DNA from: Thermodesulfovibrio aggregans
GTDB lineage: Bacteria; Nitrospirota; Thermodesulfovibrionia; Thermodesulfovibrionales; Thermodesulfovibrionaceae
NCBI RefSeq assembly: GCF_001514535.1
Contig: NZ_BCNO01000001.1
Coordinates: forward strand, 726,040-790,039
Reading direction: 5' to 3'
DNA length: 64,000 nt
The stretch's first letter is position 1. Every line of letters starts with the position of its first letter. The notes under the pieces were generated by a model. It searched no databases. It had not been told where the DNA came from and saw nothing but the letters and a program-made list of their open reading frames with translations. The position numbers and the translations under genes were made by a program. Below are positions 1-64,000 of this stretch, piece after piece.

Positions 1-1723
1 TTTATCAATTAGACCCCGAAAATTGACATTTTAGCCTCGTAAACCCTTGATTTTACTTAATCCTATTTTTTATTTTCATTTCTGGAAAAACAAGGCACAG
101 GTATCTATTCAGTCTTGGCAGGCTTGAAGATTTCCTGAACACAGAGTCATTTAAAAAACTTGCAAAGAGAGCATTAGGGCAGGAAGAACAAAAGCTTGAA
201 CTTAGAAAAATCTCAGAGGGAAGAATACTCAACTATGGACATTGTCTGATAAAGAAACTCTGGGATAGATTGAGTCTTGATGAATTTTTCAACTCTGTGA
301 CAGAAAACAAAAGGGCTGATATTGCAAAGGCAGTATTTTACATGACAACAAGGCATATGATCTCATCAGACAGTAAACTTGGAATGTATGAGACAAAGCA
401 AGAGTATCTTGGATTTGAAAGTATTGGGATAAATCATCTGTACAGGGCACTTGATGTTTTAGCAGATTTTAAAGACAGTCTTGAGAAGCATCTATTCAAT
501 ATGAGATATAATCTTTTTAACTCATCAGTGGATGTTGTGTTTTATGATGTAACGACCATATATTTTGAGAGTCAGCAAGAGGATGTGTTAAGGAAGTATG
601 GATTCAGCAAAGATGGTAAAATTGGCAGTGTTCAGATAGTGCTTGGATTACTCATAGACATGGAAGGATTTCCAATAGGATATGAAATATTTCCTGGAAA
701 CACCTTTGATGCAAAGACATTGATACCCTTTTTAGAGAAAATAAAGAAGAGATTTTCACTAAACAGGATAATAATAGTAGCAGACAGGGGTATAAACAGC
801 AGGCTCAACTTACTTAAGCTAAGAGAGCTTGGATTTGGCTACATAGTGGGATTAAGACTTAAGAGTGCAGATGGAGAGCTTTTAAAAGAAGTATTTAATC
901 CAGAGGGATTTGTAGAAATACAGACAGAGGCGGGATTGTTCAAATACAAACAGATCAAGCATACATTTAAAGTTAAGGATGAACGAGGCAGAACAGGACA
1001 GATAACAGACACAGTAGTAATAAGCTATTCAGAAAAGAGAGCAGAAAAAGACAGGGCAGAGAGAGCCAGGCTGATACAGAAAGCCTTAAGACTGCTTGAG
1101 AGTCCCTCTGTCATAGAAGGATTAAACAAAAGAGGTGGCAAGAAATACATAAAAGCGGAAGGGAAAAGAGGATACAGTCTTGATGAGGCTCTGATAGAGC
1201 AAGACAGCCTTTTTGATGGATACTACTGTGTTCAGAGCACAGAGGAAAACCTGACAGCACAGCAAGTTCTCAAAGCCTATCACAGCCTGTGGAAGATAGA
1301 GGAGTCTTTCAGGATAATGAAACACAGCATAGAGGTAAGACCTGTATATCACTGGACAGAGAGAAGAATAAGGGGGCATCTGGTAGTATGTTTTCTAGCT
1401 TTTTTATTCATGAGGATGCTGGAGGATGCAACAGACAGAGCAGCCACATCTGAAAGAATAAAGGAAGCCTTAAGGAGTGTCATATTGACAGAGTTTAGTC
1501 TTGATGGACAGATATATTACTTAAAGAACAAGATTGACAGAGTAGCTAAGTCTCTATTCAGAGCATTAAAAATAAAAGAGCCAGCCAATATAACAGCTAG
1601 AGAAGATTTCAAAATATAAACTGTCTAAAAATCAAAAGACTACGATTTTTGTTGTACAAAAAATTGCTATTTTTAAAAATAAAATTCAATATTTTCAATG
1701 AGTTATAAAATTTAATTGATAAA
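1..1723 (+). mobile_element. Damaged IS1634-type insertion sequence
   Basis: The element contains an IS4/IS1634-like DDE transposase. The first 11 bases of the window (TTTATCAATTA) recur as a perfect inverted copy at 1713-1723 (TAATTGATAAA). Coding similarity to trpC resumes immediately after that copy, so these two sites are the probable ends. The left end may continue beyond the window. The 5' part of the transposase gene is missing or degraded, so the copy is probably inactive. The boundaries are inferred from one AT-rich 11-bp match; no target-site duplication can be checked because the left flank is outside the window. Confidence 0.5.
270..1619 (+). CDS. IS1634/IS4-like transposase, N-terminally truncated
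   Basis: A DDE transposase of about 449 residues counted from the only usable start, TTG at 270. The first catalytic Asp lies in FYDVTTIYFES, the second in IIIVADRGINSR, and the Glu in the signature Y-x2-L-x3-E-x6-K (YHSLWKIEESFRIMK). Homologous-looking coding continues upstream in the same frame to about position 84 (GKTRHRYLFSLGRLEDFL, typical of the N-terminal region of this family). It then runs into non-homologous sequence and a stop at 48-50, with no ATG, GTG or TTG. The usual first ~40 codons are therefore lost and this is likely a non-functional remnant. Confidence 0.75.
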   Translation: MSLDEFFNSVTENKRADIAKAVFYMTTRHMISSDSKLGMYETKQEYLGFESIGINHLYRALDVLADFKDSLEKHLFNMRYNLFNSSVDVVFYDVTTIYFESQQEDVLRKYGFSKDGKIGSVQIVLGLLIDMEGFPIGYEIFPGNTFDAKTLIPFLEKIKKRFSLNRIIIVADRGINSRLNLLKLRELGFGYIVGLRLKSADGELLKEVFNPEGFVEIQTEAGLFKYKQIKHTFKVKDERGRTGQITDTVVISYSEKRAEKDRAERARLIQKALRLLESPSVIEGLNKRGGKKYIKAEGKRGYSLDEALIEQDSLFDGYYCVQSTEENLTAQQVLKAYHSLWKIEESFRIMKHSIEVRPVYHWTERRIRGHLVVCFLAFLFMRMLEDATDRAATSERIKEALRSVILTEFSLDGQIYYLKNKIDRVAKSLFRALKIKEPANITAREDFKI

Positions 1724-1724
1724 C

Positions 1725-1883
1725 TCAGGAGATGATAAAGTTACAGTAAGTGAAAGTGGAATTTCTGAAAAAGCTCATGTTGAACTTCTTTTTAAAAACG
1801 GTATAGATGCTATTTTGGTTGGAACATCGATAGTTTTAAGTGATAACCCCAGTCAAAAGATAAAAGAGCTGAAAATTTCCTGA
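1725..1883 (+). pseudogene. trpC: trpC 3' fragment (indole-3-glycerol-phosphate synthase)
   Basis: The frame reads VTVSESGISEKAHVELL followed by NGIDAILVGTSIV and then D-N-P and K-I-K-E-L before TGA at 1881. This is the C-terminal end of the TrpC TIM barrel: the SESGI phosphate-binding strand and the G-x-D-A-x-L-V-G-T-S phosphate-binding loop. Only ~52 codons remain and there is no start. The fragment begins directly after the inverted repeat that ends the upstream insertion sequence, so IS insertion or an IS-associated deletion removed the rest. ThiG or HisF are less likely because SESGI with GTS is the TrpC combination. Confidence 0.65.
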
Positions 1884-1987
1884 GCTGGCTTGTAAGTATA
1901 CTAAAGAGTGTCACTGTTAGGTGCTCGATGCTTTGAGACACTTCTAAATGTTGACTGAGAAAGAAAAAATGTATTAGAATTTCAAAG

Positions 1988-2045
1988 CTTATCCTGAAGG
2001 ATAAGTTAAGCCATGAAGGCAAGAAAGCTTTCATGGCTTTTTTAT
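1988..2045 (+). terminator. Double hairpin with intrinsic terminator
   Basis: A first hairpin at 1988-2005 has a perfect 7-bp stem (CTTATCC/GGATAAG) with a TGAA tetraloop. A second at 2009-2038 pairs AGCCATGAA with TTCATGGCT and is followed by a run of six T. The second is a standard Rho-independent terminator and would end transcription coming from the trpC remnant. The stretch 1884-1987 before it holds no recognisable gene. Confidence 0.7.
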
Positions 2046-2065
2046 TTGAATATTTTTATTTGAAT

Positions 2066-2719
2066 ATGAAAACGCTTTATATAAATAAATTTGAGCATTT
2101 CATTTTAGTTTCTATGATTTTACATTTTGTGCTTTTTGTAGCATTTTCAAGTTTTGCAAAACTAAATAAAAATAATGAGGAAATTGAGATTTTTATAATA
2201 AATGACGCTTCTACTCCTTACAAGAGTTTACAGAGAGTTCCTGTGGTTTCAGCGAAAAATACTCAGATAGAAAGAAAAAAATCTTATTTTAAGTCTAACG
2301 ATGATATAAAAATTAGAGAAGAAAAGACAGAATCTATTTTGGATTTTCCATCCAATATTTCTGAATCTACAGGGAAAGCATCATCACAGAGTTTTGTATC
2401 AAATTCTTCAACTACAGAGAAAACTGACATAATTGACGCAGAATTTGGAAGTAGCAGAGGACCCAAGTTTATTCACAGAGAAATTCCTGTATATCCTCAA
2501 ATTGCAAGAAGACTCGGGAAAGAAGGTAGAGTTGTTTTGAGATTAACCCTTAATGAAAAGGGAGAACTTGTAAATATAGAAGTCATAGAAGGAGCTCCCT
2601 ATGGTTTTACAGAATCTGCTGTTGAAGCAGTAAAAAAATCAAAGTTTTCTCCTGCCACCAAAGATGGTAAACCAGTAGCTTGCCGAGTAGTTCTTCCTAT
2701 AAGGTTTATTTTGAAATAA
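2066..2719 (+). CDS. TonB-family energy transducer
   Basis: A protein of 217 residues. It has one N-terminal membrane helix (about residues 10-30, ILVSMILHFVLFVAF), a low-complexity Ser/Lys-rich periplasmic linker, and a C-terminal TonB domain (P-x-Y-P-x-x-A-R-R-x-G-x-E-G-x-V, then SAVEAVKKSKFSPA, ending in a hydrophobic strand). It would couple the proton motive force to outer-membrane receptors. No ExbB or ExbD lies nearby. An ATG at 2033 is in frame but sits inside the terminator stem, so ATG 2066, which directly precedes the lysine and membrane helix, is preferred. No clear ribosome-binding site is visible. Confidence 0.8.
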   Translation: MKTLYINKFEHFILVSMILHFVLFVAFSSFAKLNKNNEEIEIFIINDASTPYKSLQRVPVVSAKNTQIERKKSYFKSNDDIKIREEKTESILDFPSNISESTGKASSQSFVSNSSTTEKTDIIDAEFGSSRGPKFIHREIPVYPQIARRLGKEGRVVLRLTLNEKGELVNIEVIEGAPYGFTESAVEAVKKSKFSPATKDGKPVACRVVLPIRFILK

Positions 2720-2804
2720 TAGAGCAGACAACATAAACTAATTCTTTAAAATATTGTAAGTTTTTTTGTAAACTAAAGAAACGAACAATAATTAAGGAGG
2801 GCAC

Positions 2805-3968
2805 ATGCAGATAGAGTATGCAGAAAGAATAAGAACTCTGCCACCATATCTTTTTGCAGCTATTGATCAGATGAAAAAAGAAGCTCTCTTAAAAGGAGCG
2901 GATCTTATTGATTTAAGTATAGGTGATCCTGATATTCCTACTCCTTCCCATATTGTTGAGGCAATGAAAAAGGCTGTTGAAAAACCAGAGCATCACAGAT
3001 ATCCAAGTTATGAAGGGATGCTGTCATTTAGAAAGGCTGTTTCAGATTGGTATAAAAGAAGATTCAATGTAGAGCTTGATCCTGAAGGAGAAGTTTTAAG
3101 TCTAATTGGTTCAAAGGAAGGAATTGGGCATATTCCTCTTGCTTTTGTTGATCCAGGAGATATTGTCCTTGTTCCCTCTCCTGGATATCCTGTTTATCCT
3201 GTTGGAACAAAATTTGCCGGCGGTATTCCCTATTTCATGCCTCTCAAAGAAGAGAATGATTTCTTGCCAGACCTTGATTCTATTCCAGAAGATGTCTGCA
3301 AAAAAGCAAAACTCATGTTTATAAACTATCCTAATAATCCAACGAGTGCTGTTGCTGATAAGAAATTCTATGAAAAAGTCATAGAGTTTGCTAAAAAATA
3401 TAATATCATTGTTTGTCATGATGCAGCTTACTCAGAGGTTTACTATGAAGAAAAACCTATCAGTTTCATGCAAATAGATGGAGCTAAAGAGGTTGGAATG
3501 GAGTTTCATTCTCTTTCAAAAACCTATAATATGACTGGATGGAGAATAGGATTTGCTGTAGGAAACAAAGAAGTTCTATCAGGACTCGGAAAAGTTAAAA
3601 CAAATCTTGACTCCGGTGTTTTTCAGGCCATTCAGGAAGCGAGCATTGTAGCACTTGAAACAGATGATAAAATTTTAAAAGAAATAAGAGATATTTATAA
3701 AGAAAGAAGAGATGTTTTGTACGAAGGACTTAGAGATGCAGGATTTGAAGTTAAAAAACCTATGGCAACTTTTTATCTATGGGTTAAAGTTCCAAAAGAG
3801 ACAAACTCTATAGATTTTGTTGCCAAGCTTTTAAAAGAGGCGGAAGTTTTATGCACACCTGGAGTTGGATTTGGTGAATACGGAGAGGGATATATAAGGT
3901 TTGCTCTTACGCAATCTAAAGAAAGAATAAAAGAGGCTGTAGAAAGAATCAGGAGGCTTAAGCTGTGA
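2805..3968 (+). CDS. dapL: LL-diaminopimelate aminotransferase
   Basis: A class I/II PLP aminotransferase of 387 residues, full family length. It carries the NPNNPT motif (175-180) and the PLP-binding lysine K239 in SLSKTYNMTGWR. Overall it resembles DapL, which converts tetrahydrodipicolinate directly to LL-diaminopimelate for lysine and peptidoglycan synthesis. The start is preceded by AAGGAGGG. The stop overlaps the next gene by 4 nt, giving a translationally coupled trio with the YjbQ and YkgJ proteins. Another substrate of this aminotransferase subgroup cannot be excluded from sequence alone; asd at 44.5 kb supplies the same pathway. Confidence 0.85.
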   Translation: MQIEYAERIRTLPPYLFAAIDQMKKEALLKGADLIDLSIGDPDIPTPSHIVEAMKKAVEKPEHHRYPSYEGMLSFRKAVSDWYKRRFNVELDPEGEVLSLIGSKEGIGHIPLAFVDPGDIVLVPSPGYPVYPVGTKFAGGIPYFMPLKEENDFLPDLDSIPEDVCKKAKLMFINYPNNPTSAVADKKFYEKVIEFAKKYNIIVCHDAAYSEVYYEEKPISFMQIDGAKEVGMEFHSLSKTYNMTGWRIGFAVGNKEVLSGLGKVKTNLDSGVFQAIQEASIVALETDDKILKEIRDIYKERRDVLYEGLRDAGFEVKKPMATFYLWVKVPKETNSIDFVAKLLKEAEVLCTPGVGFGEYGEGYIRFALTQSKERIKEAVERIRRLKL

Positions 3969-4366
3969 TTAAGACATTAACAGTTAAGACTTCTTCAAGA
4001 GAAGAATTCGTTGATATTACTGACGAGGTTGAAAGGGCTGTAAGAGACAGAGAAATTAAAAACGGAGTTTGTTACCTCTATGTTCCTCATACAACAGCAG
4101 GAATAACAATTAATGAAGGAGCTGATCCTTCAGTTAAAAAGGATATTATTAATGCTCTGAAAAAGATTGCTCCATATGCTGCAGGATATCTTCATATGGA
4201 AGGAAATGCAGACAGCCATATTAAGACAACAATTGTAGGTTCTTCAGCTATTGTTTTTATCGAAAATGGAACCCTTGTTTTAGGCCAGTGGCAGAGTATA
4301 TTTTTCTGTGAGTTTGATGGACCAAGAACAAGAAAAGTTTATTTAAAGATAATAAAGGAGGAATAA
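3965..4366 (+). CDS. YjbQ / UPF0047 family protein
   Basis: A protein of 133 residues starting at GTG within the dapL stop. It shows the UPF0047 hallmarks: YVPHTTAGITINEGADP near residues 37-53, HMEGNADSHIKTTIVGSS near 76-93, and a C-terminal GQWQSIFFCEFDGPR. Some members can complement thiamin-phosphate synthase loss, hence the name secondary thiamine-phosphate synthase, but the native role is unsettled. The conserved His residues suggest a metal site. It overlaps dapL by 4 nt and abuts the following gene with no gap, so all three are probably co-expressed. Confidence 0.85.
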   Translation: MIKTLTVKTSSREEFVDITDEVERAVRDREIKNGVCYLYVPHTTAGITINEGADPSVKKDIINALKKIAPYAAGYLHMEGNADSHIKTTIVGSSAIVFIENGTLVLGQWQSIFFCEFDGPRTRKVYLKIIKEE

Positions 4367-5131
4367 ATGTTAAACATTAATGCCATAGCTCCAGACCAGT
4401 TAACAGATGAGTCAAGATTTAATTTTCGCTGCTATCCAGGAATTTCCTGCTACAAAAGCTGTTGCAAAAATATTGATATTATGCTAACTCCCTACGACAT
4501 AATTAGATTGAAAAATAGATTTAAGATGAGTTCAACTGAGTTTTTACTTAACTATACCAATGTATTCATTGATCCAAAAAGTGGATATCCATTTGTTTTT
4601 TTGAATAAAAATGATGATGAAGAAAAAACATGTCCATTTTTATATGAGGCAGGATGTTCTGTATATGAGGACAGACCTGCTACATGCAGGTATTATCCAA
4701 TTGGAGTGGCTTCTCTAAAAAAGTTTGATATATTGGCAGATGGAATAACCGAAGAGTTTTTCTTTTTTGTTAGAGAACCACATTGTAAAGGTTTTAATGA
4801 AGAAAAGGAGTGGACAGTAGCTGAATGGAGAGCTGACCAGGGAGTTGACCTTTATGATGATATGAACAGAGGATGGAAAGAGCTTTTCTTTAAGAGAAGT
4901 CTTAAAGTTGAAAAACTTGACGAAAGAAAGGCTAAAGCATTTTATATGGCTTGTTATGATATTGATGCATTTAAAAGCTTTGTTTTCGAAAGTAGATTTC
5001 TTGAGGTTTTTGATGTACCAGCGGAAAGAGTTGAAAAAATAAGCAAAGTTGAAACGGAACTTATGAATTTTGGATTTGACTATGTAAAATTTATCCTGAT
5101 GATGAAGGAGACATTGAAGTTAAAAAAATAG
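4367..5131 (+). CDS. YkgJ-family cysteine-cluster protein
   Basis: A protein of 254 residues with strong ribosome-binding site AAGGAGGAATAA before ATG. The N-terminal half contains C-x3-C-x3-CC (CYPGISCYKSCC) and later CPFLYEAGCSVYEDRPATCRYYPIG, the zinc/iron-chelating YkgJ (CxxCxxCC) pattern. The C-terminal half is charged and not recognised. The family's biochemical role is unknown; metal binding is inferred from the cysteines. It is the last gene of the dapL group and is followed by the convergent rlmN gene. Confidence 0.8.
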   Translation: MLNINAIAPDQLTDESRFNFRCYPGISCYKSCCKNIDIMLTPYDIIRLKNRFKMSSTEFLLNYTNVFIDPKSGYPFVFLNKNDDEEKTCPFLYEAGCSVYEDRPATCRYYPIGVASLKKFDILADGITEEFFFFVREPHCKGFNEEKEWTVAEWRADQGVDLYDDMNRGWKELFFKRSLKVEKLDERKAKAFYMACYDIDAFKSFVFESRFLEVFDVPAERVEKISKVETELMNFGFDYVKFILMMKETLKLKK

Positions 5132-5166
5132 TTAATATCATCAGTAAAAAAGTTATTTAGACTTCA

Positions 5167-6189
5167 TCAATAGAGAGCTCTCAGCTGTCCACATGCTGCG
5201 AGTATATCTTTTCCTTTACTTTTCCTGATAAACACAGAATAACCCTTTGATACCAGTATTTCCTGAAATTTGATTATTTCCCAATCCTCTGGTTTTTCAA
5301 ACTCACAACCTTCCCATGGATTAAAGGGGATAAGGTTTATTTTTGATTTTATTCCTTTGAGTATCTCTGCAAGCCTCAAAGCATCTGTTTCAGAGGAGTT
5401 AATCCCTTTAAGCATAACATACTCAAAGGTAATTCTTTCTCTGGGTTTTAAAGGATATTGTCTCAAGGTTTTTAAAAGTTCATGGAGTGGATATCTTTTA
5501 TTTATTGGCATAAGATAATCTCTTGTTTTTTCATCGGCGGCATTAAGAGATATCGCAAGTTTTACTGAAGGAGCTTTATTGGGTAATTCTTTAATTGCAG
5601 GAATAATTCCAGCAGTTGAAATAGTAATTCTTCTTGGAGAAAATTCAAGCAAATATTTAAATCGCCATAATGATTCAATAACATTTTCAAAATTCAGCAG
5701 AGGCTCACCCATCCCCATAAAGACAATGTTCGTAATTTTTTTGTTTTCTGCTTTTATCAATTTACTTACTTGAATAAACTGATCAACTATTTCCCATGTA
5801 TAAAGATTTCTTTTAAATCCTATTTTACCTGTAAGACAGAACCTGCACTTAAGAGGGCATCCAACTTGACTTGATATACAGAGGGTTAGTCTGTTTTTAT
5901 CTGAAATCAGAACACTTTCAATTTTTTCTTTATCTTCTAATTCCCATAAAAATTTTTCTGTGCCGTCCTTACTTATTTTTCTTTCATTAAGGCTAATGTT
6001 ACCGATGTAGTATTTTTTAGAAAAATTCTCTCTGAGAATTTTAGGCCACTCAGTAATTTCCTCAACTGAACTGGCATGTTTTTTATAAATCCAATGAATT
6101 AATTGCTTTGCTCTGTATAAAGGGAGATTTTCGTATTTTATGATTTCTTCTATATCTTTTTGGCTGTAATATTTAAGATTTTTAAACAT
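5167..6189 (-). CDS. rlmN: 23S rRNA (adenine-2503-C2)-methyltransferase RlmN
   Basis: A radical SAM enzyme of 340 residues. The [4Fe-4S] motif C-x3-C-x2-C is C111, C115 and C118 (CPLKCRFC), and the methyl-carrying cysteine is C334 near the C-terminus (ILAACGQLRA). GMGEPLLNFENV is the family's SAM-binding GEP segment. RlmN methylates A2503 of 23S rRNA and A37 of some tRNAs. Cfr is excluded by general similarity and housekeeping context, though not formally. The gene overlaps the upstream LOG-family gene by 8 nt. Confidence 0.92.
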   Translation of the reverse strand: MFKNLKYYSQKDIEEIIKYENLPLYRAKQLIHWIYKKHASSVEEITEWPKILRENFSKKYYIGNISLNERKISKDGTEKFLWELEDKEKIESVLISDKNRLTLCISSQVGCPLKCRFCLTGKIGFKRNLYTWEIVDQFIQVSKLIKAENKKITNIVFMGMGEPLLNFENVIESLWRFKYLLEFSPRRITISTAGIIPAIKELPNKAPSVKLAISLNAADEKTRDYLMPINKRYPLHELLKTLRQYPLKPRERITFEYVMLKGINSSETDALRLAEILKGIKSKINLIPFNPWEGCEFEKPEDWEIIKFQEILVSKGYSVFIRKSKGKDILAACGQLRALY

Positions 6190-6868
6190 TATTTACACGA
6201 TGAAGAGGTGGAATAGGAACTTCAAGCTTTGTAAGGTAATTTTTAAGATAACTGCAGACAGCCTCAGGATTGTCAATGACTTCAAAATATTTAAAGTCAT
6301 TAATACTTATGGCACCAATATTTTTAGGTGCGTTTTTAAACCATTCAAGAAGTCCTTTCCAATAGTCAGAACTATAGAGAATTATTGGAAAGGATAGAAT
6401 TTTACCTGTTTGAACAAGAGTCAGTGCTTCAAAGAGTTCATCAAGAGTTCCAAAACCACCAGGGAAAATAACAAATCCAATTGAATATTTTATAAACATC
6501 AGTTTTCTAACAAAAAAGTATCTGAAATTTAATGAAATATCAAGATACTTATTGGGATATTGTTCTTGGGGTATTTCAATATTAAGTCCAATTGATTTTC
6601 CTTTACCAAGTTTTGCACCTTTGTTAGCAGCTTCCATTATCCCTGGACCGCCTCCTGTAATAATTGAAAAGCCTTCTTCACTTAAAAGTTTTGCTACTTT
6701 AAATGCTTCCTGATAATAAAAGCTATCTTCAGGTAGTCGTGAACTTCCAAAAATGGAGACTGCAGGACCAATGCCATGAAGAGTTTCAAATCCTTCAACA
6801 AGCTCTGACTGAATTCTAAATACTCGCCATGTATCGGATGATTTAAAATCCTCTATCATCCTCATCAT
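6182..6868 (-). CDS. LOG-family Rossmann-fold protein (TIGR00730 type)
   Basis: A protein of 228 residues. It carries GSSRLPED near the N-terminus, GGGPGIMEAANKGA, and the family signature PGGFGTLDELFE. The family contains cytokinin-activating LOG enzymes, which hydrolyse nucleoside 5'-monophosphates to base plus ribose phosphate, and bacterial nucleotide-phosphoribohydrolases. The substrate here is unknown. It overlaps the GroES-like gene upstream by 26 nt and rlmN downstream by 8 nt, so it is tightly coupled. A second, distinct LOG-like protein is encoded at 13613-14065. Confidence 0.85.
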   Translation of the reverse strand: MMRMIEDFKSSDTWRVFRIQSELVEGFETLHGIGPAVSIFGSSRLPEDSFYYQEAFKVAKLLSEEGFSIITGGGPGIMEAANKGAKLGKGKSIGLNIEIPQEQYPNKYLDISLNFRYFFVRKLMFIKYSIGFVIFPGGFGTLDELFEALTLVQTGKILSFPIILYSSDYWKGLLEWFKNAPKNIGAISINDFKYFEVIDNPEAVCSYLKNYLTKLEVPIPPLHRVNNV

Positions 6869-7232
6869 CCTCCAAAATCGTTGTTCTTATAAGTGCAAGA
6901 ATGGCAGAGTGAGGGACAATTAGATATTTTTTTTCTTCAAACTCTATCTCAATCCCTGCATCTTTAAGAAAAAGAGCATAATCACCTTCCTGAGCCTGTA
7001 GCGGTATATATCTTATTGGTTCAACCTGTGATTGTTTCCATGGTTCTTCAAGAACAGCAGAAGGATCATTAACAGGGTAACCAGGTCCTACTTTTATAAC
7101 TCTTCCACCAAGAACTTTATCTTTTTCTTTAACTGTTGGAGGCAAAAAAAGACCTGCTCTTGTTTCCATTCTTTCATCTGGTTCTATTAGAACTCTATCT
7201 CCAACTATTATTAATTTTCTAAGTGTTTTCAT
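6843..7232 (-). CDS. GroES-like co-chaperone family protein
   Basis: A protein of 129 residues with a GroES (Cpn10) fold: VGDRVLIEPDERMETRAGLFLPP at the start, KVGPGYPV in the middle, and EEKKYLIVPHSAILA at the end. It is longer than canonical 95-residue GroES because of an inserted segment around residues 55-80. No groEL is adjacent. It is probably a divergent co-chaperone paralogue rather than the main GroES. It lies directly downstream of nrdJ on the same strand (19 nt gap). Confidence 0.75.
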   Translation of the reverse strand: MKTLRKLIIVGDRVLIEPDERMETRAGLFLPPTVKEKDKVLGGRVIKVGPGYPVNDPSAVLEEPWKQSQVEPIRYIPLQAQEGDYALFLKDAGIEIEFEEKKYLIVPHSAILALIRTTILEDDEDDRGF

Positions 7233-7251
7233 CTCTAAAATCTATTTTATC

Positions 7252-9483
7252 TTAGCTACATCTGGTAAATCCACAACTATGACAGATAACACAACCCTCT
7301 TCATAGGATAGAAAACTTCCACACTCAGGGCAAGCTCCATAGTGAGCTACTTCATCGGATTTTGAATCAATCTGTGGTGCATCTTTTTTCTGCAAATTAT
7401 AAGAACTTCTTCTTATTTCAGCTTCAATTGCCTTTGCTATAGCATCTGAACAGCTTGTAATCTTTCCATTTCCTGACCAAACAGGAGCATGACATGAAAT
7501 ACCTTTAAGTTGTTTTACTATTTCTTCTGGTTCAATTCCACTTCTTAAGGCAAGAGATATGAGCCTTCCTATTGCTTCTGCTTGAGATGCTGCACAACCA
7601 CCTGCTTTTCCAATATTTGTAAAGACTTCAAAGAGTTTTTCCTCCTGATCTTTGTTAATTGTCACATAGAGATTACCACATCCTGTTTTCATTAGTCTTG
7701 TAACACCTTTAAGTACTTCAGGTCTTTTCCTTGGTTTTAAACTTATCTGTAAAGGCTGTGTTTCTGTTTTTCCCTTTTGTATGACCTGTCCCTGTCTTGA
7801 GCCGTCTCTATAAACTGTAACACCTTTACATCCAAGACGATAGGCAAGAAGATAAACCTCTCTTACATCATCCTCTGTTGCATGATTTGGAAGATTTACT
7901 GTTTTACTGACTGCGTTGTCAACATATCTTTGAAATGCTGCCTGCATGCGAATATGATCGGAAGGAGATATTTCATGGGCAGTAACAAATATTCTCTTAA
8001 TTTGTTCTGGAATTTCTTCAATTTCCTGAATTGAACCCTTTTCAGCTATTTTTTCTGCTAAAGCATCAGACCAGAGTCCTAACTTCTCCATTTCTTTTTT
8101 GAAATGGGGATTAACTTCTATAAGACGGGTTCCATCCATTACATTTCTTACAAAACATATGGCAAAAAGAGGTTCAATTCCAGAGGAGCATCCTGCAATT
8201 ATACTCAATGTTCCTGTTGGCGCTATTGTAGTTATTGTTGCATTTCTTAAAGGCATTTTATCGTAGTAGATGCTTTTTGGATAGTTTGGAAATGTACCCC
8301 TTTCTTTTGCAAGACTCTGAGAAGATAGTCTTCCTTCTTGCAGGATGAACTTCATTACCTCCTCTGCAAGGCTAAGAGCTTCCTTTGAGTTATAGGGAAT
8401 TTTTAGCTGAACAAGCATATCAGCCCAGCCCATAACACCAAGCCCTATTTTTCTGTTTGCTTTTGTATTTTTTTCTATTAGAGGTAAAGGATATTTATTT
8501 GCATCAATTACATTATCAAGAAAGTGAACAGCTTTCCATACAACTTCTCTTAGAAGTTCCCAATCAATAGAGTCTCCTTTTACCATTTTTGCGAGATTTA
8601 TTGAGCCGAGATTACAGGACTCATAAGGCAAAAGAGGCTGTTCTCCGCAGGGATTTGTTGCCTCAATCTCACCAAGAAGAGGGGTAGGATTTGCAGCATT
8701 TATTCTGTCAAGAAAAATAATTCCAGGTTCACCGTTTTTCCATGCCTGATGGACAATTAAATCAAATACTTCTTTTGCTTTTAATCTCTTCACAGTCTGT
8801 CCAGTTCTTGGATTTATTAAATCATACTCTTCGTCATTTATAACTGCTTTCATAAACTCTTCTGTAAGCCCAACAGAAATATTAAAGTTTGTGAATTTTG
8901 TAAGATCATCTTTGCAGGTTATAAACTCAATAATGTCAGGATGATCAACTCTTAAAACTCCCATATTAGCTCCTCTTCTTCGTCCTCCCTGCTTTACAGC
9001 TTCTGTTGCAGAATCAAAAACACTCATGAATGATACAGGACCTGAACTTATTCCTTTTGTTGAACCTACCACATCTCCTTTTGGTCTCAGACGAGAAAAG
9101 CTAAATCCGGTTCCTCCACCTGATTTATGTATTATTGCAGCATATTTTACGGCATCAAAGATTCCCTCCATAGAGTCCTCAACGGGTAGTACAAAGCATG
9201 CACTGAGTTGCCCAAGAGGAGTTCCTGCATTCATTAAAGTTGGAGAGTTTGGAAGGAATTTCAGTGAAGTCATAAGCTCATAAAACTCTTCTTTTGTTTT
9301 ACTGATTTCTTTTTCAGATTTCCCATACATTGCATCTATTTGAGCAATTGCTGTGGCTACCCGATCAAATAACTCTTCTGGTGTCTCTACAATTTTACCT
9401 TCTTCATTTTTTTTGAGATATCTTCTCTTTAAAACTTCTATTGCATTGTTTGTCAGTTCAAGCTTTACCTTTATCTTTGCCAT
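7252..9483 (-). CDS. nrdJ: Vitamin B12-dependent (class II) ribonucleotide reductase
   Basis: A protein of 743 residues. The N-terminal ATP-cone-less reductase barrel carries PTLMNAGTPLGQLSACFVLPVEDS, GGTGFSFSRLRP, NPCGEQPLLPYESCNLGSINL and the TTIAPTGTLSIIAG loop. A TSCxD-type region follows, and a C-terminal zinc-ribbon/redox tail contains CPECGSFLSYEEGC and CHSCGFTRC. Such enzymes reduce ribonucleotides with adenosylcobalamin and do not need oxygen, consistent with an anaerobe. AAAAAGGAGGATTAAG precedes the ATG. No cobalamin riboswitch is visible in the short 59-bp divergent spacer. Confidence 0.92.
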   Translation of the reverse strand: MAKIKVKLELTNNAIEVLKRRYLKKNEEGKIVETPEELFDRVATAIAQIDAMYGKSEKEISKTKEEFYELMTSLKFLPNSPTLMNAGTPLGQLSACFVLPVEDSMEGIFDAVKYAAIIHKSGGGTGFSFSRLRPKGDVVGSTKGISSGPVSFMSVFDSATEAVKQGGRRRGANMGVLRVDHPDIIEFITCKDDLTKFTNFNISVGLTEEFMKAVINDEEYDLINPRTGQTVKRLKAKEVFDLIVHQAWKNGEPGIIFLDRINAANPTPLLGEIEATNPCGEQPLLPYESCNLGSINLAKMVKGDSIDWELLREVVWKAVHFLDNVIDANKYPLPLIEKNTKANRKIGLGVMGWADMLVQLKIPYNSKEALSLAEEVMKFILQEGRLSSQSLAKERGTFPNYPKSIYYDKMPLRNATITTIAPTGTLSIIAGCSSGIEPLFAICFVRNVMDGTRLIEVNPHFKKEMEKLGLWSDALAEKIAEKGSIQEIEEIPEQIKRIFVTAHEISPSDHIRMQAAFQRYVDNAVSKTVNLPNHATEDDVREVYLLAYRLGCKGVTVYRDGSRQGQVIQKGKTETQPLQISLKPRKRPEVLKGVTRLMKTGCGNLYVTINKDQEEKLFEVFTNIGKAGGCAASQAEAIGRLISLALRSGIEPEEIVKQLKGISCHAPVWSGNGKITSCSDAIAKAIEAEIRRSSYNLQKKDAPQIDSKSDEVAHYGACPECGSFLSYEEGCVICHSCGFTRCS

Positions 9484-9505
9484 TCTTAATCCTCCTTTTT
9501 ATGGG

Positions 9506-9535
9506 TTGTTAAGAAATGAAACTTTAGATTATAAT
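9506..9535 (+). promoter_or_regulatory. Sigma-70-type promoter placed for a leaderless mRNA
   Basis: TTGTTA (9506-9511), an 18-nt spacer and TATAAT (9530-9535) lie only 7 nt upstream of the ATG at 9543. The predicted transcription start therefore falls at or next to the start codon, and there is no ribosome-binding site. Confidence 0.6.
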
Positions 9536-9542
9536 TTTAAGC

Positions 9543-10550
9543 ATGACTGTCGATATTTTTCTACTCCTTTTTAATCTTATGTTGATTTTACTTAGTGCAG
9601 AGATATTCACCAATGGAGTTGAAGTCTTTGGAAGGAGACTCTCCTTAAGTCAAGCAGTTACAGGAAGCATACTTGCCGCAGTAGGAACAGCTCTTCCTGA
9701 AACAATTCTTCCAATGGTAGCTATCTTTATGCACAAAGGAGAGGCAGCACACAGCATAGGTATTGGTGCTATATTAGGAGCTCCATTCATGCTTGCCACA
9801 CTGGCATTTTTAATGATAGGACTTACTGTTTTTGCTGGATATATTTCAAAGAGAAGAAGTTTTATTTTTGAGGCAGAAATTCCCACAGTTAAAAGGGATT
9901 TAATTTTTTTTCTTGTTATGTATTCGGTAGGTGTTTTTTTACCAATGCTTTTAAAACTACATGTAATAGTTGCTTTTTTACTCATATTTGGATATATAGC
10001 ATATCTCTATATTACCTTTAAAAGTGAAAGTAGCGGAATTTTACATGAAGAAAAGCTATATTTGAACAAGATTTTAGGGAAAATCCTGCCAGTAGGGAGA
10101 TTTGAAACATTTTTCTCATTACTGCAGGCTTTAATTGCTCTTTTTATAATGATAAAAGGTGCTCATGGATTTGTCTCTGCCCTTCAACATATTTCTCATC
10201 AAATTGGATTTGATCCTCTCTTATTTTCTCTTTTGGTAGCACCAATTGCCACAGAACTTCCTGAAAAGTTTAACTCTGTAACATGGACATTTAAAGGAAG
10301 AGATACTCTTGCAATGGGCAATGTGACAGGAGCAATGGTTTTTCAGTCAACTTTTCCTGTTTCAGTTGGAATTATCTTTACAGATTGGAACATAACAGGC
10401 TATGCATTGGTGAGTGTCTGTCTGGCAATTTTTGCGTCTCTAATACTTTTAGGGGAAATTCACTTGAAGAGGCGAATTTCCCCTTTCACTTTAATCTTTT
10501 CAGGCTCTTTTTATCTTGTCTATGCTTTTTTGGTAATAAAATCCTTCTAA
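9543..10550 (+). CDS. Sodium/calcium exchanger-family membrane protein
   Basis: A protein of 335 residues with about ten membrane helices in two homologous halves. The alpha-repeat motifs are GSILAAVGTALPETILPMVA (residues ~39-58) and LLVAPIATELPEKFNS (~230-245), each with the acidic residue expected of the CaCA cation-exchange superfamily; GAILGAPFM and GNVTGAMVFQS complete the two repeats. It would exchange Ca2+ or another cation against Na+ or H+; ion specificity is not readable. It is transcribed divergently from nrdJ, and the start lacks a Shine-Dalgarno sequence (see promoter). Its stop abuts the stop of the convergent ferritin-like gene. Confidence 0.8.
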   Translation: MTVDIFLLLFNLMLILLSAEIFTNGVEVFGRRLSLSQAVTGSILAAVGTALPETILPMVAIFMHKGEAAHSIGIGAILGAPFMLATLAFLMIGLTVFAGYISKRRSFIFEAEIPTVKRDLIFFLVMYSVGVFLPMLLKLHVIVAFLLIFGYIAYLYITFKSESSGILHEEKLYLNKILGKILPVGRFETFFSLLQALIALFIMIKGAHGFVSALQHISHQIGFDPLLFSLLVAPIATELPEKFNSVTWTFKGRDTLAMGNVTGAMVFQSTFPVSVGIIFTDWNITGYALVSVCLAIFASLILLGEIHLKRRISPFTLIFSGSFYLVYAFLVIKSF

Positions 10551-10844
10551 TTACTCCTCTTCCTCTTCAAGTAACTCTTCAACCTCTTCCTTTCCTTCTT
10601 CAAGTTCATCTTCCTGTTCTTCGTCATTCATAAGTAAAAGGGTAAGAAATTCTCCTACATGAGTTTTTTCTTCTCTTGCAATGTCAAGAAAAATTGCCTT
10701 AATTTTCTCATCCTTTGTTAATGAGGCAAGCTGTTCATAGAGATTGATAGCATCAAGCTCAGCAATAAGACCAATTCTTAGTATCTGCCTGTCAATGTCT
10801 TCATCAGTAAGGTTTTCCATACTAAAGGGAATTTTTGAAAGCAT
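10551..10844 (-). CDS. Encapsulated-ferritin-like protein (EncFtn type)
   Basis: A protein of 97 residues, a two-helix ferritin-like half domain. The core LIAELDAINLYEQ followed by IAREEKTHVGEF matches the ferritin-like domain found free in encapsulin operons or fused to the N-terminus of archaeal encapsulins. E29, Y36, E59 and H62 have exactly the spacing of the iron-site residues of the Rhodospirillum EncFtn (E32, Y39, E62, H65, recalled from the literature). The remaining ~25 residues are a very acidic Glu-rich tail. Such proteins dimerise or form decamers to build the ferroxidase site. No encapsulin shell gene lies in this window. A good ribosome-binding site (GGAGGTG) precedes the ATG. 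Confidence 0.75.
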   Translation of the reverse strand: MLSKIPFSMENLTDEDIDRQILRIGLIAELDAINLYEQLASLTKDEKIKAIFLDIAREEKTHVGEFLTLLLMNDEEQEDELEEGKEEVEELLEEEEE

Positions 10845-10941
10845 AAAACACCTCCATAAATTTTTATTAATTATATCCTATTTGCCAGGCTAAATATCAA
10901 CAAAAAGTGTTAAAATTAAATAAACATCTAAGGAGGCAAAA

Positions 10942-11277
10942 ATGAGGGAAGAAGGAAAAATTTTAGCAGCCTTTTTAATTGGGGGACTTATAGGTGCAGG
11001 GCTTGCTCTTTTATATGCTCCCAAGTCTGGAGAGGAAACAAGAAAAGAAATTAAAAAGAAAGCTAAGGAGTTGAAGAAAAAAACTGTAAGAGCAGCTGAA
11101 GACCTCTATGAAGAGATTGAAGATCTCTCAGAGATGCTTAAAGACAAGGTTAAAGAAATTAAGGAGCGTGGTCAGGAATTAAGCTCAGATGCAAAAAAGG
11201 AAATTCTAAGTCAGATAGAAAAACTCGTAAAGGTTATTGAAGACAAAAAGAGGAGGCTTCTGGAGAAGCTTGAGTGA
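10942..11277 (+). CDS. YtxH domain-containing protein
   Basis: A protein of 111 residues with one N-terminal glycine-rich membrane helix (ILAAFLIGGLIGAGLALLYAPKSGEETR, the YtxH signature) followed by a long Lys/Glu-rich amphipathic coiled-coil helix. The family is small, membrane-anchored and stress-associated, without a defined biochemical role. AAGGAGG lies 8 nt upstream of the ATG. The stop overlaps the GTG start of mutS2 by 4 nt, so the two are translationally coupled. Confidence 0.8.
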   Translation: MREEGKILAAFLIGGLIGAGLALLYAPKSGEETRKEIKKKAKELKKKTVRAAEDLYEEIEDLSEMLKDKVKEIKERGQELSSDAKKEILSQIEKLVKVIEDKKRRLLEKLE

Positions 11278-13616
11278 TTGATAAAAAGATTCTTTTAGAG
11301 TTAGATTTTTATAAAACATTAAGTTTAATAAAAGATTTTACCAGTTCCTCAGCTACAAAGAAAGCTATTGAAGCTATTTCTCCTTTTGATGAGTTTGAAG
11401 AAGCTAGCAGAACTCTTAAAGAATTTGAGGAGATGCAAGAAGGCAGGTCTCTAAATATTCTTTCTTTCCCTGATATTTCTGAATTAATCGAAAGGTCAAA
11501 GAAAGAAGGAGTAATTTTTGAACCTGCTGAGTTGACTCAATTTTTAAAGGTTTTAGAAGTTTTGGAAAATATATCATCCTCTGTTGAGGAGTTATTGAAC
11601 TTTTCCTTTTTAAGTCAAAGAATAAAAACTATTCTTGGCACTAACTTATCTATAGGCAATCCAAAACTCCTTGAGATACTTGAAAATACCGTTGATGAAG
11701 AAGGCAATATCCTTGATTCAGCCTCTTCCTATCTTAAATATATTAGAAAGCAGATAAAAAACACTGAAGAAAGAATAAAACAAAAACTTGAAGAGATGCT
11801 TAATAGAGCAGATATACAGATTTTTCTTCAGGACCGATTCATAACTCAAAGAAATAACAGATGGGTTATTCCTGTTAGGATGGACTCAAAGGGACAGGTT
11901 AGGGGAGTTGTCCATGATGTGTCTCGTTCAGGTGAAACAGCCTTTATTGAACCAGAAGAAATAATTCCTCTTTCTAAAAAAAGGGAAGAACTTTTGATTG
12001 AACAAAGAGTTGAAGAGATAAGAATTTTAAAGGAAGTCTCATTTGAAGTACATCAAATCAGTGAATCTCTAAAAAGACAGTTTAATTTGCTTGTCTATCT
12101 TGACAAGATGCTTTCAATCTACAGATTTTCTAAGAAATTTAATGCTTCAGTTCCTCAACTAACTAAAGAAATTACAATAAATCTAATTAATGCAAGACAT
12201 CCTCTTTTGATGCTAACCACAGAGGTTGTCCCTCTTCAGTTAGAGCTTAAGAATAAGAAAGTTTTAGTGATCACAGGTCCAAATGCAGGAGGGAAAACTG
12301 TAACAATAAAAACTGTAGGACTTTTAACTGCAATGGCTCTTTCAGGGCTTCCTATTCCTGCAAGTTCTTCATCTGTAATTCCTTTTGTAAGAAATATATA
12401 TGTTGATCTCTATCATGAAGGCTCAATTGAAGAGCATCTTTCAAGCTTTGCATCGCACATAGTGACTCTTAAAACCATACTTGAAGGTGCTGACTCAGAA
12501 AGTCTTGTTCTTCTTGATGAAATAGGAACAAATACAGATCCAGAGGAAGGTTCAGCTTTAGCCTGTGCAATTCTTGAAGAACTCAAAAATAGAGGCTCTC
12601 TTACCTTTGCAACAACTCATTTAAGTAAGGTAAAGATTTTTGCTGCAACACAAGAGGATATAGAAATAGCCTCAATGCTTTTTGATGAGGCAACAATGAC
12701 TCCACTCTATAAATTAAGCATTGGGAGTCTTACTCCTTCATATGCTCTTGAAGTTGCTAAAAGATATGGATTCCCTGAAAATGTTATTAGAAGGGCTCTT
12801 GAATTGAAAGGAACTCAGGATAGAGAAATATATGAACTTATGAAAGAACTTGAAAGAGTTAAAAAAGAATATAATGAAAGACTTGAGGAAGTTGAAAAAA
12901 TTAAAAATAAAATCCTTGCTGAGAAGGATAAATTAGAAAGAGAGATAATCGCAGCTTCTGAAAATAAGAAAAAAATTATTGAACAGGCAAAAAAAGAGGC
13001 CCAAGAGATGTTGATAAAACTGAAAAAAGAGATTAATTTTCTCTATGAAGAGGCTAAAAAAGCAGACAGAAAAAGACTTAGAGAAATATCAAGGAAAATA
13101 TCTGAACTTTCAAAACAGTTTAGTTCTGAAAAATCAGAACATCAGGAAAAGATAGATCCTGGAGATTTTGTTAAGATCAAAAATCTTAATCTTTCAGGAA
13201 AAGTATTGACAATCGAAGATGGAAGGGCAAAGATTCAAACAGACTCTATACAGATTGAGACCGAAATAAGTGAACTTGAGAAAGTGCTGTCTCCGAATAT
13301 GCATGAGAAGACTAAAAGTTTAGGGCAATTTGTTCTTACCAGTGAAGGAAGTTCTCCAAAGTATGGGGAATTTTTACCCGAAAAGCTTGATATTCGCGGG
13401 ATGAGAGTTGATGAAGCTCTATCTATTGTTGAGAGATATTTAAATGAACTTTCACTTAAAGATTTATCAAGGGGTTTAATAATTCACGGCATTGGAAAGG
13501 GAGTTTTGAGAGACTCTATAAGAGAATATCTAAAAGAGCATCCTCTTGTAAAAGCTTTCACTAAAGGAAACCCAGATGAAGGAGGAGATGCTGTAACAGT
13601 GGTGGAACTAAAATGA
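11274..13616 (+). CDS. mutS2: MutS2 family protein (endonuclease / ribosome-rescue ATPase)
   Basis: A protein of 780 residues, full length. It has an N-terminal clamp-like helical region, a MutS ATPase domain with Walker A GPNAGGKTVTIKT, Walker B VLLDEIGTNTDPEEGSALA and TTHLSKVK, a long coiled coil at ~510-620, and a C-terminal Smr endonuclease domain (LDIRGMRVDEAL, IIHGIGKGVLR, HPLVKAF). MutS2 suppresses recombination and, in some bacteria, acts on collided ribosomes. Translation begins at GTG 11274 within the ytxH stop. The stop overlaps the next gene by 4 nt. Confidence 0.93.
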   Translation: MIDKKILLELDFYKTLSLIKDFTSSSATKKAIEAISPFDEFEEASRTLKEFEEMQEGRSLNILSFPDISELIERSKKEGVIFEPAELTQFLKVLEVLENISSSVEELLNFSFLSQRIKTILGTNLSIGNPKLLEILENTVDEEGNILDSASSYLKYIRKQIKNTEERIKQKLEEMLNRADIQIFLQDRFITQRNNRWVIPVRMDSKGQVRGVVHDVSRSGETAFIEPEEIIPLSKKREELLIEQRVEEIRILKEVSFEVHQISESLKRQFNLLVYLDKMLSIYRFSKKFNASVPQLTKEITINLINARHPLLMLTTEVVPLQLELKNKKVLVITGPNAGGKTVTIKTVGLLTAMALSGLPIPASSSSVIPFVRNIYVDLYHEGSIEEHLSSFASHIVTLKTILEGADSESLVLLDEIGTNTDPEEGSALACAILEELKNRGSLTFATTHLSKVKIFAATQEDIEIASMLFDEATMTPLYKLSIGSLTPSYALEVAKRYGFPENVIRRALELKGTQDREIYELMKELERVKKEYNERLEEVEKIKNKILAEKDKLEREIIAASENKKKIIEQAKKEAQEMLIKLKKEINFLYEEAKKADRKRLREISRKISELSKQFSSEKSEHQEKIDPGDFVKIKNLNLSGKVLTIEDGRAKIQTDSIQIETEISELEKVLSPNMHEKTKSLGQFVLTSEGSSPKYGEFLPEKLDIRGMRVDEALSIVERYLNELSLKDLSRGLIIHGIGKGVLRDSIREYLKEHPLVKAFTKGNPDEGGDAVTVVELK

Positions 13617-14065
13617 AAACTGTAGGTGTTATTGGAGCAGGCAGAGCTGATGAAGAGCTTCTACAAATAGCAGAAGAAGTAGGACGTCTTCTTGCAAAAG
13701 AGGGAGTTACAGTTATCACAGGTGGGTTAGGTGGAGTTATGGAGGCAGTAAGCAGAGGTGCTTTTCTTGAAGGAGGTATTACAGTAGGAATACTGCCAAC
13801 ACTTAAAAAGGAGGATGCCAATCCTTACGTAAAAATTCCCATTCCTACTGGTATTGGAGAGATGAGAAATGCTTTAATTGTAAGAGCCTCTGATGTATTG
13901 ATTGCAATAGGTGGTGAGTATGGAACATTGAGTGAGATAGCCCTTGCTTTAAAAACAGGGAAAAATGTCATTGGAATAAAAACATGGGATATCAGGGGAG
14001 TAATTGAGGCTAAATCAGCAGAGGAAGCTGTAAAAAAAGCCCTAAATATAAAATCAAAATCGTAA
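13613..14065 (+). CDS. SLOG/LOG-like Rossmann protein (TIGR00725 type)
   Basis: A protein of 150 residues beginning KTVGVIGAGRAD, with ITGGLGGVMEAVSRGA and IAIGGEYGTLSEIALALKTGKNVIGI. This is the compact TIGR00725 subgroup of the LOG/DprA-like Rossmann superfamily, thought to bind nucleotides; the reaction is unknown. It overlaps mutS2 by 4 nt. It is clearly different in length and sequence from the LOG protein at 6182-6868. Confidence 0.82.
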   Translation: MKTVGVIGAGRADEELLQIAEEVGRLLAKEGVTVITGGLGGVMEAVSRGAFLEGGITVGILPTLKKEDANPYVKIPIPTGIGEMRNALIVRASDVLIAIGGEYGTLSEIALALKTGKNVIGIKTWDIRGVIEAKSAEEAVKKALNIKSKS

Positions 14066-14177
14066 GATTCTTGATTAAACATTTATCATTTGCATTTACT
14101 GAAAAAACAAATTTGTTATCTCGCAGAATCTTCATAACCTGTAGAAGTATTTATCCCCCCGAAATTTAAAAAAAATT

Positions 14178-14205
14178 TTGAATAATTTTTAGTTTGGAGT
14201 ATACT
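14178..14205 (+). promoter_or_regulatory. Putative sigma-70-type promoter for the exported-protein cluster
   Basis: TTGAAT (14178-14183), a 16-nt spacer and TATACT (14200-14205) lie ~32 nt upstream of the TTG start at 14238. They sit in the AT-rich 172-nt spacer after the mutS2 group. Confidence 0.45.
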
Positions 14206-14237
14206 ATGGTTAGAAATAAAAAAGAAGGAGGTGAAGA

Positions 14238-14738
14238 TTGAAAAGAGCGACATTTATTATCATCGTTTTTTTTCTTTGTTTTACTTTCATTGCTCAGGAT
14301 AGCATCGGACAGTTGAATTTAAATCCGCCAAAAGTTAACGAAAATATTCAAAAACAACAACAGCAAACTCAGCAACCACAAAAACCCAACCAAAATATTC
14401 CAAAACCGCAACAGCAACAGATACCACAGCCACCAAAGCTTAATGAAAACATCCCAAAACAACAACCACAACCTACAGTAAGAAGTAGAGAATTTCGAAA
14501 CATTGACTTTATAGCCGAGCCACACGCACGAAGTAGAGAGTTCAGGAACATTGACTTTATAGCCGAACCACACGCACGGAGTAGAGAATTTCGAGATATT
14601 GACTTTATAGCCGAACTTCATGCAAGAAGTAGAGAGTTAAGAGATATTGACTTTATAGCAGAGCCACACGCACGGAGCAGAGAATTCAGGAACATTGACT
14701 TTATAGGGGTAAAAATTCTTGATTTAGAGAGAAAATAA
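14238..14738 (+). CDS. Exported Gln/Pro-rich protein with five 16-residue repeats
   Basis: Not recognised. A protein of 166 residues starting at TTG behind a very strong AAGGAGGTGA. It has a signal peptide (residues 1 to ~24), a Gln/Pro/Asn/Lys-rich linker (25-80) containing two PPKxNENIxKQ copies, and then four full and one partial copy of a 16-residue unit (RSREFRNIDFIAEPHA) at 82-156, ending LDLERK. The unit alternates a basic RSREFR segment and a hydrophobic IDFIAE segment. The protein is presumably periplasmic or extracellular. It heads a three-gene run of exported proteins. No enzymatic motif is seen. Confidence 0.7.
   Translation: MKRATFIIIVFFLCFTFIAQDSIGQLNLNPPKVNENIQKQQQQTQQPQKPNQNIPKPQQQQIPQPPKLNENIPKQQPQPTVRSREFRNIDFIAEPHARSREFRNIDFIAEPHARSREFRDIDFIAELHARSRELRDIDFIAEPHARSREFRNIDFIGVKILDLERK
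14481..14705 (+). repeat. Tandem 48-bp coding repeat, ~4.7 copies
   Basis: Consecutive 48-bp units differ by only a few substitutions (for example CGAAACATT, AGGAACATT or CGAGATATT at the same place), so they are recent duplications. They keep the reading frame and encode the 16-residue repeat of the surrounding exported protein. Copy number could vary between strains by recombination. Confidence 0.9.
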
Positions 14739-14759
14739 TGAAAATCAAATGGAGGAAAA

Positions 14760-15176
14760 ATGAGAAAAATATTAAAGATGTCTTTAAAACTATCTTTTGC
14801 AATTGCTATTTTATTAATTTTTGGCAACTCTGCCTCTGCTCATCCGCCTTCACAAACAGAGTTTCCATATCTTGGTCATTTTGATATATATGGAAAAATA
14901 ACTGCTCCAGACGGCACTATTATTCGTTTTCCTGCAGATGCAAGGGTAACAGCCAAATCAAGTGAAGTAATTGGTCAAGTTATGCCCAGACACTGCCTTT
15001 TGAGTACTGAATCTTTCTCACCCATAGATCCAAATACAGGAGAATATCACCTTATATTCTTTATAGATACGACAAAACCAGAGTGTAGAGAAAACTTCAA
15101 TAAACCGCCAATATTGTTAGACAAGATAAAATTAATCAATGCACCTGGTTATGATTTAAAGATTAAAAATAAATAG
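14760..15176 (+). CDS. Exported protein of unknown function
   Basis: Not recognised. A protein of 138 residues with signal peptide MRKILKMSLKLSFAIAILLIF...ASA. The mature part looks like one small beta-rich domain (FDIYGKITAPDGTIIRFPADARVTAK) with two cysteines (in RHCLL and PECREN) that could form a disulfide. The segment resembling a carboxypeptidase-regulatory-like fold is only an impression. It follows the repeat protein by 21 nt, with GGAGG before the ATG, and precedes another exported protein by 10 nt. Confidence 0.65.
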   Translation: MRKILKMSLKLSFAIAILLIFGNSASAHPPSQTEFPYLGHFDIYGKITAPDGTIIRFPADARVTAKSSEVIGQVMPRHCLLSTESFSPIDPNTGEYHLIFFIDTTKPECRENFNKPPILLDKIKLINAPGYDLKIKNK

Positions 15177-15186
15177 GAGGATATAA

Positions 15187-15759
15187 ATGAAAAGATTAAT
15201 TTACACAGTTTCTTTGGGATTAGTTTTAGGTTTGTTTCTTTTAACCGCAACTTATTCGGAAACACCACCTCAACCAAAAGACCAGCTTAAATCTCCTGTT
15301 GATAGTGAAAAATTAAAGCAAATTAAACCAATTCCAGTACCCAAATGCCCTGATTTAGTAGCAGAAAAAATTGAGTTTACAATTGTTTCAAGGACTGGAA
15401 AGTTTTCAGGAAAAGTGAGAATTACAGGAGTTGTTAAGAACGCTGGTTCAGAACCCTATATTTCAGGACCAAATCAGCAGGCAGTTCATCTTTATGAATT
15501 TATACCCGGTGGCAGCCCAAGACTTGTAGCGAAAAAGAATTTTCAAAATTTAAATCCCGGTCAGCAGATAACAGTTACCTATGAACGCAACTGGGATGCG
15601 GCATCTACTTCAGAAGGAGAGTTTCCATCCTCTTACAGGGTAGTCATAGTATATGATCCGGATATAAGAATGGATGGCAATCCAAAGAATGATGACTGCA
15701 ATCTCAACAACAATGAAAAAGAAAGAAGCGGAGCAGATATAAACAGACTTTTCAAGTAA
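15187..15759 (+). CDS. Exported protein with a CARDB-like beta-sandwich
   Basis: A protein of 190 residues with signal peptide (1 to ~24, ending ATYSETPP), a Pro/Lys linker and a domain at about 55-165. That domain contains PDLVAEKIEF, ITGVVKNAGSEPY, NLNPGQQITVTYERNW and YRVVIVYDPD, the pattern of the CARDB/immunoglobulin-like adhesion fold. The Asn/Asp-rich DGNPKNDDCNLNNNE near the end is typical of this fold's last turn. It is probably an extracytoplasmic binding or structural protein. It is the third gene of the exported cluster and ends before a strong hairpin. Confidence 0.65.
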   Translation: MKRLIYTVSLGLVLGLFLLTATYSETPPQPKDQLKSPVDSEKLKQIKPIPVPKCPDLVAEKIEFTIVSRTGKFSGKVRITGVVKNAGSEPYISGPNQQAVHLYEFIPGGSPRLVAKKNFQNLNPGQQITVTYERNWDAASTSEGEFPSSYRVVIVYDPDIRMDGNPKNDDCNLNNNEKERSGADINRLFK

Positions 15760-15767
15760 GAGAATAT

Positions 15768-15798
15768 CCCTGCAGGAAGAAATAAACTTTCTGCAGGG
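15768..15798. terminator. Strong hairpin between convergent genes
   Basis: A 12-bp stem with one G-T pair (CCCTGCAGGAAG/CTTTCTGCAGGG) and a 7-nt loop lies between the exported-protein operon (+) and a histidine kinase gene (-). It lacks a T-run on either side, so it may act as a bidirectional mRNA 3'-end stabiliser or a weak terminator. Confidence 0.5.
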
Positions 15799-15837
15799 AG
15801 TAAAAATAAACACATTAAAACTTCAAAAAAGTATCTG

Positions 15838-17706
15838 TCATGAATTTCCTTCTGAAATGGGTAGATAGATTTTAAATGTTGTGCCCTTTCCTATTTCGCT
15901 TTCAACTTCTATAAAACCTTCGTGGTCTTTTATTATCCTGTAAACAATAGAAAGTCCTAATCCTGTTCCTTTAGCTCCTTTTGTTGTAAAGAAGGGTTCG
16001 AATATTCTCTTTTTTGTTTCTTCATCCATGCCAATCCCGGTATCTGAAACATACAAAACAGCAAATTTTTTATTTAAAAATGAAGCAATTTTTGTCTTTA
16101 TAGTCAATTTCCCTCCCTCTGGCATCGCATCATGGGCATTTGTTATTAAATTCATTAAAACTTCATCAAAAGCTTCAATGTCAAGTTTAACAGGAAGTGA
16201 GGAATCTAATATTTCATAAACTATTTGTATAGATTTTGATGCAGAGGTTTCTAATTTTGATTTCATCGAGAGAAGAATTGAGTTTAGATCGACAACTTTC
16301 ATTTCGTATTTTCTCTCACCGGTAACACTCAATATTTCTTTTGAAAGATATATTGCTCTTTTGGAAGCATTAATTATCTGGTCTAGTGCATTTTTTGCAA
16401 ACTCATTTGATACCTTTGGCTGAGCAAGGGTGGCAAATCCTTGAATAATATTTATAAGATCCTTAAATCTGTGCACTGCTTCACCAAGAGAACGCTTTAT
16501 AGATTCAAAATAATGAAGTTCTTCTAATTGTCTTTCCATTACTCTTGCTTCAAGGATTTTTACTGAAGCATCTGAAATTGCTTTGCTTAAATGTCCTATT
16601 TCATCTTTTCTTCGAACAAATTTATCAAAATATATTTCCTTAAATCCAAGATTTGATGTTTCCCTTGCAATTTCTATCAAAGGGTTTATGTATCTATTCG
16701 TAATATAAATAAGGACAATAAATGTAAGAATGAGTGAAGCAAAAATTTGATAAAAAAGATGCAAATATAAGGATTTCGTAATAACTGTTTGAGGTAACAG
16801 TGTTACGAGCGAGAGATTTCTATTTCTAATATTAAAGTTCTCTATCTTTACAAACCATTTTTGATTGTTGAAACTAATTTTATAAAAACTCTCATTTTTT
16901 TCTGATTCTATGGCATGATAAAGTAAAGGAAAAATATTTTTATCAAGTTTATAAATTTTCCCTGGCTCAGGAGTAATTTCATTTGAAAAAGCTATTAAAT
17001 CCTCATTTTCTGAAATAAGATAAAGTTTTGCCTCTGGATGAAGCTTTTGCTTGGCTTTACTTAAAAAAAGTGATAAATTTTTTATCATTACATCAATTCC
17101 AACAACTTCCTTTAAATCACTGCATAACAATAGAGAAGCTGTTATACCCGGGTCTTTTGTTGTTCTGAATGTGTATTCTTTGCTCCAGTAAATATCATTG
17201 CTCTGGAGCGCCTGTTTATACCATATTGTATTTCTTGGATCATAGTTGTCTTTTACTATTTTCTTTTCTATTATTTCTCCATCACTATTTAGAGTATGCC
17301 ATAAAACATATTGCCGATATTCTGCTTTTTTAATCCTATTAAGCCACTTCCCTCTGTCATTTAAAATAAGATATCCATTTCCTTTACCATCCCCATAGTT
17401 TATTGAAGTTACATAAGGATATTTTTTAATGAAATCCATAAAAAATTTATTGGTTTTCACAATATCATTGAAGTTTAAAATTTTGCAACAAACAAGAGCC
17501 TGTACATTATATAGAAAATTTTCAACAGGATTAATTAATCTCTCAGTTTCTGATTTAAATAAAAGAGCAACAGTCTCTGTGTGGTGGTTAAGATTTTTTT
17601 CAGCAAGATGTAAGGAGAAGAAATAGTTGGTTAAAGTAATTCCTGTGAACAAAATTATCATTGTCAACACAAAAAGCCATTTAATATTCAAATTAAACTT
17701 TGCCAT
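15838..17706 (-). CDS. Sensor histidine kinase with periplasmic dCache domain
   Basis: A protein of 622 residues. It has TM1 (~11-31) and a periplasmic double-Cache domain (~40-310, including the ligand-site motif YDPRNTIWYKQA). TM2 (~317-337), a HAMP region (~338-390) and a divergent phospho-acceptor helix follow, with the likely site H412 (LGEAVHRFKDLINIIQG). The HATPase domain has NLITNAHDAMPEGG, DTGIGM and GTGLGLSIV. The ligand is unknown. No response regulator is adjacent on its own strand; it is divergent from a second kinase whose NtrC-type regulator could serve both. TATAAT at 17717-17722 lies 10 nt before the ATG, leaving a leader of only a few nucleotides. Confidence 0.85.
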   Translation of the reverse strand: MAKFNLNIKWLFVLTMIILFTGITLTNYFFSLHLAEKNLNHHTETVALLFKSETERLINPVENFLYNVQALVCCKILNFNDIVKTNKFFMDFIKKYPYVTSINYGDGKGNGYLILNDRGKWLNRIKKAEYRQYVLWHTLNSDGEIIEKKIVKDNYDPRNTIWYKQALQSNDIYWSKEYTFRTTKDPGITASLLLCSDLKEVVGIDVMIKNLSLFLSKAKQKLHPEAKLYLISENEDLIAFSNEITPEPGKIYKLDKNIFPLLYHAIESEKNESFYKISFNNQKWFVKIENFNIRNRNLSLVTLLPQTVITKSLYLHLFYQIFASLILTFIVLIYITNRYINPLIEIARETSNLGFKEIYFDKFVRRKDEIGHLSKAISDASVKILEARVMERQLEELHYFESIKRSLGEAVHRFKDLINIIQGFATLAQPKVSNEFAKNALDQIINASKRAIYLSKEILSVTGERKYEMKVVDLNSILLSMKSKLETSASKSIQIVYEILDSSLPVKLDIEAFDEVLMNLITNAHDAMPEGGKLTIKTKIASFLNKKFAVLYVSDTGIGMDEETKKRIFEPFFTTKGAKGTGLGLSIVYRIIKDHEGFIEVESEIGKGTTFKIYLPISEGNS

Positions 17707-17773
17707 CTCTGATTAAATTATACTCTTTTTAAAAATTTTTGCCCACTTTTGATGACTATCGAAATTAATAAAT

Positions 17774-17802
17774 TTGCAAATATTGTCTAAACTCTTTTAA
17801 AT
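17774..17802 (+). promoter_or_regulatory. Promoter positioned for a leaderless kinase mRNA
   Basis: TTGCAA (17774-17779), a 17-nt spacer and TTAAAT (17797-17802) lie 8 nt before the ATG at 17811, with no ribosome-binding site. The divergent kinase has TATAAT at 17717-17722 on the minus strand. Confidence 0.45.
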
Positions 17803-17810
17803 TTAAAGTA

Positions 17811-19745
17811 ATGAATCTTAAAAATCTCTCATTGAATACGAAGTTTACTCTTTCAATTATTTTAATAATTTTTGCCTTTTGTGTGCTCTTTTCTTTTCTT
17901 ATTTATTATCATCTCAAGCAAAAAGTAATAGAAGATGCACATGAAAAAACAAGAATCATTATTACTCAAATGGATGCACTTGGTAAGTATGTTAAAGAAG
18001 AACTGAGACCAGCTATTTTTAAACTTCTTCATGAGACAGGTAAAAAAGATGAGTTTATTGTTGAGGGAATGTCAACAACTCATGTAAGACTTAATGTGAT
18101 GCGAAGATTCAATAATAAAATAGGAAATTATATTTACAAAAGAGTTTCTTTACAACCTATAAATCCTGAACATCAGGCAAATTCATTAGATATGAGACTG
18201 ATTGATTATTTCCAAAATAATTCCAATAGCGAATCATGGAGTGGAATAGTGAAAATAGAAGGACAAGAGTTTCTCATAATAGCAAAGCCTATCATTGCTG
18301 AAAAGGAGTGTTTGATCTGTCATGGAAAGGTTAAGGATGCCCCAAAGGCTTTACTTAAGATGTTTCCTCGTAACAGGGATTTTACATGGAAAGAGGGAGA
18401 AATAATGGGAGTAGAGTCAGTATCTCTTCCAATTGCTTCTACTTTAGGAGAGATAAAAGGTATTGCAATCTCTACTTTTTTGTTTGGTTTGATTTCTCTA
18501 ATTTTCCTTTTTGTTGGACTTCAGGGTGCTTTTTGGAGTTTTGTGATTAAGCCCTTAAAAAGATTGAGTTTACTATTCAGAGGAATTGTCAATGGAACAG
18601 AACCTCTTAATCAAACAATTGAGGTAAAAACAAAGGATGAAATTGGTGAATTAATCTTTTCTTTTAACCAAATGTCAAAGTACTTATTTGAAGCTCAGGA
18701 GGCTACTAAAAAATATGCTGAAACTCTTCAGACAATTTTTGAAGGTATCACTGACCCGCTTGCTCTTGTAAATCCTGATTGCACAGTAGAGATGACAAAC
18801 CATGCTTACAGAAAATGGATTTTAGAGGGCAGAGCTGCGGTATTCAATGAAAAATGTGATCCTGAAAAAATTGATCCGGATAAATTTTGTCCAGTTCATT
18901 TTCTTAAAAAAGTAATTGATACAAAAAAACCTTTTTCAGAATACTGGGAAGGAGAGGATCAAAAACATTACTTTATTCATCTTTATCCAATTTTTAACGA
19001 GAAAGGAGATGTTATAAAAGTTGTTCACTATGTTAAGGATATTACTGAAAAGAGAAAAATTGAAGAACAGATGAGAATTACTGAAAAACTTGCAGCAATT
19101 GGACAGCTTTCAGCTGGATTAGCACATGAAATTAATAATCCTCTTGGCGGAATCAGACTTTGTTTTAATAATTTAATAGCAACTGAGATGGATGAAGAAA
19201 CGAAAAAAAGACACATTGAAGTGATAAATCAGGGATTGATGAAGATTCAGGAAATAATAAAACAACTTCTTGATTTTTCAAAACAAAGCGAGCTTATTGT
19301 ATCTTTGGTTTCTGTAAATACTCTTGTAGAGAATGTTTTAAAATTAACTGACTATTTGATATCAAAAAAGGGAATTAAAGTTGTTAAAAAACTCTCACCG
19401 GATATACCAAAAATCATGATTGATTCAAATAAAATAGAACAGGTTTTTTTAAATATCGTTCTTAATGCTATTCAAGCAATGGATGGTAAAGAAGGAACTT
19501 TAACCATTCAAACTTATCTAAAAGATGATTTTTGTTGTATTTCCTTCACCGATACCGGGCCTGGTATTCCTGAAAACATTCTTCCAAAAATTTTTGATCC
19601 ATTTTTCACAACAAAACCAGTTGGACAGGGCACAGGACTTGGACTTTCAGTAAGTAAATCTATTGTTGAGCAACACAATGGTAGAATTACTGTTGAAACT
19701 TCCAGAAATGGAACTACTTTTATAGTGGAGTTACCACTAAAATGA
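17811..19745 (+). CDS. Histidine kinase with heme-binding-type (Tll0287-like) sensor domain
   Basis: A protein of 644 residues. It has TM1 (~12-33) and a DUF3365/Tll0287-like periplasmic domain (~40-210) holding a c-type heme motif CxxCH at 167-171 (CLICH). TM2 (~216-240), HAMP (~240-295), PAS (~300-412), HisKA with H439 ([15 protein letters not shown]) and HATPase ([24 protein letters not shown]) follow. Family members use covalently bound heme to sense redox state or gas. The gene overlaps the NtrC-type regulator by 4 nt, so they form a cognate pair. Confidence 0.88.
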
Positions 19746-21112
19746 AAGAGAGAATTCTCATAGTTGAAGATGATCCTGCGATGAATCTCGGGATGTATCA
19801 TTTTCTTCGTTCCTCAGGATATGAAGTAAAATCCTGTGAGGACGGTACAAAAGCTCTTGAGATAATTGAATCAGACAAATTTGATATTGCTATAATTGAC
19901 CTAAAACTTCCTGGAGTTGATGGACTTACTCTTCTTAAACACATAAAGAGTAAGTCTCCACAAACAGGAGTAATAATCATAACTGCTTTTGCTGAGGTAA
20001 AGACTGCAGTTCAAGCAATAAAAGATGGTGCCTTTGATTACATTGCAAAACCATTTACAAATGAGGAACTTTTTTTAGTAATACAAAGATTTTCAAAATT
20101 TAGAAGCCTTGAAAAGGAAGTAAGATACCTTACTGAGCTTGTTAAGAAAAAAGAGGGATTTGAAGAGATAATTTGTAGCAGTCCTGCAATGAAGGAAATT
20201 CTTGACAAAATTGATGTAGTTGCAAAAACAGATGTACCTGTTTTAATTCAAGGAGAAAGTGGAACAGGTAAAGAACTTATAGCAAACGAAATTCAAAGAC
20301 GAAGTTTAAGAAAAGATAAACCTTATATTAAAATAAACTGCGCTGCTATTCCAGAGACTCTTTTTGAATCAGAGCTTTTTGGTTATGAAAAAGGAGCTTT
20401 TACAGGAGCCAGTGAAAAGAAAAAGGGTAAATTTGAGCTTGCAAATGGAGGTACATTATTTTTTGATGAAATTGGTGACATGCCAGTAAGCCTTCAGGCA
20501 AAACTTTTAAGAGTAATTGAAGAAGGCAGTGTTTATCCTCTTGGTGGAAAAGAACCAGTAAAGATTGATGTAAGATGCATATATGCAACAAGCAAAAATC
20601 TTAAAGAACTTATAAAAAATGAAAAGTTCAGGGAAGATCTTTTTTACAGAATAAATGTCATTCCTATTGTAATACCCCCTCTAAGAGAAAGGAAAGATGA
20701 CATACCTCCATTGATTGATCATTTTTTGAAAAATTTTTCTGAAAAGTACGGTAAAAAAAATATTACCATGTCCTCTTCAGCCTATGAAGTTTTATTGCGT
20801 TACGATTATCCTGGAAATGTTAGAGAGCTAAAGCATGTAATAGAGAGGGCTGTTCTTCTTTCAAAAGATGGCGTGATTGATATTAAACATCTTCCTGAAG
20901 AGTTTTATAAGGTGGAGTCATTTCAAAAGCAATGTTTTTCTGGTAATTTATCTCTTAAAGAATGTCTTGAAAACTTTGAAAAGAGTATCATACTAAGGGC
21001 TCTTCAGGAATGCGGATGGAAAAAGTCAGAGGCAGCAAAAAAACTTGGAATAAGCAGAAAAGCTTTGTGGGAAAAAATAAAACTTTACCGAATTAAAGGG
21101 CCTGATTTATAA
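19742..21112 (+). CDS. NtrC-family sigma-54-dependent response regulator
   Basis: A protein of 456 residues. It has a receiver domain (1-120) with phospho-acceptor D53 ([11 protein letters not shown]) and K103 (AKPF). A central AAA+ domain has Walker A GESGTGKE (171-178), the sigma-54 contact loop GAFTGA (218-223) and a Walker [14 protein letters not shown]-terminal Fis-type helix-turn-helix follows ([23 protein letters not shown]). It activates sigma-54 promoters when phosphorylated by the upstream heme-type kinase. Target genes are unknown. Confidence 0.92.
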
Positions 21113-21157
21113 CTTGATAGAATTCAGTGATAAATCTGCATTCGCAATAATAGATGA

Positions 21158-21189
21158 TTTAGAGATGTTCCACGTGGAACATCTCTAAA
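21158..21189. other. 32-bp perfect palindrome with a parS-like core; bidirectional terminator
   Basis: Sixteen base pairs of perfect dyad symmetry without a loop gap sit between the convergent NtrC-type and paaK genes. The central 16 bp (21166-21181) read TGTTCCACGTGGAACA, matching the chromosomal parS consensus (tGTTtCACGTGaAACa) in its symmetric C/G form, as in Pseudomonas-type sites. The T- and A-runs flanking the stem (TTT on the left, AAAAAA on the right) also allow intrinsic termination in the minus direction and weakly in the plus direction. ParB binding is inferred from the motif only; no parAB is in the window. Confidence 0.6.
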
Positions 21190-21192
21190 AAA

Positions 21193-22470
21193 TTAAATTT
21201 TCTTTCTTTTGTCAACGATTCTTACTGCTTTACCGGGGACTCTCTGAATTGTTCCTTCCGGAACAACTTGAATTTTACTGTGAAAACCTAAAAAGTCATA
21301 TAGTTCAAGATCAAGATGCTCGAGTTCTTTTTGGGTAATTCCATTGTCAGCCTTTTCAACAATGATTGTCATCTCATCTTTGCCTTTCACAGTTTCTATA
21401 ACAAGCTGATAATATGGAGAAAGTCCTTTATATTTAAGAAGAATTTGCTCAACCTGTGATGGATAGAAGTTAACTCCTTTAACTTTGAGCATGTCATCTG
21501 TTCTTCCACGGATTCTGCTTACGCGAACATGGGTTCTTCCACATTCGCATTTTTCATATGACAGAATGCTTGATATGTCCCTTGTTCTATATCGTATAAG
21601 CGGTAAACCTTCGCGGGTAAGAGTAGTAATAACCATTTCACCTTCCTTGCCTTCTGGCAAAGGTTGTCCTGTCTCAGAATCAATGATTTCAACAATATAG
21701 TGGTCTTCCCAGATATGGATACCTGCTCTTGCAGGACAGTCAATCCCAAGTCCTACACCACCTGTTTCAGTAAGTCCGATTATGTCAAAGGTTTTAACAT
21801 TCATCTCCTCTTCAATTCTTTTTCTGTATTCATCTGACCATGTTTCAGCTCCGAGTATGGCAACTCTAAGTTTGGTTTCTCTGAAATCAAATCCGCTTTC
21901 ACGGGCAACCTCTATCAGTCTTGCAGGATATGAAGCAATTGCTCCAATTGCTGTGACTTCAAGTTCTTTGATAAGTTTAAGTTGCATCAGAGACCTTCCT
22001 GCACCTGCTGGGACAATAAAGCAACCGAGGCGTTCTGCACCATAGTGAAAACCAAAGCCGCCATTAAAAAGTCCAAAAGAAGGCATTATCTGAATTCTAT
22101 CTTTTTCTGTAAGACCTGCACAGGAAAGGCATCTTGCCATTATCTCTCCCCATTGAGCTATATCGCCTCTTGTCATTGCATTTATTACAGGAACACCAGT
22201 TGTGCCAGAACTCATATGCATCCTTGCACAATCTGAAATATCACAGGCTATATGTTTGAAGGGATAACAATCTCTTAATTCATCTTTTGTTGTAAATGGA
22301 AGAAGTTTCAGGTCATCAAGGCTCTTTATGTCTTCAGGTTCAATGTGTTTATATTTTTCTTTAAGGCATGAATTTGAATTTTTTAAATACTTTAATGTTT
22401 TTCTCAGCCCTGCAATCTGAATTTTTTCAATTTCCTCTCTCGGAAGAGTTTCCTGGACTGAATTGAACAT
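21193..22470 (-). CDS. paaK: Phenylacetate-CoA ligase
   Basis: A protein of 425 residues, full length. It has N-terminal ETLPREEIEKIQ, the AMP-binding P-loop SSGTTGVPV (~87-95), GLTETGG, the YRTRDISSI hinge, and C-terminal PGKAVRIVDKRK. It activates arylacetates to CoA thioesters with ATP. It lies downstream of and overlaps (44 nt) iorB, so the operon oxidises aryl pyruvates from aromatic amino acids and handles the resulting arylacetates; in the ligase direction it can also feed reductive synthesis of aromatic amino acids. Confidence 0.9.
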   Translation of the reverse strand: MFNSVQETLPREEIEKIQIAGLRKTLKYLKNSNSCLKEKYKHIEPEDIKSLDDLKLLPFTTKDELRDCYPFKHIACDISDCARMHMSSGTTGVPVINAMTRGDIAQWGEIMARCLSCAGLTEKDRIQIMPSFGLFNGGFGFHYGAERLGCFIVPAGAGRSLMQLKLIKELEVTAIGAIASYPARLIEVARESGFDFRETKLRVAILGAETWSDEYRKRIEEEMNVKTFDIIGLTETGGVGLGIDCPARAGIHIWEDHYIVEIIDSETGQPLPEGKEGEMVITTLTREGLPLIRYRTRDISSILSYEKCECGRTHVRVSRIRGRTDDMLKVKGVNFYPSQVEQILLKYKGLSPYYQLVIETVKGKDEMTIIVEKADNGITQKELEHLDLELYDFLGFHSKIQVVPEGTIQRVPGKAVRIVDKRKKI

Positions 22471-22900
22471 AATTACACCCCATTAAAAAAGATTTTTTAT
22501 TTTCTTCATCGAGGATTTTTGAAACATCATCACAATCAAATATCTTTGTTTTTTTTACGAAAATTCCGAGTAAAAAAGTATTCACATAACGCATTGGCAC
22601 AGAAGAAAGTGCTTTTTCTATTTCTTCTTTTGTAAACATAAAAATATTGCTACCAAAGGTTTTTGCATAATCTATCAAATCTTCACTTAGAAGAATAACC
22701 ATGTCAGCAGTGCCTCTGCGAACAAGACCACTGAGACCTTCTCCAATCTTCATCTGAATCTCTACTGTTCCACCTTTTTTAGCCATTCCTTTTATTTCTG
22801 TTGAACGAACTGAGACTGCTTTTTTGCTCGCTGCTTGAGCAATTATTCTTGAAAAAAATATTACACCCTGACCACCCTTACCAAGAATAACTAGTTTCAT
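22427..22900 (-). CDS. iorB: Indolepyruvate:ferredoxin oxidoreductase, beta subunit
   Basis: A protein of 157 residues of the pyruvate ferredoxin/flavodoxin oxidoreductase gamma-type domain: LGKGGQGVIFFSRIIAQAA at the N-terminus, RSTEIKGMAKKGGTVEIQMKIG, and ADMVILLSEDLI. It is shorter than usual (~190-200), with its C-terminus running 44 nt into paaK; the last residues (YVQFSPGNSSERG) do not look conserved, so the end may have been shortened by a frameshift. It partners the IorA subunit 9 nt upstream. Confidence 0.88.
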   Translation of the reverse strand: MKLVILGKGGQGVIFFSRIIAQAASKKAVSVRSTEIKGMAKKGGTVEIQMKIGEGLSGLVRRGTADMVILLSEDLIDYAKTFGSNIFMFTKEEIEKALSSVPMRYVNTFLLGIFVKKTKIFDCDDVSKILDEENKKSFLMGCNYVQFSPGNSSERGN

Positions 22901-22909
22901 AGTTTTTTA

Positions 22910-24709
22910 TTATATCAAAGTTATAGCTTTTGTAGGACAAACATTTATACAAAAACCACAACTAATGCAAAGAGTCTTATCAATATTAGCCTTTTTCTCC
23001 TCATCATCAAAGACTATTGCAGGGCATTCAAACTCTTTAATGCAAATCATGCAACCTTTGCATAGTTCTTTTTCTATTTTTACAGGTATTTTTGGATTGT
23101 TTTGAAGTCCTTGCTTTGTATTTATGCAAAGATGTCTGAAAACAATAACTGCTGGTTCATTATTTTTCTTTAAAAACTCTTTTGCTTCCTTCAGTGTGTT
23201 TAGAGAATTCTGAAAATCATAGGGATCTACAACTTTTATAAAGTTAACACCAAGAGATTTAACTATGTCTTCTATTGAAACTGTCTTTAATGGTTGACCA
23301 AGAAAGTCATGAGGAGTTGAAAGAGTTTTTTGATTTCCTGTCATTGCCACAGTTTGATTATCAAGGATTAAAAGCAAAAAGGGAACTCTATAATGAACTG
23401 CATCAATTAATGGAGGAATTCCTGAATGGAAAAAGGTAGAATCTCCAATTATTGAGATAACATCCTGTTTTTTATTCCCCAGTTCAAAAGCTTTACTGAA
23501 GGCAAAACCAAAGGAAACGCTTGCCCCCATATTTAAAACAGTATCTGTTGCTTCAAAATTAAGTGCAAGGGTGTAGCAACCTATATCTCCAGCATATATT
23601 GCCTTTTTACCAAATATTTTTTTTACTGAAAATAGTGCAGCTCTATGAGCACAGCCAGGGCAAAGAGAAGGTCTTTTGAGTGGTGGTATCTGAAGTGTTT
23701 TTCTATTTTTTATCAAACCAAGTTTTTCAAGAATTTCTTCACAAACCTCGGGTGTAATCTCTCCTTGTTTTGGAACCAAGCCATTTCTTCTTCCTTCTGT
23801 ATCAAGCTGTAACTCAATGACAGGATAGGTTTCCTCAACAGAGATTATACGATTGAATTTTTCTATAAAATTGAATTTTTCTTTTGATAAAGGATAGGGT
23901 ATGTCAAGTTTACAAAGAGTAATTTTATCCTGAAGCCCATACTCTTCAATAAGTTCATAAATATAGGCAAATACAGCGCCACTTGAAAGTACAAGAATCT
24001 CTCCATTAAAGAAGAGTTTTGGTTTATTTTGTGCTGCAATCTTTTCAATCTTTTCGTTTAATAATCTATGAAGTTCAAGTCTTTGTTTTGGAGTTGCTGC
24101 AAATCTGCTTAATTGTTTTGACCAGTCCTTTGAAGACTTAAAATGTGGCTGTATTGTGTTACTTGATTCGAAATCTTTTATATCAACGATTGCTCTTCCA
24201 TGGGAGATTCTTGTGGTGCTGCGAAGCATCACTGGAATGCTAAATTTTTCACTTAATTCAATGGCTTTTTGAGCGAATTCATAAGCTTCTTCAACAGTTG
24301 AGGGGTCTAAAACAGGAATTTTTGCTGCCATTGCCATAAATCTGCTGTCCTGTTCTGTCTGGGATGAGTGGGGACCTGGGTCATCAACGCTTATCACTAC
24401 AAAACCAGCTACTGTGCCCACATAGGCAGAATTCATAAAGGGATCCATTGCAACATTGAGACCTACTTGCTTCATTGTAACAGCACTTTTTATGTTTGCA
24501 AGACAGGCTCCATAGGCTATCTCATAGGCAACCTTTTCATTAATTGACCAGTCAGCAAAGGCTTTAAGAGAGAATTGTTTTATAAGGCTTTGGACAGCAG
24601 GAATAATCTCACTTGAAGGAGTTCCGGGATATCCGGTTATAAACCTAACTCCTCCATGAATTAAACCATGTGCAATTGCTTCATTACCAGAAAAATAAAA
24701 CTTGGACAT
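22910..24709 (-). CDS. iorA: Indolepyruvate:ferredoxin oxidoreductase, alpha subunit
   Basis: A protein of 599 residues. It has a pyrimidine-binding domain (GYPGTPSSEIIPA), a TPP-binding domain with GDIGCYTL and GDSTFFHSG, and a C-terminal 2x[4Fe-4S] ferredoxin module (CKGCMICIKEFECP and CISCGFCINVCP). It oxidatively decarboxylates aryl pyruvates to aryl-acetyl-CoA, passing electrons to ferredoxin. CPGCAHRAA is typical of the family. The ATG lacks a Shine-Dalgarno sequence and lies 6 nt after a -10 box. Confidence 0.92.
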   Translation of the reverse strand: MSKFYFSGNEAIAHGLIHGGVRFITGYPGTPSSEIIPAVQSLIKQFSLKAFADWSINEKVAYEIAYGACLANIKSAVTMKQVGLNVAMDPFMNSAYVGTVAGFVVISVDDPGPHSSQTEQDSRFMAMAAKIPVLDPSTVEEAYEFAQKAIELSEKFSIPVMLRSTTRISHGRAIVDIKDFESSNTIQPHFKSSKDWSKQLSRFAATPKQRLELHRLLNEKIEKIAAQNKPKLFFNGEILVLSSGAVFAYIYELIEEYGLQDKITLCKLDIPYPLSKEKFNFIEKFNRIISVEETYPVIELQLDTEGRRNGLVPKQGEITPEVCEEILEKLGLIKNRKTLQIPPLKRPSLCPGCAHRAALFSVKKIFGKKAIYAGDIGCYTLALNFEATDTVLNMGASVSFGFAFSKAFELGNKKQDVISIIGDSTFFHSGIPPLIDAVHYRVPFLLLILDNQTVAMTGNQKTLSTPHDFLGQPLKTVSIEDIVKSLGVNFIKVVDPYDFQNSLNTLKEAKEFLKKNNEPAVIVFRHLCINTKQGLQNNPKIPVKIEKELCKGCMICIKEFECPAIVFDDEEKKANIDKTLCISCGFCINVCPTKAITLI

Positions 24710-24715
24710 CTTTAT

Positions 24716-24744
24716 ATGATAAAAAATTTTTACCTCTTATGCAA
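24716..24744 (-). promoter_or_regulatory. Promoter of the ior-paaK operon, leaderless geometry
   Basis: Read on the minus strand, TTGCAT (24744-24739), 17 nt, TATCAT (24721-24716), then 6 nt to the iorA ATG at 24709. No ribosome-binding site fits between them. Confidence 0.5.
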
Positions 24745-24826
24745 CAGAAACATCAGAATATGGTAAAAATTAGGAAGTATTTTAAGAACGTGATTTCATA
24801 AAAGAAAATTTTATATCATAGTAAAT

Positions 24827-25093
24827 ATGTGCATATTACATACTGAAATGTCCACTGTATATGGTGGGGAAATAAAATTTCTGGCATTTATTTATGATTC
24901 TAAATAATTCCATTCCTGTGGTCATGTATCATCATGGATTAAGAGCATTCAGACATTTTTTCAGACATGTCTATGATGTAGATATTGATAAAGACAAGTT
25001 CAAAATAGTTGAAGAAAAGGCAAAAAAATGAGAAAATTATATAAAAGCGATATAAATAAGTTTCTCAATTTTCTTGAAAAATTATTAAAATAA
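24827..25093 (+). pseudogene. Mosaic of three gene fragments (glycosyltransferase, deacetylase, HEPN)
   Basis: Three short frames follow each other. 24827-24907 encodes MCILHTEMSTVYGGE..., matching the N-terminus of the glycosyltransferase at 25141 (ILHTEWSEGYGGQE). 24894-25031 begins MILNNSIPVVMYHHG, nearly identical to the first 13 residues of the deacetylase at 27313. It then switches to LRAFRHFFRHVYDVDIDKDKF, the C-terminal motif of a HEPN/HepT-like nuclease (RxxxxH type). 25028-25093 (MRKLYKSDINKFLNFLEKLLK) looks like the final HEPN helix. None is an intact gene. The 24710-24826 and 25094-25140 stretches contain only promoter-like sequence. Confidence 0.6.
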
Positions 25094-25140
25094 AATTTTG
25101 GAAACTCGAACGAACTGTAAAACGAAGAGGTATAATTAAA

Positions 25141-26238
25141 ATGAGAATACTTCACACTGAATGGTCAGAAGGATATGGAGGACAGGAAAGAAGGATTCTT
25201 TTGGAATGTAAAGGATTTAAAGCAAGAGGACATTATGTAGCAATAGCATGCAGGCCTCAAGCCAGGCTTTATAAGTGGGCAAAAAAAGAGGGTATTGAAG
25301 TTTTTGAGGTTCCATTCCATAAGGCGTTAGATTTTAAATCTATTTTTAAACTTATAAAAATTATAAGAGAAAAAAATATAGAAATTGTAAATACTCACAG
25401 TGGTATTGATTCATGGTGTGGAGGATTGGCTGCCAAGTTAGCTTCTGTTTCTGTCTTAGTTAGAACAAGGCACTTAAGTCTACCTTTAAAAAGGAATATC
25501 TTTAACTTCATTCATTATATGCCAGACATGATAATAACTTGTGGTGAGAATATGAGAAAAAATCTCATAAAAAATTGTGGATTTCCTCCAGATAAATTAA
25601 TTAGTATTCCTACAGGAGTTGAGAATAAATTTTTCAGTATCATAAGAGATAAATCTTTGAAAAATAAGTATGGCTTAAAAGAAGACACGCCAGTTATTGT
25701 TAATATAGGAATTTTAAGAAGAGAAAAAGGACACGAGATAACTTTAAGAGCCTTTAAATTAGTTTTAGAGAAGATTCCAGAGGCTATGTTGTTAATTGTT
25801 GGTGACGGTCCATCAAAACCAAGAATATTAAAGGAAGTAGAGAACTTAAATTTAAATAATAAAGTCATTTTCACAGGGTTTATTGATGACCCTTCAGAAG
25901 TGTTGGCATTTGCAGATATCTTTGTTATGAGTCCTTGGCCTATTTCAGAAGGATTGCCCCAGTCACTTCTCCAAGCATTTGCAGCAGGTGTTCCAGCTGT
26001 TGCTACTTGCGTTGGAAGCATCCCTGAAGTTTTAATAGATAACAAAACAGGTTTATTAATTAAACCTGGGGATTATAGAGCAATGGCTGATTCTATAATT
26101 AAGATGCTCTATAACTATAAATGGGCCTTGGAGTTGGCGCTTCAAGGGAAAAAAATAGTGGAAGAAAAATATAGTGAAAAAGTTATGATATCTAAATTAG
26201 AAAATTTATATAAGGAGTTACTGAAAAGAAAGGTATGA
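25141..26238 (+). CDS. Glycosyltransferase family 4 protein
   Basis: A GT-B enzyme of 365 residues. The N-terminal acceptor domain begins MRILHTEWSEGYGGQE. The nucleotide-sugar domain carries GILRREKGHE, LIVGDGP, and SEGLPQSLLQAFAAGVPAVAT with the E-x7-E motif. It is likely to add a sugar to LPS core or O-antigen at the cytoplasmic face. It opens the glycan cluster and overlaps the following glycosyltransferase by 4 nt. A TATAAT box at 25131-25136 lies 4 nt before the ATG, overlapping a possible AGAGGT ribosome-binding site. Donor and acceptor cannot be read. Confidence 0.85.
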   Translation: MRILHTEWSEGYGGQERRILLECKGFKARGHYVAIACRPQARLYKWAKKEGIEVFEVPFHKALDFKSIFKLIKIIREKNIEIVNTHSGIDSWCGGLAAKLASVSVLVRTRHLSLPLKRNIFNFIHYMPDMIITCGENMRKNLIKNCGFPPDKLISIPTGVENKFFSIIRDKSLKNKYGLKEDTPVIVNIGILRREKGHEITLRAFKLVLEKIPEAMLLIVGDGPSKPRILKEVENLNLNNKVIFTGFIDDPSEVLAFADIFVMSPWPISEGLPQSLLQAFAAGVPAVATCVGSIPEVLIDNKTGLLIKPGDYRAMADSIIKMLYNYKWALELALQGKKIVEEKYSEKVMISKLENLYKELLKRKV

Positions 26239-27323
26239 TTAACATATTACATACAGAGACACTTAAAAAATGGGGTGGACAACAAAAAAGAGTGTTGAGT
26301 GAGATAACTGAACTCAAAAAAAGAGGATATAAAATTGTGCTTGCCTGTAATAAAGACTCAGTTATAGCCAAGAAATCTAAAAATGAAGGGATAAAGGTAT
26401 ATGAGCTTGATTTTAAAAAGACAAATTATTTAAGGACTATTCCCAAATTGATAAAGATTATAAAGACCGAAAATATTGATATTATTTCAACTCATAGTTC
26501 AACGGACAGCTGGGCAGCAGGTATTGCTGCAAAGCTTACAGGAAGAAAGTTTGTAAGATTTAAACATAATATGTTTCCTATAGGTAAAGATCCGTTAACT
26601 AAGTTTATATATCATATTCCTGATAAATTTATTGCAATCAGTGATCCAATTAAAGATTTAATGGAGCAATATGGAATAGATAGTTCTAAAATTACAGTAA
26701 TTCCAACTTCTGTGGATACAGAAAGATTTAATCCAGATAAAGTTAAAGATTTAAGGAATTACTTTTCAATTCCTAAAAATGCTATAGTTATTGGAAATAT
26801 TTCTGGATTTGCAAAACAAAAGGCCCAGCATATTTTATTTCAAGCTTTTGATTTAGTGAGTAAAAAATATTCTTGTTTTTTATTAATGGCAGGGAATATT
26901 TCTGAGAGAGGGATGCAGGAATATCTTCATTTAGTAAGTAAAAGTATTCAAAACAAAATTATATTCACAGGATATAGGGAAGATATTCCTTCTATTCTAA
27001 AGTCGATTGATATATATGTTTCTTCAGCTATATCTGAAGGTTTATCTATAGCTGTTCTTGAAGCAATGGCAATGGAAAAAGCGGTTATTGTTTCTGATAT
27101 ACCAGCTTTTAAATCTTTTATTATTGATAACTACAATGGACTAATTTTTAAATCAGAAAATGTAGAGGATCTCGCGAATAAAATTTTATATCTGATAGAA
27201 AATGAAAATTTAAGAAAAAAATTAAGAAAGAATGCAAGAAAAACAATACTTGATAGATTCAGTTTAGAAAAAATGATAGAAGATACAGAAAAAGTTTATA
27301 AGAGTTTGGTTAATGCTGAATAA
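26235..27323 (+). CDS. Glycosyltransferase family 4 protein
   Basis: A protein of 362 residues, clearly paralogous to the preceding enzyme (INILHTETLKKWGGQQKRVL and the same NTHSxxDSWxxGxAAKL segment, here STHSSTDSWAAGIAAKL). The catalytic/donor region has GFAKQKAQH, LMAGN and SEGLSIAVLEAMAMEKAVIVSD. Start ATG overlaps the previous stop. The tandem arrangement implies duplication and sequential sugar additions. Its end overlaps the deacetylase start by 11 nt. Confidence 0.85.
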   Translation: MINILHTETLKKWGGQQKRVLSEITELKKRGYKIVLACNKDSVIAKKSKNEGIKVYELDFKKTNYLRTIPKLIKIIKTENIDIISTHSSTDSWAAGIAAKLTGRKFVRFKHNMFPIGKDPLTKFIYHIPDKFIAISDPIKDLMEQYGIDSSKITVIPTSVDTERFNPDKVKDLRNYFSIPKNAIVIGNISGFAKQKAQHILFQAFDLVSKKYSCFLLMAGNISERGMQEYLHLVSKSIQNKIIFTGYREDIPSILKSIDIYVSSAISEGLSIAVLEAMAMEKAVIVSDIPAFKSFIIDNYNGLIFKSENVEDLANKILYLIENENLRKKLRKNARKTILDRFSLEKMIEDTEKVYKSLVNAE

Positions 27324-28104
27324 CTCCATTCCTGTTGTCATGTATCATCATGTAATGCCTGGAAAAACAGAGTTGAATATTACTCCTGAGCTTTTTGAAG
27401 AGCAACTTTTAGCTCTCAATAGAAGTGGCTGGAAACCACTTGATGCAAAAGAATTTTTATATCTTATGGAACACCCTGAGGAGTCAAGAAAAAAATGTGT
27501 GCTCCTGACTTTTGATGATGGCTTTGTGGATAACTATCTTTATGCCTATCCTCTGCTTAAGAAATACAAAATGAAAGCATTGATGTTTGTGGCAACAGAT
27601 TTTATAGCTGATTTAGATATTAAAAGAGATAGCTTTAAGGCTCTCACACACAAAGAGATGTGGAGGCTTGCCTTTTCCGAAAGAAAGCATGAAGTTATGT
27701 GTACATGGAATGAACTCAGACAGATGCAGTATGAAGGCATTTTTGATATACAGAGTCATGGACACACTCATAAAATACCTGATTTCATAAAAAATGCTAA
27801 CTATGTGGCAGTGGAAGATGATTTAAGAATGGGGAAAGAGTTATTGATTAAAAATCTCGGAAAAGAGCCACTTCATCTTGCATGGCCCAAAGGAGTTTAC
27901 GACACTAAGGCGGTTGAAATAGCTAAAAAACTCGGATTTAAGGCTCTTTATACAACTCAAAGAGGAGCAAATGTTTATGATTTAAATAAAGTAAAAAGAC
28001 TACCAATTAAATGTAAAGGCGCGAGCTGGCTTATTCCGAAATTGAGGATTTATAGTTCCTCTTTTTTTTCAAAAATTTATTTAAAGGTGAGAACACATTG
28101 GTAG
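27313..28104 (+). CDS. Polysaccharide deacetylase (NodB/CE4)
   Basis: A protein of 263 residues. It has SIPVVMYHHVMPG, catalytic motif 1 TFDDG (66-70), motif 2 SHGHTH, and a C-terminal WPKGVYDTKAVEIAKKLGFKALYTT with the substrate-groove residues. There is no signal peptide, so it probably acts on a nucleotide- or lipid-linked cytoplasmic precursor, removing N-acetyl groups from the growing glycan. A decayed copy of its start lies at 24894. It is embedded between the glycosyltransferases and a kinase-like gene. Confidence 0.85.
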   Translation: MLNNSIPVVMYHHVMPGKTELNITPELFEEQLLALNRSGWKPLDAKEFLYLMEHPEESRKKCVLLTFDDGFVDNYLYAYPLLKKYKMKALMFVATDFIADLDIKRDSFKALTHKEMWRLAFSERKHEVMCTWNELRQMQYEGIFDIQSHGHTHKIPDFIKNANYVAVEDDLRMGKELLIKNLGKEPLHLAWPKGVYDTKAVEIAKKLGFKALYTTQRGANVYDLNKVKRLPIKCKGASWLIPKLRIYSSSFFSKIYLKVRTHW

Positions 28105-28865
28105 AATTAAAAAATAAAGTATGTAATGCTCATATCAAAAGAGAGCACAAAGAAGCTCTTGAGAAGTTGTCAAAAATTGCTGAGAATAAATCTTATCTTT
28201 TTTTACCTTTTAAAGGAATAAGAGATGAAATTTTTAATGAATTCTCAGAGTTTAAATTAAGATTGTTCTCTACAAGTCCAAAAACTTTAGTTTTAGAAGA
28301 TTTAGATTTTAGAATAGTTTTTAAGATTATCTATATAAATAACTTAAAACATAGACTTTCAGGCTTTTTTGAAAATAAAGGTTTAAAGATTTACAGGCTT
28401 TCACAATATTTTAGAAAAAAAAATATAAAAATAGCTGAAGTTTTAGGTTATGGTAAGTTTCTGAAAAATCCCTTTTATGTTGTTCCGAAGATGAAAGGAG
28501 AATCTTTTTTAGAGATAGCAAAAAGAAATGATAAAAATGTTCTGGAATTATTTTATAAAATAATAGATGAGATTATAAAAATTCACAAAGAAGGTTATTT
28601 TATTGGAGATGCTAATATTAAACATTTTTTCTTTTTAAACTGCGAAGTTGAAGGAATTATAGATTTAGATTGTTTCAAAAAAGTTTATTTTTTAAAGAAA
28701 AATAGATTTTGTAGGGACATCGGATATCTTTTAAGACCTGAGTTACATTTATCAAAAGAGGAAATTAGGAAATTAGTGAGTTATTATTCTGGTATCATGA
28801 TGTTCAATCATACAAATGTTTTAACAAAGATTGAATACTATCGAGCAAAAAGATGGAAAAATTGA
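28098..28865 (+). CDS. LPS core kinase-like protein (RfaY/WaaP superfamily)
   Basis: A protein of 255 residues starting at TTG, overlapping the deacetylase by 7 nt. The kinase-like fold shows an ATP-lysine strand (FRIVFKIIYIN), a catalytic loop HKEGYFIGDANIKHFFF in place of the usual H-x-D-x4-N, and IIDLDCF corresponding to the metal-binding DFG. Such proteins phosphorylate Kdo or heptose of the LPS inner core. The HxD aspartate is shifted (GDAN), so activity needs testing. Base composition is markedly A-rich. Confidence 0.6.
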   Translation: MVELKNKVCNAHIKREHKEALEKLSKIAENKSYLFLPFKGIRDEIFNEFSEFKLRLFSTSPKTLVLEDLDFRIVFKIIYINNLKHRLSGFFENKGLKIYRLSQYFRKKNIKIAEVLGYGKFLKNPFYVVPKMKGESFLEIAKRNDKNVLELFYKIIDEIIKIHKEGYFIGDANIKHFFFLNCEVEGIIDLDCFKKVYFLKKNRFCRDIGYLLRPELHLSKEEIRKLVSYYSGIMMFNHTNVLTKIEYYRAKRWKN

Positions 28866-29695
28866 AAAATGATATATCAATAAAAAGTGAAAGACCTGCT
28901 GAACCTATAAAGAGAAAAAGAACGATTAGAGCTAAGGTTCTAAAGAGAGTTGCAGATATATTCAACTTTTTTTACAGAGGTCCTATGATTTACAATGGTT
29001 TAAACTCTGAGGAATCAATAAATTTACTTCTCCAAAATAGAAAATCATTGATTAGATTTGGCAATGGAGAATCAGAAATCATGGCAGGATTTGATATGGG
29101 AACTCAAAGGTATCATCCCGAGTTAAGAAATTCATTGATAAAGATTTTAAATGAGTATTCAGAAAGTAGTAAATACTATTTAGCTTTAACAAACTGGAAT
29201 CTTAAAGTGGATGTAAAAACACTGAAAAAAAGAAAAAACTATAAAATATGGAGATATATGAGATATTTTCTCTGGTATTTTGATATTCATGGAAAAAGTA
29301 AATTACCTTTTTTGGAAACAGATATGTTTAGAGTTGGAGAAGCTGGGTTACCAAATGAGTTGATAGAAAAACTCTGGCTTCCCTATGAATATATAATAGT
29401 AATCCATAACTCTGAAAAATACTTCAACTGGTTTAAAAGTAAGTATCCTTCCAAAACTATGTTTTTTATAAAAATTCCTGACCGAGATTTCTTTTTTGTT
29501 TTAGAACAGAAGCAAAGAGAAATTTTAGATATTTTTGCAAAATATGATATTCCTAAAAACAATTCGGTGATTCTTGTCTCAGCTGGTCCTGGTGCAAAGG
29601 TGCTATGTTACAATTTAAGCCAGATGGATTTTCTTTGTTATGATATGGGAAATTATTTTCACATGAGGTACAGGTTGGAGCAAAATGAAACTTAA
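28853..29695 (+). CDS. GT-D-fold (DUF1792-type) glycosyltransferase
   Basis: A protein of 280 residues with the signature RFGNGESEIMAGFDMG near residues 67-82, the DUF1792/GT-D diagnostic (usually F-G-D-G-E; here Asn replaces Asp), and a C-terminal SAGPGAKVLCYNLS with YDMGN. Family members transfer glucose in streptococcal adhesin glycosylation and occur in many polysaccharide clusters. The preceding ~60 residues are basic. It overlaps neighbours by 13 and 11 nt. Confidence 0.7.
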   Translation: MEKLKNDISIKSERPAEPIKRKRTIRAKVLKRVADIFNFFYRGPMIYNGLNSEESINLLLQNRKSLIRFGNGESEIMAGFDMGTQRYHPELRNSLIKILNEYSESSKYYLALTNWNLKVDVKTLKKRKNYKIWRYMRYFLWYFDIHGKSKLPFLETDMFRVGEAGLPNELIEKLWLPYEYIIVIHNSEKYFNWFKSKYPSKTMFFIKIPDRDFFFVLEQKQREILDIFAKYDIPKNNSVILVSAGPGAKVLCYNLSQMDFLCYDMGNYFHMRYRLEQNET

Positions 29696-30800
29696 TGTAA
29701 TGCATCTTATAGTTAGACTTCCAATCGGCGGAATGGAAAATATGTTATATCAAGAAGTTATAAACTATAACAAAACTCTTTTTAATCCAATAGTGTGTTG
29801 CATAAAGGAAGGTGGTTTTTTTGCAGAAAAGCTTATTGAAGAAGGGATAAAAGTGTATGTATTAAATAGAATGCAAAAGCACGGTTTTGACTTTAAGGCT
29901 GTATATGAAATATTTAAAATTTTAAAAAAAGAAAATATCCATATTCTCAGAACCCATGCCTATCATTCGAATTTGTATGGTAGAATTGCGGGGAAATTGG
30001 CAAAAACTCCTGTGATTGTTTGTACCCAGCATAATATGTATGGTGGGCTAAATAAACCTAAAATTCACAGAAGAATAATTAATTTTTTTCTATCTAAATT
30101 TTGTGATACTATAGTCGCTGTCTCTAATACAGTAGCCGAAGACATAAAAATGTTTGATAAAATCCCTCCCAATAAAATTAGAGTAATATATAATGGTATT
30201 GATATTGAAAAATTTACAATTAATATTAATAAAAAAGCTATCCGTTCTCTTTTAGGTTTACCTGAAAATAAAATTTTAGTTGGTACATTGGGAAGATTAA
30301 CAAAACAAAAGGGTATAGAATACCTAATAAAAGCTCTGGAAAAAATTGATGTTTCCTTAGTCATTGGAGGAAACGGACCTCTAAAGAACGATTTAAAAGC
30401 CTTAGCTAAATCTTTAAAGATAGATTCATATTTTTTAGGCAAAGTTGATCCAGATAAAGTTCCTCTATTTCTTAACTGTCTTGATATATTTTGTTTTCCT
30501 TCATTGTGGGAAGGCATGGGTGTTACAGTTGTTGAAGCTATGGCAGTGGGATTACCTGTTATAGCTTCTGATTTGAAGCCTGTTAAAGAAGTATTAGATG
30601 ACTGTGGTATATATTTCCCTCCTCAAGATATTGTAAAGCTTAGAGAAGCTATAGTTTCTCTTTTAGAAGATGAGCAAAAAAGAAAAATTTTGGGTGAAAA
30701 GGCAAAACAAAGAGCAAGGAATTTTTCTATAAAAAATACAGTTGCACAATATGAAAATCTTTTTTTAGAAATTTATAATAGAAAATATGGGAAATTTTAA
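29685..30800 (+). CDS. Glycosyltransferase family 4 protein
   Basis: A GT-B enzyme of 371 residues. It begins LNVMHLIVRLPIGGMENMLYQE. The donor domain has GTLGRLTKQKGIEYLI, LVIGGNGPLK, FCFPSLWEGMGVTVVEAMAVGLPVIASD (E-x7-E). It resembles enzymes of capsule/LPS assembly (for example PelF- or WaaG-type), acting in the cytoplasm. It overlaps the GT-D gene upstream by 11 nt and the CgeB-type gene downstream by 14 nt. Confidence 0.85.
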   Translation: MKLNVMHLIVRLPIGGMENMLYQEVINYNKTLFNPIVCCIKEGGFFAEKLIEEGIKVYVLNRMQKHGFDFKAVYEIFKILKKENIHILRTHAYHSNLYGRIAGKLAKTPVIVCTQHNMYGGLNKPKIHRRIINFFLSKFCDTIVAVSNTVAEDIKMFDKIPPNKIRVIYNGIDIEKFTININKKAIRSLLGLPENKILVGTLGRLTKQKGIEYLIKALEKIDVSLVIGGNGPLKNDLKALAKSLKIDSYFLGKVDPDKVPLFLNCLDIFCFPSLWEGMGVTVVEAMAVGLPVIASDLKPVKEVLDDCGIYFPPQDIVKLREAIVSLLEDEQKRKILGEKAKQRARNFSIKNTVAQYENLFLEIYNRKYGKF

Positions 30801-31755
30801 AATAATACTTGCTACAAGTTTTGAAAAACCTTGGAATAATGGATGGTATTATAAATCAGGTTTTGAAAAAAATGGATATGAGGTTATTCCCTATACTCAG
30901 TATCAGAAAGGAAGTTTTTTAGAAAAAGTACAAAGTATTAAGCCTGATTTTATACTTATTACAAAAGATGAAATTGATATAGAAGTATTAAGTGAATGTA
31001 AAAAATATACAAAGCTTATCCAGTGGTATCCAGATCCGGTAATTCCAGAGTGGCTTATTCCTTATGTAAAAACTGTTGATCTTTTTTTTACAATGTCAGA
31101 AGGACTTGTTGAGAAGTTTAAAAAATACAATTCTAATACTTTCTGGCTTACACAGGCATTTGAACCAGATTTTTTCAAAATAAAAGAGATAACAGATAAT
31201 GATATAAAAAAATATTCTTCTGATATCACTTTTATAGGTAATCTTGGCTCAAAGCCACAGTATCTGCCAAGAAGAAAAGCTTTAATGAAAGTTTTAAATG
31301 AGAGATTTAATCTTAAATGGTGGGGTCCGCCACTACCAAAAAAGATAAAAACTATCCCATTAATTTTTGGCAAACTTGGAAGAGCCTATGGTGGAGAGTT
31401 TGTTTATAATGAAACTTTTGCAAAGGTTTGTAAACTTTCAAAAATTTTTCTTGCCTTTGATTCAATGCCACATATTAGAAAATCAATGAGTGCTAGAATG
31501 TATACCGCTGTGGGTTGTGGAGCTTTTTATATGTGTCAGTATGTTCAGGGTATTGAAGAGGTTTTGATTCCTGATAAAGAGATAGTTACATTCAATGATT
31601 ACGATGAGATGATTGATAAAATAAGATTTTACTTGCCTAAAGAAGATTTAAGAAAAAAGATATCAAAGGCTGGACAGGAAAGAGTCTTAAGAGAGCATAC
31701 TTATGAAGTTAGAATAAAACAGATGATAGAGATTATTAAAAATGTATTATTTTGA
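30787..31755 (+). CDS. CgeB-type glycosyltransferase
   Basis: A protein of 322 residues resembling the CgeB / glycosyl-transferase 1_2 family. It has an N-terminal domain with PDFILITKDE and QWYPDP, DITFIGNLGS at the domain junction, and a C-terminal segment ARMYTAVGCGAFYMCQYVQGIEEV followed by a helical tail (QERVLREHTYEVRIKQM). It probably transfers a sugar in surface glycan or maturation glycosylation. Overlaps on both sides (14 nt each) show operon membership. Confidence 0.7.
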   Translation: MGNFKIILATSFEKPWNNGWYYKSGFEKNGYEVIPYTQYQKGSFLEKVQSIKPDFILITKDEIDIEVLSECKKYTKLIQWYPDPVIPEWLIPYVKTVDLFFTMSEGLVEKFKKYNSNTFWLTQAFEPDFFKIKEITDNDIKKYSSDITFIGNLGSKPQYLPRRKALMKVLNERFNLKWWGPPLPKKIKTIPLIFGKLGRAYGGEFVYNETFAKVCKLSKIFLAFDSMPHIRKSMSARMYTAVGCGAFYMCQYVQGIEEVLIPDKEIVTFNDYDEMIDKIRFYLPKEDLRKKISKAGQERVLREHTYEVRIKQMIEIIKNVLF

Positions 31756-32770
31756 CAAGGATAAAATTAAAAATATATTGATTTTTATGACAGATAAACA
31801 CATGGGAAATTTTGTTGTTTCTCTTCCAGCAATTATATCAGTTGTGAATTATTTTAATGAAAAAGTAAAAGGAATAGTCATAGATGAGTCTTATAAAGAT
31901 ATTGCTTTAGCTTTTTTTAAACAAGAAAAAGTTGTACTTTACAATTTGAGAAAAAGCAGATCAAAATTTGGTTCAGTTTTAAGTTTTTTAATTTTATTAA
32001 AAAAACTAAAAAGTGTCAAGCCAAGCTTATCAATAGATTTTGAAGGTAGAACAGGAGGAGCTTTTTTATCTCTTTTATCCGGAGCTAAATATAAAGTTGG
32101 TTTCAAAGGAGGTGAAAAATCTTATTGTTATAATATCAAAATTTCACCTAATGGATATATTCATAAATCAGAGTTTTATCTTTCCATCCCACAGAATTTG
32201 GGGATTCCTCTCATTAAAGAGTTACATCCAAAAATAAGGGAAGAGTGGTACAATTCTTTAGTTGCTAAATTAAATGAAGCTGGAATAATAGATTTTAACA
32301 ATATTGTATGTATTCACCCGGGAGCAGGAAAAATTTATAAAAAATGGCCTCCTCAAAATTTTGCCTCTTTAAGTGATTACTTAATAGATAAAGGATACTC
32401 AGTAATTTTGATTGGTTCTCACAGAGACATGGAAGATATATCTCAGATTAAATCGTATATGAAAAACAAAGCTTATGATTTTTGCAACAAACTTTCTCTT
32501 GGTGAATTAATGGCTCTATTTAAAAATTCAAAACTTTACATAGGAAATGACAGCGGTCCTATGCATCTTGCAGCTTTGTTTGATGTTCCAATTATAGCAT
32601 TATTTGGTTCAGCAGACGAGAAAAGATGGAAGCCGTTGGGAGAAAAAGTTAATGTTTTAAAGAGCTCTGAAAGATGTGAAAAATGCAGAGGTAAAGACTG
32701 CGAAAAAGATTTCAGATGTATCACGTCAATATCTACAGAGGAGGTAATTAATAAAATTGGACTTAATTAA
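31742..32770 (+). CDS. Glycosyltransferase family 9 (heptosyltransferase-like)
   Basis: A protein of 342 residues. It has an N-terminal DKHMGNFVVSLPAIISV, HPGAGKIYKKWPPQNFASL at the donor-domain start, and the family signature GNDSGPMHLAALFDVPIIALFGSADEKRWKPLG. A C-terminal cysteine cluster (RCEKCRGKDCEKDFRC) is a common GT9 tail. It most likely adds heptose to LPS inner core; WaaC/WaaF/WaaQ assignment is not possible. Confidence 0.85.
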   Translation: MYYFDKDKIKNILIFMTDKHMGNFVVSLPAIISVVNYFNEKVKGIVIDESYKDIALAFFKQEKVVLYNLRKSRSKFGSVLSFLILLKKLKSVKPSLSIDFEGRTGGAFLSLLSGAKYKVGFKGGEKSYCYNIKISPNGYIHKSEFYLSIPQNLGIPLIKELHPKIREEWYNSLVAKLNEAGIIDFNNIVCIHPGAGKIYKKWPPQNFASLSDYLIDKGYSVILIGSHRDMEDISQIKSYMKNKAYDFCNKLSLGELMALFKNSKLYIGNDSGPMHLAALFDVPIIALFGSADEKRWKPLGEKVNVLKSSERCEKCRGKDCEKDFRCITSISTEEVINKIGLN

Positions 32771-33980
32771 ACCTAAATTTGTAGAAAAAATATATCTTAT
32801 AATGGAGTGCAATATTTATTCTGCTTTGTTACTTGCATTTTTATCAAAAGGTGAAGCAATTCTGAATGTTATGCTATTTCTTAATTTTGTTTTATGGTTA
32901 ATTATTATAAAGTTTGATTTCTCAAAAGTATCTTTATTAAAAAATTCTGTCTCTATCTTTTTTTATCTTTATATACTCAGCATTATTATATCAACATTTT
33001 TTTCAATAAATCCTTCCTATTCTTTTTCACAACTTTTAAAAGACCCTTTAAAAGCATTTCTTTTTTTCCCTGTATTTTTATGGATTATTGATAATGAATC
33101 AAAACTTAAAAGGATAGCATTTGTATTTTTTCTTTTGTTGATTATTTATAATTTAAACGGCTATTACTCCTTTATTTTTAAAGATATTTACCATTCCGAT
33201 ACATGGCTTTTACATACTACTTTAAATCGTTATGGAGGTCTTCTTACCTTATTTATTCCTTTTGGAATTTTATACTTCTTTTATAAAGAAAATATATATC
33301 TTAAAATATTCAATATTTTACTGATGTTAGCTACGATATTTGCTATAATTTTAAATGCCACAAGAACAGCTTACTTGAGTTTAATTATAGTTTTATTTCT
33401 TTGGAGCATTTTTTACTTCAGAAAAAATATTATAAAAGGATTTGTTTTAATTTTTTTATCTTTAAGTATAGTGGGTATTGCAGGATGGTATTCATCTGAT
33501 TTTGTCAAAACAAAAATAATTAAGACAAAAGAAGACATAAATACTTTTAACTACAGAACAATTGGATGGTTATCTGCAATAGAATCATCACTAAATCGTC
33601 CTATAATCGGATGGGGGTATGGTAAAAAGATATTTCACGAAGATGTTCCTTTTTTGGACACATCCTATAAAACTTCCCCTAAAAAACTAAACATAGGACT
33701 TGAAACACCTCACAATACTTTTTTTGCTATTTTATTTCAGCAAGGTTTTTTAGGTTTTTTAACATTTATGGGAGTATTTTTTTTCACAATAAAAAATCTT
33801 TTGTTTAGATTAAGATTTGATAAAAACTTTTTGAATTTAATAAGATTTTCAGTTTTAACATCGTATATTGGATATTTTGGTATTTTTGCATTTTTTAATC
33901 CGACCAAATTTTTTTATTTTTCAATTTTCACAGTACTAAGTTTGTCAATTTTTAACATTTTAAGAAAAATTAACAAATGA
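32757..33980 (+). CDS. O-antigen ligase / Wzy-like membrane protein
   Basis: A protein of 407 residues with 10-12 membrane helices starting at TTG (an ATG at codon 17 is an alternative). It has the O-antigen ligase (Wzy_C/WaaL) pattern, including a large periplasmic loop with the motif GWGYGKKIFHED and TPHNTFFAILFQQGFLGFL (conserved H-x3-L-type region). It joins polymerised glycan to lipid A-core or polymerises repeat units. WaaL and Wzy cannot be separated by sequence alone. Strongly AT-rich. Confidence 0.8.
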   Translation: MDLIKPKFVEKIYLIMECNIYSALLLAFLSKGEAILNVMLFLNFVLWLIIIKFDFSKVSLLKNSVSIFFYLYILSIIISTFFSINPSYSFSQLLKDPLKAFLFFPVFLWIIDNESKLKRIAFVFFLLLIIYNLNGYYSFIFKDIYHSDTWLLHTTLNRYGGLLTLFIPFGILYFFYKENIYLKIFNILLMLATIFAIILNATRTAYLSLIIVLFLWSIFYFRKNIIKGFVLIFLSLSIVGIAGWYSSDFVKTKIIKTKEDINTFNYRTIGWLSAIESSLNRPIIGWGYGKKIFHEDVPFLDTSYKTSPKKLNIGLETPHNTFFAILFQQGFLGFLTFMGVFFFTIKNLLFRLRFDKNFLNLIRFSVLTSYIGYFGIFAFFNPTKFFYFSIFTVLSLSIFNILRKINK

Positions 33981-35104
33981 AAATAGCAATAGTTAGAAAA
34001 AAATATACATTTCATGGAGGAGCTGAAAGCTATATAAATAGCTTAATAAAATATTTAATTGAAAAAGGACACGAAATTTATATATACAGCATAAAATGGC
34101 AGGCACCCTCAGATACGGCTCTACCTGTAACTTTTAAAAAAATTCCTGCTATACCTTTAAACTCTTTTCTTAGAGATTTAAGCTTCGCAGTTTTTGGCTA
34201 CTTTATTTTAAAGAAAGATCGCAAAAATCTTGATATAATTCAGGCTCATGATAAAATATTAATTCAGGATATTTACAGAGCTGGTGACGGATGCCATATT
34301 CAGTGGCTTAAAGAAAGATGGAAAAGAGTTTCATTCATCAAAAAAATAACCATAGCGTTAAATCCATATCACTGGCTGATTCTTTTGATTGAAAGAACCA
34401 TATTTAAAGGGAAAAAATATAAAAAAATAATTGCTATATCTGAAATGGTTAAAAAAAATATAGTTGAAAACTACAGCGTTGACCCAGATGATATAATGGT
34501 AATCTATAATGCTATAGATTATGCAAAATTTGCAGAAATAAATAAACAACAATACAGAAGACAGATAAGAGAGAAATTTGGCATAAATGATAATGAATTT
34601 GTATTACTTTTTGTTGGCTCTGGATTTGAAAGAAAAGGAGTAAAATATCTCATAGAATCTGCTGAAAAGGTTAGATATCCATTAACAGTCTTAATTGTTG
34701 GTAAAGGGGATTCTGAAAAATATAAAAAATATATTAAGAACCAAAAGATAATTTTTACTGGTCCACAAAAAGAAGTAGAAAAAATTTATGCTGCTGCAGA
34801 CTTGTTTGTTTTTCCCACAATGTATGAACCTTTTGGTTTGGTGGTTCTTGAGGCAATGGCATCAGGGCTACCTGTAATTACAACAAAACTTAGCGGAGCA
34901 GCTGAATTAATAATTAATTATCAAAATGGTTTTGTTATAGATGCGCCAGAACAAATTGATAAAATTGCAGAATATATATCGCTATTAATTGAAGATAAAG
35001 AATTATATAAAAAGCTTTCAGAAGAGTCAAAAAATACAGCATCTTTATTCACAATGGAAAGACATTTTAAAGAATTAGAAAAACTTTACGAAGAAATAAT
35101 CTAA
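33977..35104 (+). CDS. Glycosyltransferase family 4 protein
   Basis: A GT-B enzyme of 375 residues. It begins KIAIVRKKYTFHGGAESYINSL and has the donor domain GSGFERKGVKYLIES, LIVGKGDSEKY, and FPTMYEPFGLVVLEAMASGLPVITTKLSGAAELI. The N-terminal and central parts (AGDGCHIQWLKERWKR) resemble WaaG-type glucosyltransferases of LPS core synthesis. It is the last gene of the cluster, overlapping the ligase gene by 4 nt, and is followed by 250 nt without a gene. Confidence 0.85.
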   Translation: MKIAIVRKKYTFHGGAESYINSLIKYLIEKGHEIYIYSIKWQAPSDTALPVTFKKIPAIPLNSFLRDLSFAVFGYFILKKDRKNLDIIQAHDKILIQDIYRAGDGCHIQWLKERWKRVSFIKKITIALNPYHWLILLIERTIFKGKKYKKIIAISEMVKKNIVENYSVDPDDIMVIYNAIDYAKFAEINKQQYRRQIREKFGINDNEFVLLFVGSGFERKGVKYLIESAEKVRYPLTVLIVGKGDSEKYKKYIKNQKIIFTGPQKEVEKIYAAADLFVFPTMYEPFGLVVLEAMASGLPVITTKLSGAAELIINYQNGFVIDAPEQIDKIAEYISLLIEDKELYKKLSEESKNTASLFTMERHFKELEKLYEEII

Positions 35105-35357
35105 AAAAACTCTAAAATTACAACAATAAAATAAAACTTAATCCTTTTATTTTTTCTATCTTTTCATTTATATTATAGCCTCTAAATAAATCACAGGCAA
35201 AGTATGGGATAAAGTTTTTATTAGTAAAGCAGTATGCTTGGTTAAATGTATATTATGGATTTGTAATAAACAGCAGACAATTTAAAGAAAAACGAGTTAT
35301 GAAGCATACAAGATTGAAAATGTGTGATTAAATTTTTAACTGTCAATGTCAGGTTAA
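35105..35357. other. Intergenic stretch, no gene seen
   Basis: Very AT-rich sequence between the last glycosyltransferase and the tRNA. No plausible coding frame, hairpin with T-run or clear promoter was found in it. Confidence 0.6.
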
Positions 35358-35445
35358 CGGAGGGGGAGGGATTCGAACCCCCGGTAGGGTGTAACCCTAC
35401 AGCGGTTTTCAAGACCGCCGCCTTAATCCACTCGGCCACCCCTCC
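35358..35445 (-). tRNA. tRNA-Ser (UGA anticodon)
   Basis: The minus strand reads GGAGGGGUGGCCGAGUGG at the 5' end. The 7-bp acceptor closes with a terminal G-U pair. The anticodon loop CUUGAAA (anticodon UGA) sits on a GCGGU/ACCGC stem. There is a long serine-type variable arm (GUAGGGU...ACCCUAC) and T-loop UUCGAAU on a GGGGG/CCCCC stem. The 3' CCA is not encoded (the sequence after the discriminator is TTAACC), so it must be added by CCA-adding enzyme. 88 nt. Confidence 0.96.
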
Positions 35446-35465
35446 AGATTTTTTATTATAACAAA

Positions 35466-36695
35466 TTACTCATATCTCAATGCATCAATGGGATTAAGCA
35501 TAGAGGCTTTATAGGCAGGATAAAATCCGAAGAAAATGCCTACAAAGGCTGAGAAAGAGAAGGCTATAAAAGCTGAAAAAGGAGAGATACTTACAGGCCA
35601 TTGCATTAAATTAGAAACAATTAAAGAGCCTGCAATTCCTAAAAGAAGTCCAAAAATTCCTCCTATCATTGTTAAAAAAACAGATTCAATGAGAAATTGC
35701 ATTCTTATATCCTTTGGCTTTGCTCCCACTGCCATTCTTATTCCAATTTCCCTTGTTCTTTCAGTAACAGAGACAAGCATTATGTTCATAATTCCTATTC
35801 CGCCAACAATTAATGATACAGAAGCAATTGCACCAAGAAGAATTGACATGGTTCTGGTTGATTCTTCAGCAGTTTTAAGCATTTGAGTTAGGTCCATTAC
35901 TGTGAAATCATCTTCCTGACCCTGTCCAATTCTATGCCTCTGTCTCAAAAGTGATTTAATCTCATCTGTTGCCAAAGGAATTGACTCCATAGACTGAGCC
36001 TTTGCATAGATTAATCTTACTCTGCCTGGCAAAATATTACCAAAAAGTGTTCTCTGAGCTGTGGTAATGGGGACATATATTATGTCGTCCTGGTCCTGTC
36101 CTGTGAGAGATTGTCCTTTTTTACCAAGAACTCCAACAACTTCAAAGGGTATTTTTTTTATTCTTATTAATTTGCCAATTGGTTCAAGATCTCCAAATAG
36201 TTTTTCACTGACAGTCTGCCCAATTACTGCTACTTTTGTTCCACTTCTTACATCCTGTTCTGTTATGAATCTTCCAGAGACGATTTCCCAGTCTCTAACA
36301 GTGGTCATTTCCGGGGTCGTTCCAAGCACAGCTGTTGACCAGTTCTGATTTCCGAATACGACCTGTGCTGTTCCAGATATTACTGGAGCTACTGCAGAGA
36401 CATTAGAACACTCTTTGGCAATAGCTTCAGCATCTGCCATTGTAAGGGTTTGCTGCGTTCCTGTACCCATCCTTATACCACCCTGCGTGGTTGCTCCTGG
36501 AAGAATAAGAATTAGATTGCTTCCTATACTTGATATCTGAGTAGAGATTTTTTCTCTTGCACCCTGACCAATTGCAATCATTGTTACAACAGCACCAACA
36601 CCTATTATTATTCCCAGTATGGCAAGAAAAGAACGCATGGCATTGTTGATAAGAGAACGTACTGCTATGTTAATTATAGAGGAAATGGCTATCAT
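35466..36695 (-). CDS. MacB-type ABC transporter permease
   Basis: A protein of 409 residues: TM1 (~20-42, [24 protein letters not shown]), a large periplasmic MacB-PCD domain (~50-270), and three C-terminal helices of the FtsX fold ending PIDALRYE. It lacks a fused ATPase; the partner is encoded immediately upstream with a 4-nt overlap. Together with the adaptor and TolC it would form a tripartite mechanotransmission pump for lipoproteins, macrolides or peptides. Confidence 0.88.
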
Positions 36696-37375
36696 GACTG
36701 AGTATCACTTATAATTTTACCATCAAGAAATCTTATCTGTCTTTTACCAAAAGCTGCAATATCTGGCTCATGAGTAACAATGATTGTTGTAAGTCCCTGC
36801 TCTTCATTGAGTCTCTTAAAGATTTCCATTATTTCTATGCTTGCCTTTGAGTCAAGATTCCCTGTTGGCTCATCTGCAAGTATTATTGAAGGATTATTTA
36901 CAAGTGCACGGGCAATGGCAACCCTTTGTTGTTGTCCTCCACTTAGTTGTCTTGGATAGTGATTTGCTCTTTCTTTAAGTCCAACTCGGGAAAGAGTCTC
37001 CAGGGCTTTTTCTTTTCTTTCTTTTGCAGGAACTCCTGCATAAATAAGAGGAAGTTCGACATTCTCAAGTGCTGTAGCTCTCGGAAGTAGATTAAACTGT
37101 TGAAAAACAAAGCCTATTTTTTTGTTTCTTATCTCAGCAAGCTCGTTTACATCCATCGTTGAGACATCTATTTCTTCAAGATAGTATTTGCCTGAGGTGG
37201 GAGTGTCAAGACAGCCGATTATATTCATAAAAGTTGATTTACCTGAGCCAGATGGGCCCATTATACAGACAAACTCTCCCTTTTCAATTGAAACAGAGAT
37301 ACCGTTTAAAACTATCAATTCCTGTTCTCCAATTCGGTAAACTTTTGTAACATTTTCAACTTTTATAACTGGCAT
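36692..37375 (-). CDS. MacB/LolD-type ABC transporter ATPase
   Basis: A protein of 227 residues with Walker [11 protein letters not shown]-loop QQFNLLPR, signature [33 protein letters not shown], and H-switch VTHEP. It belongs to the LolD/MacB (SalX) branch and is the ATPase for the adjacent FtsX-type permease. Two nucleotides separate it from the adaptor gene. Confidence 0.92.
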
Positions 37376-37377
37376 AA

Positions 37378-38547
37378 TTAAAATCTTGGCATACGAGGTG
37401 AAGGAGATGAATCCGATGCTTTTTTATTTGCTTTAATTTCAACAATGACACTATCACCTTCTCTTATATCTCCTTCAACTACTTCACTCCACTCACCATC
37501 GCTTATTCCTGTTTTTATTTTCACTCTTACAGGTTTTCCCTCTCTTAAAACCCATACTCCCTGTTCTTTTAAAGGTGTTGTGTTTGGCATTCTGAATCTC
37601 AAAGCAGCATTCGGAATCTTGAGAACATTTTTCCTTTCCTCAGTAACAAATGTAACATTGGCAGTCATACCTGGTTTAAGAAGCAGGTGAGAGTTATCCA
37701 CTGCTATTACAACATCATAGGTTACAACATTCTGAGTAACTGTAGGAGAAAGTCTTATCTGAGATACAACTCCTTTGAACTTTCTATCAGGATAGGCATC
37801 CACTGTAAAAGTTGCCTCCATTCCATTTTTGATTTTTGATATATCCGCTTCATCCACATTTGTGTCAACCTGCATCTTTGTAAGGTCAGGAGCTATTGTG
37901 AAAAGTGTTGGAGTTTGAAAACTTGCTGCAACTGTCTGTCCTACCTCAACATTTTTTGCAATAACAACGCCATTAACAGGTGAAACTATTCTCGTATATC
38001 CAAGATTTGTTTTTGCCTGCCTGAGCCCTGCTTCAGCTTTTTTAACCTGTGCAAGAGCAATCTCATACTGAGCTCTGGCAGTATTATACGCTGTCTCAGC
38101 ATCATCAAGCTCGCTGCGAGCTATAAGATCACGCTTGAATAGTTCTTGTTTTCTTTTAAAAGTTCTTTCCGCATCCTTCAATGTAACATCAGCCTTGAAA
38201 AGATTTGATTTTGCATTGTAAAGGTCTGCCTCAGCCTGTTTTAGATCATTTTCAAAGGGAGTAGGATCAATCTGAGCAATAAGTTGCCCCTTTTTAACTA
38301 TAGAGTTGTAATCAGCATACAGGGCTACAATTGTTCCAGAAACTCTTGTTCCAACAAGAATCGTTGTTACAGGATTTACATTTCCTGTAGCAGTTACTGT
38401 CTGGACAATATCTCCTCTCTGAACTTTGACAGTTTTGAACTCTGTTTTCTTTGAGCCTGACAGAAGAATGACAAAAACAACTGCCAAAATAATTAAAAAT
38501 CCCGCTGAAATCAATGCTATTTTTTTTCTTTTTTTCATTCTACCCAT
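37378..38547 (-). CDS. MacA-type periplasmic adaptor
   Basis: A protein of 389 residues. It has an N-terminal membrane anchor ([20 protein letters not shown]), first barrel-sandwich half ([29 protein letters not shown]), a coiled-coil hairpin (~95-190), second lipoyl half ([22 protein letters not shown]) and beta-barrel/membrane-proximal domains. It links the MacB-type pump to TolC. The start overlaps the tolC-like gene by 13 nt. Confidence 0.88.
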
Positions 38548-39794
38548 CCCACTGTTTTTTGTATTTGTGCATAGGTTACATTATAGTCATAAATTGCCTG
38601 CCAGTACTGTGTGTTTGTCTGTTCAAAAAGAACTATGGCATCTACGACTTCTATAGAACTTCCAATGCCAACCTCATATCTTCCCATTGCAAGGTCAAGA
38701 TTTTCCTTTGCCTGTTTTAACGCAATTTTGAGTGTTTCTATTTTCTGGGATGCTTCTTTTAATTGAACAAAAAGATTTTTTATCTGGGATGTTATCTGTT
38801 GTCTCAAAGAGTCTTCCTTGGAGGAATAATAAACTATATCTGACTCAGCCTGTTTAAGCCTGTATGTGGTTGACCATCCACTGAACAGCGGAAGGCTCAT
38901 CTGAAAGAAAACTGTCCATCTCTTATCCAGAGGAAAGTCTTCATTGAGATATCCGTAGCTTGCTGAACCAGTAAATGTGGGGAAGTATTCTTTTTTTACC
39001 AATTCTTTTGTGGAAATTGAAGCCTGTTTATTGAATTTTATTGCCTGAAGTTGAGGATTTCTCTCAATTGCAATCTGGATAGCTTCATTTTCATTAAGCT
39101 TTCTGACAGCATAGTCTTCATCTTTAATATCAAAATCTGGCATATCTACTGCTCCCATTGCTACTTTAAGATTTAAAAGTGCTTGAGAAAGCTGTTTTTC
39201 AGCTGTAATTAAGTTGAGCTTTGCATTGCTCAGCTCAACCTCTGCTTTTGTTACCTCAATTTTTGGCTTAAGTCCAACCTCGTAAAATCCCTTTGCAAGG
39301 TCAAGATGTCTTTGAGCCTGCTTAAGCACTTCTTGAGCTGTTTCTTTCTGCTTTTTTGCCTTAAGCATACTGTAATAACTCTCTTTAACACTATAAATTG
39401 TTTGTAAAACAGTGTCTCTGTCCTGCCACTCTGTTGCTTTGTAAAACTGCTGTTGAATTTCTACCTGTTTAGAAGTTTTTCCAAAATCAAAGAGAGTTTG
39501 ACTTAGGCTCATCTGAGCTGAATACTGTTTTGAGTATTCTTCGCCTATTTTATTTTCCAGATAACTCCTTTGATATCCCAAAGATAAGTCTATTTGAGGG
39601 AAATAGCCTGAACGAGCCTCTCCAATTTTAAAAAAGCTTTTGTTAACAGTAGCCTTAGATGCAAGAATCTCAGGATTTTTCTTTAATGCTATATTAATAC
39701 AGTCCTGAAGACTGTAAACAGGCTCAAGGCTGAAGGCTGAAGACTGAAGACTGAAGAAGAGGAATAAAGAAATTAAAAGGACTCTCAGTATCAT
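38535..39794 (-). CDS. TolC-family outer-membrane efflux protein (second channel)
   Basis: A protein of 419 residues with signal peptide and two OEP repeats (NPEILASKATVNKSF... and NPQLQAIKFNKQASI...), long alpha-barrel coiled coils and no lipobox. The codons for the end of the signal peptide (around residues 14-25, LQSSAFSLEP) consist of five 7-bp repeats, so length changes by slippage would shift the frame. It overlaps both neighbours, placing it in the six-gene efflux operon. Confidence 0.88.
   Translation of the reverse strand: MILRVLLISLFLFFSLQSSAFSLEPVYSLQDCINIALKKNPEILASKATVNKSFFKIGEARSGYFPQIDLSLGYQRSYLENKIGEEYSKQYSAQMSLSQTLFDFGKTSKQVEIQQQFYKATEWQDRDTVLQTIYSVKESYYSMLKAKKQKETAQEVLKQAQRHLDLAKGFYEVGLKPKIEVTKAEVELSNAKLNLITAEKQLSQALLNLKVAMGAVDMPDFDIKDEDYAVRKLNENEAIQIAIERNPQLQAIKFNKQASISTKELVKKEYFPTFTGSASYGYLNEDFPLDKRWTVFFQMSLPLFSGWSTTYRLKQAESDIVYYSSKEDSLRQQITSQIKNLFVQLKEASQKIETLKIALKQAKENLDLAMGRYEVGIGSSIEVVDAIVLFEQTNTQYWQAIYDYNVTYAQIQKTVGWVE
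39721..39755 (-). repeat. Five 7-bp tandem repeats in a signal-peptide region
   Basis: On the plus strand the units are GGCTCAA, GGCTGAA, GGCTGAA, GACTGAA and GACTGAA. Seven is not a multiple of three, so gain or loss of a unit would frameshift the TolC-like gene. The core YTGAA resembles the heptamers in malQ and after leuB. Confidence 0.85.
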
Positions 39795-40885
39795 TGCTTT
39801 CCCATAACATCTTTCAATTTTGCACCCGTATTAACTGTAACATCTACATAGGGAATCACTGACATTCCTGGCCAGAGAGGATAATCTGGATCAAAGGGTG
39901 TGTCAATTATTATTCTAACTGGAATTCTCTGAACAACTTTAACAAAGTTTCCAGTGGCATTTTCAGGTGGGAAAAGGCTGAAGACAGCACCTGTTCCAGG
40001 CTGAAAGCTTGCAACATGACCTTTGAAAACCTTGCCAGGATAGGCATCAACTTTGATTTTTACAGGCTGACCAACTCTCATTTTTTCTATCTGTGTTTCT
40101 TTAAAATTAGCACCCACCCAGATGTCCTGTTCATCAACAATTGCCATTAGAAGTTGTCCTGGCTTAACATATTGCCCTACTTCTACTGATTTTTTTGCCA
40201 CTCTTCCATCTCTTGGAGAGACAATCAAAGTTCTTTTTAAGTTTATCTCAGCAATCTTCAATTCTTCCTGAGCTTTTCCTATCTGATACTGCTGAGTTTT
40301 TAATTTTACTGTAAGAGTATTTATTGATGATTTAATCTCCTTTATCTGACTTTCTACAGCTTTTTCCTGGGCTATTGCTACTTTCAGGGCTGCTTCCTGA
40401 GAGTCAAACCTGCTTTTTGAGACAAGGTCTTCCTCATAAAGTCCTTTAATTCTCTGAAATTCCTTTTCAGCAAGCACTCTCTGGGCATGGGCTGCCTGAA
40501 GATTGGCTTCCATTGTTTTGAGTTTTGCCATTGCTTCATTCAATTGAGAGCTTATTTCCTTTAACTGATTGGACAGTGTATTTACATTTTCTCTTTTTGC
40601 TCTCACATCTGCTAAATAGTCATCTGGCTCTATTTCCACAAGAGGTTCACCTTTTTTTACTCTTTGGTTATAGTCAACATAAACCTTGACAACTTTTCCA
40701 GAGACCTGGGGAGATATAGGAACTATTGTTCCTTCAATGTAGGCATCATCAGTTCTTTCATAAACAATGTAGTAATAAATTTCTTTGCCCATGAAGATTA
40801 AAGCTACTAAAGCAATAACAATTAACAGAATGATTTTAATCTTTTTTGAATTTTTAAATTTCTCACCAATTCCTTTGAGAGTCAT
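39791..40885 (-). CDS. HlyD/EmrA-type membrane fusion protein
   Basis: A protein of 364 residues. It has a cytoplasmic start, one TM (~19-40), lipoyl half IVPISPQVSGKVVKVYVDYNQRVKKGEPLVEIEPDDY, an extended coiled coil (~80-200), the second half SPRDGRVAKKSVEVGQYVKPGQLLM, and the EmrA/AaeA-type barrel (VGANFKETQIEKMRVGQPV). Such adaptors normally work with an EmrB-type MFS pump, which is absent here. It lies between two tolC-like genes. Confidence 0.85.
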   Translation of the reverse strand: MTLKGIGEKFKNSKKIKIILLIVIALVALIFMGKEIYYYIVYERTDDAYIEGTIVPISPQVSGKVVKVYVDYNQRVKKGEPLVEIEPDDYLADVRAKRENVNTLSNQLKEISSQLNEAMAKLKTMEANLQAAHAQRVLAEKEFQRIKGLYEEDLVSKSRFDSQEAALKVAIAQEKAVESQIKEIKSSINTLTVKLKTQQYQIGKAQEELKIAEINLKRTLIVSPRDGRVAKKSVEVGQYVKPGQLLMAIVDEQDIWVGANFKETQIEKMRVGQPVKIKVDAYPGKVFKGHVASFQPGTGAVFSLFPPENATGNFVKVVQRIPVRIIIDTPFDPDYPLWPGMSVIPYVDVTVNTGAKLKDVMGKQ

Positions 40886-42198
40886 TTATCAGTCTCCTGA
40901 GCAACAATTTCATTGTCTCTAAATGCTTTAAGCAGTGTTCCTGTTGACTGTCTAAGCCTTAGTATTGCAAGCTGATAGTTGTATTGAGCTTCCATAAGCT
41001 TTCTTTCAGCAGTAACAAGAAATGTATTTGCATCGGTTACATCAAGACTTGAGGCAAGACCAAACTGATATTGTTTGAATACAGAGTTGAAGTTATCTCT
41101 TGCAAAGGCTACTTCATCCTCAAGTGATTTAATTGTGTCTCTGAAAGTTATGTAGTTATGATAGGCAGACTCTACATCAATAAAAACTTCTTTGACTGTA
41201 TCCTCATACTGCAGTTCTGCCTGTCTTAGCTTAGCTTTAGCTTCGCTAACTTCTGCTCTTCTAAGACCGCCTTCAAAAATCGGGAAATTAATTGAAGCAA
41301 TTGCATATTTTGACTCTTTGTTTGTCATCTGATTGGAAGGGCTCTGGTCAAGTTTTTGATATGTAGCAGAAAGACTCAGATATGGGAAAAAAGAACCAAT
41401 AGCATAGTCAACATTTTTTTTGGCAATATCTTTCGAAATTGAAGCAGCCCTTATCTCAGGTCTTAATTCCTTTGCAAGAGCTTTAACATGGTCAACAGTA
41501 AGGTTTAAATAGGGATCGCGGAGCTTGTTTTCTATTATTTCAAAGTCTCCTTCTATTCCGGCATCCCTTGCCAGAACAGCTTTTGCAACCTTTAAATTGT
41601 TTTTAGCTGCTATTAGCTCAGCTTCTGCCCCACTAAGTTCAGCTTCAGCTCTTAAGAGGTCAGTTTTCGTAACCTCTCCAACTTTAAGCCTTATCTTTGC
41701 TGCATCTCTGTGCTTTTTTAATCTTTCCACATTACTTTCAGCAATCTCTACTGCTCTTTTTGCTATTAGATAACCATAAAGGTCCTGAGCAACCCTGAGG
41801 AGATACTGCTCTTTAAAGGAAGTTACATCAAACTCTGTTTTTGTAAGATTCTGCCCTGATATTGCATAATTTATGAATTCCTTTCCGCCAAGAGAGAGTT
41901 TTTCCTCAAGTGTTACTCCCCAAAGCATGCTTTTGTCAGGCTGAATTATTTGATTGTTGACAATTTTTTCATTGTAGTAGTCAGTGTATTTACCAAAAGC
42001 TGTCAAAGTAGGAAGAAGTCCTGCCAGTGCTTTATATTTTCCTTCTTTTGATATTGTTATATTTTCCTCGGCAATTCTGATTTTTTCAGCTTTTTTTAGG
42101 GCAAGAGAGAAAACATCTGAGATTGTTAAGTTTTGCTGTGCAAAACTCTGCTGAGCAACAAAGAAAAATATTAAAAAAATCAGTATTTTAATTTTCAT
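40882..42198 (-). CDS. TolC-family outer-membrane efflux protein (first channel)
   Basis: A protein of 438 residues with signal peptide ending QQSFAQQ and two OEP domains. The conserved element FPIFEGGLRRAEVSEAKAKLRQAEL is typical of TolC hairpins, and the C-terminus is DNEIVAQETDK. It overlaps the TetR gene and the EmrA-like gene by 4 nt each, so it is co-transcribed as the first structural gene of the locus. Confidence 0.88.
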   Translation of the reverse strand: MKIKILIFLIFFFVAQQSFAQQNLTISDVFSLALKKAEKIRIAEENITISKEGKYKALAGLLPTLTAFGKYTDYYNEKIVNNQIIQPDKSMLWGVTLEEKLSLGGKEFINYAISGQNLTKTEFDVTSFKEQYLLRVAQDLYGYLIAKRAVEIAESNVERLKKHRDAAKIRLKVGEVTKTDLLRAEAELSGAEAELIAAKNNLKVAKAVLARDAGIEGDFEIIENKLRDPYLNLTVDHVKALAKELRPEIRAASISKDIAKKNVDYAIGSFFPYLSLSATYQKLDQSPSNQMTNKESKYAIASINFPIFEGGLRRAEVSEAKAKLRQAELQYEDTVKEVFIDVESAYHNYITFRDTIKSLEDEVAFARDNFNSVFKQYQFGLASSLDVTDANTFLVTAERKLMEAQYNYQLAILRLRQSTGTLLKAFRDNEIVAQETDK

Positions 42199-42773
42199 TG
42201 AATCCTCCTGGTTCCTTCATAAAATATATCAATGTAGGTAGATAAGGCTTTCTTTAAATTTATTTTTTTCTTGAGAAGTTCTTTTTTAATAAAAAGGTTA
42301 AAAAGCATTCCAAAGTATGCCAGAGATGCATAGGTAGTATCCAAATCATATTTAAGTATCCCTTTATTTTTAAGCTCATCAAGATAGGAAGCAAAAACAA
42401 GATATACTTCATGAATCATTTTGCTGTGGATTGCTCTAATCTCGGCTGGATATTGAAAAATCTCTGTGTGCATTATACATATTAAGTCTTTCTTTTTTTT
42501 CAGTAAATCAAAATAATATTTAGCAATGGTTTTCAAAGATTCTTTATAATCCATCTCTTTTAATTTGGGGAAAAGGTCTTTAAGTGTAGGCAGAAATGAC
42601 TGATTTTTGAGAACATCAATAAAAAGGGATTCTTTTGATTTAAAATACCTGAAAAGAGTCACCTCGGCAACATTTGCTTCCTTTGCTATTTCTTTAGTAG
42701 TTGTGCCAAGATAACCTTTTTGAGAAAAAAGCTTAAGTGCAGCCTGAAGAATTTTTATTTTTGTATCTTTCAT
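42195..42773 (-). CDS. TetR/AcrR-family repressor of the efflux operon
   Basis: A protein of 192 residues. The N-terminal TetR helix-turn-helix is FSQKGYLGTTTKEIAKEANVAEVTLFRYFKSKESLFIDVL, followed by a helical ligand-binding domain. A longer form from ATG 42791 is possible, but that codon lies inside the predicted -10 box, so ATG 42773 (MKDTKIKILQ) is chosen. A perfect palindrome lies just upstream. It is the first gene of the operon and probably represses itself and the efflux genes until a toxic ligand binds. Confidence 0.82.
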   Translation of the reverse strand: MKDTKIKILQAALKLFSQKGYLGTTTKEIAKEANVAEVTLFRYFKSKESLFIDVLKNQSFLPTLKDLFPKLKEMDYKESLKTIAKYYFDLLKKKKDLICIMHTEIFQYPAEIRAIHSKMIHEVYLVFASYLDELKNKGILKYDLDTTYASLAYFGMLFNLFIKKELLKKKINLKKALSTYIDIFYEGTRRIQ

Positions 42774-42775
42774 GG

Positions 42776-42816
42776 TAGTAATTACTAACATACACCAAGA
42801 AAAAATGCGATGTCAA
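42776..42816 (-). promoter_or_regulatory. tetR promoter with overlapping operator palindrome
   Basis: On the minus strand: TTGACA (42816-42811), 18 nt, TATGTT (42792-42787), then the perfect 12-bp palindrome TAGTAATTACTA (42776-42787) over the expected transcription start and only 2 nt before the ATG. This is the usual geometry of a TetR autoregulation site. The leader is ~7 nt and without a ribosome-binding site. Confidence 0.6.
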
Positions 42817-42828
42817 GAAAGATTTAAA

Positions 42829-42865
42829 ATAGTAGTTGATTACTATAAGATTTATGCAGTAAAAT
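42829..42865 (+). promoter_or_regulatory. leu promoter with second TAGTA/TACTA inverted repeat
   Basis: ATAGTA-N6-TACTAT (42829-42846) overlaps a possible -35 TTGATT (42836-42841); TAAAAT (42860-42865) follows after 18 nt and could drive leuD. The half-sites match those of the palindrome beside tetR, but the spacing differs (6 instead of 2). Confidence 0.4.
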
Positions 42866-42900
42866 TATAAATTAATTTTTTGAATAAGAGGGAGATTCTA

Positions 42901-43407
42901 ATGAAAATAAGAGGAAAAATATGGAAATTTGGTGACAACATTGACACAGATGCCATCATCCCTGCCAGATATCTTAATACTTCAGATCCTAAAGAACTTG
43001 CCAAGCATGTTATGGAAGATGCTGATAAAGATTTTCCATCAAAGGTTAAAGAGGGAGATATCATAGTTGCAGGAAAAAATTTCGGATGTGGCTCATCCCG
43101 TGAACATGCACCAATTGCAATTAAAGCAGCGGGAGTTCAGGCAGTTATTGCAAAAAGTTTTGCAAGAATATTTTTCAGAAATGCTTTCAATATTGGACTT
43201 CCAATTTTTGAAGTTCCCGAATTAGTAGATGAAGCAAGTGAGGGAGATGAAATAGAGATTGATATGGATAGCGGTGAGATTGTGAACTTAACAAAGGGGA
43301 AAAATTATAAAACCAAGCCAATTCCTGATTTTATGCAAGAATTAATTAAAGCTGGTGGTCTTGTTGAATGGACAAAAAAGAGATTAACTATGGAGGGTAT
43401 AAAATGA
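42901..43407 (+). CDS. leuD: 3-isopropylmalate dehydratase small subunit
   Basis: A protein of 168 residues of the compact LeuD type. It has [15 protein letters not shown], the active-site stretch [16 protein letters not shown], and [19 protein letters not shown]. It isomerises isopropylmalate with LeuC, which is not in this window. ATG 42901 is chosen because AGGGAG lies 6 nt upstream; an in-frame TTG 21 nt earlier has no ribosome-binding site. The stop overlaps leuB by 4 nt. Confidence 0.9.
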
Positions 43408-44486
43408 AGACTTACAAAATTGCTGTAATTCCAGGAGATGGTACAGGACCAGAGGTTATTCGTGAGGGAGTAAAAGTGCTTGATGCTGTGAGCCATCGAC
43501 TTGGTTTCAAACTTGATTACACCTACTATGATTTTGGTGGCGAGAGATATCTTCGTACAGGTGAGACTCTTCCAGATAGTGCCATTGAAGAGCTTAAAAA
43601 ATTTGATGCCATATATCTTGGTGCTATAGGGCATCCGCAGGTTAAACCTGGTATCCTTGAAAAGGGAATACTTTTGAGAATTCGTTTTGAACTTGACCAG
43701 TATGTGAATCTTCGTCCTGTAAAGCTTTACCCTGGAGTTGACTGCCCACTTAAGGATAAAAAACCCGAAGACATAGATTTTGTTGTTGTAAGAGAAAATA
43801 CAGAAGGACTATACACAGGCTCTGGAGGTTTTCTTAAAAAGGGAACACCTGATGAAGTTGCAATACAGGTTTCAATTAATACCCGTAAGGGTGTTGAAAG
43901 ATGTATAAGATATGCTTTTGAGTATTGTAGAAAACGCAATAAAAATAAAAAGCTTACCCTCTGTGGAAAAACAAATGTATTAACCTTTGCTTTTGACCTC
44001 TGGGAAAGAACATTTTATGAAGTTGCAAAAGAATATCCAGATATTACAACTGATTATGCCCATGTTGATGCAATAACAATGTGGTTTGTGAAGAATCCAG
44101 AATGGTTTGATGTGATTGTCACAGATAATATGTTTGGCGATATAATCACTGATCTTGGTGCAATGATACAGGGAGGAATGGGAATTGCTGCTGGAGGTAA
44201 CATAAATCCTGAAGGCGTATCCATGTTTGAGCCAATTGGAGGTTCTGCGCCAAAATACACAGGTAAGGGAGTTATAAATCCTCTTGCTGCCATATGCGCT
44301 GCTGGAATGATGCTTGAAAATCTTGGTGAGGAATTGGCAGGAAAACTAATTGAAAGGGCAGTTATGGAAGTGACAAGCAAGCATCTTAAAAGCCTTGCAG
44401 CAGGAAAAATGGGATATTCAACAGCCGAAGTTGGTGATTTGGTTGCAAAATATGTAACCGAATTGCCATTAAAACTTGAATCTTAA
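43404..44486 (+). CDS. leuB: 3-isopropylmalate dehydrogenase
   Basis: A protein of 360 residues. It has N-terminal [13 protein letters not shown], substrate-site [10 protein letters not shown], the catalytic Lys/Asp region ([15 protein letters not shown]), the metal-binding motif [20 protein letters not shown], and the NAD loop [20 protein letters not shown]. It oxidatively decarboxylates 3-isopropylmalate in leucine synthesis. Homoisocitrate or isocitrate dehydrogenase is less likely given leuD next door. GGAGGG precedes ATG 43404. The stop codon lies inside a heptamer/mini-hairpin repeat. Confidence 0.88.
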
Positions 44487-44506
44487 ACTTTGAATTGCCA
44501 GAAGGC
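44476..44506 (+). repeat. Heptamer repeat plus mini-hairpin across the leuB stop
   Basis: Three 7-bp units in phase (TTGAATC, TTAAACT, TTGAATT) are followed directly by GCC-AGAA-GGC. The leuB stop TAA (44484-44486) is part of the second unit. This is the same architecture as the longer block in malQ at 55961-56083. Confidence 0.7.
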
Positions 44507-44522
44507 ATAGGAGGTATAAAAC

Positions 44523-45542
44523 ATGCTTAAAAAGAAAGAAAAATATGTTGTAGCAGTTGTAGGTGCAACAGGTGCAGTTGGAAATGAAATGATTGCTGTT
44601 TTGGAAGAGAGAGATTTTCCTGTTGAGTCTCTCAGACTTTTTGCTTCTGAGAGAAGTGAAGGTGTAAGACTTAGTTTTAAAGGCGAGGAAATACCTGTTG
44701 AAACTCTCAAGGAAGACTCTTTTAAAGGTATAGATATAGCACTTTTTTCAGCCGGTGCTGAAAGGTCTAAAATTTGGGCACCAGTTGCAGCAAAGTCTGG
44801 CTGTGTAGTTATTGATAACTCAAGCCAGTGGAGGATGGATCCAGAGGTTCCTTTAGTAGTTCCTGAGGTAAATCCCCATGATCTTAAGTGGCATAAGGGA
44901 ATTATTGCTAATCCAAACTGTTCAACCATTCAGATGGTTGTTGCATTAAAGCCAATTCATGATGTAGCTAAGATAAAGCGAGTTGTTGTGACAACTTTTC
45001 AGGCAGTATCTGGAACAGGCAAAAAAGCAATGGATGAACTTCTTCAGCAAACAGTGGCGTTACTTAATTTTAAAGACATTGAAATAAAGGTCTATCCCCA
45101 TCAGATAGCATTTAATGTTTTACCACACATAGATAAATTTCTTGAAAATGGCTATACAAAAGAAGAGATGAAGATGGTTAATGAAACAAAAAAGATTATG
45201 GGAGACCCTTCAATCAGAGTTACTGCTACAACAGTAAGAGTTCCTGTATTTAGAGGTCACAGTGAAAGTGTCAATATAGAAACAGAAAAAAAGATTACAG
45301 CACAGGAAGTTCGTGAGATTTTAAGCAAAGCACCAGGTGTTGTTGTTATAGACAATCCTGAAAAAAACGAGTATCCTCTTCCAATTTATGCGTCAGGTAG
45401 AGATGAAGTTTTTGTTGGTAGAATTCGTGAAGATGAATCAATTGAAAATGGCATAAATATGTGGATTGTTTCAGACAATCTCAGAAAAGGTGCAGCATTG
45501 AATGCTGTTCAGATAGCAGAAGAATTGATAAGAATGCTTTAG
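44523..45542 (+). CDS. asd: Aspartate-semialdehyde dehydrogenase
   Basis: A protein of 339 residues. It has VAVVGATGAVGNEM (NADP site), FSAGAERSKIW, IDNSSQWRMDPEVPLVVPEVN, the catalytic Cys in NPNCSTIQMVVALKPIH, TFQAVSGTGKKAMDEL, and the FRGHSESVNIET His region. It makes aspartate semialdehyde for lysine/diaminopimelate, threonine and methionine. The ribosome-binding site is AGGAGGT. It sits between leuB and metK with short spacers. Confidence 0.93.
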   Translation: MLKKKEKYVVAVVGATGAVGNEMIAVLEERDFPVESLRLFASERSEGVRLSFKGEEIPVETLKEDSFKGIDIALFSAGAERSKIWAPVAAKSGCVVIDNSSQWRMDPEVPLVVPEVNPHDLKWHKGIIANPNCSTIQMVVALKPIHDVAKIKRVVVTTFQAVSGTGKKAMDELLQQTVALLNFKDIEIKVYPHQIAFNVLPHIDKFLENGYTKEEMKMVNETKKIMGDPSIRVTATTVRVPVFRGHSESVNIETEKKITAQEVREILSKAPGVVVIDNPEKNEYPLPIYASGRDEVFVGRIREDESIENGINMWIVSDNLRKGAALNAVQIAEELIRML

Positions 45543-45551
45543 GAGGAAAAA

Positions 45552-49236
<3,685 letters not shown>

Positions 49237-49260
49237 TTGAGTAAAGAAAGGAGGTGAAAC

Positions 49261-49482
49261 ATGGTTTATAAATTTTCAATAGTAATTGAAAAAGATAGAA
49301 ATGGATACTTTGCTTACTGTCCTGAGTTACAGGGCTGTTATACTCAGGGTGATACTTATGAAGAAGTGATAGAAAATATCAAAGATGCAATTCGGCTGCA
49401 CATCGAGGATAGAATGGCAACAGGTGAAGAAATACCCCAAGTAGAATCAATAAGCTTTACATTGATGGAAGTGCCAGTATGA
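49261..49482 (+). CDS. hicB: HicB-family antitoxin
   Basis: A protein of 73 residues. It has the partial RNase H-like HicB fold: YKFSIVIEKDRNGYFAYCPELQGCYTQGDTYEEVIENIKDAIRLHIE. There is no C-terminal DNA-binding domain, so operon autoregulation may be weak. AAAGGAGGTGAAAC before the ATG is a strong ribosome-binding site. It overlaps the toxin gene by 4 nt; the antitoxin-first order is less common for hicAB. Confidence 0.85.
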   Translation: MVYKFSIVIEKDRNGYFAYCPELQGCYTQGDTYEEVIENIKDAIRLHIEDRMATGEEIPQVESISFTLMEVPV

Positions 49483-49730
49483 GCAAAAGGATACCACGAG
49501 TAACCGCAAATGAAGTAATACGGGTTTTAGAAACAATGGGATTTACTTTATCCCGACAAAGTGGAAGTCATAAAATATATAAAAATAAAAACGGACAAAG
49601 AGTTACAGTCCCGTACCATTCTGGTAAAATACTCCATCCCAAAGTTTTATCTAACATACTTAAAGATGCAGAATTAACAGTAGAAAAATTTAAAAAGCTT
49701 TTAAATAAAACCAAAGGAGGTGCAGTATGA
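49479..49730 (+). CDS. hicA: HicA-family mRNA interferase toxin
   Basis: A protein of 83 residues with a double-stranded-RNA-binding-like fold: ANEVIRVLETMGFTLSRQSGSHKIYKNKNGQRVTVPYHSGKILHPKVLSNILKDA. The catalytic histidine is H31 (SGSHKIY). It cleaves mRNA when not held by HicB. Its last codons contain the ribosome-binding site of the aldehyde ferredoxin oxidoreductase (AAAGGAGGTG) and its stop overlaps that gene's ATG, so toxin and metabolic enzyme are translationally linked. Confidence 0.85.
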   Translation: MSKRIPRVTANEVIRVLETMGFTLSRQSGSHKIYKNKNGQRVTVPYHSGKILHPKVLSNILKDAELTVEKFKKLLNKTKGGAV

Positions 49731-51454
49731 GGATTTTAAGAATTAACATGTCTGGAACACCAAGTGCAAAGTTTGAAGAGCTTGGTGAATATGAAGGTCT
49801 TGGAGGCAGAGCAATTACATCTGCAATTGTCTCAAAGGAAGTTGACCCACTCTGTCATCCCCTGAGTGCTGATAATAAACTTGTAATTGCTCCTGGACTT
49901 CTTGGTGGAACAGCAGCTGCTATGTCAGGAAGAGTATCTGTAGGATGTAAAAGCCCTCTTACAGGAGGAATCAAAGAGGCAAATGCAGGAGGGCAGGCAG
50001 GACAGGTTCTTGGAAGACTTGGTATTGCAGCAATTGTTCTTGAAGGAAAACCTGAAGGGAATGATACCTATAAAATTTACATTAACAAAGATGGAGTAAA
50101 GATTGAAAAAGACAACTCACTTAAGATGCTTCCCAACTATGACCTCATTGAGAAGATGAAGAAAGAGTATGGAGAAAAGATAGCCTGTGTAAGCATTGGT
50201 CCAGCAGGCGAGATGAAACTTTCAGGTGCTTCTGTTGCTGTAACAGATATGGAATTAAGACCGACAAGACATGCTGGAAGAGGTGGTGTTGGTGCTGTAA
50301 TGGGGTCAAAGGGAGTAAAGGTTATTGTTCTTGATGATGCAGGAACAACACCAAGACAGCCAAAGGATGCTGAAGCATTTAAAGATGCCAATAAACGTTT
50401 TGTAGCAGGACTTCAGAAACATCCAGTTACAGGTCAGGGACTTCCTGCCTATGGAACAAATATATTAACAAACATAATTAATGAAGTCGGAGCATATCCA
50501 ACATACAACTTTAAAGAAGGACGTTTTGCAGGAGCAAGAAAGATAAGCGGTGAGGTTGAGGCAGAACTTGAAAAACAAAGAGGAGGCAATCCAACTCATG
50601 GCTGTCACCGCGGATGCGTGATTCGTTGCTCAGGAATTTATCATGACAAAGATGGACACTATCTTACAAAACAGCCTGAGTATGAGACAGTATGGGCACT
50701 GGGTGGAAACTGTGGTATTGATGATATAGATAAGATTGCAATGATGGACTTCCTCTGTGACAACTACGGATTGGATACAATTGAGATGGGTGCAACAATA
50801 GCAGTTGCCATGGAAGCAGGACTTCTTAACTGGGGCGATGCTGATGAAGCAATTAATCTAATTCATGAAGTAGGAAAAGGAACTCCATTAGGAAGAATTA
50901 TTGGAAATGGTGCAGCCTTTACTGGCAAAGCTTTCGGAGTTGAAAGAGTTCCGGTTGTTAAAGGACAGGCACTTCCAGCCTATGATCCAAGAGCAGTTCA
51001 GGGAATTGGCGTTACCTATGCAACAAGCCCAATGGGTGCAGATCACACAGCAGGATACTCAATTGCTCTGAATGTTTTAAAGACCGGTGGATTTGTTGAT
51101 CCTCTTAAGCCTGAAGGACAGGTTGATCTTTCCCGTAATCTTCAGATTGCAACAGCTTTTATAGATTCAACAGGAATGTGCCTGTTTATTGCTTTTGCCT
51201 TACTTGACCAGCCAGAGACAAATCAGGCATTACTTGACATGCTCAATGCTTTCTATGGCTGGAACATGACAGATAAGGATGTTGTTGAATATGGTAAAAG
51301 GGTTCTCAAATTTGAAAGAGACTTTAACCTCCGTGCAGGCTTTACAAAGCAGCACGACAGACTTCCGAGATTTTTCTACAAAGAGCCGATTCCTCCTCAT
51401 AATGTAGTATTTCAGGTTAAAGACGAAGAGCTTGATCAGCTTTTTAACTGGTAA
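49727..51454 (+). CDS. Aldehyde ferredoxin oxidoreductase family tungsten enzyme
   Basis: A protein of 575 residues. The N-terminal domain has EYEGLGGRAITSAIVSKEVDP, GLLGGTAAAMSGRVSVGCKSPLTGGI and RHAGRGGVGAVMGSKGVKVIVL, the bis-pterin-binding segments. The [4Fe-4S] ligands are C293, C297, C301 and C485 (C-x3-C-x3-C; the classical enzyme has C-x2-C-x3-C). DTIEMG and DSTGMC are family motifs. It oxidises aldehydes to acids with ferredoxin as acceptor; substrate is unknown. Flanked by MoaD-like and CHR transporter genes, which suggests a dedicated cofactor supply. Confidence 0.88.
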   Translation: MRILRINMSGTPSAKFEELGEYEGLGGRAITSAIVSKEVDPLCHPLSADNKLVIAPGLLGGTAAAMSGRVSVGCKSPLTGGIKEANAGGQAGQVLGRLGIAAIVLEGKPEGNDTYKIYINKDGVKIEKDNSLKMLPNYDLIEKMKKEYGEKIACVSIGPAGEMKLSGASVAVTDMELRPTRHAGRGGVGAVMGSKGVKVIVLDDAGTTPRQPKDAEAFKDANKRFVAGLQKHPVTGQGLPAYGTNILTNIINEVGAYPTYNFKEGRFAGARKISGEVEAELEKQRGGNPTHGCHRGCVIRCSGIYHDKDGHYLTKQPEYETVWALGGNCGIDDIDKIAMMDFLCDNYGLDTIEMGATIAVAMEAGLLNWGDADEAINLIHEVGKGTPLGRIIGNGAAFTGKAFGVERVPVVKGQALPAYDPRAVQGIGVTYATSPMGADHTAGYSIALNVLKTGGFVDPLKPEGQVDLSRNLQIATAFIDSTGMCLFIAFALLDQPETNQALLDMLNAFYGWNMTDKDVVEYGKRVLKFERDFNLRAGFTKQHDRLPRFFYKEPIPPHNVVFQVKDEELDQLFNW

Positions 51455-51462
51455 CTAAATCT

Positions 51463-51490
51463 GGAGCCTGCTTTATGCAGGCTCCTCAAT
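51463..51490 (+). terminator. Hairpin between the AOR-family and MoaD-like genes
   Basis: A perfect 9-bp GC-rich stem (GGAGCCTGC/GCAGGCTCC) with a TTTAT loop, followed by TCAATTTTCC. It could attenuate transcription so that the enzyme is made in excess over the downstream cofactor-related genes. Confidence 0.6.
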
Positions 51491-51496
51491 TTTCCT

Positions 51497-51748
51497 ATGA
51501 AAGTTACTGTAAAACTATTTGGTGGAATAAAATCAGACAGAGAATTTCCAAAAAATGAGGGAGGAGACATTATTTTTGAGTCTTCAGAGCCTGTTACAGT
51601 AAGCCAATTAATTGAATTTTTAAGCTTAAATAAAAAACCATTTATAGTTGTTCTTAATGGAGTTATTCTTAACGATCTTTCCATCAAAATAAAAGATGGT
51701 GATGAAATAAGCCTCTTCCCTCCAATAGCGGGTGGTGACGAAGTTTGA
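51497..51748 (+). CDS. MoaD/ThiS-family sulfur carrier-like protein
   Basis: An 83-residue ubiquitin-like fold: VTVKLFGGIKSDREF, QLIEFLSLNKKPFIVVLNGVIL, and the end IKDGDEISLFPPIAGGDEV. The FPPIAGG element is the MoaD C-terminus, but three residues (DEV) follow the diglycine, so it would need trimming before adenylation and thiocarboxylation. A role in pterin (tungstopterin) cofactor synthesis for the upstream AOR-family enzyme is inferred from position. Overlaps the transporter gene by 4 nt. Confidence 0.8.
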   Translation: MKVTVKLFGGIKSDREFPKNEGGDIIFESSEPVTVSQLIEFLSLNKKPFIVVLNGVILNDLSIKIKDGDEISLFPPIAGGDEV

Positions 51749-52887
51749 TTGTTAAACTAACTGAAATCTTTATCTCCTTTATAAAGCTTGGACTAACTGC
51801 CTTTGGTGGTCCTGCAATGGTTGCCTACATTAAAGAGCTTGCTGTTGATAAGAAGAAATGGCTTGATAAAGAAAATTTTCAGCAAGGGGTTGCTCTTGCT
51901 CAGGCAATTCCAGGTGCTACAGCCATGCAGGTAGCTGCCTATGTGGGATTGAAAACAAGAGGAATTCTTGGTGGAGTTGCAAGTTTTACAGGATTTGGTT
52001 TGCCTGCTTTTTTGCTTATGCTAATCTTATCATCTCTTTATGTAAAAACTCATAAAATTCCAGAGGTTATATCAGTCTTTACAGGACTACAGGTAGTAGT
52101 CGTTGCAATAGTTGCAAATGCTTTTCTCAGTTTCGCAAAACCGGTCATTAAGTCTAAAGGTGAAATAGCAGTAGCTATTCTTTCTTTTTTGCTTTTTTCC
52201 CTTAAAATCAATCCATTTTTGATAATCATAGCCTGTTTTCTTCTTTCTCAATTAATTTTTAAAGACAGAGCAATAATAGACCATAAAAATTCAGAAGTCT
52301 TAAATCTCAAAGGCTTAGGAGTTCTTTTTTTAATCGTATTTTCAGGTTTAATTTTTCTTTTTTTCTTTGATAAAACCTGTTTTAACCTTGCTTTGCTAAT
52401 GATGAAGATAGACCTCTTTGCCTTTGGAGGTGGGTATGCTTCTCTGCCATTGATGTTGCATGAGTTTGTTGAGAGACTCCGATGGATTGATTGGAAAACA
52501 TTCATGGATGGAATAGCTCTTGGACAGGTAACTCCAGGACCCATTGTAATTACTGCAACATTTGTTGGTTATCTTTTGAAAGGATTTATCGGAGCTGCGA
52601 TTGCAACAGTGGCAGTTTTTACTCCTTCCTTTTTAATTATGGCTTTTGCCTCTGAGGTTTCAGAAAAAATAAAGAATTCGAAGATATTTATCAGAGCAAA
52701 AAGAGGGCTTTTAGCATCCTTTTCAGGACTTCTACTCTTTGCAACAATTAAGTTTGCTACTGCTGTAAGCTGGGACTGGATAAAGATTTTAATGGTTCTC
52801 ATAAGTTTTTTCTGCCTCTTAAGAAGAATCAGCATGTTTTATGTAGTAATCACGGCTGGAGTTATTTCTATTTTCATTTTTCAATGA
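51745..52887 (+). CDS. CHR-family (ChrA-like) oxyanion transporter
   Basis: A protein of 380 residues starting at TTG, with about ten membrane helices in two homologous halves. Half 1 is FIKLGLTAFGGPAMVAYIKELAV and ALAQAIPGATAMQVAAYVG; half 2 is LFAFGGGYASLPLMLHEFVERLRWI and ALGQVTPGPIVITATFVG. The FGG and PGP-type motifs define the CHR superfamily, known for chromate efflux. In this operon, next to a tungsten enzyme, tungstate or molybdate is an alternative substrate; that is inference. Confidence 0.85.
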   Translation: MIVKLTEIFISFIKLGLTAFGGPAMVAYIKELAVDKKKWLDKENFQQGVALAQAIPGATAMQVAAYVGLKTRGILGGVASFTGFGLPAFLLMLILSSLYVKTHKIPEVISVFTGLQVVVVAIVANAFLSFAKPVIKSKGEIAVAILSFLLFSLKINPFLIIIACFLLSQLIFKDRAIIDHKNSEVLNLKGLGVLFLIVFSGLIFLFFFDKTCFNLALLMMKIDLFAFGGGYASLPLMLHEFVERLRWIDWKTFMDGIALGQVTPGPIVITATFVGYLLKGFIGAAIATVAVFTPSFLIMAFASEVSEKIKNSKIFIRAKRGLLASFSGLLLFATIKFATAVSWDWIKILMVLISFFCLLRRISMFYVVITAGVISIFIFQ

Positions 52888-52966
52888 AATTTCTGGATTA
52901 AGACAGAAGCTAATTAATGAATTGAAATCCTGAATTTTCTGCGAATTATTTGATATAATGACCTAC

Positions 52967-53437
52967 TTAATCCTTTTGTGAAAGAGACTTGCATCTATCA
53001 CAGAGTCCAAAAAACTGAATATCAGAACGCTCAATTGAGAAATTAAACCTCTCAGTAAGAATGTTTTTTAAATCTTTAAGGGGATCCTGTTGTTTTTCAA
53101 GATCTACTTCATAGTCAATAATTTTTCCACAGATTCTGCATACAAGATGATAATGTTCAACTGTCTCTTTCCCGGCAATAAATTCATAGCGAGCTCTTCC
53201 ATCTTTAAAGTCAAATTTTCTTAAAATTCCAAGCTCTGTTAGAAGTTCTAATGTTCTGTAAACAGTAGCAAGTCCTATTCCTGGATAAAGCTTTTTAACT
53301 TCAATAAAAATTTCTTCAGCACTTAGATGACCTTTTTTTGAATGCAAAAGATCTATTATGGCTTGCCTTGTTTGTGTCCATTTTAATCCACATTCTCTAA
53401 ATCTTTTTCTGCAGCACCATCCTTCTTCAAATGGCAT
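52967..53437 (-). CDS. Fur-family metalloregulator
   Basis: A protein of 156 residues. It has a winged-helix N-terminal domain (RQAIIDLLHSKKGHLSAEEIF and GIGLATVYRTLELLTELGILRK) and a C-terminal dimer/metal domain with HYHLVCRICGKIIDYE and GLCDRCKSL (two CxxC zinc sites). HYHLVC carries the regulatory metal-binding His residues. It could be Fur, PerR or Zur; the pattern does not decide. An extended -10 TGTTATAAT (minus strand, TATAAT at 53470-53465) and AAGGAGT precede the start. Confidence 0.85.
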   Translation of the reverse strand: MPFEEGWCCRKRFRECGLKWTQTRQAIIDLLHSKKGHLSAEEIFIEVKKLYPGIGLATVYRTLELLTELGILRKFDFKDGRARYEFIAGKETVEHYHLVCRICGKIIDYEVDLEKQQDPLKDLKNILTERFNFSIERSDIQFFGLCDRCKSLSQKD

Positions 53438-53566
53438 AAAAACTCCTTTTCAAAACTATTACTAATTATAACACAAAATATTTACATTGCCTAAAATTAC
53501 CTATAAAAAAACATGCTTTTTTCATTAATTTGAGAAAATCATCTGCCTGAGTGATAAAATATGAAG

Positions 53567-54367
53567 ATGTTTAAATGGCTTTTTAGAATTATAATACTTG
53601 TTACCATAGCCTATCTCATCTACATAGTTGTTTATCCTTTTATGGTAGATGTTTCATCTCTAAAGAGGAAAAATCCAGATTTGACTGCAATGATGAAGTA
53701 TAGGATTGAGCAATGGGAAAGGGAAGGTAAAAAAGTAAAAATAAAAAAAGTATGGGTGCCTCTTCACAAAATTTCACAATATCTTGTTAAAGCTGTGCTC
53801 ATTGGTGAGGATGACAAGTTTTATAAGCATTCAGGCTTTGATATTGAAGGTATAAAAAAAGCAATTGAAAAGGACATAAAAGAAAAAAAGCTTAAATATG
53901 GAGGAAGCACAATTACGCAACAGCTTGCCAAAAATCTTTACCTCAGTCCATCTAAGAATCCTGTAAGAAAGATTCAGGAAGCAATAATTACATGGAGACT
54001 TGAAAAGACTCTATCAAAAAAGAGGATTCTTGAACTATATCTTAATGTTGCTGAATGGGGTGAGGGAATTTTTGGTGCCGAGGCAGCAGCAAGGCATTAT
54101 TTTGGCAAATCAGCATCAGAGCTTTCTCCGATGGAAGCTGCTAGGTTGGCTGCATCTTTACCTAATCCAATTAAATACAGTCCTGCAGGTAATTCAAGAT
54201 TTGTTGAAAAAAGAGCAAATCTTATTTATTTTATAATGCAGAAAAGAGGGATAATCAAGGAAGAGTATACAGAGCCTCATGAAGAAGAATCATTGCCTGT
54301 ATTGGTTGAGGATCAACAAAATCCTTCTAATCAGAAAGAACAGTCCGATCAGACTCCTTTAAAGTAG
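53567..54367 (+). CDS. mtgA: Monofunctional biosynthetic peptidoglycan transglycosylase
   Basis: A protein of 266 residues with one N-terminal membrane helix (WLFRIIILVTIAYLIYIVV). The glycosyltransferase 51 domain has GEDDKFYKHSGFD (catalytic Glu), GGSTITQQLAKNLYLSP, RKIQEAIITWRLEKTLSKKRILELYLNVAEWG and AARHYFGKSASELSPMEAARLAASLPNP. It polymerises lipid II. A start at ATG 53561 is equally possible (two residues longer); a -10-like GATAAA is 8 nt before 53567. The C-terminal tail is Gln/Glu-rich and overlaps the convergent malQ by 41 nt. Confidence 0.88.
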   Translation: MFKWLFRIIILVTIAYLIYIVVYPFMVDVSSLKRKNPDLTAMMKYRIEQWEREGKKVKIKKVWVPLHKISQYLVKAVLIGEDDKFYKHSGFDIEGIKKAIEKDIKEKKLKYGGSTITQQLAKNLYLSPSKNPVRKIQEAIITWRLEKTLSKKRILELYLNVAEWGEGIFGAEAAARHYFGKSASELSPMEAARLAASLPNPIKYSPAGNSRFVEKRANLIYFIMQKRGIIKEEYTEPHEEESLPVLVEDQQNPSNQKEQSDQTPLK

Positions 54368-62678: not shown

Positions 62679-63620
62679 ATGTTTAGATTAAAAAATTTCA
62701 AGCTTTTATTGATAATATTTATTCCTCTACTTTTCTTCGGATGCATGGCCATAACTCCGAACAATGCATCACTGAGAGCAACAAGTGGACCTGAATATAT
62801 AACATCAATTCATAAAGACCTTATATCTTTACCAAAGCCTGAAAAACCTATCCCTGTTGCAGTATATAAATTTCGTGATCAGACAGGTCAATATAAAGCA
62901 CCGGGAAATGCTACAAATTTCTCTACTGCAGTTACTCAAGGTGCTACTTCAATACTGATAAAAGCACTTGAAGATAGTGGCTGGTTTATCCCTGTAGAGA
63001 GAGAAGGATTAGCTAATCTTCTTCAGGAAAGAAAAATCGTGCTTCAGATGAGAGACCTTTATCTTACAGAAGAACAGAAGAAAAACTTTGAACCTCTTCC
63101 ACCACTTCTTTATGCAGGTATTCTCTTTGAAGGAGGAATAATAGGTTATGATTCTAATGTAACGACAGGAGGAATAGGGGCAAAATACTTTGGTGCTGGA
63201 GGTTCTGCAGAGTACAGAGTTGACAGGGTAACCGTATATTTGAGAGCAGTTTCTGTAAAAAATGGAGCTGTTTTGAAAACCGTACAAACTTCAAAAACTG
63301 TTTTGTCTCAAATGTTGTCTTTAGGAATTTTTAGATTTGTAAGACTTAACCGATTATTAGAAGCTGAAGCAGGTATAGCAGCAAATGAACCTGTTGAAAT
63401 GGCTGTTCAGGAAGCCATTGAAAAAGCAGTATATGACATGATAATAGAAGGCGTTAAGATGGGGATTTGGGGACCTAAGGATCAGAAAGAATTTGAAAAA
63501 TGGCTGACAAAGTATGAAACTGAACTTAAAGAAAAAGATTATATATCAACTGAAAGAGCATCTGATTCATCTAAAACTAAAGACTCAACAGATATTGGTA
63601 AAAAAGTTTTTCAATATTAA
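62679..63620 (+). CDS. csgG: CsgG-like curli secretion channel lipoprotein
   Basis: A protein of 313 residues with lipoprotein signal peptide LLIIFIPLLFFGC (lipidated C22). The CsgG domain has VAVYKFRDQTGQYKAPGNATNFSTAVTQGATSILIKALEDSGWFIPVEREGLANLLQERKI and ILFEGGIIGYDSNVTTGGIGAKYFGAGGSAEYRVDRVTVYLRAVSVKNG, including the transmembrane hairpins. It forms the outer-membrane nonamer exporting curlins. A short Ser/Thr/Lys tail follows. Last gene of the curli operon. Confidence 0.92.
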   Translation: MFRLKNFKLLLIIFIPLLFFGCMAITPNNASLRATSGPEYITSIHKDLISLPKPEKPIPVAVYKFRDQTGQYKAPGNATNFSTAVTQGATSILIKALEDSGWFIPVEREGLANLLQERKIVLQMRDLYLTEEQKKNFEPLPPLLYAGILFEGGIIGYDSNVTTGGIGAKYFGAGGSAEYRVDRVTVYLRAVSVKNGAVLKTVQTSKTVLSQMLSLGIFRFVRLNRLLEAEAGIAANEPVEMAVQEAIEKAVYDMIIEGVKMGIWGPKDQKEFEKWLTKYETELKEKDYISTERASDSSKTKDSTDIGKKVFQY

Positions 63621-63626
63621 TATTTA

Positions 63627-63661
63627 ATGGGGTAAGTATCTTTATAGACTTACCCCATTTT
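63627..63661 (+). terminator. Intrinsic terminator of the curli operon
   Basis: An 11-bp perfect stem (ATGGGGTAAGT/ACTTACCCCAT) with a 10-nt loop followed by TTTAT, 7 nt after the csgG stop. Confidence 0.75.
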
Positions 63662-63744
63662 ATCCAATTACTTTCATTTTTTATTCTCTCACAGCCATTG
63701 TTGTAATTAGTTTATATAGATAAAAACTATTAATATTTTTCATG

Positions 63745-63773
63745 TTGCAAATTTTGCCTATAATTGATATAAT
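63745..63773 (+). promoter_or_regulatory. Strong sigma-70-type promoter of the peroxiredoxin gene
   Basis: TTGCAA (63745-63750), exactly 17 nt, TATAAT (63768-63773), ~25 nt before the strong ribosome-binding site AGAAGGAGGTGAGA. Confidence 0.65.
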
Positions 63774-63806
63774 CCAAAAAAATTAGAGAAGGAGGTGAGA
63801 TACTAT

Positions 63807-64000
63807 ATGCCCGAAGAATTAAAAGTTGGTTGTGCAAGACCTACAGGTGGTCCTGTAGGGGAAGAACCATTAAAGAAAGAATCTGATGAAGTTTCAACAA
63901 AAGAGAAGGAGGTGAAAAGTATGATTATGGTGGGTAGAAAAGCACCAGATTTTATAGCTCCTGCCTATTACAAGGGCAAATTCGTTAATGTTAAACTCTC
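63807..64000 (+). CDS. Peroxiredoxin (AhpC/TSA family), start only; two possible starts
   Basis: Only ~64 codons lie in the window. From codon 42 the sequence VGRKAPDFIAPAYYKGKFVNVKL matches the start of AhpC-type thiol peroxidases; the catalytic cysteine is beyond the window. Two in-frame starts each have a strong ribosome-binding site: ATG 63807 (AGAAGGAGGTGAGA) and ATG 63921 (GAAGGAGGTGAAAAGT). The first adds 38 mostly charged residues with one cysteine (VGCARPTGGPVGEEP). Confidence 0.7.
   Translation, partial: MPEELKVGCARPTGGPVGEEPLKKESDEVSTKEKEVKSMIMVGRKAPDFIAPAYYKGKFVNVKL

Follow-up and report, generated by a model that had tools for sequence, protein, structure and literature searches.

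A 32-bp perfect palindrome in a Thermodesulfovibrio genome is predicted to carry its single chromosomal parS site, displaced from dnaA

parS sites are the DNA anchors used for pulling sister chromosomes apart. In Pseudomonas aeruginosa, parS2 and parS3 consist of the 16-bp perfect palindrome TGTTCCACGTGGAACA, have the highest ParB affinity in gel shifts/EMSA (PMC4368675) and are among four sites bound by ParB in vivo as determined by ChIP-seq (PMC5098823). The identical 16-bp palindrome was found in a Thermodesulfovibrio genome (Nitrospirota; 2.0 Mb, three contigs) that also encodes a ParAB system; whereas four strong sites lie close to oriC in P. aeruginosa (PMC4368675, PMC5098823), a single one is present here, which forms the tip of a longer palindrome and is separated from dnaA by 261 kb. 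The parS of Myxococcus xanthus, TGTTCCACGTGGAACG (consensus from PMC7022226), is one base apart from this sequence and occurs at 22 sites in the ori domain (PMC7022226), versus one here. In position and hairpin, the locus also resembles the bidirectional intrinsic terminators of convergent genes, from which it differs in having no adjacent U-tract on either strand and in the sequence constraint on its apical 16 bp. Searches of a literature library returned no paper on ParB/parS in Thermodesulfovibrio and nothing relevant on parS within terminators.

The window analyzed here is a 64,000-nucleotide stretch of contig C1 (C1:726040-790039), and the features of interest within it are collected in Table 1. 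From sequence and context, the palindrome is predicted with high confidence to be the single chromosomal parS of this species, very probably functional and the sole copy in the genome, supplying a probable centromere for a Nitrospirota genus. The element is ordinary in kind; its hairpin setting is unusual and its displacement instructive.

Table 1. Positions, strands and supporting observations for features of the window (local coordinates).
Feature	Position	Strand	Basis or remark
Loop-less perfect palindrome, 32 bp	21158..21189	.	Arm comparison, RNA fold
parS core TGTTCCACGTGGAACA, predicted ParB nucleation site	21166..21181	.	Exact motif match (0 mismatches), conservation, identity to P. aeruginosa parS2/parS3
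Left outer arm TTTAGAGA, outside parS consensus	21158..21165	.	Compensatory changes keep pairing in orthologous spacers
Right outer arm TCTCTAAA	21182..21189	.	Orthologous-spacer comparison
Decayed second parS AGTTCCAAAAGAGACA	3788..3803	+	Inside 387-aa aminotransferase-like gene 2805-3968
NtrC/AtoC-type response regulator gene	19742..21112	+	3' end 45 bp from palindrome
Phenylacetate-CoA ligase (PaaK)-like gene	21193..22470	-	Stop codon 3 bp from palindrome
Indolepyruvate oxidoreductase-like beta and alpha genes, co-travelling with paaK-parS	22427..24709	-	

The palindrome comprises two arms of 16 nt each (21158-21173 and 21174-21189), 100% complementary and with a 0-nt spacer. Its coordinates, the parS core at its centre and its location between the convergent NtrC-type and paaK genes (Table 1) are exactly as the first-pass annotation had described them. 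When folded as single-stranded RNA, it gave a stem of 14 bp with an energy of -21.2 kcal/mol (z -7.0). Loop-less perfect palindromes with arms of at least 10 occur 3 times in 424 kb of the host genome and 0 times in Markov simulations, and the palindrome is beyond chance. The exact 32-mer had no match in genome_contigs, a collection from which near records may be absent, and Rfam contained no family covering the hairpin. Approximately 5 kb from dnaA, at C1:480263 (position 14263 of stretch L072), a loop-less perfect palindrome of 38 bp carries A and T tracts and is a canonical bidirectional terminator.

Searching the 2.0-Mb genome with TGTTYCACGTGRAACA returned 1 exact match and 0 with one mismatch, the remaining matches having at least 2 mismatches and being scattered; the check proposed by the first-pass annotation, a genome search for the 16-mer at 0-1 mismatch, therefore yielded a single copy and no scattered ones. 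That annotation had named a genome without parB as the outcome that would speak against it, and both a parAB operon and smc are present: the ParA and ParB genes are adjacent at C1:648.7-650.3 kb, smc is at C1:651.6-655.0 kb, 1.3 kb beyond parAB, and the ParA, ParB and SMC reading frames are open. Host ParB contains GKDR and MGH at a 28-residue spacing, which matches the positions of R173 and G201 in Caulobacter ParB (counted by hand), residues of the type that mark parS versus Noc specificity (PMC7383237). Judged by these residues, host ParB is predicted to be of parS-type and not Noc-type specificity, and among solved structures it matches ParB and Spo0J proteins best, and better than Noc. 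Four features expected of a chromosomal parS were found, namely a consensus-matching 16-bp palindrome, ParA and ParB in the genome, parS-type residues in ParB, and few, non-scattered copies. Near parAB and dnaA, weak parS-like matches with 2-4 mismatches were not told apart from chance and were dropped. A second ParB-like gene at C1:687 kb (1402-2449 of stretch L017) gave a weak match, is apparently split across two frames and looks like a broken plasmid-type ParB.

The exact 16-mer is present in 125 of the 177 genomes of the order, at 1-3 copies each, and the reversed pattern, used as a control, in 0 of 177. The sequences flanking it share nothing across genera of the order, which identifies the 16-mer as the constrained unit. 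Of 24 genomes in which parB or dnaA shares a contig with the site, 19 have the site no more than 30 kb from one of the two genes (distances taken from match coordinates, copied by hand). It is approximately 1 kb from parB in G020, G021, G022 (one-mismatch form), G032, G033, G034, G043 and G052, and 10-25 kb from dnaA in the congeners G001, G002, G010 and G013. The parS identity put forward in the first-pass annotation is well supported by this linkage and the order-wide conservation, together with the ParAB-SMC set, the uniqueness of the site and its match to an experimentally bound parS. Counting against it, parB occurs without the exact site in some genomes of the order; in G018 and G059, which belong to one genus, parS is absent within one mismatch and ParB fits the family less well, and their ParB may use a shifted site. 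In G025 and G057, neither parB nor a convincing parS site was detected.

From established knowledge of ParABS systems, a dimer of host ParB (gene at C1:649 kb) would bind the central 16 bp, load as a CTP-dependent clamp and then spread over the flanking DNA; ParA would move the ParB-parS complexes apart, and ParB would recruit SMC. The eight-base outer arms lie outside the predicted core binding site and extend it into a hairpin, tipped by parS, at the 3' end of paaK.

Also counting against the parS assignment, 261 kb separate the site from dnaA (485.8 kb), versus at most 25 kb in four congeners; its distance from parB is 97 kb. oriC was not placed, as GC skew on sampled stretches of the host genome and G010 had no clean two-arm pattern, and a loose DnaA-box scan around dnaA found no obvious cluster. 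parS recurs at two positions in Thermodesulfovibrio, the paaK 3' end and the interior of the 387-aa aminotransferase-like gene, both of which are near dnaA in G013 and G010. In the host genome, dnaA-side synteny is kept up to C1:493977, and iorA-iorB-paaK-parS, now at 750786-747198, is inverted with respect to the genes that formerly adjoined it, with the aminotransferase block at 728-744 kb. This gene order indicates that a rearrangement moved and inverted the parS-paaK-ior block, which lies beside dnaA in congeners, and separated the dnaA block from the parS region by approximately 234 kb. The placement of the window in the origin-proximal part of the chromosome, as first proposed, therefore holds only loosely. 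In P. aeruginosa, parS positions between about -200 and +450 kb relative to oriC are tolerated (PMC5098823), and a Caulobacter strain with parS shifted by approximately 400 kb through an inversion has been studied (PMC5815017); a distance of 261 kb is thus compatible with function.

At the aminotransferase-gene position, AGTTCCACGTGGAACA in G013 and congeners corresponds to AGTTCCAAAAGAGACA here, with five mismatches, which leaves the paaK-side palindrome as the sole remaining parS copy. The decay of this companion and the distance from dnaA would both fit a former parS, non-working since the rearrangement, with segregation proceeding through undetected weaker sites or none. Such a loss of function is considered highly improbable: a palindrome still intact beside a degraded second copy suggests selection on the one that survived, the genome has no further match within one mismatch, the ParA, ParB and SMC genes are open, and in other species parS can work at distances of hundreds of kb from oriC (PMC5098823). 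As a predicted working site, the palindrome offers a natural case of parS shifted relative to dnaA and down to one copy, which bears on how close a coupling of parS to oriC is required.

The outer arms were considered separately from the core. Arms of at least 11 were found at 16 of 63 distinct full-core sites, versus 1.1 expected from base composition; part of this excess arises because A is favoured at positions 9 and 10, and after hand correction for this bias the expectation is approximately 4 for arms of at least 11 and approximately 0.3, versus 7 observed, for arms of at least 13, counts that come from a non-random sample of sites related by descent and serve as a guide, not as a formal test. 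G000, G002 and G013 share a homologous outer stem in their orthologous spacers, and 4 of its 14 pairs differ at both bases and 0 at just one (6 of 500 shuffles of the comparison, suggestive only with n=3); in G013, one core pair is T/G, which would pair as U-G in the paaK-sense RNA. Long arms are found mostly at intergenic, often convergent, sites. In G010, G007, G015 and G001, most of the stem is missing, the arms being absent or short. In G024, another genome of the order, the parS core lies in a 44-bp perfect palindrome between divergent ORFs (position 8992 of stretch L082).

A structured 3' end is slightly favoured as the explanation of the arms, the main rival being mutational symmetrization, in which template-switch correction at a strong palindrome would produce the arms as a by-product, with no selected hairpin and the site still a parS. 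This origin is a serious prospect, put a little short of even; it accords with the stem that is short or absent in four genomes, with the long-armed G024 site between divergent ORFs and with a stem that lacks a U-tract, and is opposed by the mainly intergenic, often convergent, location of long arms and by the compensated changes among the three orthologous spacers, though template-switch correction could also yield the latter. The hairpin is probably a transcript-end or terminator-like structure, a call much less certain than that of parS; that the centromere of some Thermodesulfovibrio also serves as the apex of a transcript-end hairpin under selection is a tentative and rather doubtful proposal. 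Were it true, ParB nucleation and 3'-end formation would depend on a single shared element and might influence each other. The hairpin around parS, maintained by compensatory changes, is a small oddity open to testing.

Of the marks of an intrinsic terminator, the stable stem at a gene 3' end is present, and a U-tract directly after the stem is absent on both strands; a terminator scan gave no call at the palindrome. The earlier suggestion that the palindrome doubles as a bidirectional terminator is accordingly retained in part, favoured by the compensatory arm changes and the convergent 3'-end setting and weakened by the lack of a canonical U-tract. That it is merely such a terminator, resembling parS by chance, is extremely improbable: the convergent genes, the strong hairpin and the compensated outer arms would suit this, but the core alone is conserved order-wide, even inside coding genes, the U-tract and the scan call are missing, and elsewhere, at C1:480 kb, the genome has a loop-less terminator of the canonical kind, complete with A/T tracts.

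The paaK-parS linkage is orthologous across seven Thermodesulfovibrio genomes. The PaaK-like protein itself has 80-86% identity to Thermodesulfobacterium and Caldimicrobium proteins, from another phylum, which suggests that its gene has undergone horizontal transfer.
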